Source of the DNA: Lachnospiraceae bacterium
GTDB taxonomy: Bacteria > Bacillota > Clostridia > Lachnospirales > Lachnospiraceae
Direction: 5' to 3'
Assembly: GCA_017634975.1 (NCBI GenBank)
Contig: JAGBMJ010000025.1
Location: forward strand, 62,001-126,000
Length of the DNA stretch: 64,000 nt
The translations under genes were made by a program, and so were the position numbers. The notes beneath the pieces were generated by a model. That model was not told the origin of the DNA. It did no database searches and saw only the letters and a program-made list of their open reading frames with translations. Of the stretch, positions 1 to 64,000 are shown one piece after another (within the stretch, counting starts at the first letter, position 1; every line of letters starts with the position of its first letter).

Positions 1-573
1 GGTGCAGTCCAGCTGATCCAGAGTATCATCCACCAGGAGCACATCCTTTTCGTCCAGGATGAAGCGCTGGGTGTGGTCGTTCATAATGCCGTAGTCCTGC
101 CATTTCTTGGTACCCAGGGTCTCGATCACGATATTGACTTTTTCATTGTAAGGCGCCTTGAGCATCTCGCGGATGTCCTGCGTGGCAAAGCCGTAATCCG
201 TTTCCAGATTGGAGCCGTTCATATAGACCATGACCGTGACGGTATCCTCGCCGTTTCCGCGCGGGGTGACCAGCGGCTGTCTTACCAGACGGTTCTGTAC
301 GGCGGCGATTCGGTCTCCCTGGTCCGCTCCGTCCGGATTTTCCTCGGTACCCTTCTGATTCTCCGTGATATTTGCTTCCGCCAGTCTGCCACGCTCGGTG
401 CTGTGCAGCCTGCCGCGGGAAGAATTCTGCAGCCTGCCGCGTTCAGAAGCCAGCGCCTGTGCCTGCAGGTCGCGGGTCACCAGGACCGAACCGATCACGG
501 TGTAGACCACCAGGATCGATAAGATCACGGAAAAGATGATGATGATGTGTTTTCGTTTCGTTTGATAATCCAT
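1..573 (-). CDS. Clostripain-family (C11) cysteine peptidase, N-terminal part
   Basis: Reading the minus strand from the ATG at 573, the frame stays open to the window edge (191 codons), so the C-terminus is missing. Residues about 9-29 form one membrane segment or uncleaved signal (IIIIFSVILSILVVYTVIG). A low-complexity linker with RGRL three times at an 8-residue period follows. The start of the peptidase domain is TVTVMVYMNGSNLETDYG, which matches the opening strand of C11/clostripain peptidases. The catalytic His and Cys would lie beyond the edge and cannot be checked. The likely product is a membrane-anchored extracytoplasmic peptidase. No clear ribosome site precedes the ATG, so the start is the weakest part of this call. 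Confidence 0.75.
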   Translation of the reverse strand, partial: MDYQTKRKHIIIIFSVILSILVVYTVIGSVLVTRDLQAQALASERGRLQNSSRGRLHSTERGRLAEANITENQKGTEENPDGADQGDRIAAVQNRLVRQPLVTPRGNGEDTVTVMVYMNGSNLETDYGFATQDIREMLKAPYNEKVNIVIETLGTKKWQDYGIMNDHTQRFILDEKDVLLVDDTLDQLDCT

Positions 574-619
574 AATACAGAGTATAGCATTATTGTAATG
601 TTTTGGCTAGTCCGGGCTC

Positions 620-652
620 AGTCACCTCATCCGTCAGCTTCCCCTTGAGGTG
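620..652. repeat. Remnant of dispersed repeat family B
   Basis: Read on the minus strand it gives CCTCAAGGGGAAG followed by CTGACGGATGAGGTG. These are the outer parts of the element seen in fuller form at 10757-10913 and 30443-30496, with the inner GTCAG arm deleted. Confidence 0.6.
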
Positions 653-696
653 GAAATTGAAAAATTGAAAAATCTTTGTGAACAACACCTAAAGAA

Positions 697-725
697 TTGA
701 ACAGCAGACGTTTCTATGTTATAAT
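697..725 (+). promoter_or_regulatory. Sigma-A-type promoter for the 769 operon
   Basis: TTGAAC at 697-702, 17-bp spacer, TATAAT at 720-725. Transcription would start near 732, about 37 bases before the chosen start codon. Confidence 0.7.
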
Positions 726-768
726 ATAGCGGATTGACTGTAAGTAATTTATGGAGGCGGATTTCGAA

Positions 769-2070
769 ATGTACCTGTTATATATCGATCCAGGAACCGG
801 AAGTATGCTGTTCGCGGCGCTGATCGGTATTTTTTCCACATTGCTGTTTTTCTTTCAGAAACTGTGGATCAAGTTTAAGTTTGTATTGAGCGGAGGGCGC
901 ATCAAGGATAAGACCTCGGACGAGAAGCTGCCTTATGTGATCTTCAGCGAAGGCAAGAGCTACTGGAACGTATTTAAGCCCGTATGCGAAGAGTTTGAAA
1001 AGCGCGGGATCGACTGCGAGTACTATACGGCAGATGAGAAGGATCCGGCACTGGAGCAGGGGTATGAGCACGTACACTGCACTTTCATCGGGGACGGCAA
1101 CAAAGCCTTTGCACGGCTGAACATGCTGAATGCGCGGGTGCTGCTGGCGACCACGCCGGGGCTGGAAGTATACCAGTGGAAGCGTTCCCGGAACGTGGGC
1201 AAATACGTGCACATCTTCCATTCGCTGGATGAGGGCACGGCTTATCGTATGTTCGGACTGGACTTTTATGATTCCGTACTGCTGGTCGGAGATTTTCAGG
1301 AACGTTACATCCGCAAGCTCGAGGAGCTCCGCGGTATCCCGCAGAAGGATCTGCAGGTGGTGGGCTGCACCTATATGGACGGTCTGCTGGCACGCAGGGA
1401 CAAAGAGGGCGAAGCAAAACCGGCAGAAAAGCAGAAAACCGTTTTGCTGGCACCGTCATGGGGCGAGATCTCCGTACTGAACCGTTATAAGGAGAAGCTG
1501 ATCGATGCCCTGCTGGCTACCGACTACAAAGTGGTGATCCGCCCGCATCCCCAGTCCTTTAAGGTGGAGATGGATATTCTGCAGCCGCTGATGGACAAGT
1601 ACGGGGATAAGGTAGAGTGGAACCGCGATGCGGATAACTTTGACATCCTGAACCGCTCGGATATCCTGATCAGTGAGTTTTCCAGCGTGGTGTTTGACTT
1701 TGCTTTTGTGTTTGACAAACCGGTGCTGTGTTTTGCCGGAGGACAGTCGGATATGGCGCCGTACGATGCGGCCTGGATCGATGAGGAACCCTGGAAGCAG
1801 CAGGTATTCCCCAAGCTCGGCAAGATGATCACGGAAGAAGATTTCGGCAGTTTCCAGTCCCTGATGGATGAGCTGGTAGAGAGCACCGAGTATCAGAAGA
1901 GCCGTGACGATCTGCGCGAAGCCAGCTGGCAGAACCGCAGGCATTCCGCGGAAGGGATCGTGGATTATCTGGTAGAGACGGCTGCGCGGATGCAGGAAGA
2001 AGAAGATAAGCAGGCGGCAGACGAAAAGGAAGATTCTAATAAAAAAGGAAATAAAGAGGAAACAAGGTAA
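769..2070 (+). CDS. CDP-glycerol glycerophosphotransferase-like protein, membrane anchored
   Basis: The 433-aa protein starts with a membrane segment (MYLLYIDPGTGSMLF and about 20 hydrophobic residues). A two-lobed glycosyltransferase-type domain follows. The C-terminal lobe has IRPHPQS and DILISEFSSVVFDFAF, which correspond to the HP and S/D-SS motifs of the TagB/TagF family that moves glycerol phosphate from CDP-glycerol onto wall polymers. I chose the ATG at 769 because GGAGG lies just upstream inside the alternative start at 751, and because the conserved YIDPGTGSM sequence then opens the protein. It lies 2 bases from the XpaC gene, so they are co-transcribed. A role in wall or surface polymer synthesis is inferred. 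The acceptor is unknown and the protein is shorter than classical TagF. Confidence 0.72.
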   Translation: MYLLYIDPGTGSMLFAALIGIFSTLLFFFQKLWIKFKFVLSGGRIKDKTSDEKLPYVIFSEGKSYWNVFKPVCEEFEKRGIDCEYYTADEKDPALEQGYEHVHCTFIGDGNKAFARLNMLNARVLLATTPGLEVYQWKRSRNVGKYVHIFHSLDEGTAYRMFGLDFYDSVLLVGDFQERYIRKLEELRGIPQKDLQVVGCTYMDGLLARRDKEGEAKPAEKQKTVLLAPSWGEISVLNRYKEKLIDALLATDYKVVIRPHPQSFKVEMDILQPLMDKYGDKVEWNRDADNFDILNRSDILISEFSSVVFDFAFVFDKPVLCFAGGQSDMAPYDAAWIDEEPWKQQVFPKLGKMITEEDFGSFQSLMDELVESTEYQKSRDDLREASWQNRRHSAEGIVDYLVETAARMQEEEDKQAADEKEDSNKKGNKEETR

Positions 2071-2072
2071 CG

Positions 2073-3428
2073 ATGGCAGTAGGTGATTATGATCGCGTAC
2101 AAATGAAAGAAGTGATCACGGACGGCGTATCCCGTGTGACGACAACGGTGCAGGACGCGCTCAAGAGCGGTGATTACAGCAATCTGAGCCGCAACGTGTC
2201 TGCGGAGATGGAGAATCTCTTCAGCAATATCGGCAGGACGGTGAACATATCGCCGAATCAGAGATATCAGAACGGGATGCCGGTACAGGATACGCCGGGA
2301 TACAGCAATCTGGCAAATGGTGCAAATTACAGAAATACCCAGACCTATCGAAGGGTGCGGGACATCAATCAAAGACGTTATCAGGCGGCACAGAACATAC
2401 CGAATGCGGTCCCGGTGCGTCAGAACGGCACATATCAGAACCCGGTATTATATAAGGACATGAAGAACGCCAAAGCAGGGACGCTGATCGGGACGATCAT
2501 AGGATATTTTATCGGCGCTCCGGCCGCGATGTTTTCACTGATCTGTTTCATCGCTTCTGTGGCGGACGGCGATATCGTGGGTGGGATCGTAGGTGCTCTG
2601 TTCCTCTTTGTATTTACTGCCGCGGGACCGCTGACCGGTGCGATCTTCGGGACGCTGCATCTGAAGAAGATATCGCTCTATGAGAAGTATTTAAACCTCC
2701 TGCGGGATAAGACCTATGCTCCTACCGAGACGCTCTCGGAAATGACCGGGAAGAGTAAGGATGAGACGATCAAAGAACTGCAGAAGATGATCAGTAAGGG
2801 ATGGTTCCGGCAGGGACATCTGGATGAGAACGGCGATACGCTGATCACCAGCGAAGAGACCTATCAGCAGTATCTGCACACGCTGCAGATCGCTGCGGAG
2901 CGTATGGCAGAGGAACAGGAGAAGGCCGAAGCGAAGATACGCGAATACGGCGGTCTGACCGAGGCGCAGCATGATATCATCGCACAGGGCGAACAGTATA
3001 TCGCGGAGATCCGTGCGTGCAACAAGGATATCCCGGATGTGGATGTGACGGCAAAGCTGGACCGTATGGTGCATTCCGTTGAGGTGATCGTGGAGCGTGC
3101 CAAGAAGCAGCCGGAACTGACGGAAGATATGACCCGTCTGATGAACTACTACCTGCCCACGATGGTGAAGCTGCTGCACAGCTATGCAGATCTGGATTCA
3201 CAGGGCAAGACGAGTGCCAATATCGAGAAGTCCAAGAGAGAGATCGAGGATACGATCGATGTGATGAACGAAGCGTTTGACCGGCTGTTTGACAGTCTGT
3301 TTGAAGATACGAGCCTGGATATTTCCACGGATGTGGAAGTGATGCGAACCCTGCTTTCGCAGGAGGGACTCACCGGGCACTCGTTCGGATCCAACCAGAC
3401 CCTGCCGGGAACAAACGATCAAAACTAA
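2073..3428 (+). CDS. XpaC-family protein (5-bromo-4-chloroindolyl phosphate hydrolysis)
   Basis: This 451-aa protein begins with a hydrophilic segment of about 125 residues. Two or three membrane segments follow (about 130-200), then a long helical C-terminal domain with YLPTMVKLLHSYADLD and DTIDVMNEAFDRLFDSLFED, typical of XpaC. The N-terminal extension before the membrane segments is longer than in Bacillus XpaC. Despite the family name, the biochemical role is not established. XpaC genes commonly sit next to telA, as here: telA follows after a 32-base gap with its own strong GAGGAGG site. The pair probably acts at the membrane in envelope stress or toxic-anion tolerance, which is inference from family context. 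Confidence 0.8.
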   Translation: MAVGDYDRVQMKEVITDGVSRVTTTVQDALKSGDYSNLSRNVSAEMENLFSNIGRTVNISPNQRYQNGMPVQDTPGYSNLANGANYRNTQTYRRVRDINQRRYQAAQNIPNAVPVRQNGTYQNPVLYKDMKNAKAGTLIGTIIGYFIGAPAAMFSLICFIASVADGDIVGGIVGALFLFVFTAAGPLTGAIFGTLHLKKISLYEKYLNLLRDKTYAPTETLSEMTGKSKDETIKELQKMISKGWFRQGHLDENGDTLITSEETYQQYLHTLQIAAERMAEEQEKAEAKIREYGGLTEAQHDIIAQGEQYIAEIRACNKDIPDVDVTAKLDRMVHSVEVIVERAKKQPELTEDMTRLMNYYLPTMVKLLHSYADLDSQGKTSANIEKSKREIEDTIDVMNEAFDRLFDSLFEDTSLDISTDVEVMRTLLSQEGLTGHSFGSNQTLPGTNDQN

Positions 3429-3460
3429 GAAACTATTAAATTTATGAGGAGGTCTATATC

Positions 3461-4645
3461 ATGGCAGACACAGGGGTAACAGAAGCATTACAGGGTGAAT
3501 CTACGACACCGTCCTTGACGCTGAATCCGTTTGGCACGGCAGAAGCACCCAAGCCGGAGGAGATACAGCTGACGACCGGCAAGCAGGAAGTGGCGGATGC
3601 GAAGGAAGTGATGGAGCAGCAGCTGACACCGGAAGAGATGAAGATGGTGGATGATTTTGCGGCACAGATCGATATCACCGACAGCGGCACGATCATGACC
3701 TATGGTGCAGCGACCCAGCAGAAGATGGCGGACTTTTCCAACCGTGCGCTGGATAATGTACGTACCAAGGATATGGGTGAGGTCGGCGAACTGCTGACCG
3801 GCGTGGTAGCCGAGCTGAAGGGCTTTAACGGCGAAGAGGAAAAGGGTATCAAGGGCTTCTTCAAGAAACAGGCCAACAAAGTGGAAATGATGAAGGCTAA
3901 GTATGACCGCACGGAAGTGAACATCAACAAGATCGTCGGCGCACTGCAGGATCATGAGACCCGCCTGATGAAGGATGCGGCTACGCTGGATAAGATGTAT
4001 GATATGAACCTGACCTACTATAAGGAACTGTCCATGTACATCATCGCCGGCAAGAAGAAACTGGAAGAGGCAGAGAACAAGATCCTGCCGGAACTGCGTG
4101 CCAAGGCACAGCAGACCGGTCTGGCAGAGGATGCACAGGCAGCCAAAGATTATCAGGATATGTGTGACCGCTTCTCCAAGAAGCTGACCGACCTGGAACT
4201 GACCCGTACCATTGCGATGCAGACCGCACCGCAGATCCGTATGATCCAGTCCAATGACATTATGATGGTGGACAAGATCCGTTCCACCGTAGTAAATACG
4301 ATCCCTCTGTGGAAGAGCCAGATGGTCATCGCACTGGGGATCCACAATGCGACTGAGGCAGCCAAGGCACAGCGCGCGGTAACGGATGTGACCAACCAGA
4401 TGCTGCTGAAGAATGCAGAGGCTCTGAAGATCGCAACGATCGAGACCGAGAAGGAATCCCAGCGCGGTATCGTGGATCTGGAGACGCTGAACAAGACCAA
4501 CCAGAACCTGATCTCTACCTTTGATGAGGTAATGAAGATCCAGGCAGAGGGGCGTGAGAAGCGTAAGCAGGCCGAGCAGGAAATGGCTCGTATGGAGACC
4601 GAACTGAAGAACAAACTGATGGAAGTACGCGACAGGAAGTATTGA
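3461..4645 (+). CDS. telA: TelA-family toxic anion resistance protein
   Basis: The 394-aa protein matches TelA along its length. It has the conserved start VDDFAAQIDITDSGTIMTYG, the central SNRALDNVRTKDMGEVGELL, and the helical core ending in MIQSNDIMMVDKIRSTVVNTIPLWKSQM. It is cytosolic, highly helical and has no membrane segment. GAGGAGG is placed well before the ATG. The family is linked to tellurite and bacteriocin or antibiotic tolerance, but its molecular activity is unknown. It is the third gene of the operon with the CDP-glycerol-transferase-like protein and XpaC, which supports a cell-envelope connection. Confidence 0.88.
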   Translation: MADTGVTEALQGESTTPSLTLNPFGTAEAPKPEEIQLTTGKQEVADAKEVMEQQLTPEEMKMVDDFAAQIDITDSGTIMTYGAATQQKMADFSNRALDNVRTKDMGEVGELLTGVVAELKGFNGEEEKGIKGFFKKQANKVEMMKAKYDRTEVNINKIVGALQDHETRLMKDAATLDKMYDMNLTYYKELSMYIIAGKKKLEEAENKILPELRAKAQQTGLAEDAQAAKDYQDMCDRFSKKLTDLELTRTIAMQTAPQIRMIQSNDIMMVDKIRSTVVNTIPLWKSQMVIALGIHNATEAAKAQRAVTDVTNQMLLKNAEALKIATIETEKESQRGIVDLETLNKTNQNLISTFDEVMKIQAEGREKRKQAEQEMARMETELKNKLMEVRDRKY

Positions 4646-4685
4646 TCCAGAAGGACACCTACGCAAAGAAAGAACCGGATCGTTT

Positions 4686-6620
4686 ATGACCGATATCGTA
4701 TTTTTGTTTTGTACGCTGGTATTGTCGGTTTCCTGTGTCGTGTATTTCCTGAGCAGGAAACAGCTGCTGAGAACGCAGAGTAAGGTGTTTTTGTGGATCC
4801 TGCTCTTTGTATCGTTTTCGGCAGCCGTCGACATTGTCAGTAATTATATTGAGAATAACTATATCGCTGCAGGATCGCTCTTTACGACACAGTATTGCAC
4901 ACAGGTCCTGTATCTGATGGCACACCAGACTCTGGCGCCCCTTTACTGCCTCTACATCATGATGGTCAATGGTGTGGGGGTCAAAAGGGGCAAGGGGTTT
5001 TTTATCTTATTGCTTCTTCCGATGTTCATCGCCATCTTTATGGTCATGAGCAATCCCTTTACGGGCTGGGTCTTTTACTATGACGATTACCGCAAGTTTC
5101 AGCGTGCTCCCGGAGAGCTCGTGATCTATGTGATCAGCGGTGTTTATCTCCTCGTCAGTATCTTCTATATGATCCGCTACCGGAAAGCCGTTTCCGGGGC
5201 AACCAACCTTGCTTTGTGGTATTTCTTCAGCTTTACACTGGTCGGTGTAGCGGTACAGGCGCTGCATCCGGAACTGAAGGTGGAGCTGTTTGCCGAGACG
5301 ATCTCGATGCTGGGCGTGATGCTGACGGTGGAAAATGATGACGAATTCATCGACAGTACTTCGAAAGTATACAACCGGCAGGCGTTTCAGAGCGATAACG
5401 TGCGCATGATCCACACCGGTCACAAATATGCCGTGGTGTGTCTGAATATGACCAACATGCGCTTTTATACCCGTATGCTGGATTACAACGATATGACGGA
5501 AGTGATCCGTATGATGGCACAGTGGCTGCGGGACCTGAGCAGGGATGCGACGGTATACCGTATCACGCCGAACAATCTGGCGCTGATCATCTTTTACCAC
5601 GATGTGGAGCAGGTGGATGCCATCGTGGAACGCATCGAGGAGCGTTTTGCGGACGGATGGGTGTATAAAAATGTCTCCCTGGATCTGAATACGCTGATCC
5701 GTGTGGCGATGGTACCGGAGGAACTCTCCGAGCCGGATCTGCTGCTGGAGCTGGCGGAAGAAAATGCCGAGGTGGAACACCGGGGCGTACAGATCCAGCG
5801 CGGAAGCGAGCTGTATTTTATCACGCGGCGTGCACAGGTGGAAGAGGCTCTGAAGCGGGCATTGTCTGAGGGGCGTTTTGAAGTCTATTACCAGCCCATC
5901 TGGGATGCGAAGAAAGACCGTATCATATCGGCAGAGGCACTGCTGCGATTGCACGATCCGGTTCTGGGACGATTGTCGCCGGATGAGCTGATCCCGATCG
6001 CCGAGCGAAACGGCATGATATCCGAGATCGGCATGGTCGTATTTGAAGAGGTGTGTGCGTTCCTGGCAGACAAGCGTGTCAAGCGCCTGCATCTGGATTA
6101 TATCGAGGTGAACTTAAGCATCTACCAGCTGATCATGGGCAATACGCTGGAACGTTTCCGCGAGATCATGAAACAGTATGAGATCGAGCCGGAGCAGATC
6201 AATCTGGAGATCACCGAGACGGCTTCTGCCAGCGCATCTTCCTCCCCGGTCAGCGTGATCAACGAGATGAAGGATGCGGGCTTTACCTTTTCACTGGATG
6301 ACTACGGGACGGGGTATTCTAACCTGACCTACATCATCAGCATGGACTTTTTGAACATCAAGTCGGACAAAGGACTGCTCTGGGATGCGGATAAGAACCG
6401 CAACTCCCGGATGCTTCTGGGGGATACGATCCGTATGCTGCGCCGTTTGGGTGTAAATGTGATCCAGGAAGGCGTGGAGACGAAGTACCAGCTGGATTTT
6501 GTGCTGGAAGCCGGCGCCAATCTGATTCAGGGCTTCTACTTCTCGCAGCCGCTGCGCCCGGATGCTTTTATCGATTATGTGGAGCGGTTTAAGGGGGAGA
6601 AAACGGACAAAACAAAATAG
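4686..6620 (+). CDS. Membrane EAL-domain cyclic-di-GMP phosphodiesterase with degenerate GGDEF
   Basis: Residues 1-215 contain about seven membrane segments. Residues about 220-385 align with a GGDEF domain that has no GGDEF signature, so it is probably a sensory or structural remnant. Residues about 395-640 are an EAL domain. Its catalytic set looks complete: EAL at about 417-419 (AEALLRL), VNLS, ITE, LDDYGTGYSN, IKSDKG, QEGVET at about 594-599 and QGFYFSQP. Hydrolysis of cyclic di-GMP to pGpG is therefore likely. It follows telA by 40 bases and could be read through, but the ribosome site before the ATG is weak. A hairpin at 6614-6642 ends the unit. The membrane region probably senses a small ligand, which is inference. 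Confidence 0.85.
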   Translation: MTDIVFLFCTLVLSVSCVVYFLSRKQLLRTQSKVFLWILLFVSFSAAVDIVSNYIENNYIAAGSLFTTQYCTQVLYLMAHQTLAPLYCLYIMMVNGVGVKRGKGFFILLLLPMFIAIFMVMSNPFTGWVFYYDDYRKFQRAPGELVIYVISGVYLLVSIFYMIRYRKAVSGATNLALWYFFSFTLVGVAVQALHPELKVELFAETISMLGVMLTVENDDEFIDSTSKVYNRQAFQSDNVRMIHTGHKYAVVCLNMTNMRFYTRMLDYNDMTEVIRMMAQWLRDLSRDATVYRITPNNLALIIFYHDVEQVDAIVERIEERFADGWVYKNVSLDLNTLIRVAMVPEELSEPDLLLELAEENAEVEHRGVQIQRGSELYFITRRAQVEEALKRALSEGRFEVYYQPIWDAKKDRIISAEALLRLHDPVLGRLSPDELIPIAERNGMISEIGMVVFEEVCAFLADKRVKRLHLDYIEVNLSIYQLIMGNTLERFREIMKQYEIEPEQINLEITETASASASSSPVSVINEMKDAGFTFSLDDYGTGYSNLTYIISMDFLNIKSDKGLLWDADKNRNSRMLLGDTIRMLRRLGVNVIQEGVETKYQLDFVLEAGANLIQGFYFSQPLRPDAFIDYVERFKGEKTDKTK

Positions 6621-6642
6621 CGCCCTTTTGTGACGCTATTTT
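6614..6642. terminator. Bidirectional terminator between EAL gene and tRNA-Ala
   Basis: AAAATAGCG at 6614-6622 pairs with CGCTATTTT at 6634-6642, with A- and T-rich outer ends on both strands. It overlaps the last codons of the EAL gene and sits just past the tRNA 3' end. Confidence 0.7.
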
Positions 6643-6644
6643 CG

Positions 6645-6717
6645 TGGAGCCGAAGGGGATCGAACCCTCGACCTCAGCGTTGCGAACGCTGCGCTCTCCC
6701 AACTGAGCTACGACCCC
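6645..6717 (-). tRNA. tRNA-Ala (anticodon CGC)
   Basis: The minus strand folds as a 73-nt cloverleaf. The acceptor stem GGGGTCG pairs with CGGCTCC, the discriminator is A, the D arm contains GCTCAGTTGGGAGAGC, and the T arm is GAGGG-TTCGATC-CCCTT. The anticodon stem CAGCG/CGCTG encloses loop TTCGCAA, so the anticodon is CGC, reading GCG alanine. CCA is not encoded. Confidence 0.95.
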
Positions 6718-6894
6718 GCAGTAAGGTAGATTTGCCTAGCGGCAAATCCTTGAAGCGCCTCAAAGCCGGCGCGGGCTCCCCCGAGCGAAGCCCGGGGGCA
6801 ATTAAGCAAGCTAATGATAGCACTCTGGTGAAAAAAACGCAAGAGTCATTTCAAAGATGTGATCTTGTCTTTGGGATGATTTTGGGATAAAAGG

Positions 6895-8367
6895 ATGAAG
6901 ACTGACAAGAAAGAAGAAAAAACGGAAGAGATCCGGGCCGCCGGAGCGGCGGATCAGGCCAGCGATTACGAGTTTATACGGGAACAGATCAAGGAACGTC
7001 CGGTCAACCGGAAGAAGATCTTCCGCCGTATGTTGTTTACTGCAGGTATGGCGGTTCTGTTTGCCACCATCGCCTGCCTGACCTTTCTGCTGCTGGAACC
7101 GGTATTCAGCAAACTGCTGAGTTCGGATGGAGAATCGGAGCTCAAGGTGGTTTCATTGCCGGAACAGACGGTGGATGACGATCCGGTGCAGGCGGAGGTG
7201 ATCCCGGAGGCGGATGACGATCCTGTGCAGCTGGTGATCGAGACACCGATCGAGAATATGAGCTTAAATGACGAGGATATCGTAAGCGGTAATGCAGCAG
7301 CGGCTACGGCCAGTGAAAACCGGGCAGAGCCGACAGCGGCGCCGGAACCGACGATCGTCGCCGGGGATACGATCATCTACGAGACCGTACCACTGGAGAT
7401 CGAGGATTACCGGCAGCTGTACCGTAAGATGTATGCGCTGTCGGAAGAGGTGCAGAAGAGTCTGGTGACGGTGACCGGAGTGCATTCGGATATGGACTGG
7501 ATGAACGATCCGTATCTGTCCACACAGAAGACCACCGGTGTGATCATAGCGGATAACGGCTATGAACTGCTGATCCTGGCGGACTCGACCAAGCTGGAAG
7601 CGGCGGAGACACTGCGCGTGACCTTTGCAAACGGGGATACCGGTACACTGAATATAAAGGCGGTGGACAGCGATACGAAGCTTGGGGTGTATGCGATCCG
7701 TCTGATGGAGATCAGTGCGGACACCCGAAAGGCACTGAGTGTTGCAGTCCTGGGTGCATCCTATACCAGCAATGTGCTGGGCAATGCCGTGATGGCGGTC
7801 GGCAGTCCGCTGGGAAACGCGTCCATCTGCTATGGTGCGGTCACCTCGGCCCAGACGATGGTGGGCGTGCGGGATGCGGCATATCAGCTGCTTACCACGG
7901 ATATGCAGGGAGATAAGAATGCCAGCGGTGTGATCGTGAATCTGCGCGGACAGGTGGTCGGCATCCTCTGCCATGGGCACGAGGCAGAGGGGCTGGAAAA
8001 TCTGCTCTGCGGATATGGTATCAGCGGGATCCGGCGGTTGATCGAAGATCTTTCCAACCAGGTGGTACGGCCGTATATGGGGCTGCATCTGAGTGATGTG
8101 GCGCCGGACGTGGTGAAGGAACTGGGACTGCCGGACGGTGTATTTGTGGAACAGGTAGAGATGGATTCGCCGGCAATGGCAGGCGGTCTGGCCAAAGGCG
8201 ATCTGATCCAGAAGGTCGGGGATATCACGGTGAAGACGGTATCGGAGTATATGGCGGCGCTGGCAGTGCAGGAGGCCGATACGGAAGTAGAGATCACCTA
8301 TGCGCGCCTGAGCGGACAGGAATACCGGACGATGAGTGTGAGCGTACAGCTGGGCACGAGAGAATAA
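6895..8367 (+). CDS. HtrA/DegP-like trypsin-fold protein with PDZ domain, probably inactive
   Basis: The 490-aa protein has a cytosolic N-terminus, one membrane segment (about 46-70) and an acidic Ser/Thr/Pro-poor linker. A trypsin-like double barrel follows (about 185-375), then a C-terminal PDZ domain (about 385-485, with GLPDGVFVEQVEMDSPAMAGGLAKGD). The layout is that of membrane-anchored HtrA of Gram-positives. The catalytic residues are lost: the GNSGGPL segment reads KNASGVI (342-348), giving Ala at the Ser position. The conserved TDLAV Asp is replaced in TKLGVY, and no His stands in the expected strand. It is therefore predicted to bind proteins rather than cleave them. It is monocistronic or leads the yhaM-methyltransferase unit. 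Confidence 0.8.
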   Translation: MKTDKKEEKTEEIRAAGAADQASDYEFIREQIKERPVNRKKIFRRMLFTAGMAVLFATIACLTFLLLEPVFSKLLSSDGESELKVVSLPEQTVDDDPVQAEVIPEADDDPVQLVIETPIENMSLNDEDIVSGNAAAATASENRAEPTAAPEPTIVAGDTIIYETVPLEIEDYRQLYRKMYALSEEVQKSLVTVTGVHSDMDWMNDPYLSTQKTTGVIIADNGYELLILADSTKLEAAETLRVTFANGDTGTLNIKAVDSDTKLGVYAIRLMEISADTRKALSVAVLGASYTSNVLGNAVMAVGSPLGNASICYGAVTSAQTMVGVRDAAYQLLTTDMQGDKNASGVIVNLRGQVVGILCHGHEAEGLENLLCGYGISGIRRLIEDLSNQVVRPYMGLHLSDVAPDVVKELGLPDGVFVEQVEMDSPAMAGGLAKGDLIQKVGDITVKTVSEYMAALAVQEADTEVEITYARLSGQEYRTMSVSVQLGTRE

Positions 8368-8400
8368 GAGAATCAAAACAGAAAGAGGTTAATTGAAAAA

Positions 8401-9333
8401 ATGAGGTACATCAAAGATTTAGCAGAAGGCAATAAGATCCAGGGGATCTATTACTGCAAGTCAAAGGTATTGACGGAGACGAAGGCGGGAAAGCCCTATG
8501 AAAACGTGATCCTGCAGGACAAGACAGGGATCCTCGACAGCAAGGTGTGGGAGCCGTACAGCCCGGCTATCGGTGAATACGAGGCGGGGGACTATATTGA
8601 AGTGACGGGCGACGTGATCACCTATAACAATGCACTGCAGGCGAAACTGTACCGGGTGCGTAAGTGCCAGGAGATCGAGTATGATCCGGCGGATTATATG
8701 CCGGTTTCGAAAAAGGATATCTGGGAGATGTATGAGGAACTGTTGGCACTGGCGGATTCCGTACAGGACAAAAACTTAAAGGCCCTGCTGGACAGTTTTT
8801 TCCGGGATGACAAGTTTGCCGGGGATTTCCGTAAGGCATCTGCGGCAAAGACGATCCATCACGGATTCATCGGCGGGCTGCTGGAGCATTCCCTGAGTGT
8901 GGCGAAGCTGTGCAGCTCGATGTGTGAGAACTATCCGATCTTAAACCGTGACCTGCTGATCACGGCGGCGCTGCTCCACGATGTGGGCAAGCTCCGCGAG
9001 ATCGCACCCTTCCCGGAGAACGACTACACCGATGAGGGGCAGCTGCTGGGACATATCTATATGGGAGCACTGATGGTATCGGAAAAAGCGGCCGGGATCA
9101 ACGGTTTCCCGGACGAACTCTCCCGCGAACTGCAGCACTGCATCCTGGCGCATCATGGGGAATTGGAATACGGCTCGCCGAAGAAACCGGCATTGATCGA
9201 GGCGCTGGTGCTGAGCTTTGCCGACAATCTGGATGCCAAGGTGGAGACCTTTATCGAACAGTTGGAGAATAATGACCGGAAGGGATGGCTCGGCTATTGC
9301 AAATTGCTGGATTCCAACATCCGCAGAACGTGA
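8401..9333 (+). CDS. yhaM: YhaM-type 3'-5' exoribonuclease
   Basis: The 310-aa protein has the family layout. An OB-fold nucleic-acid-binding domain (about 1-90) is followed by an HD hydrolase domain with HHGFIGGLLEHSLSV, the metal-binding LLHDVGKL and ILAHHGELEYGSP. Its length is close to that of the Bacillus enzyme (about 314 aa). The product is a cytosolic exonuclease for RNA, and also single-stranded DNA in the family. The ribosome site GAGG is about 15 bases upstream. The next gene starts 9 bases after the stop, suggesting an RNA-processing operon with the methyltransferase. Confidence 0.9.
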   Translation: MRYIKDLAEGNKIQGIYYCKSKVLTETKAGKPYENVILQDKTGILDSKVWEPYSPAIGEYEAGDYIEVTGDVITYNNALQAKLYRVRKCQEIEYDPADYMPVSKKDIWEMYEELLALADSVQDKNLKALLDSFFRDDKFAGDFRKASAAKTIHHGFIGGLLEHSLSVAKLCSSMCENYPILNRDLLITAALLHDVGKLREIAPFPENDYTDEGQLLGHIYMGALMVSEKAAGINGFPDELSRELQHCILAHHGELEYGSPKKPALIEALVLSFADNLDAKVETFIEQLENNDRKGWLGYCKLLDSNIRRT

Positions 9334-9342
9334 GAAAGATTT

Positions 9343-10755
9343 ATGTATAAGAAAAATGAGATCATAGAATTACAGATCACGGACCTCGGTTCGGAAGGGG
9401 AAGGCATCGGAAAGATCGATGGCTTTCCTTTTTTCGTGAAGGGGGCACTGCCGGGAGATACCATCCGTGCAAGTGTGATGAAAGCCAAAAAGAATATGGC
9501 ATTTGCGAGGATGCAGGAGATCCTGACTCCGTCGTCGGACCGGATTGAAGCACCCTGCCCGGTCTTCGGGCGCTGCGGTGGCTGCCAGTTGATGCATCTG
9601 TCCTATCCGGCACAGCTTCGCTACAAGGAGCAGAAGGTGAAGAACGCATTGCAGCGCATCGGCGGAGTGGCGGAAGAAGAACTGAATGCGGTCATGGAAC
9701 CGATCATAGGGATGACTCCAAACCCGCAAAGTGCTGTCCCTTTACGCTACCGCAATAAAACCCAGGTACCCTTTGGGAAAGACCGCGACGGCAATACCAT
9801 CTATGGTTTCTATGCGGGACGTACCCATGCGGTGATCCCCTGTATGGACTGTCTGCTGGGGGTGGAAGAGAATAAGGATATTCTGGAAAACGTTCGTCAG
9901 TGGATGGAAGAAAACCACGTGCAGCCTTATGACGAAACCACCGGCAAGGGGCTGCTGCGCCATGTGCTGATCCGCAAGGGATTTCATACCGGTCAGATTA
10001 TGACATGTCTGGTGATCAACGGGAAGAAGCTGCCGAAGAAGGAGGCGCTGTGTGAGCGGCTGGCGCAGATCCCGGGGATGCATTCCATTTCGATCAGCGT
10101 AAATGAAGAAAATACCAATGTGATCATGGGGGATAACTACGAGACGATCTGGGGAGAAGACAGGATCTGTGATGAGATATGCCGCTTGGGGGCAGAAAGT
10201 ATTACATACGGTATTTCTCCGCTTTCGTTTTATCAGGTCAATCCCGTGCAGACGGAAAAACTGTATACCACGGCATTGGAATATGCTGGTCTGACCGGTA
10301 ACGAAACCGTATGGGATCTGTACTGCGGGATCGGAACCATATCGCTCTTTCTGGCAAAGTCCGCGAAGCAGGTGTATGGTGTGGAGATCGTCCCGCAGGC
10401 CATCGCAGATGCCAAAGAGAATGCAAAACAGAACGGGATCACCAATGCGCAGTTTTTTGTTGGTGCGGCAGAGGAAGTGTTGCCGGCATACTATCGTGAA
10501 CGCCGGACAGATAGCAGCTGTCATCCCGACGTGATCGTTGTGGATCCGCCCCGTAAAGGCTGTGATATCGCCTGCTTAGAGACCATGGTACAGATGCAGC
10601 CGCAGCGCATCGTGTACGTAAGTTGCGATCCCGCCACCCTGGCCCGCGACATAAAATACCTGCGTGAGCAGGGCTACAAACTGCAGCGGGTCCGCGCATG
10701 TGACATGTTCCCAAACAGTTTCCATGTAGAAACCGCCGCATTACTGGTACGGTGA
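9343..10755 (+). CDS. Class I RNA uracil-5-methyltransferase (RlmD/RlmCD type)
   Basis: The 470-aa protein starts with a TRAM RNA-binding domain (about 1-60). An iron-sulphur motif with Cys72, Cys78 and Cys81 (CPVFGRCGGC) follows, with a further Cys near 165. The Rossmann methyltransferase domain has VWDLYCGIGTISLFLA, VVDPPRKGC and the nucleophile region VYVSCDPATLARD. This is the full signature of SAM-dependent uracil-5 methylation of 23S rRNA or tRNA. Which position is modified cannot be told from sequence; Gram-positive members often do two 23S sites. It follows yhaM by 9 bases. Confidence 0.9.
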   Translation: MYKKNEIIELQITDLGSEGEGIGKIDGFPFFVKGALPGDTIRASVMKAKKNMAFARMQEILTPSSDRIEAPCPVFGRCGGCQLMHLSYPAQLRYKEQKVKNALQRIGGVAEEELNAVMEPIIGMTPNPQSAVPLRYRNKTQVPFGKDRDGNTIYGFYAGRTHAVIPCMDCLLGVEENKDILENVRQWMEENHVQPYDETTGKGLLRHVLIRKGFHTGQIMTCLVINGKKLPKKEALCERLAQIPGMHSISISVNEENTNVIMGDNYETIWGEDRICDEICRLGAESITYGISPLSFYQVNPVQTEKLYTTALEYAGLTGNETVWDLYCGIGTISLFLAKSAKQVYGVEIVPQAIADAKENAKQNGITNAQFFVGAAEEVLPAYYRERRTDSSCHPDVIVVDPPRKGCDIACLETMVQMQPQRIVYVSCDPATLARDIKYLREQGYKLQRVRACDMFPNSFHVETAALLVR

Positions 10756-10756
10756 T

Positions 10757-10913
10757 CCCCTTGCCTTTCCCTTGAGGGCGCTGTGTGCCAGTGGCACACG
10801 TTTAGCGCGGACCGGTCCAATGCGTCCGGGGGACGCATGCTCTGGACCGACCGGAGCGGAGCGTAGACCCGGCAGGCGAGACAGGTGTCAGCGAAGCTGA
10901 CGGATGAGGTGTA
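10757..10913. repeat. Structured intergenic repeat element, family B, long form
   Basis: A non-coding element of about 157 bp made of successive hairpins. GTGTGCCA/TGGCACAC is at 10783-10799. A nested pair has GGTCCA/TGGACC (10814-10848) enclosing TGCGTCC/GGACGCA. GTCAGC-GAA-GCTGAC is at 10887-10901. The ends (CCCTTGAGGG and CTGACGGATGAGGTG) are shared with shorter copies at 620-652, 27340-27385, 30443-30496 and 32654-32668. It is probably a non-autonomous mobile repeat. Confidence 0.7.
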
Positions 10914-10937
10914 AATCTAAAGGATGATAGGGATGTT

Positions 10938-10989
10938 CATTTTAGAACTCCAAAATGTTGATCCGCGGACATTTTGGAGTTCTAAAATG
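10938..10989. repeat. Perfect 21-bp inverted repeat upstream of the AAA ATPase
   Basis: Arms 10938-10958 and 10969-10989 are exact reverse complements around a 10-base loop. Each arm contains TTTTAGAACTCCAAAATG or its complement. No T-run follows, so it is not a standard terminator. An operator for the downstream gene or a mobile-element end is possible. Confidence 0.8.
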
Positions 10990-11065
10990 TTGACAAAGTA
11001 CCATTTTTGTAATATCGTAAGGCTATAGGAAACGGTGAAACGGTAAAATAAAAAGGAGTACCATA

Positions 11066-12373
11066 TTGTTAAGACGAAAAGCGTATGATGCCCTGCAGCA
11101 ATGGAAGAAAGAAAAAAACAAGAAATGTCTTCTTGTTCAGGGAGCACGACAAACGGGAAAAACCTATATAATCGAATGTTTCGGAACAGAGCAGTATGAT
11201 GAAATGCTGGAGATCAACTTTAAGGAAACGCCGGATGCTGCGGAGATCTTCAAGGGTAGCTTAAAGGTAGATGACCTTCTGATGGCGTTGAGATTCCGTT
11301 ATCCGGATAAAAAACTGATACCGGGATCAACACTGCTTTTTTTTGATGAGATCCAGGAATGCGCGGAGGCTATCACATCCCTGAAGTTTTGGGCAAATGA
11401 TAACCGATATGATGTGATCGCGTCCGGCTCTTTGCTTGGTATCGATTATAAGCGTGCATCCTCCTATCCTGTGGGTTATGTGGATTATCTGAAAATGCAT
11501 GGATTGGATCTGGAAGAGTTTTTATGGGCGCTGGGGATCACGGAAGACATGATAGCATCGCTCAGGGATTACTTTGATAAAAAGCAGGTTATTCCGGATG
11601 TCATTCATAATCAGATGATGCAGTATTTTCGCACTTATATGGCGTTGGGAGGCATGCCGGAAATTGTAAATAGTTATGTATCGGAACATGATTTTAGCAA
11701 GGCAGACCGGCTGCAGCGTGCTTTGCTGCAAGGCTATCAGTACGATATTGCTCATTATGCTGTTGCTGAAGAAAAAGTAAAGGCGGAGAAATGTTTTCTA
11801 TCTCTTGGAAAACAACTTTTAGATAAAGATAATCATAAATTTCAGTATAAAGAAGTGGAGCATGGCGGACGTGCGCAGAAGTATTATTCCAGTGTGGAAT
11901 GGCTTTTGCGGGCCGATATATTACAGCAGTGTCGTTTGGTAACAGATGTGCGTTATGATCTGGACGATTATGCGCGGGATGATTTTTTCCGCGCCTATAC
12001 AACGGACCTTTCTCTGTTATTGCCCATGAAAGATTATTCCTTAAAACAGCACATAGTGGAAAATACCCTGCAGGGGAATTCCAAAGGCGGTATCTATGAA
12101 TGCGTGATCGCTGATCTGTTAGGGAAGAAAGACTATCCGTTGTATTTTTATAAAAAAGAAAGCACCAAATGGGAACTGGATTTTCTTTTCCAAAAGGAAG
12201 GTGCCGTGATCCCTATTGAGGTTAAAAGCGGCAATAGTAAAGCAGTATCTCTGAATCTGTTTATGAAAAGCAGGCAGGATATACCAATAGCATATAAACT
12301 GCACGATGGAAATATCGGAGCAGCAGAAGATCGGATCTGGAGCTTGCCGCTATATATGGCGATGTTTCTTTGA
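11066..12373 (+). CDS. AAA_14 ATPase with C-terminal DUF4143 (nuclease-fold) domain
   Basis: The 435-aa protein begins with an AAA domain: Walker A GARQTGKT (about 27-34), Walker B LLFFDEIQEC (about 92-101) and sensor-like VIASGSLLG. The C-terminal DUF4143 part has WELDFLF and IPIEVKSGNSK, spaced like the D...ExK core of PD-(D/E)XK nucleases. The start is a TTG at 11066 with AAGGAG upstream. These proteins are very common in anaerobes, often patchily distributed, and their role is not settled; a mobile or defence-related role has been suggested. It is a single-gene unit and AT-richer than the flanking housekeeping genes, which fits recent acquisition. Confidence 0.85.
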   Translation: MLRRKAYDALQQWKKEKNKKCLLVQGARQTGKTYIIECFGTEQYDEMLEINFKETPDAAEIFKGSLKVDDLLMALRFRYPDKKLIPGSTLLFFDEIQECAEAITSLKFWANDNRYDVIASGSLLGIDYKRASSYPVGYVDYLKMHGLDLEEFLWALGITEDMIASLRDYFDKKQVIPDVIHNQMMQYFRTYMALGGMPEIVNSYVSEHDFSKADRLQRALLQGYQYDIAHYAVAEEKVKAEKCFLSLGKQLLDKDNHKFQYKEVEHGGRAQKYYSSVEWLLRADILQQCRLVTDVRYDLDDYARDDFFRAYTTDLSLLLPMKDYSLKQHIVENTLQGNSKGGIYECVIADLLGKKDYPLYFYKKESTKWELDFLFQKEGAVIPIEVKSGNSKAVSLNLFMKSRQDIPIAYKLHDGNIGAAEDRIWSLPLYMAMFL

Positions 12374-12581
12374 TACGGATTGCCTCTCTGCTTTTCTTTG
12401 GTGAGCTTCAGAGAGTACCACATCTACTGGCCAGGGTTGATACGTTGAAGAATAATGGGGATCTTTCCGTTGAGAGTATGGAAGGTTAAGGCGATTGAGG
12501 ATGCCATGAGGCATTTTCAGATGATTCCATAGGGTTCTGGGATTTGAGGAAGCTCGGGAGCGAGAGGAGTGAATACTACAG

Positions 12582-13106
12582 ATGGACGACAATTATATGA
12601 AACGTTGTTACGAGCTGGCGATCAGCGCCGGAAAAAAGGGCTATGATACTTTTGGCGCAGTTCTTGTTCATAAAGGGGTAATTCTGGAAGAGGCTGAAAA
12701 CACGGCAGACTATGTTCACAAGATATTCGGACATGCGGAATTCAATCTGGTTCATAAATGCGCTAACAAGTATTCCGATGAAATCTTGGAAAACTCGGTC
12801 GTTTATTCCAGTTGTGCACCCTGCGAACGGTGCCTGGCGGCAATCGCGTCCCTTGGGGTGCACAAAATCGTATGCGGTGTCTCCTATAAAGAGTTTTGCA
12901 AGCTGTTGCCCTTTGATTACCAGGCGGTGGATCGCAAAGGGCTATTAAAACAATTGGGCATTCAGATGACGCTCACAGAATCCGTACTCGAAGAAGAAGG
13001 GATGCACGTATTTGAATGGTGGGGCGGTGAATATCACCCGCTTGAGGAACTCATTGCGGAAATGGATGAAGTGAAAAAGAAACAAAAAACAGGAGTAACA
13101 GATTAA
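12582..13106 (+). CDS. Cytidine/deoxycytidylate-deaminase-fold nucleoside deaminase
   Basis: The 174-aa protein carries the zinc-binding HAE motif (GHAEFNLVHK) and PCxxC (SSCAPCERC), which define the deaminase superfamily. Overall it resembles guanine-deaminase/tRNA-adenosine-deaminase-like members. A tail of about 50 residues follows the core. GAGGAG stands upstream of the ATG. Its stop overlaps the start of the GNAT gene by one base (TAATG), so the two are translationally coupled. The substrate cannot be assigned. Confidence 0.8.
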   Translation: MDDNYMKRCYELAISAGKKGYDTFGAVLVHKGVILEEAENTADYVHKIFGHAEFNLVHKCANKYSDEILENSVVYSSCAPCERCLAAIASLGVHKIVCGVSYKEFCKLLPFDYQAVDRKGLLKQLGIQMTLTESVLEEEGMHVFEWWGGEYHPLEELIAEMDEVKKKQKTGVTD

Positions 13107-13849
13107 TGAACCTGGAAGATTGCTACATTGAAGAGGATTTGTTCCCCAAAATCTTTACAGATTATGAGGAGAGGGAATACGGAATCCTTTTCTTTAATAC
13201 CGATAATAAGGATTCTTATGATTCGAACCATGCAGTGATATATAAAGATAAGATTCATGATCTGCAGCATGTGCTTTCGGATATTACCGAGTTTTATAAG
13301 GAAAAGGGATGCAGTCCCATCATATATCAATCCATGCTGGATGATAACTGGTTCGATGAAATACAAGAAGAACTCTCGTCGGCTGGGTTTAAGAGTTGGA
13401 TCGAAGGCCAGGAATATATGCTCCAAGTGGACGAGAACAGTATCGTTCCCAATCCGGAAATAAAAGTCATAAAAGTTTCGGAATGGAGCGAAGGGATAGA
13501 GAATGTGTTTATTGAAGCGGAAGAACCATGGGAGATCAAGGTAGCGAAGAAAACGCTGGATTGCCCGGAAACATGGATGTTTGCAGCAAGTATGAATGGT
13601 AAGATTATCGGATTATTGTACGGACATATTTCAGAGAGAGCCTGCCGGGTAGATTATCTTCTTGTTTCCAAGAAACATAGAAAAGCCGGTGTGGGACGTG
13701 CTCTGTTTTATAACTATGTGGAATGGTGCAGGCAAAATGGTATTGATAATGTCTATATATGGCCGGACGGAGAGACACCCAAAAGAATATATGAAGAAGG
13801 CGGCTACAGAGTAGTTGAAATCCGCAAGGCAGGACGCGCAGTATTGTGA
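13106..13849 (+). CDS. GNAT-family N-acetyltransferase
   Basis: The 247-aa protein has a C-terminal GNAT domain with the acetyl-CoA-binding stretch VDYLLVSKKHRKAGVGRALF and the closing strand YEEGGYRVVEIRKAGRA. About 110 N-terminal residues precede it and look like a second, degenerate GNAT-type repeat. It is coupled to the deaminase gene by a TAATG overlap. The substrate is unknown. Confidence 0.8.
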   Translation: MNLEDCYIEEDLFPKIFTDYEEREYGILFFNTDNKDSYDSNHAVIYKDKIHDLQHVLSDITEFYKEKGCSPIIYQSMLDDNWFDEIQEELSSAGFKSWIEGQEYMLQVDENSIVPNPEIKVIKVSEWSEGIENVFIEAEEPWEIKVAKKTLDCPETWMFAASMNGKIIGLLYGHISERACRVDYLLVSKKHRKAGVGRALFYNYVEWCRQNGIDNVYIWPDGETPKRIYEEGGYRVVEIRKAGRAVL

Positions 13850-13965
13850 GAATAGCAAGGATAGACAGATAATAGATTGATCCGGACAAAACGGAACATA
13901 AATTGACAAGATATCTTTTCCGACTCCGTGTAGAATACAATCATCAGAGAGAAGGAGTGTGACAA

Positions 13966-14850
13966 ATGGAGTGGCTTACCTGCATTAGGAAGGCAATCGA
14001 TTACATGGAAGAGCATATGGAAGATAACATCAGTGCGCAGGATGTTGCGGGACAGGTCTTTATGTCATCATTCTTTTTTCAGAAGGGATTTTCAATGATG
14101 ACCGGGTATGGGCCGGGTGAGTATATCAGAAACCGCAGACTGTACAAGGCGGCATTGGACCTTCAGAAATCGGACGAAAAGATAATCGATATAGCATTCC
14201 GTTACTGCTATGAAACACCCGATAGCTTTACAAAAGCTTTTTCGCGTTTTCATGGTGTGAGCCCTTCCCAGGTGCGTGAAGGCGCACCGATAAAACCATT
14301 TCTTCCTCTGAAAGTTGAAATTTCTATTCGCGGAGGTAATAAGATGGATTACAAGATTAAAACTATGACCGGCTTTAAGGTGATCGGATTTGCAAGAGTT
14401 TTTGATGGAGAAACTTCTTATGTGGAGATCCCCAGGTTCTGGGATGAAATCAGAGAAAAATATGCAGACAGTGTATGGAAAGGAAATGCTCCGACAAATA
14501 CATATGAAAAAGCAGTCGTAGATAACAACATCGGTGAATATGGTGTTTGCGTTGATGATGTCGGCGATGGCAGGTTCAGCTATATCGTTGCGGGTATTTA
14601 CAAGGGCGGCGATGTGCCGGAAGGCATGACCGTTTATGAGCTTCCGGATTTTGACTGGGCGATTTTTGATTGTTACGGTTCCTGCCCTAAGGCGCTTCAG
14701 GATGTAAACACTAAAATCTGGAAAGAGTGGCTGCCGGGCAACCCTGACTTTGAGTTTCCGGGCCGCGTAAATATTGAGTGGTATGGAGACGGAGACCCGG
14801 GTGCTTCGGACTATCACGCTGCAATCTGGATTCCTGTGAAAAAGAAATAA
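13966..14850 (+). CDS. AraC-family regulator with GyrI-like effector domain
   Basis: The 294-aa protein has two AraC helix-turn-helix motifs in residues 1-105 (including FRYCYETPDSFTKAFSRFHGVSPSQVR). A GyrI-like small-molecule-binding domain (about 125-294) ends in DYHAAIWIPVKKK. This is the layout of Rob/BmrR-like multidrug or stress sensors. GAAGGAG precedes the ATG. It is the first gene of a likely three-gene unit with the toroid and DinB-like proteins, which it may regulate (inference). Confidence 0.87.
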   Translation: MEWLTCIRKAIDYMEEHMEDNISAQDVAGQVFMSSFFFQKGFSMMTGYGPGEYIRNRRLYKAALDLQKSDEKIIDIAFRYCYETPDSFTKAFSRFHGVSPSQVREGAPIKPFLPLKVEISIRGGNKMDYKIKTMTGFKVIGFARVFDGETSYVEIPRFWDEIREKYADSVWKGNAPTNTYEKAVVDNNIGEYGVCVDDVGDGRFSYIVAGIYKGGDVPEGMTVYELPDFDWAIFDCYGSCPKALQDVNTKIWKEWLPGNPDFEFPGRVNIEWYGDGDPGASDYHAAIWIPVKKK

Positions 14851-14867
14851 GCAGGAGGGCGGAAAGA

Positions 14868-15740
14868 ATGAATCAGACCGTTTTGGATTGGCTTTTGGAG
14901 GATACAAATCCTGAGGTAAAGCTCAGAACCCTGAAGGAGTATGAACATTTACAGGACAATGATGAAACTGTTATAGCATGCAAAAATGAACTGCTTGGCA
15001 GCAAAGTATACCAGCGCGGACTTAAAAAACTCGGAAAAGAAAAAAACTGGGACAAGTATGATGCAATCCTTGGCTTTGCCGAATGGGGATTGACTAGGGA
15101 CGATATCGGAAAGGACATCGATAGTGAGGTGTTCAGACTGATTGAAAACACAGGCTTTAAAATGTTGTGCGGCGAGCCGCTTTTGCTGAGGAACCTGGTT
15201 AAACTGGGATATGGTCAGGAAGATGTTATAAAAAACGAGATTGAAAGTGTTCTCAGACTGATTCAGGAAGACGGCGGATTCAGGTGTATCAGTACTAACA
15301 AGAAGATCAATAATCCAAATAAACCTCATAAAAGCTGTGCGCGTCTGACAGTGGAATACCTTTTGCTGGTCGCGGAGCTTTCACTTAAAGGGTACAAACC
15401 TGAATGTGCTGACGTCTTGGTGCATTATTTTACAAAAAGAAACATTTTCTACCGAACAGACGATATGAAAACGCCAATGGTAGACGTTATGTTAGGGACA
15501 TTCTACCCGCCGGATCCGATTAAAATCGGAGCTCACCAGATTATATATGCACTGCATGTGTTGGGATGTACATCTGATTCAGAAGCCATGCAGGCCGGGT
15601 ACAGAGTGCTGGATCAACACAGACTGGAGAATGGCAGATATGTGTTGACTGCATCCAAAAGTGTACCGGCATTCAAGGTCGGAAATGTCGGAGAAGAGAA
15701 CAAGTGGGTAACATTTTACGCATACATGGCGCAGGAATAG
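14868..15740 (+). CDS. Alpha/alpha-toroid (prenyltransferase-like) protein of unknown function
   Basis: The 290-aa protein starts at the ATG at 14868 with AGGAGG ten bases upstream; a longer open frame from 14778 would run deep into the AraC gene and is unlikely. The sequence is a series of helical pairs (WLLEDTNPEVKLRTLKEYEHL; DPIKIGAHQIIYALHVLG; MQAGYRVLDQHRLENGRY) of the kind found in prenyltransferase/squalene-cyclase toroids. Such stand-alone proteins are often mislabelled as nitrogen-fixation NifH; nothing here resembles nitrogenase. It lies 17 bases after the AraC gene and 9 bases before the DinB-like gene. Confidence 0.6.
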   Translation: MNQTVLDWLLEDTNPEVKLRTLKEYEHLQDNDETVIACKNELLGSKVYQRGLKKLGKEKNWDKYDAILGFAEWGLTRDDIGKDIDSEVFRLIENTGFKMLCGEPLLLRNLVKLGYGQEDVIKNEIESVLRLIQEDGGFRCISTNKKINNPNKPHKSCARLTVEYLLLVAELSLKGYKPECADVLVHYFTKRNIFYRTDDMKTPMVDVMLGTFYPPDPIKIGAHQIIYALHVLGCTSDSEAMQAGYRVLDQHRLENGRYVLTASKSVPAFKVGNVGEENKWVTFYAYMAQE

Positions 15741-15749
15741 GAAGCAAGC

Positions 15750-16406
15750 ATGAATAAGGAATGGTCGGTACTTAATAAGACGATGCAGACAGAACTTAAG
15801 AAGAGAGGTACATTCAATCAGGGTATATTTTCACTCATGAAGTTGCGAGATGAGTTATGGAATACGATTCTTTCTCTGAAGAATGAATTGAGCAGTGATG
15901 AGTTCAATGCAATACCGTTTATAAATGCAGAAGGCTATCATAGTAAGACGATAGCATACTCTCTGTGGCATGTTTTCAGGATCGAAGATATTGTTGCTCA
16001 TACGCTGGTAGCAGAGGATCAGCAGGTTTTCTTCAAGGGAGACTATCAGAAGAGGATTAATGCTCCGATCATCACAACCGGGAATGAACTTGTGAAGCAG
16101 GAAATTGCAGATTTTTCGAAAGAACTTAATCTGGATGAACTGTATCATTATATCGGTGAAGTAAAAGACAGTACCGAGGTGGTACTGGAAAGCCTTTCTT
16201 TTGATGATATTAAAAAGAAAATTTCGGACGAAACAAAAGAGAATCTGAGATCGCTCCATGTGGTAAGCGAAGATGAAAATGCCGTCTGGCTCATCGATTA
16301 TTGGTGCAACAAGGATATTCGTGGATTGATCCAAATGCCGTTTTCCAGACATTGGATTATGCATCTTGAAGCGTGCCTGAGAATTAAAAGTAAGATTCAT
16401 ACGTAA
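15750..16406 (+). CDS. DinB-like four-helix-bundle protein
   Basis: The 218-aa protein shows the DinB/YfiT layout. An amphipathic helix is followed by AYSLWHVFRIEDIVAH (a His for a metal site) and a late helix SRHWIMHLEACLRI with two His. Three spaced histidines are typical of the metal site of this superfamily, which includes thiol-dependent transferases. No catalytic role can be assigned. It ends the AraC-led unit. Its 3' end abuts a KilA-N remnant. Confidence 0.6.
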   Translation: MNKEWSVLNKTMQTELKKRGTFNQGIFSLMKLRDELWNTILSLKNELSSDEFNAIPFINAEGYHSKTIAYSLWHVFRIEDIVAHTLVAEDQQVFFKGDYQKRINAPIITTGNELVKQEIADFSKELNLDELYHYIGEVKDSTEVVLESLSFDDIKKKISDETKENLRSLHVVSEDENAVWLIDYWCNKDIRGLIQMPFSRHWIMHLEACLRIKSKIHT

Positions 16407-16533
16407 AGAAATACAGCGAAGTGTTAACGCTATCGGGATTGTATCAAAAGCAGGGCGATATGGAGGAACCTATGCACATTCTGATATAGCTTTAGAGTTC
16501 GCTTCATGGATTTCAGCAGAATTTAATCCTTAA
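16402..16533 (+). pseudogene. KilA-N domain fragment
   Basis: In the frame of the codon at 16432 the translation reads NAIGIVSKAGRYGGTYAHSD then IALEFASWISAEFN and a stop at 16531. That is the conserved C-terminal half of KilA-N domains from phage antirepressors and RhuM-like proteins. No start, no N-terminal half and no C-terminal partner domain remain, so it is a decayed fragment. It was missed by open-reading-frame length cut-offs. Confidence 0.75.
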
Positions 16534-16558
16534 AGTGCAAGCCGGATACAAAAAATAT

Positions 16559-18631
16559 TTATTTGTGTTCTTCGGAAATCTCGCGGACGCGGTCGGCATT
16601 CTCCACGAAAGCCCTGGCGATCAGAGGATCGAAATGGGTACCGATACCTTCCTCGATGATAGACATCGCCTTTTCAAAAGTAAAAGGCTTCTTGTAGCTC
16701 CTGGTGGAGACCAGTGCATCAAAGACGTCCGAGATGGCCATAATGCGGGCAGAAAGCGGGATCTCTTCGCCTTTCAGACCGCAGGGGTAGCCGGTGCCGT
16801 TCCATTTTTCGTGATGATAGGTGGCCAGGTTCAGGGCTTCCTCCAGGTAACCGGTATCGGCGCTGAGTGCCATAGCGCGCTCGATGATCTCTTTGCCTGC
16901 AGTGGTATGTTTCTTCATTTCGGTATATTCTTCGTCCGTCAGTTTGCCGGGCTTGTTCAGGATCGCATCCGGCACTTTGATCTTGCCCACATCGTGCAAA
17001 GGAGCTGAGTTGATCACGGTTTTGGCGTAGGCATCATTGATCTGCTCCGGATAGATCTGTTTTTCTTCCATGATCTGCAGGATCAGCCGCACATATTCCG
17101 CAGTCTTGCGGACATGGTCTCCGGTGCATTTGTCACGGCTTTCCACCATATCGGCGAGGATGTAGATCAGACCGTTCTGCATGTTTTCGATCTGCTCGCC
17201 TTTTTTCTGCACATCATCCAGATAGTTTACAGTATCCTTCAGGGCGTGCACCAGCACTTCGTAGAGGTTTTCCAGTTCGTCTCCGGTGGCGATCTGCAGG
17301 GATTGCAGGCGTTCCACACCGGCTTCCATGTTTTCATTGTCTTCCGCAAACCGGTGTGCGGCAGCGGTCATAGCATCGAGCGGGTAGGTCAGATGGTAGT
17401 CGGAATACCACAGGCACAGTACCAGGATCAGGATAAAGAAACCGATGAACAGGGACAGGATCCTTGCAAGGAAACTGATGGCGTTTCGCTCCAGGGAAGC
17501 CATACTGATGTCGGTGCAGGCGTAGCACACACAGTTTCCATTGGAATCGTACACCGGCTCATAATCGGTCAGGAGCCAGCCATAGGTATCGTTGGTTATG
17601 ACCGGATCGATATCCTTTCCGGCCAGCAGGTCCGGGATCACATCGGTAAAGGACTCATCAAAGGGGATCACATCGCCCAGCGCGGCGCCGGGGAGACTCC
17701 CAGTATCCAGGTCAAAGACCACGTGGCAGCCATCCTCGCGGATCTGATAGACGTAGATATACTCTATATAATGCGCACTGTCACGCAGTTTGTAGAGTTT
17801 CTGCAGCGTATCCGCATAATCCGGTGCGGAGGCGCCCTCGGTCAGGTAATCGTTGATCCGGTCCCCGTCGATGGTCAGGGCGGTCATGGTTGCCACATTT
17901 TTGCCGATGGTGGTAAACTGCTCCTGCGCAAAATTGCGATAGAGGAAAAAACTGATGGCGGTCGTGGCAAAAATAACGATCACCATGATGATGCAGATCA
18001 GCAGGGTTATTTTGGTACGCAGCGGGAATTTGCGGGTGCGCGTCTTACGGGCCTCCCGGATCTCCGAGCGGGTCATCGCCTTCTGGCGCCAGTCGGTCAG
18101 AGCCAGCAGGGAAGAGGAGGTTTTTGGCAGGATCTTTATTAATACGAAGGAAATGACAACGGTGATCGCCTTATCGAGCAGATCCAGTTTCAGATCGGAC
18201 CATAACTGCGCTGCGAAGGTCAGGTCGGATCCGTAGATAAACCAGGTGAGGACGGAACCGACGCCGCCGCCGAAAAAGGCAAGGAAGGGGATGGTGAGAA
18301 GCGCCTTCCACCACGTATCGTAAAAACCGCGCTTGGCCAGAAAGGTCGCGGTAAAGGCGATCAGTACGCTTACGCCGGCATAGTACATATTCGTGATGTC
18401 TGCCGTGGAATTGATGATATTGGTGAGATACCCCACGAAGATCCCGGGGAGATAGCCGCCCAGAACAGCGCCCAGCAGGGTGCCGATATTATCGATATAA
18501 AGGGGAAGCCCCAGATATTTTACAAAGCGGTTTGCGGAAATATTGATGAAAATAAACAGCACATAGATCAGTACCAGTTTCAGTTTCCGGACAGCTCCGT
18601 CAGATGTTTTGGTCACGAAATCTTCCGCCAT
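16559..18631 (-). CDS. Membrane HD-GYP cyclic-di-GMP phosphodiesterase
   Basis: The 690-aa protein has three parts. The N-terminal region (about 15-185) has five or six membrane segments, resembling substrate-binding membrane domains. After a further membrane segment (about 205-230), an extracytoplasmic Cache-like sensor precedes another membrane segment near 385-405 and a HAMP-like linker. A C-terminal HD-GYP domain has PLHDVGKI (about 543) and YHHEKWNGTGYP (about 613), with all expected residues. The start is the ATG at 18631, because GGAGGG lies 8 bases upstream and the alternative ATG at 18667 falls inside the -10 box. It is transcribed divergently from the chemoreceptor-like gene. Cyclic-di-GMP hydrolysis controlled by an external ligand is expected. 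Confidence 0.87.
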   Translation of the reverse strand: MAEDFVTKTSDGAVRKLKLVLIYVLFIFINISANRFVKYLGLPLYIDNIGTLLGAVLGGYLPGIFVGYLTNIINSTADITNMYYAGVSVLIAFTATFLAKRGFYDTWWKALLTIPFLAFFGGGVGSVLTWFIYGSDLTFAAQLWSDLKLDLLDKAITVVISFVLIKILPKTSSSLLALTDWRQKAMTRSEIREARKTRTRKFPLRTKITLLICIIMVIVIFATTAISFFLYRNFAQEQFTTIGKNVATMTALTIDGDRINDYLTEGASAPDYADTLQKLYKLRDSAHYIEYIYVYQIREDGCHVVFDLDTGSLPGAALGDVIPFDESFTDVIPDLLAGKDIDPVITNDTYGWLLTDYEPVYDSNGNCVCYACTDISMASLERNAISFLARILSLFIGFFILILVLCLWYSDYHLTYPLDAMTAAAHRFAEDNENMEAGVERLQSLQIATGDELENLYEVLVHALKDTVNYLDDVQKKGEQIENMQNGLIYILADMVESRDKCTGDHVRKTAEYVRLILQIMEEKQIYPEQINDAYAKTVINSAPLHDVGKIKVPDAILNKPGKLTDEEYTEMKKHTTAGKEIIERAMALSADTGYLEEALNLATYHHEKWNGTGYPCGLKGEEIPLSARIMAISDVFDALVSTRSYKKPFTFEKAMSIIEEGIGTHFDPLIARAFVENADRVREISEEHK

Positions 18632-18665
18632 CAAAATTCCCTCCCATTTGTCGTGGATATGCTTC

Positions 18666-18695
18666 ATTATAGCATGTCCGGTATTATGTCATCAA
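18666..18695 (-). promoter_or_regulatory. Promoter for the membrane HD-GYP gene
   Basis: On the minus strand TTGATG (18690-18695), 18-bp spacer, TATAAT (18666-18671). It decides the start codon of the gene at 18631. Confidence 0.65.
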
Positions 18696-18714
18696 CAAAA
18701 TGCACATATTTTAG

Positions 18715-18743
18715 TGGAAAGATAACGTGACATTTGGTATAAT
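18715..18743 (+). promoter_or_regulatory. Promoter for the chemoreceptor-like gene
   Basis: TGGAAA at 18715-18720, 17-bp spacer, TATAAT at 18738-18743. The -35 match is weak. The leader would be about 67 bases. Confidence 0.5.
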
Positions 18744-18816
18744 TTACGATATATGGGGGCAGAGCACGCAATTTGGGGCGTGCACATAGGCGTCTGTGAA
18801 AAGGGGGTACAGTTCT

Positions 18817-20694
18817 ATGTTTCATAAGAAGGAATCTCACGAAAGCGATATCATCAGGGCGAATCTGACAACGTTTGTTGAAGCGACGAAAGTGAATGTG
18901 GTGACACTTTCCGATGCGATCAATGTGCTCTCCGAGAGCGTGGATGCCAATACCAGGGGGAATGAGCAGATCGCAAACAGTGTGACCGGTGTGGCGGAAA
19001 AGGCCGGCGAGCAGCTGGAACTGGTGAAGGATAATCTGGATCTCATCGAATCCAACGATACCAATATGCAAAACATCGATGTGGCATTGACGGATATCCG
19101 TACCATATTGAATGAAACGGTGGAAGAAAGCAATAACGGCATCCGCCGGATCGAAGATCTGGATCGTGATATGAAGGCAATGTCGGAGGATCTGGGCCGC
19201 ATCAACGATATCCTGTCGGAGTTTAACAGTGAGATCGAGCGCATCAGTGAAGTGGGTGATTTCATTGTAGAGATCAGCGACCAGCTGCGGATGCTCGCCT
19301 TTAATGCTTCGATCGAGGCGGCCCGTGCCGGAGAGGCGGGACGCGGTTTTTCCGTAGTGGCCAATGAGATGAGTACGATGTCCTCCAAGACCAGAGACGG
19401 TATGCAGACGATCAATAAGATCCTCGAGGAGATCACCGAGTCGAGCGGCAAGGTCAACGACAGCATCGAAAACTGTACGGATACCTACAACCGGAGCAAC
19501 CAGACCTTTGCTTCGGTAAGCGATGCTTTCCACACCATTACGGACAGCTCGCGTGGGATCTACGATAAACTCAAGGAGATCTCCGGAATGTTTGCGGTCA
19601 TGAGCGATAACTCCGGCAAATCCCGGATGAAGGCAGAGAACCTGTTTGAAGCGGCAGAAGCGATCAGTGAAAAAACGCATGAGATCGCAGCCGTATCGGA
19701 AGAGGTGGCGGCGGAATCAGCGAGGATCGGCGGAAATACCGAAAATCTGGATAATATGCTCACCGGGATACGGCATCTGCTGAAGCAGTATAACACCTCG
19801 ATCGTTCCGACGACCAAAAAGAGCAGCCGGCAGATAAAGATCTTGATGATGAGTATGCTGGATAATGATTTCTGGTACGGCGTACGCAAAGGCGCGCTGT
19901 ATGCCGGAAAGGAATTGGAAGACTGTCATGCCATACTGGAGTATGTTCCGCTGATCCCGAAGGAGCGTTCTCTGGATGAGATGGTGTGTGATGCCGTTCA
20001 GTATGCGATCGACCGGAACTTCGACGGCATTGTATTCCCGGGATTTCTGGGTGGTGCCAATAAGTATTTCAAGGCGGCAGCGGCAAAGGGCATCCGGATC
20101 ATGGCCTATAACTGCGACTGCAATAAAGAGATCCCGAGGATCGCCTGCCTGCGTCCCGATCCGCTGGAGCCGGGCATCCTGGGGGCAAAGGCTGCGGAAA
20201 GGAAAGTGGGCGGAAAGGGCAGTGTCCTGATGCTGACCGGTGACCGTTCGGTCGGTGTCAATGTGGAACGCAGCAGCGGCTTCCGGAACCAGCTGAAGAC
20301 GATGAAGGGGTTGAAAGTCTGTGATGAACTGACGGTTCCCGATGATGCGGACGGTGTGTATAAGATCGCGAAGAAGGGACTGGATGCACATCCGGAGGCG
20401 GACATTGTATTCCTGACCAACGGCTTCCCGCTGGCGGCGGCCAAAGCGATCCGCGATGCCGGGCGCAGCCGGAAAACTTCGCTTGTATGTTTTGATCATA
20501 ATGAGGAGATCTTTGCGGAGATCAAGAGCGGGATCATCTGTGCGGCCATCGGGCAGGATGCCTTCGGACAGGGGCACGATCCCATCATATGGTTATACAA
20601 CCATATCGTTGCCGGTGAGAAGCTGGAGGAATTCATCCCCTGCAGTCTCTCCGTCGTAGACAGTTCCAACGTAGACAGCCTGGTGGGAGTATAA
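18817..20694 (+). CDS. Soluble methyl-accepting chemotaxis protein fused to a sugar-binding (type 1 PBP) domain
   Basis: The 625-aa protein has no signal peptide or membrane segment. Residues about 10-330 form a long coiled-coil signalling domain whose hairpin tip reads LRMLAFNASIEAARAGEAGRGFSVVANEM, the CheA/CheW contact site. Residues about 340-620 are a Peripla_BP_4-type two-lobe fold (KILMMSMLDNDFWYGVRKGA; DGIVFPGFLGG; GSVLMLTGDRS; DIVFLTNGFPLAAAKAI), which is normally exported and binds sugars. Here it sits at the C-terminus of a cytosolic receptor, so it should sense an intracellular ligand. AAGGGGG precedes the ATG at 18817; a GTG at 18796 is less likely. Divergent from the HD-GYP gene. 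Confidence 0.8.
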   Translation: MFHKKESHESDIIRANLTTFVEATKVNVVTLSDAINVLSESVDANTRGNEQIANSVTGVAEKAGEQLELVKDNLDLIESNDTNMQNIDVALTDIRTILNETVEESNNGIRRIEDLDRDMKAMSEDLGRINDILSEFNSEIERISEVGDFIVEISDQLRMLAFNASIEAARAGEAGRGFSVVANEMSTMSSKTRDGMQTINKILEEITESSGKVNDSIENCTDTYNRSNQTFASVSDAFHTITDSSRGIYDKLKEISGMFAVMSDNSGKSRMKAENLFEAAEAISEKTHEIAAVSEEVAAESARIGGNTENLDNMLTGIRHLLKQYNTSIVPTTKKSSRQIKILMMSMLDNDFWYGVRKGALYAGKELEDCHAILEYVPLIPKERSLDEMVCDAVQYAIDRNFDGIVFPGFLGGANKYFKAAAAKGIRIMAYNCDCNKEIPRIACLRPDPLEPGILGAKAAERKVGGKGSVLMLTGDRSVGVNVERSSGFRNQLKTMKGLKVCDELTVPDDADGVYKIAKKGLDAHPEADIVFLTNGFPLAAAKAIRDAGRSRKTSLVCFDHNEEIFAEIKSGIICAAIGQDAFGQGHDPIIWLYNHIVAGEKLEEFIPCSLSVVDSSNVDSLVGV

Positions 20695-20722
20695 AAAAAG
20701 ATCAGAGCCGGAGGGCTCTGAT
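20693..20722 (-). terminator. Rho-independent terminator of msrC
   Basis: GATCAGAGCC and GGCTCTGATC form a 10-bp stem with a short loop, followed on the minus strand by TTTTTTT. It also lies directly after the stop of the converging chemoreceptor-like gene. Confidence 0.85.
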
Positions 20723-20742
20723 CGGTCATCTTCAATAAAGGT

Positions 20743-21381
20743 TCAACAGCTCTGCTCGTATTCGCGACGCAGGGCTTTTTTTTCGACATCGGAGAGCTGG
20801 TTGTAGATGGGATCCACCATTTCGTAGGTCTGCGCCAGACGCTTTACGGCAAACAGCCACAGTTCAAAGGGCATACCCGGCTTACCGGAAGCAGACTTCG
20901 GCTGGGCCGGAAGAGCATCGGCCAGCGGAGACAGATCGGCGCAGCGTTCCAGCGTAAGGGTGAAGGATTTCAGACCTTCCTGATCTGCCAGAGAGAAACG
21001 TTTGATGATCGGGCTGTCAATATCCAGAACGGCAACGATCCTGCCGGCATAATGCAGGGGCAGAACGATCTCGGAATCCGTAGCGGGATCACAGGCGATA
21101 TGTCCATGGAATTCGTGGACGTTCGGGATGCAGAGCACCAGGTCTTTTTCGACGGCGGTACCGCACACGCCCTTGCCGATCTCCAGGCGGGTGCAGGCAG
21201 GCTTGCCCTGGAAGGGGCCGAGATACAGGCCTTTGGCGTCACGGATATAAAAACCGGCCCAGTTGATGCCGGGAATGGCTCCCATCAGCAGGGCGGATGC
21301 ATTGGCAAAAAGAGGCAGCCAGGACTGGTCGCCTTTTGCAAGTTCACGGATCTGGTTTTCGAGTAATTTATAGTCAGTCAT
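20743..21381 (-). CDS. msrC: GAF-domain free methionine-(R)-sulfoxide reductase
   Basis: Residues 1-155 match the fRMsr family. They include INWAGFYI, LGPFQGKPACTRLEIGKGVCG with two of the redox cysteines, HIACDPATDSEIVLPL with the third, and VLDIDSP. The enzyme reduces free methionine-R-sulfoxide and so repairs oxidised methionine pools. A C-terminal extension of about 55 residues, not usual in the family, follows. GGAG lies before the ATG. It sits 15 bases downstream of the tandem HD-GYP gene, so it is probably co-transcribed with it. Confidence 0.88.
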   Translation of the reverse strand: MTDYKLLENQIRELAKGDQSWLPLFANASALLMGAIPGINWAGFYIRDAKGLYLGPFQGKPACTRLEIGKGVCGTAVEKDLVLCIPNVHEFHGHIACDPATDSEIVLPLHYAGRIVAVLDIDSPIIKRFSLADQEGLKSFTLTLERCADLSPLADALPAQPKSASGKPGMPFELWLFAVKRLAQTYEMVDPIYNQLSDVEKKALRREYEQSC

Positions 21382-21396
21382 ATTAATCTCCTTTTT

Positions 21397-24300
21397 TTAT
21401 CCACGCTCCTGCAGTTCCTTGAGCAGCATATAGGTGTCGCGGTAGTCACTGCGGCGGGTATTGTTGAGGATATGGGTCAGGTCTTCGCGCACCTTGCAGT
21501 CCGCAAACAGTGCCGCAATCGCCGGGGAGTAGCGGGTGCCGGCACCCTCCTGGATCTCCAGGAAGATCTCGTCCGGTTTCTTGCCGGTGCTGTAACTGCG
21601 GCCTACCGTATCGGTAGCGGCATCCAGGCAGTCGGCGACGGTCACGATATCGATGATCACCTTTTCCTGCAGATGTGCCACATCGTACCCTTCCGGATAC
21701 CCCTTGGTGCCGTCGTACCAGCGGTGATGTCCGATGGCGACCGGCGCATAATCCCGGGTGGAGGCGTGGCGTTTGAGCATTTCCGCACCCAGCGTGGTGT
21801 GGTGCTTGAGCATGGAAAACTCGATATCGAGGATCTTGCGCCCGTAGATCGAGATCATATCGATCATCGGGAGCTTGCCGAAATCGTGACAGCAGGCGGC
21901 GTGATAGCAGAAGTCCACGATCTTCTTTTTGTACAGTTCCACTTCTTCCACGGTCCTGCATTCCTGCACGCCCATAAACAGTCCGGGATTGCGTTTGATC
22001 AGATGCTCACACAGACAGCGGCTTAAGCTTCCCACCATCATACTGTGTACGTAGGTAGGCGGGTGCAGGAGTGCCATACAGCGCAGGCCCATTTCTTCAA
22101 AACTCATCGCCTGCGGTACCTCGATGTAATCCATCAGAATGCCGGAGAAGTATTCCATCACCGGAGAGTACACGCCGTCTCCGGGCAGATGGTACATATA
22201 GTCCAGCAGCTGGTCGTAGAGCCATTGCAGCTGACGGCCGTCTGCTTCCGTCAGTTCCTGCTCACGATAAGTCAAAAGATACTCATAGGGCAGCAGGATG
22301 TTGGTAAATACGGCATCCACGGTGAAGCGGTAGTCGCTGTTCTTTTCGTACAGATCCAGAAGGATCTTGCGGTAATCTTCTGCGCTGAGCTGCCCGCTGT
22401 AGTACCGGCCGCGGGCGACGATCATCTCCTTACGCTCCGGGGGCAGGAAGACGGCATTCTGCGGGCGGTTTTCATTCCACAGTGCGTCCAGCTGTTCGGT
22501 ATAAACGGCGATCTCTTTGCGCTGCTTCTCATCGAAGCCCTGCAGGTTACCGCATTCCGTAGCCTGTCCGAAATATTCGAGACAGCGCAGTTTGTGGTAG
22601 TTCCAGTCGAAGTCCGGTGCGTTTTCCGTATAGAACGGATCCGAGGCCAGGTTCAGGGCTTCCTTCAGCTTGCGCATAAATCTGCCGTTGGACTTCGGGT
22701 CCGGATGCGTGTTTTCGTAGAGCGCCGTGGCATAGCGGGCGTTGAGCAATACCGTTTCCCGCTCACGCATAGGCAGCGTCAGGAAGCGTTCGTGATCCAG
22801 AAACAGCTCCAGTTCCCGAGCGATGGACAGACCTTCCCGCCGGTACTTCTGCGTAATCTCTGCTACATAACGCAGGCGTTTGCTGCGGTTTAACTGTGTG
22901 TAGCAGGACATGATGTGCCGGTCCCCCTGACGGATGATATCGGAGCTGTCCCCCTTGGATACGGCATCGGAAAAAAGTTTCCGGGATACCAGATACAAAA
23001 GGCTCATGTCCAGGTCGATATACTCGGAAGCGTGCATCAGCTGGTCGTAGAAGACTTCCAGGGCATCCACTTCTTCCCGGTCGAGCTGCCGACGGGATTT
23101 CAGCAGCGGATAGAGTGTCTTCTCCAGCATCTGCCGGTTTTCCGCAGCCAGCGCACCGATCTCGCGGAAGTGCTGGTTCAGCAGTATGGCATATTCCGAG
23201 GCATCCTCCATATCCGTGATACTCGGGACGGACAGCTTGCGCACACGGTCGATGCTCAGTACCAGTTCCTTCAGACGCGTATTGAAATTCTGGATCGCGT
23301 TGGCCTGCATACGGCGAAGCAGCAGGTAGGTATTGCGGTAATTGTCTTCACGTCCCTTCTTCAGCAGGAATTCGATGTCGTGCATCACTTCCGGCCGGTC
23401 GAGCAGGGAGACGATCTGCGGGGAGTAGCGTTTGCCGCTTCCCTTTTTGAGCTCCGAAACAAGCCGGTTTACGGATTTGCCGATCTTGTAGCTGCGGCCG
23501 ATCTGATCCGTTGCGGCATCCAGACTGTCGGCTACCGTGACGATATGGATCAGGACACGGTCCGGGCTTTCGTTGATATCAAAAGAAGCGGGATAGCCCT
23601 TGGTGCCGTTGAACCAGCGGTGGTGGCCCCTTGCGATGTCCGCATAGTCCTGTGTGGAAAGATAGCGGGACAGCTGCGCGGCACCCATATCCGGATGCAT
23701 GCGGATGATCATATATTCCGTATCCAGAAGCCGCCGGCCGTACACAAAGATCGTATCGATCATGCAGATCTTGCCGAAATCGTGACACAGACCGCCGTGG
23801 AAGGCGCGGTTTAGGATATGGTCTTTCTTTTGCTGCACCTCTTCTGCTGTCTTGCAGCCGCAGACACCGATAAATTCTTCCGGTGCGGTGCGCAGCAGAT
23901 GCTCGCACAGACAGCGTGAAAGGACTGCTACCTGCATGGAATGCACATAGGTAGGCGGATGCAGAGCAGCCATACAGCTTAAGCCCATTTTTTCAAAGGT
24001 CTCTTCGCCCGGGATCTCGATAAAACGCTCCAGGAACGAGGAGAGGTATTCGAGCATATAGCAGAAAGCATCCCGGTTATCCGAGTGCAGGATGTAGTTG
24101 GTGATCTGCCGGTAGAAGCCGCGCAGTACCTCCTGCTTCTCCTCATCGACTTCTTCGCCTTCCAGCGTCGCCATATATTCGGTCGGGATGAAGATATTGG
24201 CCAGTACCGAATACATATCGTAGCGGGAATTGGAATAGCGGGTATACAGGGACAAAAGCTCGCTGCGGTAATCGCCGATCTGGGTGCGGCCGCCGTAGTA

Positions 24301-25218
24301 ATTGTTGCGGGCGGTGATCAGATCCAGCTGCACACGGGGCAGGATGTTATCGTTTTCCTTTTCGTCCCCATGCCAGAGCCGGTTCAGCAGGTCCGTAGTC
24401 TTCATGACGGTGGCGCACTGCTGCGGTGTCAGTTTCCAGTGGTTGCCGTTTTCCGTCAGCTGGCCGATGTGCTCGAGGCAGCGGAAACGGTGGTAGTTCC
24501 AGTCATAGCCGGGGGTGTGTTCCCGGAAGAACGGGTCATCCGCCAGCGCAATGGAATGCTTCAGTCTGCGGATGCGCTCGTCGTTGCTGTGCTTGTCCGT
24601 TGAGTAGAAGGTCGAATAGAGCGTCACATAAAAACGCGAATGAACCAGCACGGTTTTTTTCGCTTCACTGCTCTTCAGGCGCAGGAACATCTCCGGCTGC
24701 AGATACTGCAGAATCAGCTCGGAAGCCCGCAGGCCCTCCTTGCGGTAAAACGAGCACAGATCCTCCGACACGCGGATGCGGTTGGTGCGGTTCATATTGT
24801 TGTAGCAGGCGTTGATATGGATACCGCTCTGCAGCACGATGGCTTCGTCGTCTTTCTTGGCGACGGCATCGGTGAGCAGGCGTCTGGAAATATGAAACAG
24901 CAGGGAAAGATCCAGCTCTTCTTCCGGCCAGGGATTGAGCAGATAATGACAGAATTCCCGCAGGGTGGAGACGGTCTCTTCCGGAAGAGGCTTTTTGGAT
25001 GCCAGGATCGGACTGAGCACCCGGTCCATCATGGCACGGTTCTGTTTTGCGATGGAGCCGATCTCGCGGAAATGCTGCTTGAGCACACGGCTGTAGCCGT
25101 CTCCGGTACCCACGCCGCCGATCTTGGGCGAAGATAAGGTACGCGTGCGGATGATACGCTGTACGAAATCGTGCAGTTCCTGTTTTAATTCGGTTGATTC
25201 CGGTGTAGTATTTTCCAT
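21397..25218 (-). CDS. Tandem-duplicated HD-GYP-like protein (1273 aa)
   Basis: The protein consists of two full repeats of about 630 residues. Each begins with a helical module (RTLSSPKIGGVGTGDGYSRV and VPSITDMEDASEYA), continues through a long helical region, and ends in an HD domain. The first HD has CHDFGKI (about 480) and GHHRWFNGTKGYP (about 533). The second has CHDFGKL (about 1112) and GHHRWYDGTKGYP (about 1165). The HD metal residues are kept, but the canonical HHE-xW-xGxGYP is altered, lacking the Glu. No membrane segments are seen. A phosphodiesterase, perhaps for cyclic di-GMP, is likely but not certain. It is divergent from a single-copy paralogue at 25320, which shares the same layout. 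Confidence 0.8.
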   Translation of the reverse strand: MENTTPESTELKQELHDFVQRIIRTRTLSSPKIGGVGTGDGYSRVLKQHFREIGSIAKQNRAMMDRVLSPILASKKPLPEETVSTLREFCHYLLNPWPEEELDLSLLFHISRRLLTDAVAKKDDEAIVLQSGIHINACYNNMNRTNRIRVSEDLCSFYRKEGLRASELILQYLQPEMFLRLKSSEAKKTVLVHSRFYVTLYSTFYSTDKHSNDERIRRLKHSIALADDPFFREHTPGYDWNYHRFRCLEHIGQLTENGNHWKLTPQQCATVMKTTDLLNRLWHGDEKENDNILPRVQLDLITARNNYYGGRTQIGDYRSELLSLYTRYSNSRYDMYSVLANIFIPTEYMATLEGEEVDEEKQEVLRGFYRQITNYILHSDNRDAFCYMLEYLSSFLERFIEIPGEETFEKMGLSCMAALHPPTYVHSMQVAVLSRCLCEHLLRTAPEEFIGVCGCKTAEEVQQKKDHILNRAFHGGLCHDFGKICMIDTIFVYGRRLLDTEYMIIRMHPDMGAAQLSRYLSTQDYADIARGHHRWFNGTKGYPASFDINESPDRVLIHIVTVADSLDAATDQIGRSYKIGKSVNRLVSELKKGSGKRYSPQIVSLLDRPEVMHDIEFLLKKGREDNYRNTYLLLRRMQANAIQNFNTRLKELVLSIDRVRKLSVPSITDMEDASEYAILLNQHFREIGALAAENRQMLEKTLYPLLKSRRQLDREEVDALEVFYDQLMHASEYIDLDMSLLYLVSRKLFSDAVSKGDSSDIIRQGDRHIMSCYTQLNRSKRLRYVAEITQKYRREGLSIARELELFLDHERFLTLPMRERETVLLNARYATALYENTHPDPKSNGRFMRKLKEALNLASDPFYTENAPDFDWNYHKLRCLEYFGQATECGNLQGFDEKQRKEIAVYTEQLDALWNENRPQNAVFLPPERKEMIVARGRYYSGQLSAEDYRKILLDLYEKNSDYRFTVDAVFTNILLPYEYLLTYREQELTEADGRQLQWLYDQLLDYMYHLPGDGVYSPVMEYFSGILMDYIEVPQAMSFEEMGLRCMALLHPPTYVHSMMVGSLSRCLCEHLIKRNPGLFMGVQECRTVEEVELYKKKIVDFCYHAACCHDFGKLPMIDMISIYGRKILDIEFSMLKHHTTLGAEMLKRHASTRDYAPVAIGHHRWYDGTKGYPEGYDVAHLQEKVIIDIVTVADCLDAATDTVGRSYSTGKKPDEIFLEIQEGAGTRYSPAIAALFADCKVREDLTHILNNTRRSDYRDTYMLLKELQERG

Positions 25219-25243
25219 AAGATATATACCCTCTTACTAATCT

Positions 25244-25272
25244 ATTTTAGCGAAAAAAGGGGGGGTTTTCAA
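25244..25272 (-). promoter_or_regulatory. Promoter for the tandem HD-GYP gene
   Basis: On the minus strand TTGAAA (25267-25272), 17-bp spacer, TAAAAT (25244-25249). A run of seven C then six T lies in the spacer. Confidence 0.65.
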
Positions 25273-25283
25273 GTGTATCCGTA

Positions 25284-25311
25284 TTGACTTCAATAGTTGT
25301 TTTTACTAATA
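25284..25311 (+). promoter_or_regulatory. Promoter for the single-copy HD-GYP paralogue
   Basis: TTGACT (25284-25289), 16-bp spacer, TAATAT (25306-25311). The expected transcription start, near 25318, almost coincides with the ATG at 25320. Confidence 0.55.
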
Positions 25312-25319
25312 TAAAATAC

Positions 25320-27269
25320 ATGGATCCGCATTTGAATGAATATGTCAGCAATACCGCGAGGATCCGCGCATTATCGTCTCCGAGTATCCAGGATATCGAC
25401 AATGCGGCGGAATACGGTACCCTGCTGCAGGACAATTTCATAACGATCGGCCAGCTGGCCAGGGAAAACCGGGATATCCTCTCGGAGCATCTTTTTCCGT
25501 TCCTGGAAGAGAGCGCATCCGTTACGAATGCCGATCTGGAGGGACTCGGGCGTTTTGAGGATTCCCTGCTGGATGCACAGACCATGGAAAATCTGGATCC
25601 CGCGATCCACGCGGAGATCTCGGACAGTCTGCTGCACAAGGCAGAGCATGGGGATTCGGTCAAGCTTTTGTTAAAACAGCTGGATCGCGAGATCACGGCC
25701 TGCTATACGATGCAGAATATTACCAGACGTTTAGGCACCTTTCCGCAGATCGCCGCAACCTACCGGGAGCGCGGACTGGAAGCCGGCAGAAAGATCCGGG
25801 ATTATCTGGAGCCGGAAGCCTTTGCCGGGCTTCCCGATAACGAGTGCCGCGAGCTGGTGCTGATCAATGCACGTAATATGTGGCTGCTTTACGAAGGGGA
25901 AACACTTTCGCCGGAGAAAAACCGCGATCTGCTGGTGCAGATGGAAAAGGCGCTTGCACTGGCGGATGCGCCGTATTACCGCAGGCGTATGCCGATGTAC
26001 GACTGGAGTTTTCATGAATTCCGCGCACTGCAGGATATCCTGAAACTGACGGAGTATAACAACGCGCGGGCGTTTCCTGCGGATGCGATCGAAAAGATCT
26101 GCGCATACGGGGAACGTCTGGACCGGCTCTGGCATTCGGCACCGCTGTTTTATAAGGATCTGATGCACGAAAACGAACTGCAGATCCTGCTTGTGCGTGT
26201 CCGCTATCTGAACGGACAGGTTGCGGTGGAGGACTACCGCCGGAATCTGCTGGAGCTTTACAATTCGCGGGACCGGAACGACTATTCCCAGGCGGGGATG
26301 ACGCTCAATCTGATGCTGCCGGCGGAATATATCCTGACACTGGATCCGGAGGCTCTGACTGAGGATGCCAAATACCAGGTCAGCCGCTTCTATCACGATA
26401 CGCTGAATTATGCATTCCATATGTCGGGGCGTGATTCCCTGAGCTTTATGCTGGGATTTCTGTCCCATCTGCTGGATTGTTTTATCGAAGTGCCCGGAGG
26501 GATGACCTTTGGCGAGATGTGTCTGGACTGTCTGGGTGCCCTGCATCCGCCGACCTACGTGCACAGCATCATGGTCGGGCAGATCACGCGCTGCCTTTGC
26601 CGGCATCTGATGCGTCTGCATCCGGAATACTTTGCAAAGGTACCGATGGCGGGGGATACGGAAGCAATCCTCGGATTTGCCTATCAGTCGTCGGTCTGCC
26701 ACGATTTCGGCAAGCTGCTGATCACGGATACGATCATGGTTTACGGGCGCAAGCTTTTGGACAGCGAGTTTTTCCTGCTGCGCACCCATCCGAAGAGCGG
26801 CGCGGATATGATGCTGAAACACGAGTCCACACGGCCGTATGCAAAGATCGCACTGGCACATCACCGATGGTATAACGATTCAGCCGGCTATCCGGATGAT
26901 CTGTGTACGGCGGAACTGCCGGAAAAGGTCTTTATCGATCTGGTCTGCTGTGCGGACTGTCTTGATGCGGCGACGGATACGGTCGGACGCTCCTACAACC
27001 GGGGCAAGACGATGGATGACTTTATCCTGGAGCTCAAGGAAGGCGCCGGGACACGGTACGCCCCATATCTGGCAGAGCTGTTTGATGATGCGGCGCTGCG
27101 GCGCGACCTGCGCTTCCTGCTGCAGCAGGGCAGACGCAGCAGTTATTCCAAGGTGTACCGCCAGTTAAAGGACCTGACGGACCAGAGCGTGCTCTACGGC
27201 GAAAACTATGATTATAATGTGCTGGTGGCTTCGACGGTCGGCGGCACCTTCCGCCAGACGTTCTCATAA
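25320..27269 (+). CDS. HD-GYP-like protein, single-copy paralogue of the tandem protein
   Basis: The 649-aa protein aligns with one repeat of the divergent 1273-aa protein. It shares the N-terminal NTARIRALSSPSIQDIDNAAEY, the HPPTYVHSIMVGQITRCLCRHL stretch, SVCHDFGKL (HD near 459) and AHHRWYNDSAGYPDD (near 515), followed by CADCLDAATDTVGRSYNRG. The HD pair is kept while the GYP motif is altered. I chose the ATG at 25320; a TTG at 25284 overlaps the -35 box. There is no Shine-Dalgarno before 25320, so translation may be leaderless. It probably hydrolyses a cyclic dinucleotide and works with the adjacent paralogue and the receiver protein downstream. Confidence 0.78.
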   Translation: MDPHLNEYVSNTARIRALSSPSIQDIDNAAEYGTLLQDNFITIGQLARENRDILSEHLFPFLEESASVTNADLEGLGRFEDSLLDAQTMENLDPAIHAEISDSLLHKAEHGDSVKLLLKQLDREITACYTMQNITRRLGTFPQIAATYRERGLEAGRKIRDYLEPEAFAGLPDNECRELVLINARNMWLLYEGETLSPEKNRDLLVQMEKALALADAPYYRRRMPMYDWSFHEFRALQDILKLTEYNNARAFPADAIEKICAYGERLDRLWHSAPLFYKDLMHENELQILLVRVRYLNGQVAVEDYRRNLLELYNSRDRNDYSQAGMTLNLMLPAEYILTLDPEALTEDAKYQVSRFYHDTLNYAFHMSGRDSLSFMLGFLSHLLDCFIEVPGGMTFGEMCLDCLGALHPPTYVHSIMVGQITRCLCRHLMRLHPEYFAKVPMAGDTEAILGFAYQSSVCHDFGKLLITDTIMVYGRKLLDSEFFLLRTHPKSGADMMLKHESTRPYAKIALAHHRWYNDSAGYPDDLCTAELPEKVFIDLVCCADCLDAATDTVGRSYNRGKTMDDFILELKEGAGTRYAPYLAELFDDAALRRDLRFLLQQGRRSSYSKVYRQLKDLTDQSVLYGENYDYNVLVASTVGGTFRQTFS

Positions 27270-27270
27270 T

Positions 27271-27327
27271 GAGCCATGGGGACGGTTCTTGTGGCTCATT
27301 TTGAGCCGGAGAACCGTCCCTGTGGCT
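27271..27327. repeat. Dispersed palindromic repeat family A, copy 1
   Basis: GAGCCATGGGGACGGTTCT and its near complement AGCCGGAGAACCGTCCCTGTGGCT flank a short centre. The following T-run lets it double as a terminator for the HD-GYP gene. Confidence 0.85.
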
Positions 27328-27339
27328 TTTTTTTCTTGC

Positions 27340-27385
27340 CGTCCCCTTAAGGGGGAAGGTGGCCGAAGGCCAGATGAGATGTCTT
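27340..27385. repeat. Repeat family B copy, short form
   Basis: CCCCTTAAGGGGGAAGGTGGCC-GAA-GGCCAGATGAG: the same order of elements as the other family B copies, with the inner arm changed to GGCC/GGCC. Confidence 0.6.
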
Positions 27386-27455
27386 ATCTCGAGGTGCAAA
27401 AATTTCACCACAAGATGAGGTGGCTCTATCGAGATCAAAAAATTTGACCTCGATA
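27372..27455. repeat. Two imperfect tandem repeats of about 42 bp
   Basis: Units begin AGATGAG at 27372 and 27413. Each holds an AAAAATTT centre flanked by short inverted arms (GGTG/CACC in the first, GAGATC/GACCTC in the second). They lie just upstream of the receiver-gene promoter at 27498. Confidence 0.6.
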
Positions 27456-27497
27456 TGAGGACGCAAAGTACCGTAGCCAAAACATGGGGTAAAATGA

Positions 27498-27526
27498 TAG
27501 ACACTTCACCCGCTTAATGATATAAT
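27498..27526 (+). promoter_or_regulatory. Promoter for the receiver-domain gene
   Basis: TAGACA (27498-27503), 17-bp spacer, TATAAT (27521-27526). Confidence 0.65.
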
Positions 27527-27586
27527 GTATATACATATCAGCACGGTGAAGACCTCTTTGGACTTTTGGAGAAAGGGGGCGGTCTT

Positions 27587-27964
27587 ATGAACATGAGCGG
27601 GCGGAAAAAGAGCATTCTGATCATCGATGACGATCCGGTCTATATGAAGATGGTGCACGAATGGCTCAAGGATGATTTCAAAGTAACGATGACCATCAGC
27701 GGCGGACAGGCGCTGGACTGGCTGAAGGAAAACAAGGCGGATCTGATCCTGCTGGACTATGACCTGCCGGTGATGCCGGGGCCGCAGATCCTCGAAAAGC
27801 TCCGGAGCGGTGCGGACACCAAAGAGACACCGGTGATGATCCTGACGGGGCAGAACGACCGGGAGAGCATCATGCGCATCCTGTCCCTGTGTCCGGCGGA
27901 TTACCTCTTGAAGAATATCGGAAGGGATGAGCTGCGGAACAAAGTGGCGAAATTTCTGAAGTGA
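27587..27964 (+). CDS. Single-domain response regulator (CheY/Spo0F-like)
   Basis: The 125-aa protein is a bare receiver domain. It has the acidic pocket IIDDDPV, phospho-acceptor LLDYDLPVMPG, Thr in MILTGQND and Lys in YLLKNIGRDEL. There is no output domain. AAAGGGGG precedes the ATG at 27587; an upstream TTG at 27566 would place the ribosome site inside the gene. It may relay phosphate to, or tune, the neighbouring HD-GYP or chemoreceptor proteins, but no histidine kinase gene is in the window. Confidence 0.88.
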   Translation: MNMSGRKKSILIIDDDPVYMKMVHEWLKDDFKVTMTISGGQALDWLKENKADLILLDYDLPVMPGPQILEKLRSGADTKETPVMILTGQNDRESIMRILSLCPADYLLKNIGRDELRNKVAKFLK

Positions 27965-27969
27965 CATCG

Positions 27970-28000
27970 ATATCCCCGTCGTGATCGGCGGGGATTTTTT
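27970..28000 (+). terminator. Terminator of the receiver-domain gene
   Basis: ATCCCCG and CGGGGAT pair around about ten bases and are followed by TTTTT, six bases after the stop codon. Confidence 0.8.
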
Positions 28001-28002
28001 GA

Positions 28003-28060
28003 AAGCCACGGGGACGGTTCTTGCGGCTCATTTTGAGCCGGAGAACCGTCCCCGTGGCTC
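28003..28060. repeat. Dispersed palindromic repeat family A, copy 2
   Basis: AGCCACGGGGACGGTTCT ... AGAACCGTCCCCGTGGCT, a nearly perfect long palindrome around GCGGCTCATTTTGAGCCG. Confidence 0.88.
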
Positions 28061-28073
28061 ATATCTCATATCG

Positions 28074-28094
28074 GCGCTGTTAAGCGCTTTTTTG
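28074..28094 (+). terminator. Small hairpin with T-run upstream of pfl
   Basis: GCGCT-GTTA-AGCGC followed by TTTTTT. It probably insulates the pfl promoter from upstream transcription. Confidence 0.65.
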
Positions 28095-28111
28095 TGCAAA
28101 TTCTGTTTTAT

Positions 28112-28125
28112 GTAACATTAGTTAC
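28112..28125. promoter_or_regulatory. Inverted repeat upstream of the pfl promoter
   Basis: GTAAC-ATTA-GTTAC, perfect 5-bp arms, about 125 bases upstream of the -35 box. A related ATAACGTAAC lies near 28180. No known regulator site is matched, so an operator role is only a guess. Confidence 0.3.
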
Positions 28126-28247
28126 GGACAAAATCCTTCCGCGGGAATACTATGATCCCAGAGTCGGGAAGCGGTAGACATAACGTAACAACGCTTTTTT
28201 CGGACAGATCCGTACAACATTTATTTATGAAAAAACGGTGTTCAAGG

Positions 28248-28277
28248 TTGACTATTGCCATCAAAACGGCTTATAAT
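28248..28277 (+). promoter_or_regulatory. Promoter of the split pfl operon
   Basis: TTGACT (28248-28253), 18-bp spacer, TATAAT (28272-28277). The leader of about 90 bases contains two short hairpins (GGGCG/CGCCC near 28290-28311 and CCAC/GTGG near 28332-28341) before GGAGG. Confidence 0.72.
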
Positions 28278-28374
28278 AGACAGAGCTTGCGGGCGTGCCA
28301 AACTGCGCCCTCGGGGTACACGATTAGCGACCACAGTGGCCGTTAAATAATATCATTTTATAGGAGGCAATGCA

Positions 28375-30429
28375 ATGAGTGCAGAGTTTAGACCAGAATG
28401 GGAAGGCTTTACCGGCGGTAAGTGGGTAGGCGAAATCAACGTTCGTGATTTCATTCAGAAGAACTACACACCGTATGATGGTGATGATTCTTTCCTCGTA
28501 GGACCGACACAGAACACAAAGGATCTGTGGGCGCAGGTACTGGATCTGTCCCGCCAGGAACGTGAGGCAGGCGGTGTATTGGATATGGATACCAAGGTAG
28601 TATCTACCATCACTTCTCACGGCCCGGGTTACCTGGACAAGAGCAAAGAGACCATCGTAGGTTTCCAGACCGATAAGCCGTTCAAGCGTTCCTTGCAGGT
28701 ATACGGTGGTATCCGTATGGCTGAGAAGGCTTGCGCAGACAATGGTTACACCGTAGATCCGGAGATCAGCGAGTTCTTCTCCGTACACAGAAAGACACAC
28801 AATGCAGGCTGCTTTGATGCTTACACACCGGAGATGCGTGCATGCCGTTCCTCTCACGTAATCACAGGTCTTCCTGATGCTTACGGCCGTGGACGTATCA
28901 TCGGCGACTATCGTCGTGTGGCACTGTACGGTATCGACAGACTGCTCGAGGACAAGCAGGCACAGAAGGATTCTACCGGCCGCGTGATGACCGATGATGT
29001 TATCCGTCTTCGTGAAGAGCTTTCCGAGCAGATGACAGCTCTGAAGATGATGAAGGAAATGGCTGCTTCTTACGGCATCGACATTTCCAAGCCCGCTACA
29101 AACGTACAGGAAGCTATCCAGTTCACATATTTCGGTTATCTGTGCGCAGTTAAGGAGCAGAACGGTGCAGCAATGAGCCTTGGCCGTACTTCTACTTTCA
29201 TCGACTGCTACGCAGAGCGTGACCTGAAGAACGGTAAGTTCACTGAGGAGCAGATCCAGGAATTCGTTGATCACTTCATCATGAAGCTTCGTTGCGTTAA
29301 GTTCGCACGTACACCGGAATACAACCAGATCTTCGCAGGCGATCCTGTATGGGTTACCGAGTCTCTGGGTGGTGTAGGTGTTGACGGACGTCACATGGTT
29401 ACCAAGACCAGCTTCCGTTATCTGAACACCTTAAACAACCTGGGTGCAGCTCCCGAGCCCAACCTGACCGTTCTGTGGTCAACCAGACTGCCCAGACCCT
29501 GGAAAGAGTTCTGCGCTAAGATGTCCATCAAGTCTTCTTCCATCCAGTATGAGAATGATGACCTGATGAGAGTTACCCACGGTGATGATTACGCTATCGC
29601 TTGCTGCGTATCCTCCATGCGTGTTGGTAAGGAAATGCAGTTCTTCGGAGCTCGTGCTAACCTTGCAAAATGTATGCTGTACGCTTTGAACGGCGGTATC
29701 GATGAAGTATCCAAGAAGCAGGTTGGTCCGAAGTATCGTAAGTACGAAGGCGATGTGATCGAGTATGATAAGTTCATGCCGATGTTCGAAGATATGATGG
29801 AGTGGCTGGCAGATGTATATGTAAATACTCTGAACGTAATCCACTACATGCACGACAAGTACTGCTACGAGCGTGCACAGATGGCTCTGCACGACAGAGA
29901 CGTACGCCGCTACTTCGCAACCGGTATGGCTGGTCTGTCCGTAGTTGCAGACTCCCTGTCCGCAATCAAGTACGCTACCGTTAAGCCGATCCGTGATGAG
30001 GACGGTATCATCGTAGATTTCGAGACCACAGGAGACTTCCCGAAGTATGGTAATGATGATGATCGTGTTGACCAGATCGCTCACGACCTTGTTTCCAAGT
30101 TCATGATGATGATCCGTCGTCACCACACCTACAGAAATGGTTTCCCGACCATGTCTGTATTGACCATTACTTCTAACGTAACCTATGGTAAGGCAACCGG
30201 TAACACACCGGATGGCCGTCGTAAGGGACAGCCGTTTGCTCCGGGTGCCAACCCGCTGCACGGCCGTGATACTCACGGTGCAGTAGCTTCCCTGTCTTCC
30301 GTAGCCAAGCTTCCGTTCGAAGACAGCCAGGATGGTATCTCCAATACCTTCACCATCATTCCGGGTGCCCTGGGTAAGGAAGATCAGGTATTTGCAGGCG
30401 ACATCGAAGTAGACCTGAGCAAGAAATAA
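28375..30429 (+). CDS. Pyruvate formate-lyase catalytic core lacking the glycyl radical domain
   Basis: The 684-aa protein follows PflB closely from the first residues to [18 protein letters not shown], then ends in 12 unrelated residues. PFL converts pyruvate and CoA to acetyl-CoA and formate. The two catalytic cysteines are present as Cys410-Cys411 in IACCVSSM, followed by [12 protein letters not shown]. The radical-bearing C-terminal domain (RVSGYAV in E. coli PflB, 760 aa) is absent and is encoded 340 bases downstream at 30770. The stop is followed by repeat hairpins, a ribosome site and another gene, so this is not a simple frameshift. GGAGG stands 8 bases before the ATG. Codons are those of a highly expressed gene (GCT, GTT, CGT). 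The core should be inactive unless the separate radical subunit docks. Confidence 0.93.
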
Positions 30430-30442
30430 GTAAAAACACAAA

Positions 30443-30496
30443 CCTTGCCTCCCCCCTTTTGGGGGAAGGTGTCAGGCAAAGCCTGACGGATGAGGG
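30443..30496. repeat. Repeat family B copy between pfl core and small subunit genes
   Basis: CCCCC-CTTTT-GGGGG hairpin, then GTCAGGC-AAA-GCCTGAC (30471-30487), then GGATGAGG. It lies in the 85-base gap of the operon and could act as a partial terminator or a 3' stabiliser of the core message. Confidence 0.75.
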
Positions 30497-30514
30497 AAAA
30501 GGGAGGAAAGCGAT

Positions 30515-30733
30515 ATGGCAGATCAGAATATGACGGAAGAGCAGATGATCCAGGATCTGGTAGCGCAGTTGGACGGTGGTTTTGCCAACGGTGTAGGTCA
30601 TGTAAATGTAGACGTGGACGAAAATGCTTCTGCAAAGAAGGAAGTAGAGACCATGGGCTGCACGGATTGCTCCCGCACGCCGCTCGCATGCTCCGTACCG
30701 ACCCTGCATCAGGGATTGGACGATTACGAATAA
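30515..30733 (+). CDS. Small protein resembling the first half of a glycyl radical domain, with Cys-rich tail
   Basis: The 72-aa protein has a good ribosome site (GGGAGGAAAG). Residues 14-37 (DLVAQLDGGFANGVGHVNVDVDEN) line up with the segment of the 81-aa radical subunit that reads [21 protein letters not shown], and so with the start of the PFL radical domain. From residue 48 it departs: there is no RVSGYAV. Instead a tail has Cys49, Cys52 and Cys59 (GCTDCSRTPLACSVP) and ends LHQGLDDYE. Three close cysteines could bind iron-sulphur or zinc, or be redox-active. I do not recognise a described family. Its position between the core and radical genes suggests an adaptor, inhibitor or radical-protecting subunit (inference). 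Confidence 0.8.
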   Translation: MADQNMTEEQMIQDLVAQLDGGFANGVGHVNVDVDENASAKKEVETMGCTDCSRTPLACSVPTLHQGLDDYE

Positions 30734-30769
30734 TTATTAGGAATCGAATCTGATAGGAGGAAAATAACA

Positions 30770-31015
30770 ATGGCAGAAGCTAGTACAGCACAGATCAACA
30801 ATCTGGTATCTTTATTGGATGGATATGCAACCAAGGGCGGTCATCATCTGAACGTTAACGTTCTGAACAGAGAGACCCTGCTGGATGCTCAGGCTCATCC
30901 GGAGAACTATCCGCAGCTGACCATCCGTGTATCCGGTTATGCAGTTAACTTCATCAAGTTGACTCCGGAGCAGCAGGCAGACGTTATCAGCCGTACATTC
31001 CACGAGAAGATCTGA
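30770..31015 (+). CDS. Stand-alone glycyl radical subunit of pyruvate formate-lyase
   Basis: The 81-aa protein equals the C-terminal domain of PFL. It has [37 protein letters not shown] and [14 protein letters not shown], ending at the normal PFL C-terminus. Gly56 in RVSGYAV corresponds to the radical Gly734 of E. coli PflB. GATAGGAGG precedes the ATG. It resembles the spare part YfiD/GrcA of E. coli and its T4 phage counterpart, but those repair a full-length PFL, while the core here has no radical domain of its own. It therefore should be an obligatory subunit, activated by PflA (gene at 32779). Codons match a highly expressed gene. Confidence 0.93.
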
Positions 31016-31030
31016 TCGCGAGGCAATAGC

Positions 31031-32650
31031 TTGAGCGGTTCTGATCGTAAGACGATAACGACCAAGAGCAAAGAACAGGCGCAGGGAGTGGCAACATTCC
31101 CTGCGTTTTTGTGCTCTCTATTGTTCGGAATGGGTATTTTTTTGTTTGCCACCGTGTTTTTTGCACATGTTCATCCGCTGGTTCCCTATGATATGGACGA
31201 CTGGCTGTATGTCGGCTGGCGAAGAAATGCCTATCCCATCTGGAAGGACTGGAATCCTGCCAGGATCTTTCCGGAAACCTTTATGTCTCTGGTTTCGGAC
31301 TTCGGCGTGCATGTACTGATGCCGATATTACATCTGGATTATATATACGCCCTGATCCTTGCGCATGCCATATCGGTGGCATCTTTTATCACATTGTATG
31401 TGCTGTTGTTCCGCTCTTTTATAAAGGAGAAAACAAACATCTCCTTCGCGGCATCCTATATGCTGACGCTGTTATTTCTGCTGTTTCATTTCAGCATCTT
31501 CCGGCGGCAGTACAACGGAAACCAGCATCTGTTCTGGACCTTTAATGTGACGGGCTATTATTACTATGTGATCCCGAACCTGATCAATGCTTCGCTGGTA
31601 TTGTTCTTTATGGGGAAGGGACGCGACGGGATCCGGAATCTGTCCCCGATCCGAAAAGGGATTTTGCTGCTGAGTATCTATCTGGCAATGTTTTCCAATC
31701 TGTTTTCCAGCATTATACTGGTGGTTCCGGCTGCCGGGGAGGCGGTGGCAGACGCGTATCTGTGTATGGTGAAGCGGAAGCAGAGTTTGAAACAGTATCT
31801 GGAAAAAACATTCTGGAATCTGTTGATCGCCGGCCTCTGGCTGGTTTCTCTGGTCTATGAAGCCAATGGCGGGCGCGCGGATGGTGCGGGCAGTTTTGCG
31901 CTCTCCGAGAGTATCTCCGGATTCTTTGCCTGGGGCAGACAGTTGAATATGCAGACGACGGCATTGTCGCTGTTGATCGTGGCGGTGGGAGCAGTCCTTT
32001 GGCTTTGTTCTTTAAGGAAAGATGCGCATCCGGATTCGGATCAGAAGAAAGATGCAGGATCGCAGTCGGCTGCTGTGAACGGAACATCTTCGGGAAACAG
32101 CCGATGGATCTCAGGCGATGTTCCGGTATCTGCTCCCGGCTTTGTCTTTTGTATGCTGATCTGTGCGGCCTTTGAGATCCTGCTCTGTGCAAAGGTAGGC
32201 GTGGACAAGCTCGAGATCTGCCGTGTGATCTTCAGTGTATGTTTCTATGCATTTATGGTGATCTTTTGGTTCGCGGGTACGATCCTCGTAAAGTTCCCGA
32301 AGACCCTGATCCTGTTACCGCTTATCTTCTATGTTTTGCTGATGAATACTCGCATGGGCGAGCGGATCTTCTTAGAGGAGAATGGGATCAATCTGGATGC
32401 ACAGCTGTGCATCGCGATCGATCAGGATATCATCGATCAGGTGATCGCTGCTGACCATGCAGGGCTTACGGAAGCCGTGATCGTAGTGCCGCTTGAGGAG
32501 GATCAGGAGGAGGACAACTGGCCTCACGTGATCCGTATGGGGAGTGCACTTTCCCAGACACTCTACAAACATGGCATCATCAGCCGGCGCCTGGAGCTGG
32601 AGATCCGCCCTGACCATGCCATGAACGAGAAATACGGATTACAGTACTGA
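31031..32650 (+). CDS. Polytopic membrane protein, GT-C/DUF6056-like
   Basis: The 539-aa protein has about 10-11 membrane segments. After the first comes an outside loop with DMDDWLYVGW, an acidic pair typical of GT-C-type glycosyltransferases and DUF6056 proteins that use polyprenyl-linked donors. A later loop has YNGNQHLFWTF. A soluble tail of about 90 residues follows the last segment. The start is TTG at 31031 with GAGG upstream, 15 bases after the radical-subunit gene. It is unrelated in kind to PFL, and has neither terminator nor promoter before it, so it is probably read through from the pfl operon. It resembles in type the proteins at 60835 and 62093. Substrate unknown. Confidence 0.6.
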   Translation: MSGSDRKTITTKSKEQAQGVATFPAFLCSLLFGMGIFLFATVFFAHVHPLVPYDMDDWLYVGWRRNAYPIWKDWNPARIFPETFMSLVSDFGVHVLMPILHLDYIYALILAHAISVASFITLYVLLFRSFIKEKTNISFAASYMLTLLFLLFHFSIFRRQYNGNQHLFWTFNVTGYYYYVIPNLINASLVLFFMGKGRDGIRNLSPIRKGILLLSIYLAMFSNLFSSIILVVPAAGEAVADAYLCMVKRKQSLKQYLEKTFWNLLIAGLWLVSLVYEANGGRADGAGSFALSESISGFFAWGRQLNMQTTALSLLIVAVGAVLWLCSLRKDAHPDSDQKKDAGSQSAAVNGTSSGNSRWISGDVPVSAPGFVFCMLICAAFEILLCAKVGVDKLEICRVIFSVCFYAFMVIFWFAGTILVKFPKTLILLPLIFYVLLMNTRMGERIFLEENGINLDAQLCIAIDQDIIDQVIAADHAGLTEAVIVVPLEEDQEEDNWPHVIRMGSALSQTLYKHGIISRRLELEIRPDHAMNEKYGLQY

Positions 32651-32653
32651 ACT

Positions 32654-32668
32654 ATCCCCTCAAGGGGA
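32654..32668. repeat. Remnant of repeat family B
   Basis: CCCCTCAAGGGGAAGG, the outer hairpin of the family, directly after the stop of the membrane-protein gene. Confidence 0.5.
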
Positions 32669-32715
32669 AGGCAAGAGGTAGTACCGCTGCATAGAAATTA
32701 TTGCAGATAAGTCAA

Positions 32716-32744
32716 TTGAAGTGTTTCAGGAGATGTAGTAAAAT
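32716..32744 (+). promoter_or_regulatory. Promoter of pflA
   Basis: TTGAAG (32716-32721), 17-bp spacer, TAAAAT (32739-32744). This makes the activase a separate transcription unit from the pfl operon. Confidence 0.65.
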
Positions 32745-32778
32745 ACAAATATCCAAGAAAAAACCGGGAGGGTGCGAT

Positions 32779-33537
32779 ATGAAAGGACGAATTCATTCGA
32801 CAGAGAGTTTCGGAACAGTAGACGGACCGGGTGTCCGTTTTGTAGTATTTTTGCAGGGGTGCCCAATGCGCTGCGCGTATTGCCATAATCCGGATACCTG
32901 GGATCCGAAAGGCGGAACACCGACGGAGGCATCCGAGATCATCGAGCAGTATATCCGTAATGAGAGCTTTTATCAGGGCGGCGGTATCACCGTAACCGGT
33001 GGAGAACCGCTGATGCAGATCGATTTTCTGCTGGAACTGTTTACACTGGCAAAGCAGCACAACATCCATACCTGTATCGATTCCTCCGGTATTATGTATC
33101 ACCCGGGTGAGAGCGAGTACAATAAGAAGCTGGATGAGCTGATGAAGATCACGGATCTGGTGATGCTGGATATCAAGCACATTGATCCGGAGAAGCATAA
33201 ATGGCTGACGCAGCAGCCGAATGACGGGATCCTGGCATTTGCGAAATATCTGGATGAAAAGCATGTGGACGTGTGGATCCGTCACGTAGTGGTGCCGGGG
33301 ATCACGGACGACGATGAGTACCTGTATAAGCTGGGCTATTTCATTGGCGGTCTGAGCAATCTGAAGGCACTGGATGTGCTGCCGTATCATACGATGGGAC
33401 TGCCGAAGTATGAGAAACTGGGTATCGAATACCGCTTAAAGGGTGTGCCGGCCATGGACAAGGAAGTGGTGCTGGAGAAGAAAAAAGTGATCCTGGACGG
33501 TATACGAAAACGCCGCGAGGAGTTACAAGGGAATTAG
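32779..33537 (+). CDS. pflA: Pyruvate formate-lyase activating enzyme (radical SAM)
   Basis: The 252-aa protein is full length for PflA. The radical-SAM cluster motif is Cys28, Cys32, Cys35 (GCPMRCAYC), one residue off the E. coli numbering. The SAM-binding GGEP (VTGGEPLMQ) and the C-terminal DVLPYHTMGLPKYEKLG, which helps bind the glycyl domain, are present. It cleaves SAM and abstracts hydrogen from the radical glycine. Here the substrate would be the 81-aa subunit rather than one long PFL chain. GGGAGGG lies 7 bases before the ATG at 32779; an in-frame start at 32701 is upstream of the promoter. A ferredoxin gene follows. Confidence 0.95.
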   Translation: MKGRIHSTESFGTVDGPGVRFVVFLQGCPMRCAYCHNPDTWDPKGGTPTEASEIIEQYIRNESFYQGGGITVTGGEPLMQIDFLLELFTLAKQHNIHTCIDSSGIMYHPGESEYNKKLDELMKITDLVMLDIKHIDPEKHKWLTQQPNDGILAFAKYLDEKHVDVWIRHVVVPGITDDDEYLYKLGYFIGGLSNLKALDVLPYHTMGLPKYEKLGIEYRLKGVPAMDKEVVLEKKKVILDGIRKRREELQGN

Positions 33538-33656
33538 TTAAGCCTAATCAAGATTTCGTAACACTAATATATGCCGATATGCTACTATGAATATGGTCGG
33601 GGAAGACTAAATTAACAGCTGTTTATGGCTGAGAGAAAAACAGGAGGAAATGAAAA

Positions 33657-33827
33657 ATGGCATATGTTATTAAAGACGGATGTATTTCTTGCGGAACTTG
33701 TGCAGGCGGATGCCCGGTAGGCGCTATCTCTGAGGGTGACGGCAAGTTCGAGATCGATAAGGATACCTGCATCAGCTGCGGCGCTTGCGCTGGCTCTTGC
33801 CCGGTAGGTGCGATCGAAGAGGAATAA
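33657..33827 (+). CDS. 2[4Fe-4S] clostridial-type ferredoxin
   Basis: This 56-aa protein has two CxxCxxCxxxCP motifs (CISCGTCAGGCP and CISCGACAGSCP), the layout of clostridial ferredoxin. It carries electrons at low potential. CAGGAGG precedes the ATG and the codons are those of a highly expressed gene. It lies 119 bases after pflA and ends at a strong terminator. The spacing suggests its own promoter, though I could not find a convincing one. It may supply the electron that PflA needs, which is inference from position, besides general fermentative roles. Confidence 0.95.
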   Translation: MAYVIKDGCISCGTCAGGCPVGAISEGDGKFEIDKDTCISCGACAGSCPVGAIEEE

Positions 33828-33851
33828 GAAATTCCGAATAAGATTAAAATG

Positions 33852-33890
33852 ATCCGGCTGTTTCCGATGTGGAGACAGCCGGATTTTTTT
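33852..33890 (+). terminator. Terminator of the ferredoxin gene
   Basis: ATCCGGCTGT (33852-33861) pairs exactly with ACAGCCGGAT (33875-33884), followed by TTTTTT. Confidence 0.92.
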
Positions 33891-34521
33891 ACATATTTTT
33901 ATAGTGCTGACAAAGATCTTTCAGAAAGCATTCTTCGCATTTGGGGCGCTGGGATTTGCAGATGGTGCGTCCCAGTGCGATCAGCTGTGTGTTGATGGCG
34001 ATCCAGTGATCCTTCGGGATGGCCTTCATCAGGGCATACTCTACCTTTTCGGGATCTTCCTCTCCCGTGAGTCCGAGCCGGCGGGCCAATCGTCCCACGT
34101 GGGTATCGACGACGACGCTTGGTTCGTGAAAGACATTGCCGCGGATCACGTTGGCGGTCTTGCGGCCCACGCCAGGCAGGGAAGTCAGGCTTTCGAGGTC
34201 CTTTGGTACTTCACTGCCAAAGTCGTCTCGAAGACGTCGGCAGCATGCAATGATATTACGTGCTTTATTATGGTAGAAACCGGTTGAATGGATATCCTTC
34301 TCCAGCTCCGTTAGATCGGCATCGGCAAAGGCTTCGATATCCGGATACTTCACAAACAGATCCCTGGTCACCAGATTGACCCGGGCATCCGTGCACTGGG
34401 CGCTCAGTATGGTGGCGATCAGCAGCTGCCAGGCATTTTGGTGGTCTAAGTAGCAGGGAATATCGGTACCGTATTTCGCGTCCAGACGCGACAGAAGTTC
34501 TTTGATCTCTGACTTTTTCAT
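33889..34521 (-). CDS. nth: Endonuclease III
   Basis: The 210-aa protein is a typical Nth. It has the helix-hairpin-helix LPGVGRKTANVIRGN with the catalytic Lys, the catalytic Asp in VVVDTHVGRLARRLGL, and a C-terminal 4Fe-4S site C-x6-C-x2-C-x5-C (CKSQRPKCEECFLKDLC). It excises oxidised pyrimidines and nicks abasic sites. GAGG lies before the ATG. It converges on the ferredoxin gene. Confidence 0.96.
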   Translation of the reverse strand: MKKSEIKELLSRLDAKYGTDIPCYLDHQNAWQLLIATILSAQCTDARVNLVTRDLFVKYPDIEAFADADLTELEKDIHSTGFYHNKARNIIACCRRLRDDFGSEVPKDLESLTSLPGVGRKTANVIRGNVFHEPSVVVDTHVGRLARRLGLTGEEDPEKVEYALMKAIPKDHWIAINTQLIALGRTICKSQRPKCEECFLKDLCQHYKNM

Positions 34522-34684
34522 TGGGAATCCTCGTTATTGTTCATGGATATTGTTCCGCGAGACATTTTCGCAGGAAAACCCGGATTGCGCAGCAAACCGG
34601 ACGTTACTGTATAATGTATTATACCATGAACCGTTTAGGGTGTATGCAATTTATAGTAATTATTCACAAATATTTAATAAAATG

Positions 34685-34713
34685 TTGACAAAAACAGAAA
34701 AAAATCATATATT
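34685..34713 (+). promoter_or_regulatory. Strong promoter for the SCP2/H1-like gene
   Basis: Consensus TTGACA (34685-34690), 17-bp spacer, TATATT (34708-34713), in an A-rich tract. Leader about 68 bases. Confidence 0.8.
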
Positions 34714-34787
34714 AATCTTTGTAGTATTTTGAATAACGCTTATAAAAGTGAAGGGAATCTGTTGTTAACAGAGGAAGGGAGAGAGTT

Positions 34788-35345
34788 ATGACTTATGAAG
34801 AGATCGTCGGCTATGTAAAGAAGAAGGCTGCGAAGGCAGATGCAAAGAATTTCGGTTCTGTTGCAGTCCAGATTGATATTACGGGCGAGGGCGAAGGCGC
34901 TTTCTATGTAGCAGTTGCAGATGGAAAGGTCGATGTTCAGCCGTATGAGTATTTTGATCACAATGCAAAGGTGATCGCAGACGGAAATGATTTCATTGCA
35001 TTTCTGGATGGCAAGAAGGGTGCAGAGGTTCTGACCGTTGCCGGAGATGAGAATGCTGTAGCGATCGTAAAGAGCTTCGCTGCTGCAGAAAAGGCACCGG
35101 TAAAGAAGGCTGAAAAGCCTGCTGCAGAGAAGAAAGCACCGGCAAAGAAAGCGGAGCCGAAGAAGGCAGCAGCAAAGCCGGCAGAGAAGAAGGAAGAAGT
35201 AAAGAAAGTTGAGCCTGTAAAGGCAGAAGTGAAGAAAGCAGAAGCAAAGCCTGCTGCAGAGAAGAAAGCACCGGCAAAGAAGGCAGAGCCGAAGAAAGCC
35301 GTTGCAAAGCCGGCAGCTAAGAAAACTCCTGCAAAGAAGAAATAA
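34788..35345 (+). CDS. SCP2-like domain protein with histone-H1-like Lys/Ala/Pro tail
   Basis: Residues 1-102 form a compact domain resembling SCP2 sterol-carrier-like folds (VAVQIDITGEGEGAFYVAVADGKVDVQPY; DGNDFIAFLDGKKGAE). Residues 103-185 are almost only Lys, Ala, Pro, Glu and Val in AAEKKAPAKKAEPKKA-type repeats, ending PAKKTPAKKK. Such tails bind DNA or other polyanions and are disordered. It has a consensus promoter, a strong ribosome site and its own terminator, so it should be abundant. A nucleoid or lipid link is possible; no function is proven for this pairing. Confidence 0.7.
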   Translation: MTYEEIVGYVKKKAAKADAKNFGSVAVQIDITGEGEGAFYVAVADGKVDVQPYEYFDHNAKVIADGNDFIAFLDGKKGAEVLTVAGDENAVAIVKSFAAAEKAPVKKAEKPAAEKKAPAKKAEPKKAAAKPAEKKEEVKKVEPVKAEVKKAEAKPAAEKKAPAKKAEPKKAVAKPAAKKTPAKKK

Positions 35346-35389
35346 GTAAAGCTATAGCCGAACTTTTCTAAGCGTATAAGATATTTCAG

Positions 35390-35420
35390 CAGAGGAAACC
35401 GTTGTTTCCTCTGTTTTTTT
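35390..35420 (+). terminator. Terminator of the SCP2/H1-like gene
   Basis: CAGAGGAAAC (35390-35399), 4-base loop, GTTTCCTCTG (35404-35413), then TTTTTTT. Confidence 0.92.
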
Positions 35421-35441
35421 ACATTATAAGTCTATAGTAAT

Positions 35442-35500
35442 GAGCCATGGGGACGGTTCTTGTGGCCCATTTTAAGCCGGAGAACCGTCCCTGTGGTTCA
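35442..35500. repeat. Dispersed palindromic repeat family A, copy 3
   Basis: GAGCCATGGGGACGGTTCT ... AGCCGGAGAACCGTCCC, diverged at the ends. From here to 35611 I see no gene or other feature. Confidence 0.8.
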
Positions 35501-35611
35501 TTTTGTGCGGCGATGAGAGTCGACCCAAAAAAAAGAGTGCCAGCCGGAACGGTTATCAGGGACAACTCGTCTTTGCTGACACTATTTTACATTCTATCAG
35601 GAAAACTGCGC

Positions 35612-35685
35612 TGCAATTCCTGTAAAGCAAAAGCTCGCCGGGGTGCCTTGCAATTCCATTAAAGCAAAAGTTAAACGGGGACGCT
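35612..35685. repeat. Two imperfect 37-bp tandem repeats
   Basis: Units at 35612-35648 and 35649-35685 share TGCAATTCC..TAAAGCAAAAG and CGGGG. They lie directly after the stop of the DUF1858 gene on the other strand. Confidence 0.6.
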
Positions 35686-35687
35686 GA

Positions 35688-35903
35688 TCACAGCTCGGCG
35701 TCGTTGTTGACTGCTTCCAGCAGATCTTCCACGTCGAAGCCGTGTACCATAGCAGCTTCTTCCAGGGTCTCGCCCTGGGAGGCCGGGCAGCTGAAACAGA
35801 ACATGCCTGCATTCATCAGGACCGTTGCGATCTCCGGCTTGGTCACCAGAGCTTCACCGATCGTCATATCCTTTGTGATCATGATTTTCTTTTCTTCTTC
35901 CAT
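35688..35903 (-). CDS. DUF1858 redox-disulfide protein
   Basis: The 71-aa protein has the DUF1858 pattern. [27 protein letters not shown] is followed by a CxxC pair (Cys36, Cys39 in CFSCP) and a helical end [12 protein letters not shown]. The domain occurs alone or attached to hybrid-cluster and other redox proteins in anaerobes, and may do disulphide or metal chemistry. AAAGGA lies 7 bases before the ATG. A longer open frame that starts at 36128 runs through a repeat and is unlikely. Confidence 0.85.
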
Positions 35904-35999
35904 AAATATATCCTTTCTGTGCGTATCTGTAATGATAGTAATAACATCTTCAAGTACTATAGCATAGAAGAAGGCAAACTGCAAGTCGATGATAAGAGT

Positions 36000-36055
36000 G
36001 AGCCGGAGAACCGTCCCTGTGGCCCAAAATGAGCCGGAGAACCGTCCCCATGGCG
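36000..36055. repeat. Repeat family A, copy 4, rearranged
   Basis: Two half-elements in the same orientation: AGCCGGAGAACCGTCCC TGTGGC, then the same again with CATGGC. Other copies have the halves inverted. Confidence 0.75.
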
Positions 36056-36081
36056 GGCACGATAAAGGGGGATCTGAATAT

Positions 36082-36111
36082 TTGACAAAGCAAAAGCAGC
36101 ATGCATATAAT
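36082..36111 (+). promoter_or_regulatory. Promoter for the 36147 gene
   Basis: TTGACA (36082-36087), 18-bp spacer, TATAAT (36106-36111). Confidence 0.75.
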
Positions 36112-36146
36112 ATAATATCTATAGGCAATTCTAGGGAGGGGAGATT

Positions 36147-38129
36147 ATGGACAACAACCTGAACAACATTCCGGAAAACAATGGTACGTCCGTGAATGGC
36201 AGCAACACTCCGGCGGAAAACAGCAGCGGTATGAATACGGCCGGCACATCCGATTATACCGGGGCGGCGAATAATGGCGGGATCCTGAACGGGTACGTGA
36301 TGAACAGCGATCCGGGATATACGCAGAGTTTTGCGCAGGGCAACCCGAATGGTGCGGAGCCGCAGAATTCGAAGCAGAAATCCAAGGTGCTTCCGATCGT
36401 GTTGGGAGCGGCAGGTGTGGTTGTTGTGGCTGCTGCGGTATTGGGTTTTGTATTCCGCGGAGCGCTGGCGAACGGCTGGGCGCGCCTGACCAAGTCACCG
36501 GAGGAATATACCCGTTATGTGCTGGAGAAAAATCTGCTCGATAATGATCTGATGTGGAAAGGCTATGACGAGTCCTATAAGCAGGTGGCCGATCTGAAGG
36601 GGATGAAGCTCAGTGGCGAGGTCCGCATGGAGCTTTCCAAAGATGTGATCAATATGGTCGAGGATGCTTATACGGATTATCAGAACACACGATACAGCAG
36701 TTACGGCGGTTATGAGTATTATGATGCCTATTATGAATACATAGAGGAAGAATGGGAAAAGGATAACTATGATTATCTGGACTATGATGAATGGGTAAAA
36801 ACCTACGATCCGGGGGATGGTGGCGATGATGGCGGTGCACCTGCGATCCAGCTGGGAGCGCTCTCGGATATCGCTATGATCTACGAGGTGGAGCGCGGGG
36901 ATGACGCGATACGGGCGATGCAGGCACTGCAGCTGGCCGATAAGGAGTATCTGCTGACCATGAACGAGATCTACGATTCCGACAAGCATGAACTGTATCT
37001 GCAGATGCCGGAGATCAACAAGGACTATGCGAAGCTGGAGCTGGAAGAGATCGCGGATCAGGATGATCTGGAGGAGCTGGATAATGTTCTCTTTGGAACC
37101 GATGTGAAAGCAGTGATGATGGATCCGAAGACCGCCAGGAGCGTATCTAACCGCTACTTTGATCTGCTGGTCTCCAAGATCGATGATGTGGAGGAGAAGA
37201 AAGATACCTTTGAAGCGGCCGGACAGGAGCAGAAGTGCCTTACCCTGAAATTTACGGTGGATGGGGATATGATCAAAGAAACCGGTGTGGAACTGTGCGA
37301 AACCCTGAGCGATGACGGCGAGCTGCGAAGCTATTTTACCGATTATGCCAAAAGCTACCTGCCGACGGAAGATGTGGATGATATGTGGGAAGAGCTGTCG
37401 GATCAGCTGAAGCAGACCGCGGAAGAGATCGAAGATGCGGATATTGATACCGAGATGGAATGCACGCTGTATGTGGACAATATCGGTCAGATCATCGGTG
37501 TTAAGTTTATGGATGAGAAGGAAGAAAACGGCTTCCTCTGCGGATATGTCGTGAAGAGCGGCAAGTTGAATTTCGAACTGTCCTGTATGAAAGACGATGA
37601 GGAGATCGTGAATCTGGAGGGCATCGGAAAGCTTGGAAAATCCGGTGTGACGGCAGACTTTGACCTCACGATCCGCGCGCAGGGGCTGAAAAAGAAGATC
37701 TCATTTGCTCTGGAGAATATGACGCCGAAGGGCGGTGTGTTCACAATGGAACTGAACCAGTTCTATAAACTGGCTCAGCTGGCGGGAGTGGTCGATGATG
37801 AGGAAGATGACTATGCGAAACTGATCAAGGACGCTACGCTGCGCATCGAATATCATTCGGACGGTAAGAAAATGGATGGTTCCGTAGGGATCTTAAATGA
37901 CGGAGATAAAGTGGCATACGTGAGCTGGAAGAGCGAAGTGGCGAATGCCGGAACGATCGAAATGCCTTCTTCCAAGGAGTCGGAAAAGATTACGGACGAA
38001 TACGAGATGATGGAGTATCTGGAGGACTGTGACCTGGATTTGTTTGTGGATAAGCTGGAGGAACTTGGCCTGCCGAAGGAAGCCGCCGATGAGCTGCGCG
38101 AAGAGTTCGAAGATATCGAGTATTATTAA
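36147..38129 (+). CDS. Large membrane-anchored extracytoplasmic protein, unknown function
   Basis: The 660-aa protein starts with about 75 Asn/Gly/Ser-rich residues. One membrane helix follows ([23 protein letters not shown], about 81-104), and the remaining 550 residues are very acidic and probably outside. A Tyr/Asp/Glu-rich stretch ([21 protein letters not shown]) lies near 190. The later part has beta-like alternation and no catalytic motif that I can name. The layout (disordered N-terminus, single helix, large exterior) resembles DUF-type envelope proteins of Lachnospiraceae. GGGAGGGG precedes the ATG; promoter and terminator make it a single-gene unit. Confidence 0.65.
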
Positions 38130-38135
38130 AAAACG

Positions 38136-38170
38136 CTGTTCGGGATCTTTGCGGTTCCGAACAGTTCTTT
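38136..38170 (+). terminator. Terminator of the 36147 gene
   Basis: CTGTTCGG (38136-38143) pairs with CCGAACAG (38157-38164), followed by TTCTTT. Confidence 0.75.
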
Positions 38171-38243
38171 ACATTATAAGAAATTGCTGACGCAGGGGTT
38201 CCGCGAGGGAATCCTATGAACATAAAGAAAGGGGTTACGGAAT

Positions 38244-39176
38244 ATGAGTACATTTGCAGTAGCAGGGATCACACAGCTGGAGACGATCATAAACGTGGGA
38301 GAGATCCCGATCAAGTATCAGCCGCTGACCAGTGAGCGGAACAGCATCCATATTGCACCGGGCGGCGATGCATATAATGAGACGCTGGCGCTCAAGTGGC
38401 TGGGGGATGAAGCCTTGCTGCTTTCCCTGGTGGGGCGGGATCAGGACATGAGCATCTTCAATCCGGCGGGGCGCAAGGTGACGATCTCGACCGAGTATAT
38501 GATGCCGCTTCTGGAAGAGATGCCGATGCAGGTGATCCTCTGCGATAAGGAGCGCCGGCAGCAGATCTTTGAAGATATCAAAGGACTGCGTGAGGTGAAC
38601 TACGATATGTCCATGGTGGCACCCCTGATCGCGCGCTGCGATATGCTGGTCCTTTCCAATGCGAATTTCTGCCGGCCGTTCATCAAGGTGGCACAGCGTT
38701 ACCACCGCCCGATCGCGGTCAATGTGCATGAATATCTGAAGGAAAAAGAGAATTACAACAAAGACTTTTTGAAAGCGGCGAGTGTGCTGTATTTCAGTGA
38801 TGATACGATCCACGAAGATCCGTTTGAATTTGTGGCGGATATCGCAAACCGTTATAAGTCGGAGATCATCATTCTCGGACAGGGAGCGAAGGGGCTGGTC
38901 CTGTACGACCGCGCAAGGAATATCAACGTACATTATAACAGTGTGAAGACCAATGAAGTGGTGAATACGGCAGGCGCCGGAAATGCACTGCTGGCATGCT
39001 TTCTGCACCGATACCTGGAATGTGCGGATTCGACGGTGGCGATCAAAGATGCACTGCTGTTTGCCTCCTACAAGATCGGTTATGTGGGAACTTCCGCGGG
39101 ATTTTTGACCGAGGAACAGCTGGATCAGTGGCGCAACCTGATCTGGGGGATCAATGCTCAGGGAGTGACGTCCTGA
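38244..39176 (+). CDS. PfkB/ribokinase-like protein with altered catalytic motif
   Basis: The 310-aa protein has the ribokinase fold. It has an N-terminal strand, GGDAYNETLALKWLG matching the GGAxxNvA sugar-binding motif, and a C-terminal anion-hole motif. The family's DTxGAGD reads NTAGAGN (241-247), so the catalytic base Asp is Asn247. PfkB enzymes use that Asp to activate the sugar hydroxyl. The protein may be a weak kinase, a sugar sensor or inactive. AAAGGGG precedes the ATG. Its 3' end overlaps the converging gene by 19 bases. Confidence 0.78.
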   Translation: MSTFAVAGITQLETIINVGEIPIKYQPLTSERNSIHIAPGGDAYNETLALKWLGDEALLLSLVGRDQDMSIFNPAGRKVTISTEYMMPLLEEMPMQVILCDKERRQQIFEDIKGLREVNYDMSMVAPLIARCDMLVLSNANFCRPFIKVAQRYHRPIAVNVHEYLKEKENYNKDFLKAASVLYFSDDTIHEDPFEFVADIANRYKSEIIILGQGAKGLVLYDRARNINVHYNSVKTNEVVNTAGAGNALLACFLHRYLECADSTVAIKDALLFASYKIGYVGTSAGFLTEEQLDQWRNLIWGINAQGVTS

Positions 39177-39796
39177 GGATCCGGGGTGTTTTTCATCTCT
39201 TCGAGGGAGCGCACGATCGCGCCGGATAATGCAGAGTTTAATGCGGCAGCTTTGGGGATCAGATCATCGATCTTCTCCGGGCTGCCGTTTTTCCTATACA
39301 GATCGCCCAGCAGCTTGTAGGTGGAGCTGATGTCGGTTTTGGTCTCTACGGCAAATTCCAGGACGCGGATGGCATCGGCGGTCTGCTCCTTTCGTACCAG
39401 ATATTCTGCCAGAGTCTGCAGGGCTCTGGCGAGCAGCGTGTAGTTCTGGTCGAAGTGGGATAAGGCTGGCAGGTTGGCAGCGCCAAAGGAGAGCTTCAGA
39501 TCGGTATTGGAGATACCGGTAAAGTTGACGATCTGCTCCTCTTTTAAGCTGTTTAAGATCGTCATTGCCTCTGCGGCATCGGGATCGTCCTGCTCGTTAC
39601 AGGCAAAGGAAAAAAAGTCTTCGGGGATACGGATGTATTGCAGATCTTCCAGGGATTGTTTGCGTACCAGGTTGGATGCCTGCTCCTTTTTCCAGAACTC
39701 TTCGAGCGGCGCTTTCATCTCACGGTCGCTCTTTTTGTTCGCGGCAAACATGAGAATAATAAACAGTACAACTATTGTCAAAACGGGAAATACCAT
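39158..39796 (-). CDS. Membrane-anchored helical (TPR-like) protein, unknown
   Basis: The 212-aa protein has one N-terminal membrane helix (VFPVLTIVVLFIILMFAA). A mostly helical body follows, whose last 100 residues look like TPR pairs (LLARALQTLAEYLVRKEQTADAIRVLEFAVE; STYKLLGDLYRKNGS). GGAGAG lies 8 bases before the ATG. It converges on and slightly overlaps the PfkB-like gene. No function can be assigned; scaffold for envelope proteins is a guess. Confidence 0.6.
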   Translation of the reverse strand: MVFPVLTIVVLFIILMFAANKKSDREMKAPLEEFWKKEQASNLVRKQSLEDLQYIRIPEDFFSFACNEQDDPDAAEAMTILNSLKEEQIVNFTGISNTDLKLSFGAANLPALSHFDQNYTLLARALQTLAEYLVRKEQTADAIRVLEFAVETKTDISSTYKLLGDLYRKNGSPEKIDDLIPKAAALNSALSGAIVRSLEEMKNTPDPQDVTP

Positions 39797-39852
39797 GTAT
39801 AATACTCTCCAACGTGGGTTTTTGTGTTTTATCTAAAAATGAGGTAGAAATT

Positions 39853-39963
39853 ATGTTTAATATGCACAGTAATAAAAACAAAAAAGTTCTTACCACTATT
39901 ATGATCATCATTCTGACATTGGCTATGGTGCTGCCTACAGTCGCTGCAGCGCTGGCTATGTGA
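39853..39963 (+). CDS. Very small single-helix membrane peptide
   Basis: The 36-aa reading frame (MFNMHSNKNKKVL then a hydrophobic run TTIMIIILTLAMVLPTVAAALAM) has GAGGT 9 bases upstream. It lies 39 bases before the VanW gene in the same direction. A positive N-terminus followed by one helix fits an inner-membrane peptide or a bare signal peptide. No homologous family is recognised from sequence alone. Confidence 0.55.
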   Translation: MFNMHSNKNKKVLTTIMIIILTLAMVLPTVAAALAM

Positions 39964-40002
39964 TCAATTCTCGATTTTATCGTACTTTTTGAGGGAACGC
40001 AA

Positions 40003-41652
40003 GTGAAAAAGAATAGAAGGAAACAGAGGAGAAGGAAGCAGAAAGTCTGGCTTCCGCTGGTTTTATTGGGCGTTGCGGGAGCAGCGGCTGTTTTTTGGTA
40101 TTCGTCATCGACCCGTGCAGTAGCGGTACAGACGGATCATAAGGCATATTACCTGGAAGGTGTGAGTGGTGAAGAAGACCGGGACCAGATCAGTGTGATG
40201 CGGGATGCGGTAGTGTATCCCGGTGTGCATGTAGGCGCGGTAGATATTTCCGGCATGACCATCGAGCAGGCGGCGGAAGCAGTGGAAAACTACTATACGC
40301 AGGTCTGCGAAGCGGAAGTGACGCTGATCGCGGCACAGAATACTCCGGTCACGGTGAAACTGAGTGACCTGGCGCCGTACTGGGAGAACCGGGAGGTGCT
40401 GGATGATCTGCTGGAACTGACCGACGGCAACGATGTGATCGACCGTTATATGATGAAGAAAGACATTGCGCAGAACGGTATGGATCTGCCGCTGGCGATC
40501 TCTTTTGACAAAGAAACGGTGGTGGAGTTCCTGCAGAAGAACTGCTCGATCTATGATGTACCGTTGCAGAACGCTACTCTTAGGAGAGAGAACGGACAGT
40601 TTATCGTTGAAGAAGGACAGGCCGGCGAAGGCGTCAATCTGGCGGAAGCCGCCGGTATGATCCAGGGCGGACTGTTTGAGGAAGTGGTAGCCGGCAATAC
40701 ACAGATCGTGCTGCCGCTGGAGGAGCTTTATCCGATGGGACAGGCGGAAGAACTGGCGCAGGTCAAGGATCTGCTGGGTACGTTTACGACCAGCTTTTCG
40801 TCTTCCGGTGCAGCCCGCAGTACCAATGTATCCAACGGCTGTCATCTGATCGACGGAACGCTGCTGTATCCGGGGGAAGAATTTTCGGCGTATAACACGA
40901 TCAAGCCCTTTACCGAAGAGAACGGTTACCGTCTGGCAGGTTCCTATCTGAACGGTAAAGTCGTGGAAAGCCTCGGCGGCGGTATCTGTCAGGTTTCTTC
41001 CACGCTGTACAATGCCGTGCTGCGTGCGGAATTGCAGGTAACGGAGCGGCATAACCATTCGATGGTGGTCACTTACGTGGATAAGTCGGCGGATGCGGCG
41101 ATCGCGGAGTCGGCCGGAAAGGACTTCCGGTTTGTCAACAATACGGAGCATCCTATTTATATCGAAGGATATACGAGTGACAAGAAGATCACCTTCAATG
41201 TATACGGTGTGGAGACCAGGGATCCGGGCAGAAGAGTCAGCTTTGAGAGCGAAGTGGTATCGGAGAATCCGCCCAAGAATGAGTCGATCATAGCAGACGG
41301 CGGCCAGGTGGTCGGATATGTGAGCGTGACCAATGCGCACATCGGTTATCAGGCAAGACTCTGGAAGGTGGTAACGCAGAACGGCAAGGAGATCGAGCGT
41401 TCTGTGGTGAATGAGAGCAAGTATAACCCGAGCCCCCGTACGGCGGTAGTGGGTATTGCGGCAGCCGATCCGAACTATACGGCGATGATGCAGCAGGCGA
41501 TCGCTACCGGATCTATCGACCAGTGCAAGCAGACGGCAGCGGCGATCAAGGCGCATCAGGCGGAGCAGGAGGCACTGGCGGCGCAGATGGCAGCCGAGGT
41601 ACCGGTGGTAACGGAAGTGACGGCAGCCCAGAGCGATTCGGTGGCCCCGTAA
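40003..41652 (+). CDS. VanW-family envelope protein
   Basis: The 549-aa protein has a basic N-terminus, a membrane helix (about 15-33), and two YoaR-like putative peptidoglycan-binding modules (VGAVDISGMTIEQAAEAVENYY and following). The VanW domain follows (about 270-400; LYPGEEFSAYNTIKPFTEENGY, GGGICQVSSTLYNAVLRAEL, ERHNHS), then a short beta domain. An Ala/Gln-rich C-terminal tail ends the protein. The start is GTG at 40003 with GAGGG upstream. VanW proteins sit on the outer face of the membrane; the function is unknown although the domain was first seen in a vancomycin-resistance cluster. Confidence 0.88.
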   Translation: MKKNRRKQRRRKQKVWLPLVLLGVAGAAAVFWYSSSTRAVAVQTDHKAYYLEGVSGEEDRDQISVMRDAVVYPGVHVGAVDISGMTIEQAAEAVENYYTQVCEAEVTLIAAQNTPVTVKLSDLAPYWENREVLDDLLELTDGNDVIDRYMMKKDIAQNGMDLPLAISFDKETVVEFLQKNCSIYDVPLQNATLRRENGQFIVEEGQAGEGVNLAEAAGMIQGGLFEEVVAGNTQIVLPLEELYPMGQAEELAQVKDLLGTFTTSFSSSGAARSTNVSNGCHLIDGTLLYPGEEFSAYNTIKPFTEENGYRLAGSYLNGKVVESLGGGICQVSSTLYNAVLRAELQVTERHNHSMVVTYVDKSADAAIAESAGKDFRFVNNTEHPIYIEGYTSDKKITFNVYGVETRDPGRRVSFESEVVSENPPKNESIIADGGQVVGYVSVTNAHIGYQARLWKVVTQNGKEIERSVVNESKYNPSPRTAVVGIAAADPNYTAMMQQAIATGSIDQCKQTAAAIKAHQAEQEALAAQMAAEVPVVTEVTAAQSDSVAP

Positions 41653-41653
41653 G

Positions 41654-42163
41654 ATGGATATCATCGTAACCGCACCGGTGGCGTTGCACGCCACCATGAT
41701 GGCGGCAAGGGATCACAGGGAAGAACTGTTAAAACGGTATGCGCCGGCCTATGTACAAAAGGCTCTGGAGATTGAGCGCTACGCTGTGGCCAAACCGGAG
41801 ATCGCATCGGACAGTGCTGTCAGCATTGTATTTTGCCGCGAGATCGCAAAGGGCGGTGTCGAAGCCGCACTCTGGGAACTGGCGGAAGAAGCGAAAGCAG
41901 GCCTGCGCGTGGAGCTGCGGGATATCCCGATCCGGCAGGAGACGGTGGAAGTCTTTAATACGCTGGATCTGGATCCTTATATCCTGGATTCGTGCGGAAG
42001 CTGGCTGCTGTTTGCAAACGACGGGGCGGCGGTATTGGCGCAGCTGCAGGAGCAGGGCTGCACGGAAGCTGCCGTGATCGGTTATACCACGAAGGATAAG
42101 AAAAGATTGCTGTATTACAGCGGGGTGGAGCGTTTTTTACTCCCACCGAAGAGATATTTATAA
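41654..42163 (+). CDS. AIR-synthase/HypE C-terminal-like domain protein
   Basis: The 169-aa protein resembles the C-terminal half of the PurM/HypE/ThiL fold. It has ALWELAEEAKAGLRVEL, the turn LDSCGSWLLFAN and VLAQLQEQGCTEAAVIGY. The ATP-binding N-terminal domain that makes these enzymes active is missing, so a kinase-like or synthase activity is not expected. It begins one base after the VanW stop and leads into the Lrp gene 17 bases on. Function unknown. Confidence 0.55.
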   Translation: MDIIVTAPVALHATMMAARDHREELLKRYAPAYVQKALEIERYAVAKPEIASDSAVSIVFCREIAKGGVEAALWELAEEAKAGLRVELRDIPIRQETVEVFNTLDLDPYILDSCGSWLLFANDGAAVLAQLQEQGCTEAAVIGYTTKDKKRLLYYSGVERFLLPPKRYL

Positions 42164-42180
42164 AAACAGGAGGCAGTAAC

Positions 42181-42666
42181 ATGTTACGCGAAGAAATCTT
42201 AACTACGATCGAAAAGAACAGTCGTGTAGATGTGCACGAACTGGCGGTGCGTCTGGGCAGCACGGATGAGATGATCGCCGCCGAGATGGCCAAAATGGAA
42301 GAAGAAGGCGTGATCTGCGGTTATCATACGATGATCGACTGGGAAAAGACCACACTGGATAAAGTAACGGCGCTGATCGAAGTGCGCGTGACACTGCAGC
42401 GCGGTCAGGGCTTTGACGGTCTGGCAGAGCGCATCTATATGTATCCGGAAGTAAAGAGCGTATATCTGATCAGTGGTGGTTATGACCTGCTGGTAACACT
42501 GGAAGGCCGTTCCATCAAGGAAGTATCCACCTTTGTATCTGACAAGCTCTCGACGATGGAGAACGTACTGAGTACGGCAACACACTTTATATTGAAGAAA
42601 TACAAAGACCATGGCACGATCATGGCAAAGAAACCGGAAGATGAAAGGCAGATGATCACACCATGA
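42181..42666 (+). CDS. Lrp/AsnC-family transcriptional regulator
   Basis: The 161-aa protein has an N-terminal winged helix-turn-helix (RVDVHELAVRLGSTDEMIAAEMAKMEEEGVI) and a C-terminal RAM ligand domain with KSVYLISGGYDLLVTLEG. Lrp proteins sense amino acids and regulate their metabolism. AGGAGG is placed before the ATG. Its end overlaps the aminotransferase start by four bases (ATGA), so the two form a coupled pair, and it probably regulates the transaminase. Confidence 0.9.
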   Translation: MLREEILTTIEKNSRVDVHELAVRLGSTDEMIAAEMAKMEEEGVICGYHTMIDWEKTTLDKVTALIEVRVTLQRGQGFDGLAERIYMYPEVKSVYLISGGYDLLVTLEGRSIKEVSTFVSDKLSTMENVLSTATHFILKKYKDHGTIMAKKPEDERQMITP

Positions 42667-43829
42667 GAAATCCGTTATGTGAAAAAGTCGTAAATATCAA
42701 ACCTTCGGGCATTCGTAAATTTTTTGATATTGCAAGCGAGATGAAGGATGCCATCTCTCTGGGTGTGGGCGAGCCGGATTTTGACACGCCGTGGCACATC
42801 CGTGATGAGGGTATCTATTCGCTGGAGCAGGGACGCACCTTCTACACGTCCAATGCAGGCCTTAAGGATCTGAAGGTCGAGATCGCCAGATACTTAAAGC
42901 GCCGCATCGGTGTAGAGTATGACTACAACCATGAGATCATGGTGACGGTCGGCGGTTCCGAGGGCATCGATATCGCGCTGCGTGCGATGATCGATCCGGG
43001 AGACGAAGTGCTGATCCCGCAGCCCAGCTACGTATCCTATGAGCCCTGTGCGATCCTGACCGGGGCAAAACCGGTGATCATCGAACTGAAGGCAGAGAAC
43101 GAATTCCGCTTAACGGCGCAGGAAGTGCGCGATGCGTGTACGGACAAGACCAAGGTACTGGTGCTGCCGTTCCCGAATAACCCGACGGGTGCGATCATGG
43201 AGAGGGCGGATCTGGAGGCGATCGCGGAGGTGATCGAGGAGAAGGATCTGTTCGTGATCTCGGATGAGATCTATTCCGAGCTGTCCTACAAGGGCGATCA
43301 TGTGTCCATTACACAGCTGCCGGGAATGAAAGAGCGTACGGTGCTGATCAACGGTTTTTCCAAAGCGTATGCGATGACCGGCTGGCGTCTGGGCTATGCC
43401 TGCGCACCGGAGATCATCTTAAAGCAGATGCTCAAGATCCACCAGTTTGCGATCATGTGCGCACCGACCACCAGCCAGTATGCGGCAGTGGAGGCGCTCA
43501 GGAACGGTGACGAAGATGTGGCAAGGATGCGTGAAGCGTACAACCAGCGCCGCCGTTTTCTGATGGATGCGTTTCAGCGTATGGGCCTGGAGTGCTTTGA
43601 ACCGTATGGCGCGTTCTATGTATTCCCGTGCATCAAAGAGTTCGGCATGACCAGCGAAGAGTTTGCTATGGCATTCCTGGAAGAGGAGAAGGTAGCAGTC
43701 GTACCGGGTACCGCATTCGGCGATTCCGGCGAAGGTTTCCTGCGTATCTCCTACGCATATTCCATCGATAATCTGAAAGTGGCCATCGGCCGGCTGGAGA
43801 AATTCATCACGAAGCTGAGAAACCGATAG
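42663..43829 (+). CDS. Class I/II PLP-dependent aminotransferase
   Basis: The 388-aa protein has the fold-type I signatures. These are GGSEGIDIALRAM, LPFPNNPTGAIM, the ISDEIYSELSY Asp that meets the PLP nitrogen, the PLP Lys in GFSKAYAMTGWRLGY and RISYA with the carboxylate Arg. It is most like aspartate/aromatic aminotransferases of the PatA group. Translationally coupled to the Lrp gene. The substrate is not certain. Confidence 0.92.
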   Translation: MRNPLCEKVVNIKPSGIRKFFDIASEMKDAISLGVGEPDFDTPWHIRDEGIYSLEQGRTFYTSNAGLKDLKVEIARYLKRRIGVEYDYNHEIMVTVGGSEGIDIALRAMIDPGDEVLIPQPSYVSYEPCAILTGAKPVIIELKAENEFRLTAQEVRDACTDKTKVLVLPFPNNPTGAIMERADLEAIAEVIEEKDLFVISDEIYSELSYKGDHVSITQLPGMKERTVLINGFSKAYAMTGWRLGYACAPEIILKQMLKIHQFAIMCAPTTSQYAAVEALRNGDEDVARMREAYNQRRRFLMDAFQRMGLECFEPYGAFYVFPCIKEFGMTSEEFAMAFLEEEKVAVVPGTAFGDSGEGFLRISYAYSIDNLKVAIGRLEKFITKLRNR

Positions 43830-43859
43830 AACCAACGGAGGAGCAGAATCACGGGCAGC

Positions 43860-43919
43860 AGAACCATGGGGACGGACCTGATGGTTCTTCAGAACCACCA
43901 GGTCCGTCCCCATGGTTCT
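43860..43919. repeat. Dispersed palindromic repeat family A, variant copy 5
   Basis: AGAACCATGGGGACGGACCT ... AGGTCCGTCCCCATGGTTCT with centre GATGGTTCTTCAGAACCACC, an almost perfect 60-bp palindrome. It overlaps the first codons of the next open frame. Confidence 0.9.
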
Positions 43920-44517
43920 TGATGATTTAGTTATTATCTCGCACGGGAATTATTATGCGGTTATTCTAAATGAAAATAATATGGAACATCTTACAGTCAG
44001 TCCAGATGGAAGGGTTAAATCTGATGATTCAAGTTTAATAATATCAGAATTACCTCAAAAGACAGCTGATAGAATTGTGCTGTGTGTATGTAATACAGGG
44101 TTATTGGATGCCATAAACATATACTACGATAAAGAGATTACGGTAGATAAGACATTTAGAGTAACAGGAAATGTAGCGCAGATGTTTTTGGAAACACAAA
44201 ATGTAAAATATGTAGATGCATATGATGGATCGGTAAGCTTCAATATATGGACAGGTGCCGATAAGTTATCTAACGAACAAGAAAGCTTTCCGAAGTATCT
44301 TGCAGAACTAGAACCATATCGAGAGTTTACACCTACGAGAAATGGCGATAGCCCTATTGGGAAGATGACATATTATAAAGGAGAAACAGATAACCATGTC
44401 CATTATTATTTAGTTACAGAAGATTATCAGGATGGAAAAAAGGTAAGAATAAGGACATATCATTATATTAACTTAAATACTTATCAAGATGATAATACAA
44501 TAATTATGACTGATTAG
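43912..44517 (+). pseudogene. 5'-truncated CHAT/C80-like cysteine-peptidase-type fragment
   Basis: The 201-aa frame starts in the palindrome and has no ribosome site. In the same frame a stop lies at 43879. It opens with VIISHGNYYAV (His11-Gly) and later RIVLCVCNTGLLDA (Cys60). That His-Gly and Cys-x-x-Gly pair, about 50 residues apart, resembles CHAT and C80-type caspase-fold peptidases, whose first strands would precede the His and are missing. DNA is AT-rich with ATA, TTA and AGA codons unlike its neighbours, so it was probably acquired. It could be the C-terminal end of a toxin cut off by the repeat. The peptidase reading is tentative. Confidence 0.45.
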
Positions 44518-44523
44518 AATAAA

Positions 44524-45030
44524 ATGTTATTATGTATGATAAATAAAGGGTTAAATAAAAAGAAGATATGCATGGTTGTTTTGGTTTGTCTAATTATGTG
44601 TATTATATCTATTTCAGAATGGAAGTTATGGGGTTATCGTTTATTGGAAAATGTCCAATTACCTGAGGATTCAGAAATTGTTGATAGAAGAGTATCAATA
44701 TCTGATGTGATGGGAATGCATATCAGAGAGGAAGAGATAATCAGTTCTGAACTGAAATTTGATGAAATACATGGGCGAATAATCAAAGATAATCCATATA
44801 CAATAATTTATGTTGAAGAAATAACAAATGGATTTTTAGATTGGGATGATTGCGGTTATACATATGATAAATTAAATGAGATTACGAATGATCATCAGGG
44901 AAAAAGGATATATTACCTAAATGTAGATCACCAGTTATGGATTATTTGCTTATTATTATTGCAGCAGTTTTTTTGGGTGGGAGTAGCAATCATCGTTATT
45001 AGTTCATTACGAAAAGAGGGAAGATCATGA
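44524..45030 (+). CDS. Small membrane protein, possible immunity partner
   Basis: The 168-aa AT-rich protein has a membrane helix at about 15-33 (KICMVVLVCLIMCIISIS), an outside segment of about 100 residues and a second helix (about 138-160). It starts 6 bases after the preceding fragment; the ATG at 44539 is an alternative start. Its end overlaps the next gene by four bases. Two-helix membrane proteins directly after a toxin end often act as immunity proteins. Here that is inference from position and base composition alone. Confidence 0.45.
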   Translation: MLLCMINKGLNKKKICMVVLVCLIMCIISISEWKLWGYRLLENVQLPEDSEIVDRRVSISDVMGMHIREEEIISSELKFDEIHGRIIKDNPYTIIYVEEITNGFLDWDDCGYTYDKLNEITNDHQGKRIYYLNVDHQLWIICLLLLQQFFWVGVAIIVISSLRKEGRS

Positions 45031-46214
45031 TTTCACAACATTACAAAGATATGTGTGCAACACCGTCTGTGATCCGTTCCCTGGCAGTCTATGCCACGGA
45101 GCGCGGCAAAGAGATCGGTTATGAAAATGTATTTGACTACAGTCTGGGCAACCCGTCCGTACCGGTGCCGCAGGCATTTAACGATGCCATTAAGCGCCTG
45201 CTGGATACGAAGACCTCTTCCCAGGCGCACGGCTACAGCCCGAACCCGGGTAATCCGGAGGTGCGCCGCATCGTGGCGGATTCCCTGAAGCGGAGATTCG
45301 GTATCGACTATAGGACCGAACATATCTTTATGACTTCGGCAGCAGCATCGGCGATCGCGCATGCGGTACGCTGCGTGACGGTGCCGGGGGACGAGGTGCT
45401 GACCTTCGCACCGTATTTCCCGGAGTACAATCCGTACATCAATGCTACCGGCGCTGTGCTCAAAGTGGTTCCGGCGGATACGACGAGTTTCCAGATCAAT
45501 TTTACGGCATTTGAAGAGATGCTGAACCCGAAGGTGCAGGCGGTGCTGATCAATACCCCGAACAATCCTTCCGGTATCGCGTATTCTTCCGAGACCTTAA
45601 GCAAACTGGCACAGATCCTGTATGCAAAGCAGGAGGAGTATGGCCACGAGATCTTCCTGATTTCTGACGAGCCGTACCGTGAGATCGTCTTTGCGGGGGC
45701 AGACGCACCGTTTGTATCGAAGTTTTATGACAATACTCTGTGCTGCTATTCCTGGTCCAAATCTCTGTCCATTCCGGGCGAGCGTATTGGCTACGTGGCT
45801 GTAAACCCGAAGGCAAAGGATGCGGAGATGATCGTGCCCATGTGTGTGCAGATCTCCCGCGGAACCGGACACAACTGTCCGTCCTCGATCATCCAGCAGG
45901 CAGTGGCAGAGTGCATCGATATGACCAGCGATCTGTCCGTATACGAGACCAATATGAACATCCTGTATAAGGAACTGACGGATCTGGGATTTACCGTGGT
46001 GAAGCCGGGCGGCACCTTCTACATCTTCCCGAAGGCGCTGGAAGAGGATGCGGTGGCATTCTGCGAGAAGGCGAAGAAATACGACCTGATCCTGGTACCG
46101 TCCGATTCCTTTGGCGTAAAGGGATATTTCCGTATGGCATACTGCATCGATACGGAGAAAGTGGAGCGTTCTCTGGCAGCGCTGCGCGAATTTGTTAATA
46201 AGGAGTATAAGTAA
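45027..46214 (+). CDS. Class I/II PLP-dependent aminotransferase
   Basis: The 395-aa protein has YSLGNPSVPVPQAF, TSAAASAIAHAVRCV, LINTPNNPSGIAYS, the LISDEPYREIVF Asp and the PLP Lys in CYSWSKSLSIPGERIGYVAV. It ends with the substrate Arg region YFRMAYCID. It belongs to the same superfamily as the gene at 42663 but is a separate paralogue. GAGGG precedes the ATG. The next gene, uppP, starts on its stop codon. The acquired patch at 43860-45030 separates it from the other aminotransferase. Confidence 0.92.
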   Translation: MISQHYKDMCATPSVIRSLAVYATERGKEIGYENVFDYSLGNPSVPVPQAFNDAIKRLLDTKTSSQAHGYSPNPGNPEVRRIVADSLKRRFGIDYRTEHIFMTSAAASAIAHAVRCVTVPGDEVLTFAPYFPEYNPYINATGAVLKVVPADTTSFQINFTAFEEMLNPKVQAVLINTPNNPSGIAYSSETLSKLAQILYAKQEEYGHEIFLISDEPYREIVFAGADAPFVSKFYDNTLCCYSWSKSLSIPGERIGYVAVNPKAKDAEMIVPMCVQISRGTGHNCPSSIIQQAVAECIDMTSDLSVYETNMNILYKELTDLGFTVVKPGGTFYIFPKALEEDAVAFCEKAKKYDLILVPSDSFGVKGYFRMAYCIDTEKVERSLAALREFVNKEYK

Positions 46215-47143
46215 TGGAAATCTTAAAGGCGATCCTGTTCGGTATCGTGGAGGGTGTGACAGAGTGGCTGCCCATCAGCTCTACCGGTCACCTGATCCTT
46301 TTGAACGAATGGGTGAAGTTTAATCTGGATCCGGCGCGTGAAGCAGCGTTTATGGAGTTTTACGATATCGTGATCCAGCTGGCGGCGATCCTGGCAGTGG
46401 TGGTGATCTACTGGAAGGTGCTGTGGCCCTTCGGCATCGCCAAAAAGGGTTTGGCAAAGCCTGATGCAGCGGCAAAGAGCAGCAAAAAGAAGAACCGTGA
46501 TGAGCAGGTCTGGAAACTGTTTGGCAATGTGGTAGTCAAACAGAAGATCTTCTGGATGTGGGTAAAGATCGTGATCGCCTGCATTCCGGGTGTTTTGTAC
46601 GGACTGCTCCTGGATGAACCGGTCGAGAAAGTGACCGCACCGTATAAGGCAATCATCGTAGCAGTGATGCTGATCCTGGTCGGTATTCTGTTCATTATTA
46701 TCGAAACAAAACATAAGGGTGTACGGCCCAAGATCAAAACGATCCCGGATCTGACATGGCAGATCGCGCTGGCTATCGGTTTCTGCCAGCTGATCGCAGC
46801 AGCACTTCCGGGTACCAGCCGTTCCGGTGCGACCATCATCGCCGGTCTGATGCTGGGACTGTCCAGACAGGTAGCAGCCAATTTCACCTTCTTCCTGGCG
46901 ATCCCGACCATGGCCGGGGCCAGTCTGGTGAAACTGCTCAAGTTCCTGGGCAAGGGGATGACCTTTACCGGGCCGGAAATAACGATCCTGATCGTGACCT
47001 CGGTCACGGCCTTTCTGGTATCTCTGGTAGCGATCCAGTTCCTGACGCTCTACATCGGTAAGAATAAGGATTTCAAGCCCTTCGGATGGTATCGTATCGT
47101 ATTGGGGGCATTGGTACTGTTGTACTTTATCGTTCTGAAATGA
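46214..47143 (+). CDS. uppP: Undecaprenyl-diphosphatase
   Basis: The 309-aa polytopic membrane protein has both BacA/UppP signatures: GIVEGVTEWLPISSTGHLIL at the N-terminus and ALPGTSRSGATIIAGLMLGLSR in the middle, with the catalytic Glu, Ser and Arg. It removes phosphate from undecaprenyl diphosphate to recycle the lipid carrier of wall and polysaccharide synthesis. A Lys-rich insert (AKSSKKKNRDEQ) near 90 makes it a little longer than E. coli UppP. It overlaps the aminotransferase stop by one base (TAATG). Confidence 0.96.
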   Translation: MEILKAILFGIVEGVTEWLPISSTGHLILLNEWVKFNLDPAREAAFMEFYDIVIQLAAILAVVVIYWKVLWPFGIAKKGLAKPDAAAKSSKKKNRDEQVWKLFGNVVVKQKIFWMWVKIVIACIPGVLYGLLLDEPVEKVTAPYKAIIVAVMLILVGILFIIIETKHKGVRPKIKTIPDLTWQIALAIGFCQLIAAALPGTSRSGATIIAGLMLGLSRQVAANFTFFLAIPTMAGASLVKLLKFLGKGMTFTGPEITILIVTSVTAFLVSLVAIQFLTLYIGKNKDFKPFGWYRIVLGALVLLYFIVLK

Positions 47144-47147
47144 TCCT

Positions 47148-47219
47148 GAGCCATGGGGGACTGTTTTTTATGGCGAAAGATTTTTGATCCTGTTGCCACA
47201 AGAACCGTCTCCGTGGCTC
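47148..47219. repeat. Repeat family A, diverged copy 6
   Basis: GAGCCATGGGGGACTGTT at the left and AGAACCGTCTCCGTGGCTC at the right, with an unrelated 30-base centre. Directly after uppP. Confidence 0.7.
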
Positions 47220-47246
47220 AGTGTCAATTATCATAAGGAGGTAAAC

Positions 47247-47468
47247 ATGGACGAATTCAATTTCATCGGCAAAAAGGTATACATCGAATTATCCACCGGT
47301 ACGAAGGTGGACGGTATGCTCGTCGGCGCGGATGACCAGTGCCTGTATGTGAACGAGCTGCTGGGGCAGAATATCCACCATACCATTATCTACAAAAACC
47401 GTATCACCTTCATCAAGAACATCGAGGTGGGGGCAAACCGTATGCCGGAGCCGTATCTCAATAATTGA
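47247..47468 (+). CDS. Small Sm-like protein
   Basis: The 73-aa protein fits a single Sm fold: FIGKKVYIELSTGTKVDGMLVGADDQCLYVNELLG then NIHHTIIYKNRITFIK. The first part resembles the Sm1 pattern (V-x-L-x-[DN]G-x-x-x-x-G-x-L-x-x-x-D) with Thr-Gly for the usual Gly turn. AAGGAGG is seven bases before the ATG; an upstream in-frame start at 47184 lies inside the repeat. It may be an Hfq-like or LSm-like RNA-binding protein, though this is a fold guess. Confidence 0.6.
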   Translation: MDEFNFIGKKVYIELSTGTKVDGMLVGADDQCLYVNELLGQNIHHTIIYKNRITFIKNIEVGANRMPEPYLNN

Positions 47469-47493
47469 CAATTTACGATGAATCGGTTATATT
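47465..47493 (+). promoter_or_regulatory. Consensus promoter for the DUF6465 gene
   Basis: TTGACA (47465-47470), 17-bp spacer, TATATT (47488-47493). The -35 box overlaps the stop codon of the Sm-like gene. Confidence 0.8.
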
Positions 47494-47545
47494 AGACTTT
47501 GGTGTATTATATCAAAAAAAGTATATACACGGAGCGGGGAAAACT

Positions 47546-48313
47546 ATGTCATCCAAGAGTGAAAAAACGAAAGAGAATGCAAAGGGGATTTTGAAACCGT
47601 TGGCTGCTGCGTTTTTTGCGACCGAACCGGAGGAAGATGACAAGCTGCTGACACCGAAACCGGTAGCCGTAAAGAAATCGCCGTCCAGGTCCGCAGCTAA
47701 AGAGCCGGATCCGATGCTGGGGGAACTGAGTACGGAGGAAGCCAGAGCGCTTCTGAAGGAGCAGCTGGTCGGCAGGATCTCCACCGAGATCGGAACGCAG
47801 AAGGAGACGCCGAAGAAGGCGGCTGCAGGTAAGGATCCCGAAACGAAGAAGAAAGATACAGAAACACCGAAAACAGCGGCTCCGTCCGCAAAAGAGATCG
47901 CAAAAAAGGTCTCGAAGATCGAGAATAAGATAGACAGTACGGCGAGTAAAAAAACTGCGGTAAAAGAGCCTGCAAAGGAAATCGCTGTGAAAGCTCCGGA
48001 AAAGGCTGCACCGAAGAAAACGGAAAGCCCGGCAAAGAAAGCTGCGGCACCGGTAAAGGAGAAGGCGGCTCCCAAGGCAGAGAAGAAGGAAGCGCCGGTA
48101 CAGGCACCGTCCGTACCGGAAGAGATCCATATGGAATATGCCGGCAAGTCCTACGATATGGACACGCTGGTAGCCAAGGCAGTGCAGGTATGGACCAGCG
48201 TATACAAGCGCAGCCGCCGCGAACTATGGTCGGTTGAGCTCTATGTAAAGCCGGAAGAAAACAAAGCCTACTATGTGCTGAACAAGCGCAAGAACGGCAG
48301 CATCGATCTGTAA
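47546..48313 (+). CDS. DUF6465-domain protein with Lys/Ala/Pro-rich linker
   Basis: The 255-aa protein starts at the ATG at 47546, preceded by a GGAG; an in-frame start at 47465 would lie in the -35 box. About 190 residues are low-complexity Lys/Ala/Pro/Glu, similar in kind to the tail of the protein at 34788. The C-terminal 60 residues (SYDMDTLVAKAVQVW; RELWSVELYVKPEENKAYYVLN) match the DUF6465 domain found in Lachnospiraceae. Function unknown; the basic linker suggests binding to nucleic acid or another polyanion. Confidence 0.8.
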   Translation: MSSKSEKTKENAKGILKPLAAAFFATEPEEDDKLLTPKPVAVKKSPSRSAAKEPDPMLGELSTEEARALLKEQLVGRISTEIGTQKETPKKAAAGKDPETKKKDTETPKTAAPSAKEIAKKVSKIENKIDSTASKKTAVKEPAKEIAVKAPEKAAPKKTESPAKKAAAPVKEKAAPKAEKKEAPVQAPSVPEEIHMEYAGKSYDMDTLVAKAVQVWTSVYKRSRRELWSVELYVKPEENKAYYVLNKRKNGSIDL

Positions 48314-48319
48314 ATCCAG

Positions 48320-48345
48320 GCACCTCGCAATGAGGTGCTTTTTTT
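48320..48345 (+). terminator. Terminator of the DUF6465 gene
   Basis: GCACCTC-GCAAT-GAGGTGC followed by TTTTTTT. A second hairpin (GGGGAAAACC/GGTTTTCCCC) follows to about 48370. Confidence 0.92.
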
Positions 48346-48408
48346 GGGGGAAAACCACGGGGTTTTCCCCTGGTTTTCAGGGGCGTGGAATAGTGTCCCG
48401 TGACGTCC

Positions 48409-48437
48409 TTGACATAAGGTGTGTCAGGTGCTATCTT
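48409..48437 (+). promoter_or_regulatory. Promoter of hrcA
   Basis: TTGACA (48409-48414), 17-bp spacer, TATCTT (48432-48437). The CIRCE operator lies over the expected start of transcription. Confidence 0.75.
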
Positions 48438-48449
48438 ATATTATAAGAA

Positions 48450-48476
48450 TTAGCACTCACGGAAGATGAGTGCTAG
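48450..48476. promoter_or_regulatory. CIRCE operator
   Basis: TTAGCACTC-N9-GAGTGCTAG; only the last base differs from the consensus TTAGCACTC-N9-GAGTGCTAA. HrcA binds it, so hrcA is autoregulated. Confidence 0.95.
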
Positions 48477-48497
48477 CTTAAAAAGGAGAGAGAAAAG

Positions 48498-49532
48498 ATG
48501 CAGGCAGAATTAGACGAAAGAAAAAAGAAGATCCTGCACGCTGTGATCCGCAACTACCTGGAGACGGGGGAGCCGGTAGGCAGCCGTACGATCTCGAAAT
48601 ACACGGACTTGAATCTCAGCTCCGCTACGATCCGTAATGAGATGTCGGATCTGGAGGAGCTTGGCTATATTGTGCAGCCGCATACATCAGCGGGGCGCAT
48701 CCCGACTGACCGGGCTTACCGCCTGTATGTGGATAATATGATGCAGGAGAAAGACAAGGAGATCGAGGAGCTCAAGGGCCTGCTGGTGCAGACCGAGGAT
48801 AAGATGGACAAGGTCTTAAAGAATGTGGCGAAGGTGCTGGCGACCAATACGAACTACGCTACGGTGGTATCCGCACCGCAGATCCGCGGCAACCGCCTGA
48901 AGTTCCTGCAGCTTTCACGCGTGGACGAGAACCAGATCCTGGCGGTCATCGTGGTGGAGGGCAACGTGATCCGTAACGAGATGATCCACGTGGATGAAGC
49001 ACTCAGCGATGAAACCATGCTGAAACTCAATATTCTTCTGAATACGCATCTGACGGGGCTGGCACTGGAAGAGATCAATCTTGGGATGATCACGGCATTG
49101 AAGGAACAGGCCGGGATCAATGGCGATATCGTCGGAGAAGTGATGGATGCCATCGCGCAGGCGATCAAGGGGGAGGAAGACCTGGAGATCTATACCAGTG
49201 GTGCCAACAATATCTTCAAGTATCCGGAGCTTTCGGACAATCAGAAAGCCAGCGAGCTGATCAACACTTTTGAGGAAAAGAAGGCACTGGCAAAGCTGGC
49301 AACGGAGAAACTTGCGGATGAAGGCAATACCGGCATACAGGTATACATCGGTGAGGAAGCGCCGGTGCAGGCGATGAAGGACTGCAGCGTGGTAACCGCC
49401 ACTTACGAACTGGGCGAAGGAATGCGCGGCAGCATTGCGATCATAGGTCCCAAACGAATGGATTATGACAAGGTGGTCGGGTCGCTCCGGACGATGATGA
49501 ACGAACTGGAGCGGGTATATAAGAAAGATTAG
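48498..49532 (+). CDS. hrcA: Heat-inducible transcription repressor HrcA
   Basis: The 344-aa protein has the N-terminal winged helix (LDERKKKILHAVIRNYLETGEPVGSRTISKY and LSSATIRNEMSDLEELGYIVQPHTSAGRIPTDRAYR). The GAF-like dimerisation part and the C-terminal GSIAIIGPKRMDYDKVV follow. It represses class I heat-shock genes at CIRCE sites with help from GroE. Length is normal. AAGGAGAG precedes the ATG. In most relatives grpE, dnaK and dnaJ follow; here a terminator follows at once and the next gene is a surface protein. Confidence 0.96.
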   Translation: MQAELDERKKKILHAVIRNYLETGEPVGSRTISKYTDLNLSSATIRNEMSDLEELGYIVQPHTSAGRIPTDRAYRLYVDNMMQEKDKEIEELKGLLVQTEDKMDKVLKNVAKVLATNTNYATVVSAPQIRGNRLKFLQLSRVDENQILAVIVVEGNVIRNEMIHVDEALSDETMLKLNILLNTHLTGLALEEINLGMITALKEQAGINGDIVGEVMDAIAQAIKGEEDLEIYTSGANNIFKYPELSDNQKASELINTFEEKKALAKLATEKLADEGNTGIQVYIGEEAPVQAMKDCSVVTATYELGEGMRGSIAIIGPKRMDYDKVVGSLRTMMNELERVYKKD

Positions 49533-49555
49533 GGGAGAGCGGGGCTCTCCCTTTT
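49533..49555 (+). terminator. Terminator of hrcA
   Basis: GGGAGAG (49533-49539), loop CGGGG, CTCTCCC (49545-49551), then TTTT, directly after the stop codon. Confidence 0.85.
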
Positions 49556-49637
49556 CAAGTCGATTTCATAGGTGTTCATGCCGTATCGGTTGACATTCCC
49601 GTAATGAATAAATTACTATAATTGCTGTTATCATAAG

Positions 49638-49672
49638 GTTAGCACGCCCGGACGTGCTGACAGTAGTTTTTT
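49638..49672 (+). promoter_or_regulatory. Terminator-like leader hairpin of the LRR protein gene
   Basis: GTTAGCACG (49638-49646) pairs with CGTGCTGAC (49653-49661), one G-T pair, and TTTTTT follows at 49667. A likely promoter, TTGACA at 49590-49595 with TACTAT 18 bp on, lies upstream and the start codon downstream, so it may attenuate the gene. Confidence 0.5.
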
Positions 49673-49698
49673 GTATTATGAGAGAGGGGAAGTATAGT

Positions 49699-52266
49699 AT
49701 GAAACAGAAACTATTGTCAAAAATTCTGGCGGCAACGCTTGTTGCACAGAGTATTTTTTCGCTATGGGGCGCAATGCCTGTTGCGGCAGCCGGTGAGGAG
49801 ATCCCGATCGATGAGGTGCATTTTCCGGATCCCGGTTTCCGCTCGGTGATCGCACAGAATTACGATACCGATCACAATGGAACCCTGAATGATCAGGAGC
49901 GCGGCGTCTACAATGTGTACTGCAAAAACTATCCGAATGTGTATTCCATCGAAGGGATTGAGTATTTTCCTGAGGTTCGTGGTGTGTGGTGTGAGAATTG
50001 CAGCATTACCGGAAAGCTGGATTTTACGAAAAATCCGGAGATCACCGGTATCTGGTGTTCGGGAAATCCGATCACGGAGATCGATCTTTCCGGCAATCCG
50101 AAGCTGGAATGGATCTACTGTTTTCAGTGTGACCTGACAGAGCTGGATCTGTCCCACAATCCCAAGATGGGCTATCTTGAGATCAGTGAAAACCCGAAGC
50201 TGACATCGATCGATCTGAGTGTGTGCCCGGATCTGGAGCATCTGATCATATTCGGATGTCCGCTGGAATCGCTGGATCTGAGTAACAATACAAAGCTTTC
50301 CCATCTGGATGCGCAGAATACAGGCTTAAAGCATCTGGATCTCGGTAATAATCCGAATATGAAGAGACTGGATGTCTGGGGAAATCATGGACTGGAAGTG
50401 GATGTCAGTGGTCTGCCAGGTTTAGAGTTTTTTAACTGTGCCGATATGGGTCTTACACATCTGGATGTAAGCCACAATCCGCAATTGATGGCACTGATCT
50501 GTGATTGGAATAATATCGCCGAGCTGGATCTGTCCCACAATCCGAGACTTTGTGATCTGCGCTGCGGATGCAATGAGCTTACGAGTCTGGATATTTCTCA
50601 TAACCCGCTGCTGTATTATTTTCAGATTTTTGGTAATCCGATCAGCTCGGTAAACATCAACAATAACAGCCGTCTCCGTTACATCCTGGATCAGGTGGAA
50701 AAGGGGAACGGTACTATGGTATATGATCCGGGTTCCCAATCGAATGATTATACAGTGGACTTTGGCGGTGATCATGAATATATGGATGAACTGATGTATT
50801 TTATCAGCGTCAAGCCCTCTACGCAGCTGATCGCGGACAATCCGAATGAGGCGGCAGATGTTCATGAAATCTATCTGAATACAAAGGACGGGCTTTCGGA
50901 CAGCGAAGATTTTGTGACCCGTGGGGAAGCAATCCAGACGATGTATGAACTGGCAGGATCGCCGGCTGTCAGCGGATCCTCCCGCTTTACCGATGTGGCA
51001 GGAACCTTCTATGAGAAAGCCGTGATCTGGGGCGAGCAGAACCATATCTGCTACGGTTACCCGAATCTTTGCTCTGATACCTTCAACGGAGATATGGCAA
51101 TCGCAAGACAGGATTTTGCGCTGATGGTTCACCACTATGCGGAAGGTAAGAAGTGGCTGAGCGCATTTGACTACGGCCGCACAGACGATAAGGCGGATTT
51201 CTTCGAAGTGGATTATTATTGCTGGGGGGCAGTTACCTATGCGATCCAGTGGGAGATCCTGGAGACCAAGAGCAATCATATCTACCCGCATGGCAGGATC
51301 ACGACGGTGGAAATGGAGAATGGATTGAAGGAATTCCTGGACCATTGCGAAAAAAGAGGGACCATCAATGTATCTACCGCAGGAGGTAAGGGTAATTTCG
51401 AAAACACAGGCTACATACCGGTGATCCCGACGACAGTACCGACGACGGCACCGACAACATCACCGGAGCCGACCAACGTCGTGGCACCGACAACAGTGCC
51501 GACGCCGACAACAAAACCGACCCCGACGACGGCGCCGACACTGGCACCGGTAGATCCGAAAAATCCGTCGGTTGCAAAGATCCCTTCTCTGGACGAGTAT
51601 GTGGAGGGTGTTGTTTTTCCGGAAGATCCAGATCATATGATCAAGGCGGAAACCGACAGGAACGGCAATCTGCAGTCTGCAAAAGTATATGATGCGAGCG
51701 GAAAGACAGTGGATACCGCATCCGGTTCCTTTCTTCGCAATATCCGGCTCACAGGCAGGGATGGCAAAGAATATGCATATACCCTGTTATTTACCGATGG
51801 AGAATGGAACCAGGGATATGATTCGAAGGAAAGAGGAGCTTTCTCGTACAAGGGCAATGAGTACTTTATCGCCGGCGGTGTAGTGAACCAGCTGGCAAAC
51901 GGCTTGTTATATACCGGGGATGCCGCAGGATGGAAGTTCCTGGCAGCCGGCCGTGTGGTGAAGGATCAGGCCGGTCTGGTGATGTATCAGGATCAGTGGT
52001 TCTGGATCGATAAGAACGGCAGCTGTGATCAGGATTACGAAGCGATCGTAAACTGGAATGGCGGAAGATTCCTGGTGCACGGTGGCAGACTGCGTACGGA
52101 TTATACCGGATACAGTTATGATCCGCAGAGCAGAAATGACTGGTATTATATCACCAATGGTCAGGTATGGGGAGATGGAACAATCACCGACCGGAGTATT
52201 GATGGTGTAAGACGTACCGCCAGGGTACGAGGGGGTGTCGTATCCGGAGAATGGATCAATGGATAA
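49699..52266 (+). CDS. Secreted leucine-rich-repeat protein with SLH-like and wall-binding-type repeats
   Basis: The 855-aa protein starts at the ATG at 49699 (AGAGGGG upstream) with a signal peptide ending near VAAAGEE. An EF-hand-like loop (DTDHNGTLNDQE) follows. About ten short leucine-rich repeats of 20-21 residues (LTELDLSHNPKMGYLEISENP) occupy about 90-350. One S-layer-homology-like region lies at about 405-560 (TRGEAIQTMYELAGSPAVSG; FTDVAGTFYEKAVIWG). A Pro/Thr linker (about 575-620) leads to a C-terminal part with QDQWFWIDKNG-type aromatic repeats like wall-binding modules. It is probably a wall-attached adhesin or host-interaction protein. It is a single-gene unit. Confidence 0.82.
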   Translation: MKQKLLSKILAATLVAQSIFSLWGAMPVAAAGEEIPIDEVHFPDPGFRSVIAQNYDTDHNGTLNDQERGVYNVYCKNYPNVYSIEGIEYFPEVRGVWCENCSITGKLDFTKNPEITGIWCSGNPITEIDLSGNPKLEWIYCFQCDLTELDLSHNPKMGYLEISENPKLTSIDLSVCPDLEHLIIFGCPLESLDLSNNTKLSHLDAQNTGLKHLDLGNNPNMKRLDVWGNHGLEVDVSGLPGLEFFNCADMGLTHLDVSHNPQLMALICDWNNIAELDLSHNPRLCDLRCGCNELTSLDISHNPLLYYFQIFGNPISSVNINNNSRLRYILDQVEKGNGTMVYDPGSQSNDYTVDFGGDHEYMDELMYFISVKPSTQLIADNPNEAADVHEIYLNTKDGLSDSEDFVTRGEAIQTMYELAGSPAVSGSSRFTDVAGTFYEKAVIWGEQNHICYGYPNLCSDTFNGDMAIARQDFALMVHHYAEGKKWLSAFDYGRTDDKADFFEVDYYCWGAVTYAIQWEILETKSNHIYPHGRITTVEMENGLKEFLDHCEKRGTINVSTAGGKGNFENTGYIPVIPTTVPTTAPTTSPEPTNVVAPTTVPTPTTKPTPTTAPTLAPVDPKNPSVAKIPSLDEYVEGVVFPEDPDHMIKAETDRNGNLQSAKVYDASGKTVDTASGSFLRNIRLTGRDGKEYAYTLLFTDGEWNQGYDSKERGAFSYKGNEYFIAGGVVNQLANGLLYTGDAAGWKFLAAGRVVKDQAGLVMYQDQWFWIDKNGSCDQDYEAIVNWNGGRFLVHGGRLRTDYTGYSYDPQSRNDWYYITNGQVWGDGTITDRSIDGVRRTARVRGGVVSGEWING

Positions 52267-52312
52267 TGGTTACCATCACGGCCTGAAAGTCCGTGAACCG
52301 TAATAAAGTAAA

Positions 52313-52342
52313 GGGCCGCCGAAAGGGCGGCCCTCCCTTTTT
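52313..52342 (+). terminator. Terminator of the LRR protein gene
   Basis: GGGCCGCC (52313-52320), loop GAAAG, GGCGGCCC (52326-52333), then CCCTTTTT-type run. Confidence 0.9.
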
Positions 52343-52343
52343 C

Positions 52344-52371
52344 TTGACAAACAATGCCTATCGTTTATAAT
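52344..52371 (+). promoter_or_regulatory. Promoter of the polysaccharide cluster
   Basis: TTGACA (52344-52349), 16-bp spacer, TATAAT (52366-52371). From here to the window end all genes run in the same direction with gaps of at most about 55 bases. Confidence 0.85.
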
Positions 52372-52394
52372 GTAAAGGCGGGGATTTACATAAC

Positions 52395-53180
52395 ATGAGA
52401 AAGAACACGATCCGGTATAAGCTGTGGTTTTTGTGGCAGTTTGCCCGGGATGATTTTAAAGGAAAATATGTGGGATCCGTTCTGGGAAGCGTGTGGGCAT
52501 TAGTACAGCCGATGATCACGATCCTTTTATATTACTTTGTTTTCCAATTGGGCTTTCGCTCGACGCCGGTGGAGGATATGCCGTTTATCCTGTGGCTGGT
52601 CGCCGGTCTGATCCCATGGTTCTATATCAGTGATGCCGTACAGGGTGCGACATCGTGTCTTGCGGAATACAGTTATCTGGTCAAAAAGGTGGTATTTCCG
52701 GTGGAGATCCTGCCGCTGGCCAGGCTGATCTCGGTCGGGATCGTTCAGATCGCGCTTCTGATATTTACGGTGGTATTGTTTATCCTGTTTGGTTATACGC
52801 CGAGCATCTATTATCTGCAGATCCCGTTGTTTATGATCTATATGCTGCTGTTTACTGCGGGGATCGTTTATCTGACTTCTGCCATGTATGCATATTTTAA
52901 AGATACGATACAGGTGGTTTCGATCATCGTGCAGATCGTATTTTGGCTCACACCCTTTGTCTGGGATCAGAAGATGATGCCGGAGAGTGTGTCGGCGGTA
53001 CTGCCGTTCAATCCGGTATACTATATCCTGAACGGCTATCGTTCGGCTTTTATTTTCGGAACGGTTTATATGCCGGGGGTGAAGATGACGGTATATTACT
53101 GGGCGGTAGCGGTGGTGCTGTGCCTGATCGGATATCGGTTTTTTGCAAAGTGCAGGAAACATTTTGCGGATGTATTGTAG
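52395..53180 (+). CDS. ABC-2 polysaccharide export permease (Wzm/TagG type)
   Basis: The 261-aa protein has six membrane segments. An amphipathic N-terminus (FLWQFARDDFKGKYVGSVLGSVWALVQPM) and WFYISDAVQGATSCLAEYSYLVKKVVFP are typical of ABC-2 permeases that export O-antigen, teichoic acid or similar polymers. It works with the ATPase encoded 18 bases downstream. The ribosome site is weak. Confidence 0.9.
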   Translation: MRKNTIRYKLWFLWQFARDDFKGKYVGSVLGSVWALVQPMITILLYYFVFQLGFRSTPVEDMPFILWLVAGLIPWFYISDAVQGATSCLAEYSYLVKKVVFPVEILPLARLISVGIVQIALLIFTVVLFILFGYTPSIYYLQIPLFMIYMLLFTAGIVYLTSAMYAYFKDTIQVVSIIVQIVFWLTPFVWDQKMMPESVSAVLPFNPVYYILNGYRSAFIFGTVYMPGVKMTVYYWAVAVVLCLIGYRFFAKCRKHFADVL

Positions 53181-53198
53181 TTTTAGGTAGAGACAGGA

Positions 53199-54503
53199 AT
53201 GGATACAGAAACAGCCATCCGGATAACGGATGTCAAAAAAGTATATGATGTGTATGAGAACCGCCGGGAGATGTTCTGGCGGACGCTTGGCTTTGGCAGG
53301 AAAGGCGGAGGTAAGATTTTTCAGGCACTGAACGGTGTGAGCTTTGATGTGAAGCGCGGGGAGACGATGGGGATCATCGGTACCAACGGTGCCGGCAAGT
53401 CCACGCTGCTGAAGATGATCACAGGTGTACTCGAGCAGACGGAAGGCGAGATCGAAGTGAACGGCCGCGTGTCTGCACTGCTGGAGCTGGGAGCGGGATT
53501 CCGTCCGGATTATACCGGCCGGGAAAATGTTTATCTGAATGGGCGTATGATGGGCATCACGCGCAAAGAGATGGAGGAACGTGTGCCGCAGATCCTGGAA
53601 TTTGCGGACATCGGAGATTTCATCGACCAGCCGGTCAAGATCTATTCCAGCGGTATGTTTGCGCGTCTGGCATTTGCCGTGGCGATCAACGTGGAGCCGG
53701 ATATCCTGATCGTGGATGAGGCGCTCAGCGTGGGAGATCTCTTTTTTCAGAATAAATGTTTCAAAAAGTTTGAGGAGCTGAAAGAAAAGAACGTAACGAT
53801 CCTCTTTGTATCCCACGATATCTCCAGCGTGCGGCAGATGTGCTCGCGTGTGGTATGGCTGGAGCATGGGACCATCCGTAAGCTGGGTGCTGCGGATGAG
53901 GTGTGCGATGCCTATATGGACCAGAAACGCAAGGATATGAACGGACTGCAGGACGGGGAAGAGCCGGAAGTGCCGCAGATCGAGGCAACGAGAGAGGATA
54001 AGAAGCGCAGTGTGCCCGGGATTCATCGGGGCAACAGTGACCTGCTCTCGGAGGAGATCGAGATCGTATCCTGCTATCTGACAGATACGAAGGGAAAGGT
54101 CACGACGCATCTGACGGTGGACGAATCGTATGAGATGCACGTGCTCGTATCGTTCAAAACGGATAAGAAGAATATTATCGTCGGGTTTTTATTTGAGAAC
54201 AATAAGGGCCTGCCGATCTATGATATCAACAATTACATCAACCAGCAGGAAGGGATCACCGGGCATGCCGGCGAAGTGACGGAGGTGGTTTACTCTTTCC
54301 GGCTGCCGCGCCTGCAGAAAGGAACCTATATCGTAGGCGCCGCGGTGGCGGAAGGCGTGCAGGAAAAGCACACGATGCACACGTGGCTGCATGGCATCGG
54401 CGATGTCGAGATCATCAATCCGGGATTCAATTCTTCCTATATCGAGATCCCTGCACAGGTGGATGTGAAGCAGATCGACCGGGAGCTGCTGGAGATCGTT
54501 TAA
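53199..54503 (+). CDS. ABC polysaccharide export ATPase with Wzt C-terminal domain
   Basis: The 434-aa protein has an ATPase domain (about 1-250). It has Walker A GTNGAGKST (61-69), the export-type signature YSSGMFARLAFAVA in place of LSGGQ, Walker B ILIVDEALSVGD and switch His in FVSHD. A C-terminal beta domain (about 285-434) resembles Wzt-C, which in O-antigen exporters reads the modified end of the finished glycan. The next gene is a methyltransferase, which may add such a cap; this is inference from known Wzm/Wzt systems. Confidence 0.9.
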   Translation: MDTETAIRITDVKKVYDVYENRREMFWRTLGFGRKGGGKIFQALNGVSFDVKRGETMGIIGTNGAGKSTLLKMITGVLEQTEGEIEVNGRVSALLELGAGFRPDYTGRENVYLNGRMMGITRKEMEERVPQILEFADIGDFIDQPVKIYSSGMFARLAFAVAINVEPDILIVDEALSVGDLFFQNKCFKKFEELKEKNVTILFVSHDISSVRQMCSRVVWLEHGTIRKLGAADEVCDAYMDQKRKDMNGLQDGEEPEVPQIEATREDKKRSVPGIHRGNSDLLSEEIEIVSCYLTDTKGKVTTHLTVDESYEMHVLVSFKTDKKNIIVGFLFENNKGLPIYDINNYINQQEGITGHAGEVTEVVYSFRLPRLQKGTYIVGAAVAEGVQEKHTMHTWLHGIGDVEIINPGFNSSYIEIPAQVDVKQIDRELLEIV

Positions 54504-54513
54504 GGAGAGCAAT

Positions 54514-55869
54514 ATGGGAAATTATGATTTTTCACTGGATCTGGAAAGTGTCAATACGATGTCGGTGATCAACGGCTGGATCAAAGAGGGCAGCCGTATC
54601 CTGGAATTCGGCCCGGCCAACGGACGGCTGACGAAATACCTGAAGGAAGAAAAGGACTGCCGGATGACGATCGTGGAGATCGATGGTGAGACCGGCAGGG
54701 AAGCATCTGCCTTTGCCGAAAAAGCCTATCTCGGTGAAGAAGGCGATATCGAAAAGTTCAAGTGGACGGCAGAAACGGAACCGTTTGACTACATCATCTT
54801 TGCGGACGTGCTGGAGCATCTGCATTGCCCGGACCGGGTGCTGAAAGAGGCATCCGATCTGCTGAAACCCGAAGGTGAGATCCTGGTCTCCGTACCGAAC
54901 ATCACGCACAATTCGATCCTGATCGACCTGATCAACGACCGCTTTGATTATGATGAAACAGGGCTTCTGGACCGCACACACGTACATTTCTTCTCCTACG
55001 ATTCGTTTGTAAAGCTGTGCGGCGCAAACGGTGTCAAGATCGTGGATATGGTGCCGGTCTACAGCCGCGTGGGCGATAATGAGATCAAGAATACCTGGCG
55101 CGATGTGCCGGCGGTACTGGAACGGGAGCTGCGTAAACGCGCGCACGGCAGTGTGTATCAGTATGTATACCGTATAAGACGCGCACAGAGCGAACTGCCG
55201 GCGTATACAAAGCTGCCGGAGGGTATCGCCGGAGAAGACCGTGCTCCCTTCGAATGGAAGCTGTACCGGCGCGGGGAGGAAGATTATTCGGAAGAAAAAT
55301 GCATCCGGGGCTTCTACCACGACGGGGAAGAAGTCAATATCACGCTGACGCTGAACGATACCGAAGAGGTACGGGAAGTGCGTCTGGCGCCGATGGCGGA
55401 GAGCGGTCTGATCGAAGTGACCTGTGCCGAGATCAGCACAAACGACGGTACGACAGCATTGCAGCCGTCCTTAAGCAGTGCGGCGGCTTCCTGCAAACGG
55501 TGGTTTTTATTCCGCGAGACACCGCTGATGACCTACGCTCTGCCGCGGGATACCAAAGAGGGCAGCCTGCACCTGACCTTCCGTCTGCTGGAGTACCGTT
55601 TGAATGGAGATACTGCAGATAACTTAAGCCGTATCCTTTCCGAAAAGAGTCTGGAGACCGAAGACTTAAGAAAGGTAAATGCGGACGCCTCCGAATACAT
55701 CCGGCGTCTGGAAGAGAAATGCAAAGAAGCGGATGCGCAGAAAGAGCAGCTGGAGAAGCAGAAAGAGCAGATCAGTGAAGCGAAGGGATATATCTGCCAT
55801 CTGGAAAAAGATATCCGTGAGCTGAAAGCTGCGATCGAAGAACTGCAGAAAAAACGGCGATTATTCTAA
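54514..55869 (+). CDS. SAM methyltransferase with C-terminal coiled coil
   Basis: The 451-aa protein has a class I methyltransferase domain (about 1-210): motif I RILEFGPANGRLTKYL, the acidic loop IVEIDGE, and FADVLEHLHCPDRVLKEA. A middle beta-type domain follows. The last 90 residues are a heptad coiled coil (LEEKCKEADAQKEQLEKQKEQ). In E. coli O9-type systems the chain-terminating methyltransferase WbdD also ends in a coiled coil that sets chain length, so a capping role linked to the Wzt-C domain is plausible. That comparison is inference. AAGGAG precedes the ATG. Confidence 0.78.
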   Translation: MGNYDFSLDLESVNTMSVINGWIKEGSRILEFGPANGRLTKYLKEEKDCRMTIVEIDGETGREASAFAEKAYLGEEGDIEKFKWTAETEPFDYIIFADVLEHLHCPDRVLKEASDLLKPEGEILVSVPNITHNSILIDLINDRFDYDETGLLDRTHVHFFSYDSFVKLCGANGVKIVDMVPVYSRVGDNEIKNTWRDVPAVLERELRKRAHGSVYQYVYRIRRAQSELPAYTKLPEGIAGEDRAPFEWKLYRRGEEDYSEEKCIRGFYHDGEEVNITLTLNDTEEVREVRLAPMAESGLIEVTCAEISTNDGTTALQPSLSSAAASCKRWFLFRETPLMTYALPRDTKEGSLHLTFRLLEYRLNGDTADNLSRILSEKSLETEDLRKVNADASEYIRRLEEKCKEADAQKEQLEKQKEQISEAKGYICHLEKDIRELKAAIEELQKKRRLF

Positions 55870-55885
55870 TCAGGAGGAACTCTAA

Positions 55886-57598
55886 ATGGCAATCAAAAAA
55901 GACTTCGATATGGATCTGATCTTCGTGACTTACAATTCTTCGAAGTGGATCCGGGACTGCTTTGCATCCATACGCAAACAGACCTACGCAAAGGATAAGA
56001 TCAACGTCTATGTAGTAGATAATGCATCTACCGATGATACGATGGAGATCCTGAAGGAAGAGAAGGCGGCGCTGGAGAAGGAAAAGATCCGCTGCGAACT
56101 GATCCCGGCGGGCAGCAATCTCGGCTTCGGCAAGGCCAATAATCTGGGCTTTGAAAAGGGCAGTTCCAGGATTGCCGCATTTTTGAATATCGATACGGAG
56201 CTGGAGCCGGATACCCTGCAGGAACTGGCTGCGGAAATCCGTGCCGATGTAACGAAGAAGGGCAACCGTTTTGCGCTCTGGGAGCTGCGTCAGTTTCCGT
56301 ATGAGCATCCCAAGATGTACGATCCGATCACACACGAGACGACCTGGTGCAGCGGCGCGGCATTCGCGGTGCGCCGTGATGTATATAAGAAACTGGGCGG
56401 ATTTGATCCGCACCTGTTTATGTATGCGGAAGATGTGGATCTGAGCTGGCGGATCCGTTCCTATGGCTATAAACTCAAATACGTACCCCGTGCGGTGATC
56501 CATCATTATTCCTATACCTCCGCAGGAGAAGTCAAGCCGGTACAGTATATCAACAGCCTGATCAACAACCTGCTGCTGCGTTACCGCTTCGGCGGAATCG
56601 TAACGATCGCCAGGGGGCATATGTTGTTCTGGCATGTGCTGCTTCACCAGAGCCCGTTCCCGAAGTCACGCTTTATGCTTCTGAAACGTTATCTGGAGCA
56701 CTTTAAGGAGATACCCTATTTCCTGAATAAGAAGGGAAAAGTGGGCAAACCGGGATTCCGGGGTAATTTCCTTGGCTTTGATTATGCACCGATCCGTATG
56801 GGGGCTTTTTATGAAAATGAATTCCCGAAGGAAACGCCGCTGGTATCCATCATCGTGCGTACCTGCGGGCGCCCGGACGTGCTGCGTGAGACCCTGCAGT
56901 CTCTGCGCGGACAGACTTATAAAAATTTTGAAGTAATGGTCGTGGAGGATGGAGAAGATACTTCCGGCGATATGATCCGCAGGGAGTTTTCGGATATGAA
57001 CATCCGCTATCAGGCGACCGGAGAAAAAGTCGGCCGATCCAAGGCCGGTAATATTGCCATTACCAATGCGAAGGGCAAATACATCAATTTCCTGGATGAT
57101 GATGATGTGTTCTATGCCGATCATATCGAGGTGCTGGTAAAAACTTTGGAACGCAACCCGGGAAAGAGGGCGGCATACGCCTTTGCTTTTGCTACGCCGA
57201 TCGTGATCCAAAGCCGCTCGCCGTACCGCTATAAGCTCAAGGATTACCAGGGCATCCATCATCAGGGATTTGACAAGATCATGCTCTGCCATCATAACTA
57301 TATTCCGATCGAGTGCATCATGTTTGAGAAGAGTCTGTTTGAAGAGTACGGCGGACTGGATGAGAGCCTGGATGCTCTGGAAGACTGGGATCTGTGGGTG
57401 CGCTACTCCATGCATACCGATTATGCGTGGATCGAGAAAACAACCTCGCAGTACCGCATACCTTACGATCAGACCATAGATGCCAAACGGCAGAAGGAAC
57501 TGGATGACGCCCTGAAGGTCGTACGCGAGAAACATAAGGGTTATGCGGCAAGTCTGAGTGCCTTTGATCTGTGCAGACTGTTTGAAAAAATAGGGTAA
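55886..57598 (+). CDS. Bifunctional protein with two GT2 glycosyltransferase domains
   Basis: The 570-aa protein has two GT-A domains. The first (about 5-290) has LIFVTYNSSKWIRDCF, VVDNASTDDT, FLNIDTELEP as the DxD region and the rhamnosyl-transferase-like YAEDVDLSWRIR. The second (about 310-560) has VSIIVRTCGRPDVLRETLQSL, VVEDGED, FLDDDDV and ALEDWDLWVRY. Both look catalytically complete, so the protein may add two sugars in turn. AGGAGG is present. It lies in the polymer-export cluster. Confidence 0.88.
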   Translation: MAIKKDFDMDLIFVTYNSSKWIRDCFASIRKQTYAKDKINVYVVDNASTDDTMEILKEEKAALEKEKIRCELIPAGSNLGFGKANNLGFEKGSSRIAAFLNIDTELEPDTLQELAAEIRADVTKKGNRFALWELRQFPYEHPKMYDPITHETTWCSGAAFAVRRDVYKKLGGFDPHLFMYAEDVDLSWRIRSYGYKLKYVPRAVIHHYSYTSAGEVKPVQYINSLINNLLLRYRFGGIVTIARGHMLFWHVLLHQSPFPKSRFMLLKRYLEHFKEIPYFLNKKGKVGKPGFRGNFLGFDYAPIRMGAFYENEFPKETPLVSIIVRTCGRPDVLRETLQSLRGQTYKNFEVMVVEDGEDTSGDMIRREFSDMNIRYQATGEKVGRSKAGNIAITNAKGKYINFLDDDDVFYADHIEVLVKTLERNPGKRAAYAFAFATPIVIQSRSPYRYKLKDYQGIHHQGFDKIMLCHHNYIPIECIMFEKSLFEEYGGLDESLDALEDWDLWVRYSMHTDYAWIEKTTSQYRIPYDQTIDAKRQKELDDALKVVREKHKGYAASLSAFDLCRLFEKIG

Positions 57599-57606
57599 GC
57601 TCCGTT

Positions 57607-58647
57607 ATGAGGAATAACAGTTACAATGTGGTCCGGTTTATCGCTGCATCTCTGGTGATACTGGGGCATATGTTCGTTCTTTCCGGGCAGGCAGAACCCA
57701 GATATCTCGGCCTGCCGGTACAGACACAGGGACTGAATATCCTGATCGTGATCAGCGGATACTGGATCCGGCAAAGCTGCAGTCGGGAGACGCGGTTTGC
57801 GTCCTATCTGACCAAGCGCCTGCTCCGTCTGCTGCCGGCATTGTATGCCTGTGTTCTGGTAACGGCTTTGATCATCGGACCGGTTTTTACGGCGGTTTCG
57901 GCCGGAGAATACTTCCGGCATCCGCAGTTTTTCCGGTATTTTCTGAATCTCCTGTTGAATCCGCAGTATACCCTCCCGGGAGCATTTGCGGACAATCCCT
58001 ATCCGAATGCGGCGAACGGTTCCCTGTGGTCTCTGCCGGTAGAGATGATGCTCTATCTGGTCATGTGGGTTCTGATATCGCAGTTGAAAAAAGGGGAAAA
58101 GAGTGATACGGCTTATCGGATCTTTGCAGGGGCTGTCTGTATCCTTCATCTTCTGATCCTGTGGCGTTTCGATGACCGGAGACTGGTTCTCTGGGGAACA
58201 GACTGGCTGGGAGCATTTGATATGGTTCCGTTTTTCTTCCTGGGAGGTTTGTTCTGCTCGTCGTCCGCGAAAAAGCTGTGTAATGTTCCGCTTGCAGTAA
58301 TCATGCTTTTGGCGGGACTTGGCATTCATACGGATCATACGGTGATCAATGAGATCGCTTCGTATATCATCATTCCTTACGTGACCGTTACCATCGGTGA
58401 ATGTGAGAATGCAGCGGTTCTCAGCAGGGCAAAAGATGTAACATACGGTATGTATCTGTGGGGATTTTTGATACAGCAGTGTCTGGAAGCGGTTCTGCTG
58501 AAAAAGGGGATCTGTCTGGAAGCCGGCGTGATGAAGTTTGTGATCTGCCTGGCTGCGGCGTATCTGATGGGCTTGTTGTCCTGCTATACCGTAGAAGAGT
58601 GGGGCAGCCGATTCCGAAAGCAGTGCAAATGGACAGCAAAAACATAA
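57607..58647 (+). CDS. Acyltransferase-3 family membrane protein (1)
   Basis: The 346-aa protein has about ten membrane segments. The family's active-site region YNVVRFIAASLVILGHMFV, with Arg and the catalytic His, is followed by LIVISGYWIRQS and NGSLWSLPVEMMLYL. Such proteins acylate sugars of surface polymers from the cytosolic acyl-CoA pool. It is the first of three in a row. The ribosome site is poor (AGGG, 8 bases after the previous stop), so coupling to the GT gene is likely. Confidence 0.88.
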   Translation: MRNNSYNVVRFIAASLVILGHMFVLSGQAEPRYLGLPVQTQGLNILIVISGYWIRQSCSRETRFASYLTKRLLRLLPALYACVLVTALIIGPVFTAVSAGEYFRHPQFFRYFLNLLLNPQYTLPGAFADNPYPNAANGSLWSLPVEMMLYLVMWVLISQLKKGEKSDTAYRIFAGAVCILHLLILWRFDDRRLVLWGTDWLGAFDMVPFFFLGGLFCSSSAKKLCNVPLAVIMLLAGLGIHTDHTVINEIASYIIIPYVTVTIGECENAAVLSRAKDVTYGMYLWGFLIQQCLEAVLLKKGICLEAGVMKFVICLAAAYLMGLLSCYTVEEWGSRFRKQCKWTAKT

Positions 58648-58656
58648 ACAGTATAC

Positions 58657-58676
58657 AATACGGAACGATCCGTATT
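58657..58676. repeat. Perfect inverted repeat between two acyltransferase genes
   Basis: AATACGGA-ACGA-TCCGTATT, 8-bp arms, 26 bases before the next start codon. No T-run; may be an operator or message element. Confidence 0.5.
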
Positions 58677-58701
58677 CACTTATAGAAAGGATTTAGTCAG
58701 T

Positions 58702-59784
58702 ATGACAGCGGTAAACAGGGATAATAATTTTGATCTTCTCCGGCTGATCGCAGCATTTATGGTTTTTGCCGGACATATGTCATCTCTTCTGGGATATCCC
58801 ATGCCGATGTTTCTGTGGCAGTCCGTGAACCAGATCGGTGTGATCATTTTCTTTATCATCGGCGGATATCTGGTCACCCTGAGCTGGGAGCGAGACGGAA
58901 ATGTTCTGAGGTATTTCGTAAAACGGTTTTTTCGTATCTTTCCCGCGTATGCGGTCTGTATCCTGCTGACGGCTTTTGTGGTCGGACCTTTGTTTACCGA
59001 GCTTCCGTTAGAGGAGTATTATCATCATCCGCAGTTTTCTGCCTATTTCAAAAACCTGCTGTTCCGTACACAATATTTCCTGCCGGCGGTTTTTTCCAGA
59101 AATCCCATGCCGGACGTGTTGAACGGGTCGTATTGGTGCCTCGTGGTGGAGGTAGTCATGTACATCCTCATTCCGGTTATGTTTTTTGTCGGCGAAAAGC
59201 TGAAGATCAAAAAGATACTGTTCCTGTTTATGGCGATCGCATCGTATCTGTTCAGTATCGTTCAGATCCAGTTTTTCCCGGAGTGGCGTTGTGTGATCTA
59301 TGATCTGGATGTGGCGCATGCCGTTACGATCGTTCCCTATTATTTCATGGGTGCAGCGATCGCAGTCTGCAAACCCAAAAGAGAGAAATTTAATCTTTCC
59401 ATAGCACTGACCATGTTCTTTGCGGCGCATTGTCTGGTGATCGATTACAACGGTCTTGCCTGGGCGATGGAAGTACTGGTATTTGCTTATGTGATCATGA
59501 CACTCGGTTTTACGAAACCGATCTGGGACCTGAAAAATATGGATATCTCCTATGCATTTTTCGTATGGGGATTTTTGATCCAGCAGATGACGATCCATAT
59601 CCTGTATAATATCGTGAAACTTCCGGTGGCGGATTTTGGTGTATTTCTCATCAGTCTGGTGATCACGGTATTGCTGTCCCTGCTCACGGAAAGACTGGTG
59701 GAACGCCCCTGCAGGAAGCTGTCGGCACGGATATGTGCTTCTTTACAAAAGAAGAACGAAAAAACGGAGGGTTCTAAGTCATGA
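58702..59784 (+). CDS. Acyltransferase-3 family membrane protein (2)
   Basis: The 360-aa protein has the same fold as the previous gene. NNFDLLRLIAAFMVFAGHMSSL holds the catalytic His, followed by IFFIIGGYLVTLSWERDG and NGSYWCLVVEVVMYIL. Many segments are shared with the protein at 57607 (HHPQFSAYFKNLL against HPQFFRYFLNLL), so the two are recent paralogues. AAAGGA precedes the ATG. Its end overlaps the third acyltransferase by four bases. Confidence 0.88.
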   Translation: MTAVNRDNNFDLLRLIAAFMVFAGHMSSLLGYPMPMFLWQSVNQIGVIIFFIIGGYLVTLSWERDGNVLRYFVKRFFRIFPAYAVCILLTAFVVGPLFTELPLEEYYHHPQFSAYFKNLLFRTQYFLPAVFSRNPMPDVLNGSYWCLVVEVVMYILIPVMFFVGEKLKIKKILFLFMAIASYLFSIVQIQFFPEWRCVIYDLDVAHAVTIVPYYFMGAAIAVCKPKREKFNLSIALTMFFAAHCLVIDYNGLAWAMEVLVFAYVIMTLGFTKPIWDLKNMDISYAFFVWGFLIQQMTIHILYNIVKLPVADFGVFLISLVITVLLSLLTERLVERPCRKLSARICASLQKKNEKTEGSKS

Positions 59785-60818
59785 ATGAAAAGAAAGATAC
59801 CGGAAGAAATGCAAATATCGACCTGATCCGGACACTCTGTACGCTCTTTGTGATCATGATCCATACCACGGTAAAACCGTTTGGAGGGAAACCGCTGGCA
59901 TATAATACTTTGTTGGGGGGACTGCTGGTCTCCAACGGGATCTTTTATCTGATGAGCGGGCGCCTGAATCTGGCAAAAGAATTTCATTCCGGAAAAGAGA
60001 TTATCACGTTTTACAAAAAGAAGATCGTTTCCATTTTTATTCCGTATATCCTGATCTCCATAGCACTCTCTTTTGCAGATATGTATGCGGCAGATGAAAA
60101 AGACTGGTCAACCTTTTTTGTTTATACCTATAAAAATATCATGATGAACAATATCAGCATACATCTCTGGTTTATGTACTGCCTGACCGGTTTTCTGCTG
60201 TCGGTTCCTTTCTTCTCCAAGTTCCTGCATGGATCGAGTGATGACGAGCTTAAGATCCTGTTCTGGCTTGCGATGGGATGGAATGCGGTATATGTTTATC
60301 TGAACCTGAATTTCGGTGTCGCCTTTATGTATCAGGGATGGATCCTGGAAAAATGGGCTTTCATCTTTGTGATGGGTTATATGTCCACGCGGCTGATCAA
60401 CGATAAGAACAAAAAGTTCTTTTATCTGGCCGGCGTGATCGGATTTGTGATTTCGATCCTCGGACAGACCTATATCCCGGAACACTTTACCTGCTGGGCT
60501 GATCTGAACCCGGGATTCCAGTTCTATATCATCGCATTTTTCACGTTCCTTGAAAAAGAGATCAGGATCAATAACGATCGAGTGAAGCGTTTCCTGTCCT
60601 TTAATGCGAAGTATTCTTTCCTGATATATCTGCTGCACTGGCATGTTCTGCATGCCCTGGCACCGAAGATCATAAAGACGGAGATCGGCTGGCTGCATTT
60701 TACCGCATCCACCGTATTCACCTATTGTGTTTCCCTGCTGCTTGCCATATTGCTGGAAAACCTCTTCCTGCGTTATGTGAAAAAAATTGTATCGCGTATA
60801 TTAAAACTCAACGCATAG
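59781..60818 (+). CDS. Acyltransferase-3 family membrane protein (3)
   Basis: The 345-aa protein is a more distant member. NANIDLIRTLCTLFVIMIHTTV keeps Arg and His, but the usual GH is IH. HLWFMYCLTGFLLSVPF and KYSFLIYLLHWHVLHAL are typical of the WecH/OafA-like O-acetylase group. About ten membrane segments. It overlaps the previous gene by four bases (ATGA). A different acceptor from the two paralogues before it is likely. Confidence 0.85.
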   Translation: MNEKKDTGRNANIDLIRTLCTLFVIMIHTTVKPFGGKPLAYNTLLGGLLVSNGIFYLMSGRLNLAKEFHSGKEIITFYKKKIVSIFIPYILISIALSFADMYAADEKDWSTFFVYTYKNIMMNNISIHLWFMYCLTGFLLSVPFFSKFLHGSSDDELKILFWLAMGWNAVYVYLNLNFGVAFMYQGWILEKWAFIFVMGYMSTRLINDKNKKFFYLAGVIGFVISILGQTYIPEHFTCWADLNPGFQFYIIAFFTFLEKEIRINNDRVKRFLSFNAKYSFLIYLLHWHVLHALAPKIIKTEIGWLHFTASTVFTYCVSLLLAILLENLFLRYVKKIVSRILKLNA

Positions 60819-60834
60819 GATCGGGAGAGATGAA

Positions 60835-62100
60835 ATGAGTTCTGACAGAAAAAAAGAGATCTTTGTATTTGCCCTGTTTGCCTTATTGATCTTTCTGATC
60901 CATCTGCCGATGGAGATCGTATCCGATGACCTGGTCAATATGGAGGAGCAGGTCATGCTTTCCGGCCTTCCGAAGAAATGGTATTTTCTCTTTCTGTTTA
61001 ACGGCAGGTTTCTGACCGACGGGCTCGCCTGGTTTTTCTACTGTGTCCCTTATATTCTCTGGAAGGCATTTGATACGGTGGTCTGGTGTATTCTGCTGGT
61101 GCTGATCCGGAGGCTGTTCACAGACCGGTCGTTTCGTATGCTGGTGGTATGTGCGGTACTGGTATTGCTGTTTCCCATACTCCGGTATATGGCTTCCGCC
61201 GGATACATCGCTACGATGACCAATTATATCTATACCATGACGGCGATGCTGATCGGGATCACGCCGGTCGTAAAGAAAGTAAGAAAAGAAACGGTCAGCA
61301 AAAAAGAGATCGTTTTGGCAGCACTGTTTCTGATCTATGCGGAAAATCATGATCAGACGGCGATGGTCGCTATGGGGGCTTTCTTTTTGACAGGTGTGCT
61401 CTTCTTTGCGGAGTGGAAGAAAAACGCATCGGAGGAGAGCCGTCAGAGCTTTCGGTTCTGCCTGCGTTTTCTGATCTATGCGCTGATCGTCTATGTCCTG
61501 ATGTATATTACTCCCGGACATCTGTATCGTATACAGATCGGAGATATCTATCCGTACTGGCTGCCCGGCTATGAAACATGGCCGATCTGGGAAAAGGTCT
61601 GGCGCGGGGTGGCTACGACATTTGCAAATCTGTTTTTTGTGCAGCCGGTGGTCTTCCGGGTATTCTGCGGTCTGCTGATCTTTCTTCTTCTGAAGAACGG
61701 CGCAAAAAAAACGGCAGCAGCATTGGGATTTCTGCTGTTGGGGACGGCAATCCTCGAACCGGACTGGTTTGTGATCTATTATGAGTATGCGGTGGGAATG
61801 CCGGATCTGCACGAGATCGCTTACAGTCCGCTGGGTGCGATCGTCAGTTTATGCTTTTTTGCGGTACTGATCCTTTCCGTGCTTCAGATCCGCAAGGCCG
61901 ACCGGGATCTGGGGGATCGGCTGTTCCTTTTGAACATCCTCGGTTTTGGCTCCCGCTTTATGATGGGGCTGTCTTCCACGCTGTATCTGTCCTCCTTCCG
62001 AACCTTTACAGCCCAGTTGTTTTGCTTTATAATCTGTGATGTTCTGCTTGCGGGAAAGATACTGGGTACTATGGAGATGCGAGGTAAGACAGGTGAGTAG
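60835..62100 (+). CDS. DUF6056-like polytopic membrane protein
   Basis: The 421-aa protein has about eleven membrane segments. An outside acidic motif after the first segment reads MEIVSDDLVNMEE. RFLTDGLAWFF, IYAENHDQTAMVAMGAFFL and the late loop WRGVATTFANLFFVQPVVFR follow. The pattern fits DUF6056, thought to be GT-C-type transferases or related enzymes using lipid-linked sugars, with the DD pair as active-site candidates. GGGAGAG precedes the ATG. The final codons overlap the next gene by eight bases. The same domain is repeated at the end of the fusion protein that follows. Confidence 0.72.
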   Translation: MSSDRKKEIFVFALFALLIFLIHLPMEIVSDDLVNMEEQVMLSGLPKKWYFLFLFNGRFLTDGLAWFFYCVPYILWKAFDTVVWCILLVLIRRLFTDRSFRMLVVCAVLVLLFPILRYMASAGYIATMTNYIYTMTAMLIGITPVVKKVRKETVSKKEIVLAALFLIYAENHDQTAMVAMGAFFLTGVLFFAEWKKNASEESRQSFRFCLRFLIYALIVYVLMYITPGHLYRIQIGDIYPYWLPGYETWPIWEKVWRGVATTFANLFFVQPVVFRVFCGLLIFLLLKNGAKKTAAALGFLLLGTAILEPDWFVIYYEYAVGMPDLHEIAYSPLGAIVSLCFFAVLILSVLQIRKADRDLGDRLFLLNILGFGSRFMMGLSSTLYLSSFRTFTAQLFCFIICDVLLAGKILGTMEMRGKTGE

Positions 62101-64000
62101 TGTGGCCGGGAGCGATAAGAAAAAAAAGACAGAGTATCCGGGCTGGATGGATATTGCGATACTCCTGGATGTGTTATCTGTATATATCGGAAGTCTCGGA
62201 GAAGCATCCGGTGCATTTACCACCTATGTATTTGCATTTAATGTGCCGCTCTTTTTCTTTCTGATGGGCTGCCGGTGCAAGTATTCCGAAACAGATAAGC
62301 TGTCATGGCACTATATCGTAAAGCAGATCAGGACGCTGCTGCTGCCGATGTGGGTCCTGACGGCAGTGGTGACGGGACTGCATTATTTCCTGCTGGCGGC
62401 ACCGAAAGAAAGTATCCCGATGCTGCTTCTCGTTATGGCAAAGGGAGATATCCGGAACGAACCGATCAGTGGTGCTTCCTGGCTCATCTCCTGCCTGTTT
62501 GTGATGGACCTTCTGTTCCGTCTGCTTCTGCTTCTGAAGAAGCGATGGGCGGTTCTGTTGAGCAGTGTTGTGTTATATGCAATGACGCTGCTGCTATTCC
62601 CTGCGGCACCCAGGGTGGCGCCTACATGGATCTATAATGCAGACAGCGCGATCCATTATGTGCTGTTTTATACGGCGGGGTATTTTCTGGTACCGTATAT
62701 CACGACATTGTTTGCGATGGACCGGCCGAAAAAAAAGATGGCTGTGATCGTCAGTTTTTGCGGAGCATGTGTGGTTTCGGCGGTCTTTTTCCTCTATCCG
62801 AAGGAAGTATACGGGATCTTTTCCGGGGGAGATCTGTTCTGGGAACTGGGATGCTTTCTCCTGATCCCAGCGATCCTGTCGTGGGTGCTCCTTTGTCTGG
62901 CACGGTTTGCCGATCGATGGAAACTGCCGGCAAAGGCCGGAAAAGAATATGTTTTGCTGCTCTGCAATGAGCAGGTATTTGCGGTGCTGGTTGCGGCACT
63001 CTATGTTTCCGGTATCGTTCTGCCGCTGCACGGTGTGGTGTATGCTGCGATCCGTATCGTGCTTGCATGTCTTGTGTTTATTCCGGTTGAAAAGCAGATC
63101 GCGAGAGCGGTGAAGTTTCTGATCTTCGGGACGGCCGGCTATACACCGATTTCCGAACGCAGTGTTTACGCAGGACAGGACAGGATCGTGCTGGCCGTGG
63201 TATCCTGCATTTTTATCGGACTGGTCTGGTTCCTGCATATGCCGATGCAGATCATTTCAGATGATGCGATCAATGTGGAATACATGAAAGAGGTTGGCGG
63301 CCTGTTTGAAAATATCTATTACCGGTATATGTCCAACGGAAAATGTCTGACAGACGGTCTGGCGGCAACGGTATCGTATATGATACCTTTTACTCTGTGG
63401 AAGGTGCTGGATACGATGTTGTACGGCGTGCTCCTTTATCTGATCTGGGATCTGTTTACGGACAGATCGGCGCGGATGATGATCGTCTGCGGGGTAGCGG
63501 TATTGCTCTTTCCGTTCAGTACCTATCTCAGTTCCGCAGGATTCATCGCCACTACGACCAATTACGTATATACGTTCCTTGGGATCCTTTTCGGGGCGGC
63601 TCCGCTGATTAAGATGTGCCGCGGAAGAAAGGCCGGTATCTTCTCCTATCTGTTTGCATTCGCGGGACTGGTCTATGCGGAGAATCAGGATCAGACGGCG
63701 GCGATCGCGATCGGTCTGTTCCTGATGTTCGGAGGCTATTATCTGGTCCGGTGGCTGCGGGGGCATAAAGAGGAAGATAAAAGACTGGTATCGCAGAGTT
63801 TCCGTTTTCTTGTGATCGCAGTGCTCATTTATCTGTGGATGTTTTATATGCCGGGGCATATTTTCCGGATGACCAATGACTGGGAGATGGATAACTATCT
63901 GCCGCAGTTCCGTGACTGGACACTTTCCTATAAGCTGTACAGAGGAATGGCGACGACGTTTGCGAATCTTTTCTTTCTGCAGCCGACGGTTTATGTGATC
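62093..64000 (+). CDS. Acyltransferase-3-like domain fused to a DUF6056-like domain, partial
   Basis: From GTG 62093 (GAGGT upstream) the frame stays open for 636 codons to the window end. Residues about 18-345 look like an acyltransferase-3 bundle (WMDIAILLDVLSVYIGSLGE; VPLFFFLMGCRCK; GASWLISCLFVMDLLF), but the catalytic Gly-His is missing: the site reads VLSVYIGS. Residues about 365-636 repeat the DUF6056-like pattern of the previous gene (MPMQIISDDAINVEYM; KCLTDGLAA; YAENQDQTAAIAIG; RGMATTFANLFFLQPTV). It is thus a two-domain membrane fusion of about twenty segments so far. The C-terminus is outside the window. Confidence 0.75.
   Translation, partial: MSSVAGSDKKKKTEYPGWMDIAILLDVLSVYIGSLGEASGAFTTYVFAFNVPLFFFLMGCRCKYSETDKLSWHYIVKQIRTLLLPMWVLTAVVTGLHYFLLAAPKESIPMLLLVMAKGDIRNEPISGASWLISCLFVMDLLFRLLLLLKKRWAVLLSSVVLYAMTLLLFPAAPRVAPTWIYNADSAIHYVLFYTAGYFLVPYITTLFAMDRPKKKMAVIVSFCGACVVSAVFFLYPKEVYGIFSGGDLFWELGCFLLIPAILSWVLLCLARFADRWKLPAKAGKEYVLLLCNEQVFAVLVAALYVSGIVLPLHGVVYAAIRIVLACLVFIPVEKQIARAVKFLIFGTAGYTPISERSVYAGQDRIVLAVVSCIFIGLVWFLHMPMQIISDDAINVEYMKEVGGLFENIYYRYMSNGKCLTDGLAATVSYMIPFTLWKVLDTMLYGVLLYLIWDLFTDRSARMMIVCGVAVLLFPFSTYLSSAGFIATTTNYVYTFLGILFGAAPLIKMCRGRKAGIFSYLFAFAGLVYAENQDQTAAIAIGLFLMFGGYYLVRWLRGHKEEDKRLVSQSFRFLVIAVLIYLWMFYMPGHIFRMTNDWEMDNYLPQFRDWTLSYKLYRGMATTFANLFFLQPTVYVI

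Follow-up and report, generated by a model that had tools for sequence, protein, structure and literature searches.

In this work, we ask how a pyruvate formate-lyase (PFL) can function when its core protein ends before the glycyl radical domain and the radical glycine is encoded by another gene. PFL is the classic example of an enzyme damaged by oxygen, which cleaves its chain at the radical glycine, so that the protein must be repaired or is lost. Such a core was found in the window, that is, the whole stretch of 64,000 nucleotides of Lachnospiraceae bacterium DNA that was analysed. Judged from the sequences and their comparison across genomes, these genes probably encode a permanently split PFL (a probability of about 0.8), consisting of a core and a docking GrcA3 subunit, with a cysteine element as a dedicated accessory.

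The core gene (28,375..30,429, forward strand) encodes 684 aa with the catalytic barrel and the Cys410-Cys411 pair, and it is preceded by an AGGAGG ribosome binding site at 28,362..28,367 on the same strand. Its product matches the PflB model TIGR01255 over positions 1-665 of 744 with 1087.5 bits and the PFL-like domain with 710.8 bits. The identity to E. coli PFL is 67.6% over 429 aligned residues, and residue mapping places Cys410/Cys411 on E. coli C418/C419. A272, Y323, W333, F432, R435, and H514 of the E. coli enzyme, which belong to its active site, are all retained. Core residue 673 is aligned to E. coli residue 681, and extrapolation from there puts the end of the core near E. coli 692; the glycyl radical domain is absent and RVSGY has no occurrence in the core. 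The missing part is encoded by grcA3 (30,770..31,015, forward strand), which also has an upstream AGGAGG. Its 81-aa product carries RVSGYAV with Gly56 and covers TIGR01255 positions 663-744. Residues 9-79 are aligned to E. coli PFL 682-757, and this pairing puts Gly56 opposite Gly734. The protein scored 83.8 bits against Gly_radical and 159.2 bits against NF038360, 'autonomous glycyl radical cofactor GrcA3', which is over the cut-off of 158. The preliminary description had drawn the core with its cysteine pair and without RVSGY, and the missing domain as a downstream gene with its own AGGAGG, and both hold. It had also proposed a split into two genes; the core and the radical chain are indeed intact and conserved, but a conserved third gene between them had been overlooked. 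This gene, here called mid (30,515..30,733, forward strand), encodes 72 aa with a D-C-x5-A-C-S-V-P-T tail and without RVSGY. A purine-rich ribosome site stands at each of the three genes. A PflA-type radical SAM activase (32,701..33,537, forward strand; TIGR02493, 299.2 bits, cut-off 231.75) follows in the same direction, separated from grcA3 by an ORF of 539 aa without a Pfam match, and an activase motif was found at most 4.5 kb downstream in 26 of the 30 split cores for which 4 kb or more of sequence was available. Relative to 11 relatives, the dN/dS of the window genes was 0.04-0.08 for the core and 0.04-0.17 for grcA3, while the range of 0-0.17 for mid comes from six of the 11 because dS was saturated in the other five. 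Purifying selection on the core is strong.

Several other features of the window were observed around these genes. The gap between core and mid contains two stem-loops (30,448..30,487, forward strand) in the RNA fold of 30,420-30,530, whose energy of -32.2 kcal/mol (z -2.25) was equalled by 2 of 200 shuffles; they are possibly a stoichiometry or processing element. A 67-base imperfect palindrome (GGGGACGGTTCT...GAGCCGGAGAACCGTCCC) occurs three times, at 27,267-27,333, 27,999-28,065, and 35,438-35,504, and resembles a dispersed element of the REP type. At 35,114-35,323 there are purine-rich direct repeats of 78 bases that overlap one another (AAAGCCTGCTGCAGAGAAG...) and are perhaps coding. Just upstream of the PFL genes, an HD-domain protein of 661 aa (25,284-27,269) and a stand-alone receiver domain (27,566-27,964) are encoded, possibly a signalling pair.

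The genome itself was searched for a full-length PFL, as the preliminary description had proposed. PF02901 gave three matches, namely the window core, an identical copy on contig C102, and a distant 673-aa enzyme on contig C93, and PF01228 added a lone GrcA3 on C89 and a protein on C65 that is NrdD-like by eye. No full-length PFL1 was found in the PF02901 and TIGR01255 searches of this assembly, which is 99.13% complete. The C102 copy is 100% identical to the window locus over 8,997 bases and is probably an assembly or strain duplicate, the contamination of the genome being 7.46%. The C93 enzyme (L014, 4,045-6,066) is PFL-like with RVWGF and an adjacent activase-like ORF, and its neighbours are, by eye, glycosyltransferase-like and flippase-like ORFs.

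The search for further genomes with a core of about 680 aa and a radical gene of about 80 codons was extended to three non-overlapping sets: the same genus (35 genomes including this one), the order (295), and the class (391). In the genus, mid is present in 25 of the 35 genomes, all with a core ending at positions 665-667 of TIGR01255's 744; in G014 and G033 the match continues through the stop to 709-710. TIGR01255 found no full-length PFL1 in these 25 split genomes. Of the remaining ten genomes, a full-length PFL is present in five (G002, G004, G015, G020, G027), four gave no match (G003, G009, G026, G034), and G001 has fragments only and was left uncounted. The 295 genomes of the order were compared with NF038360, by which weak free-standing copies were possibly missed, and 55 were taken to TIGR01255. 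Three proved not to be split and were set aside (G277 and G161 with a full-length PFL, G220 with a full-length PFL and fragments), and among the matches listed there were 52 genomes with a free-standing GrcA3 and a split core. The core gene is contiguous in 50 of them and in pieces in G108 and G177; none of the 52 has a full-length PFL1. For the class, only NF038360 matches at E<=1e-42 were used, which gave 25 genomes, 8 of this order and 17 elsewhere. Outside the order, 16 of these 17 high-scoring genomes are split and G642 has a full-length PFL; a full-length PFL stands beside the split one in G574 and G673, so 14 of the 16 are without it. The total is 93 split genomes (25 + 52 + 16), 91 without full-length PFL1, although many of them are metagenome-assembled, and in single cases a missing full-length gene may reflect incompleteness. 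The split spans families f1, f8, f11, and f22 of the order and f35, f39, f42, f43, f74, f77, and f91 outside it. Furthermore, when named genomes were scanned with the mid alignment, 417 encoding stretches were obtained; of these, 80 loci were kept, nearly all titled Lachnospiraceae, and two isolates, Bacterium D16-50 and Lachnospiraceae YSD2013, are among them. In G673 and G574 (loci L328 and L329), where the split cores are without the cysteine element, the core, grcA3, and activase ORFs overlap, which suggests translational coupling.

The same break in so many independent genomes is not an assembly artefact. A single chain, with the break either due to an error of sequencing or assembly or bridged by programmed readthrough or frameshifting, is hardly credible: core, cysteine motif, and grcA3 do share one frame at 14 of 82 distinct loci (a motif count that includes one fused-tail locus), but the frames differ at the other 68, the gene order core-grcA3-mid occurs, and in a comparison of 12 loci every gene had a start of its own, in most cases together with a purine-rich site. 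A core-mid-grcA3 fusion, which 'open frame' lengths of 867-884 aa had appeared to indicate, was rejected because the ORFs are separate. The other conservative explanation makes GrcA3 an ordinary spare for another, working full-length PFL, with the core as a decayed remnant. NCBIfam names GrcA3 as a YfiD-type cofactor, and a second lone GrcA3 lies beside a Crp-type regulator, both of which would suit a spare; the lack of full-length PFL1 in nearly all split genomes and the purifying selection on the core nevertheless make this very improbable, and for the window's own genome, as assembled, it is contradicted. Thus, the small chain is best read as an obligate subunit rather than a spare, since 91 of the 93 split genomes are without full-length PFL1, and the earlier proposal that a core without a radical glycine would need it gains support from comparative genomics.

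Like the known GrcA/YfiD and T4 Y06I (TIGR04365), GrcA3 is a free glycyl radical protein of small size that shares homology with the C-terminus of PFL. Those proteins repair an oxygen-cut full-length PFL, whereas here full-length PFL1 was not found. The homology of GrcA3 to the radical domain begins at residue 4-9, and a long disordered N-terminal half is absent; YfiD has a disordered N-terminus of 60 residues (PMC8683613). The 81-aa protein is a member of NF038360, a family whose name implies a spare, while its genomic setting implies an obligate subunit. A further GrcA3 is located on another contig in 17 of the 25 split genomes of the genus. A Crp-like gene adjoins six of eight such second-GrcA3 places in the genus, and a rubrerythrin-like gene lies near two of six in other genera (one of each Pfam-checked). 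In this genome, the lone GrcA3 on C89 (L013, 5,192-5,434) comes after a Crp-type regulator, and related genomes are similar. The second GrcA3 would agree with an inducible source of new radical subunits. An oxygen-cleaved radical subunit may be cheaply replaced, and the second copy in 17 of 25 genomes makes this more plausible.

The mid protein has no family match in Pfam, NCBIfam, or PHROGs. Its residues 8-38 match GrcA3 residues 5-35 (hhalign E 9.8e-7, probability 91%), and no RVxGY radical motif (the PF01228 feature) is present; by this match, mid looks like a radical domain in which the first helix and the strand survive but the glycine loop is gone. Among 117 distinct mids (ORFs below 150 aa in the fetched loci), G28, C52, A58, C59, and P62 are invariant in all 117. 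The tail is mostly D-C-x(4,5)-A-C-[S/N]-V-P-T, and C49 is missing in some other families. The cysteine element occurs either in mid or on the core itself. By genome, 69 of the 93 have mid (25 genus, 41 order, and 3 class genomes; some of these 69 cores were read short of their end), 19 have a core cysteine tail (10 order and 9 class), and five have neither (G223, G478, G514, G574, G673). By sequence, 122 distinct core tails in the fetched loci divide into 99 with mid (including two loci whose mids a length filter had first hidden), 18 with at least two cysteines and without mid, and five with neither. When mid is present, none of the 99 distinct core tails has a cysteine. Examples of core cysteine tails are ...DLDCSNGACSTPTLFEGLDNQ (G621), ...DLDCDNGACSSPTLFEGLDTDEK (G407), and ...EECGNQACNIPNIMESIDNE (G261).

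A profile built only from the mid tail scored 14.5-35 bits on eight of 15 tested core tails, against a true null maximum of 3.9, so these eight are homologous to the mid tail. Of the other seven, six were at background (including the visible part of PDB entry 38lb) and one was not listed. In the control, 813 of 1249 ORF tails were scored and four exceeded the core tails; these four could not be taken as false matches, since they are real mids in ORFs longer than 150 aa (two loci, each fetched twice). DCACCEP, DCLCCEP, GCCE, and similar tails have only cysteines in common with the mid tail. In G475, the gene order is core-grcA3-mid, so mid has been kept despite the changed order. In a 64-row core tree, 38lb and the full-length G277 and G161 fall together with the split cores in a single group (95/86), which is distinct from the full-length PFLs of the window's own genus and does not include 38la. 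Because the mid, cysteine-tail, and full-length states are interleaved in this group, the cysteine element has probably been relocated several times. The alternation between tail and separate gene is the best evidence that mid works with the split PFL. The five split systems with neither mid nor a two-cysteine tail mean that the element is not universally needed. The split core of G514 (locus L330) stops right after SLGKDD, resembling the SLGKED end of 38la, and such a core is possibly a third, tail-less type.

Two other explanations accept the split as real and differ in what the cysteine element does. It is possible, if doubtful, that the cysteine tail is a redox device, either a thiol pair next to the radical site that quenches the glycyl radical before oxygen cleavage or a disulfide or metal switch. 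The two invariant cysteines of the distinct mids would agree with this, as would the cysteine richness of the unrelated-looking tails elsewhere; however, the spacing varies from C-x4-C to C-x6-C, C-x-CC, and CC, the window mid belongs to no Pfam or NCBIfam family, and five split systems are without the element. We regard as unlikely that mid is a cap, which would occupy the vacant radical-domain groove of GrcA3-free cores, shield the cysteine pair and barrel, and be displaced by GrcA3 as a competitor. Mid resembles the first half of GrcA3 without the radical glycine, the channel of the radical loop might be occupied by its tail, and cleaved E. coli PFL that is not repaired is prone to proteolysis (PMC8683613). 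The core-fused tails, however, come without the competing helix and strand half, which means that this half cannot be a general means of competition.

For the preferred reading, a permanently split PFL, we hypothesize the following course. The 684-aa core would hold the sites for substrate and CoA as well as the catalytic pair of cysteines, and GrcA3 would dock where the C-terminal domain is missing. PflA would install the glycyl radical on GrcA3, from which it would be passed to Cys411. The cysteine-bearing tail, on the core C-terminus or on the separate mid, would be a dedicated accessory. Mid would provide in trans a relative of the segment around E. coli 678-713, and its two invariant cysteines would be at work in the vacant radical site or close to it. 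In E. coli, YfiD binding and activation require PFL residues 696-733, a core cut at 695 had no detectable YfiD binding, and tPFL with YfiD, once activated, matched wild-type activity (PMC8683613). Since the segment supplied by mid would overlap this required region, mid is most likely a docking or activation element for GrcA3. Given the wild-type activity of tPFL with YfiD, turnover as such does not depend on a mid-like piece. The role of the cysteine element may lie in docking and activation or in thiol protection. A tethered core-mid-GrcA3 read-through chain (L064, 61-row alignment) was modelled with a pTM of 0.73 and aligned to E. coli PFL over 718 residues (model 1..869 to chain 1..753, reaching into GrcA3), a fit helped by four full-length PFL rows in the alignment. 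Mid and its cysteines were mostly below pLDDT 50 in this model, mid alone was modelled at a mean pLDDT of 54, and neither model enters into the mechanism proposed above. With a profile built from the mids, nothing similar to mid was found among the chains of the PDB copy.

PFL, GrcA, and the activase are already known kinds of protein, and GrcA3 is already named in NCBIfam. PflB (TIGR01255; E. coli 1h16/2pfl) has the barrel, the Cys-Cys pair, the active-site residues, and a nearby activase in common with the present system; its radical domain is in the same chain, whereas here it is in another gene and a cysteine element is added. Two PDB chains labelled 'Formate acetyltransferase' resemble split cores. 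The end of 38lb_A is like that of a split core with a cysteine tail (FGECDMCEMKELD..., with ~36 further residues beyond the part seen), and 38la_A ends at SLGKED; someone has thus probably worked on split cores. Both were absent from the GrcA3 search of the PDB at E<=0.01 and from the matches listed in the fold search (library to 2026-04-08). Among the matches listed in the open-licence PMC literature, neither a split PFL, nor an obligate place for GrcA3 as a subunit, nor mid and the cysteine element was described; the name 'GrcA3' was not found there, and 38LA/38LB gave nothing relevant. Another glycyl radical enzyme, benzylsuccinate synthase, has a large subunit that retains its own glycine. 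Its beta and gamma accessory subunits hold a [4Fe-4S] cluster in a HiPIP-like fold and are likewise small extra chains that tune radical chemistry (PMC12590467). For mid, neither Pfam nor NCBIfam gave a match to such [4Fe-4S] subunits, and its model has low confidence.

More tentatively, we suggest that a whole branch of Clostridia may have PFL, its central fermentative enzyme, in three parts: a lasting core, a disposable radical subunit, and a cysteine element that has moved between the core tail and a separate, degenerate radical-domain protein and would govern docking, activation, or safe radical shutdown in air. In these gut and rumen bacteria, the vulnerable part of the enzyme would be a small exchangeable subunit from the outset, so that what is known as 'spare part' repair would become the normal architecture. 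It also suggests that GrcA3 should be re-annotated as a PFL subunit and the 'truncated' PFLs of ~680 aa as functional, and it adds an unrecognised conserved cysteine protein, mid. Moreover, the locus would allow the installation of the radical, docking, and oxygen damage to be studied on separate chains in a natural system.
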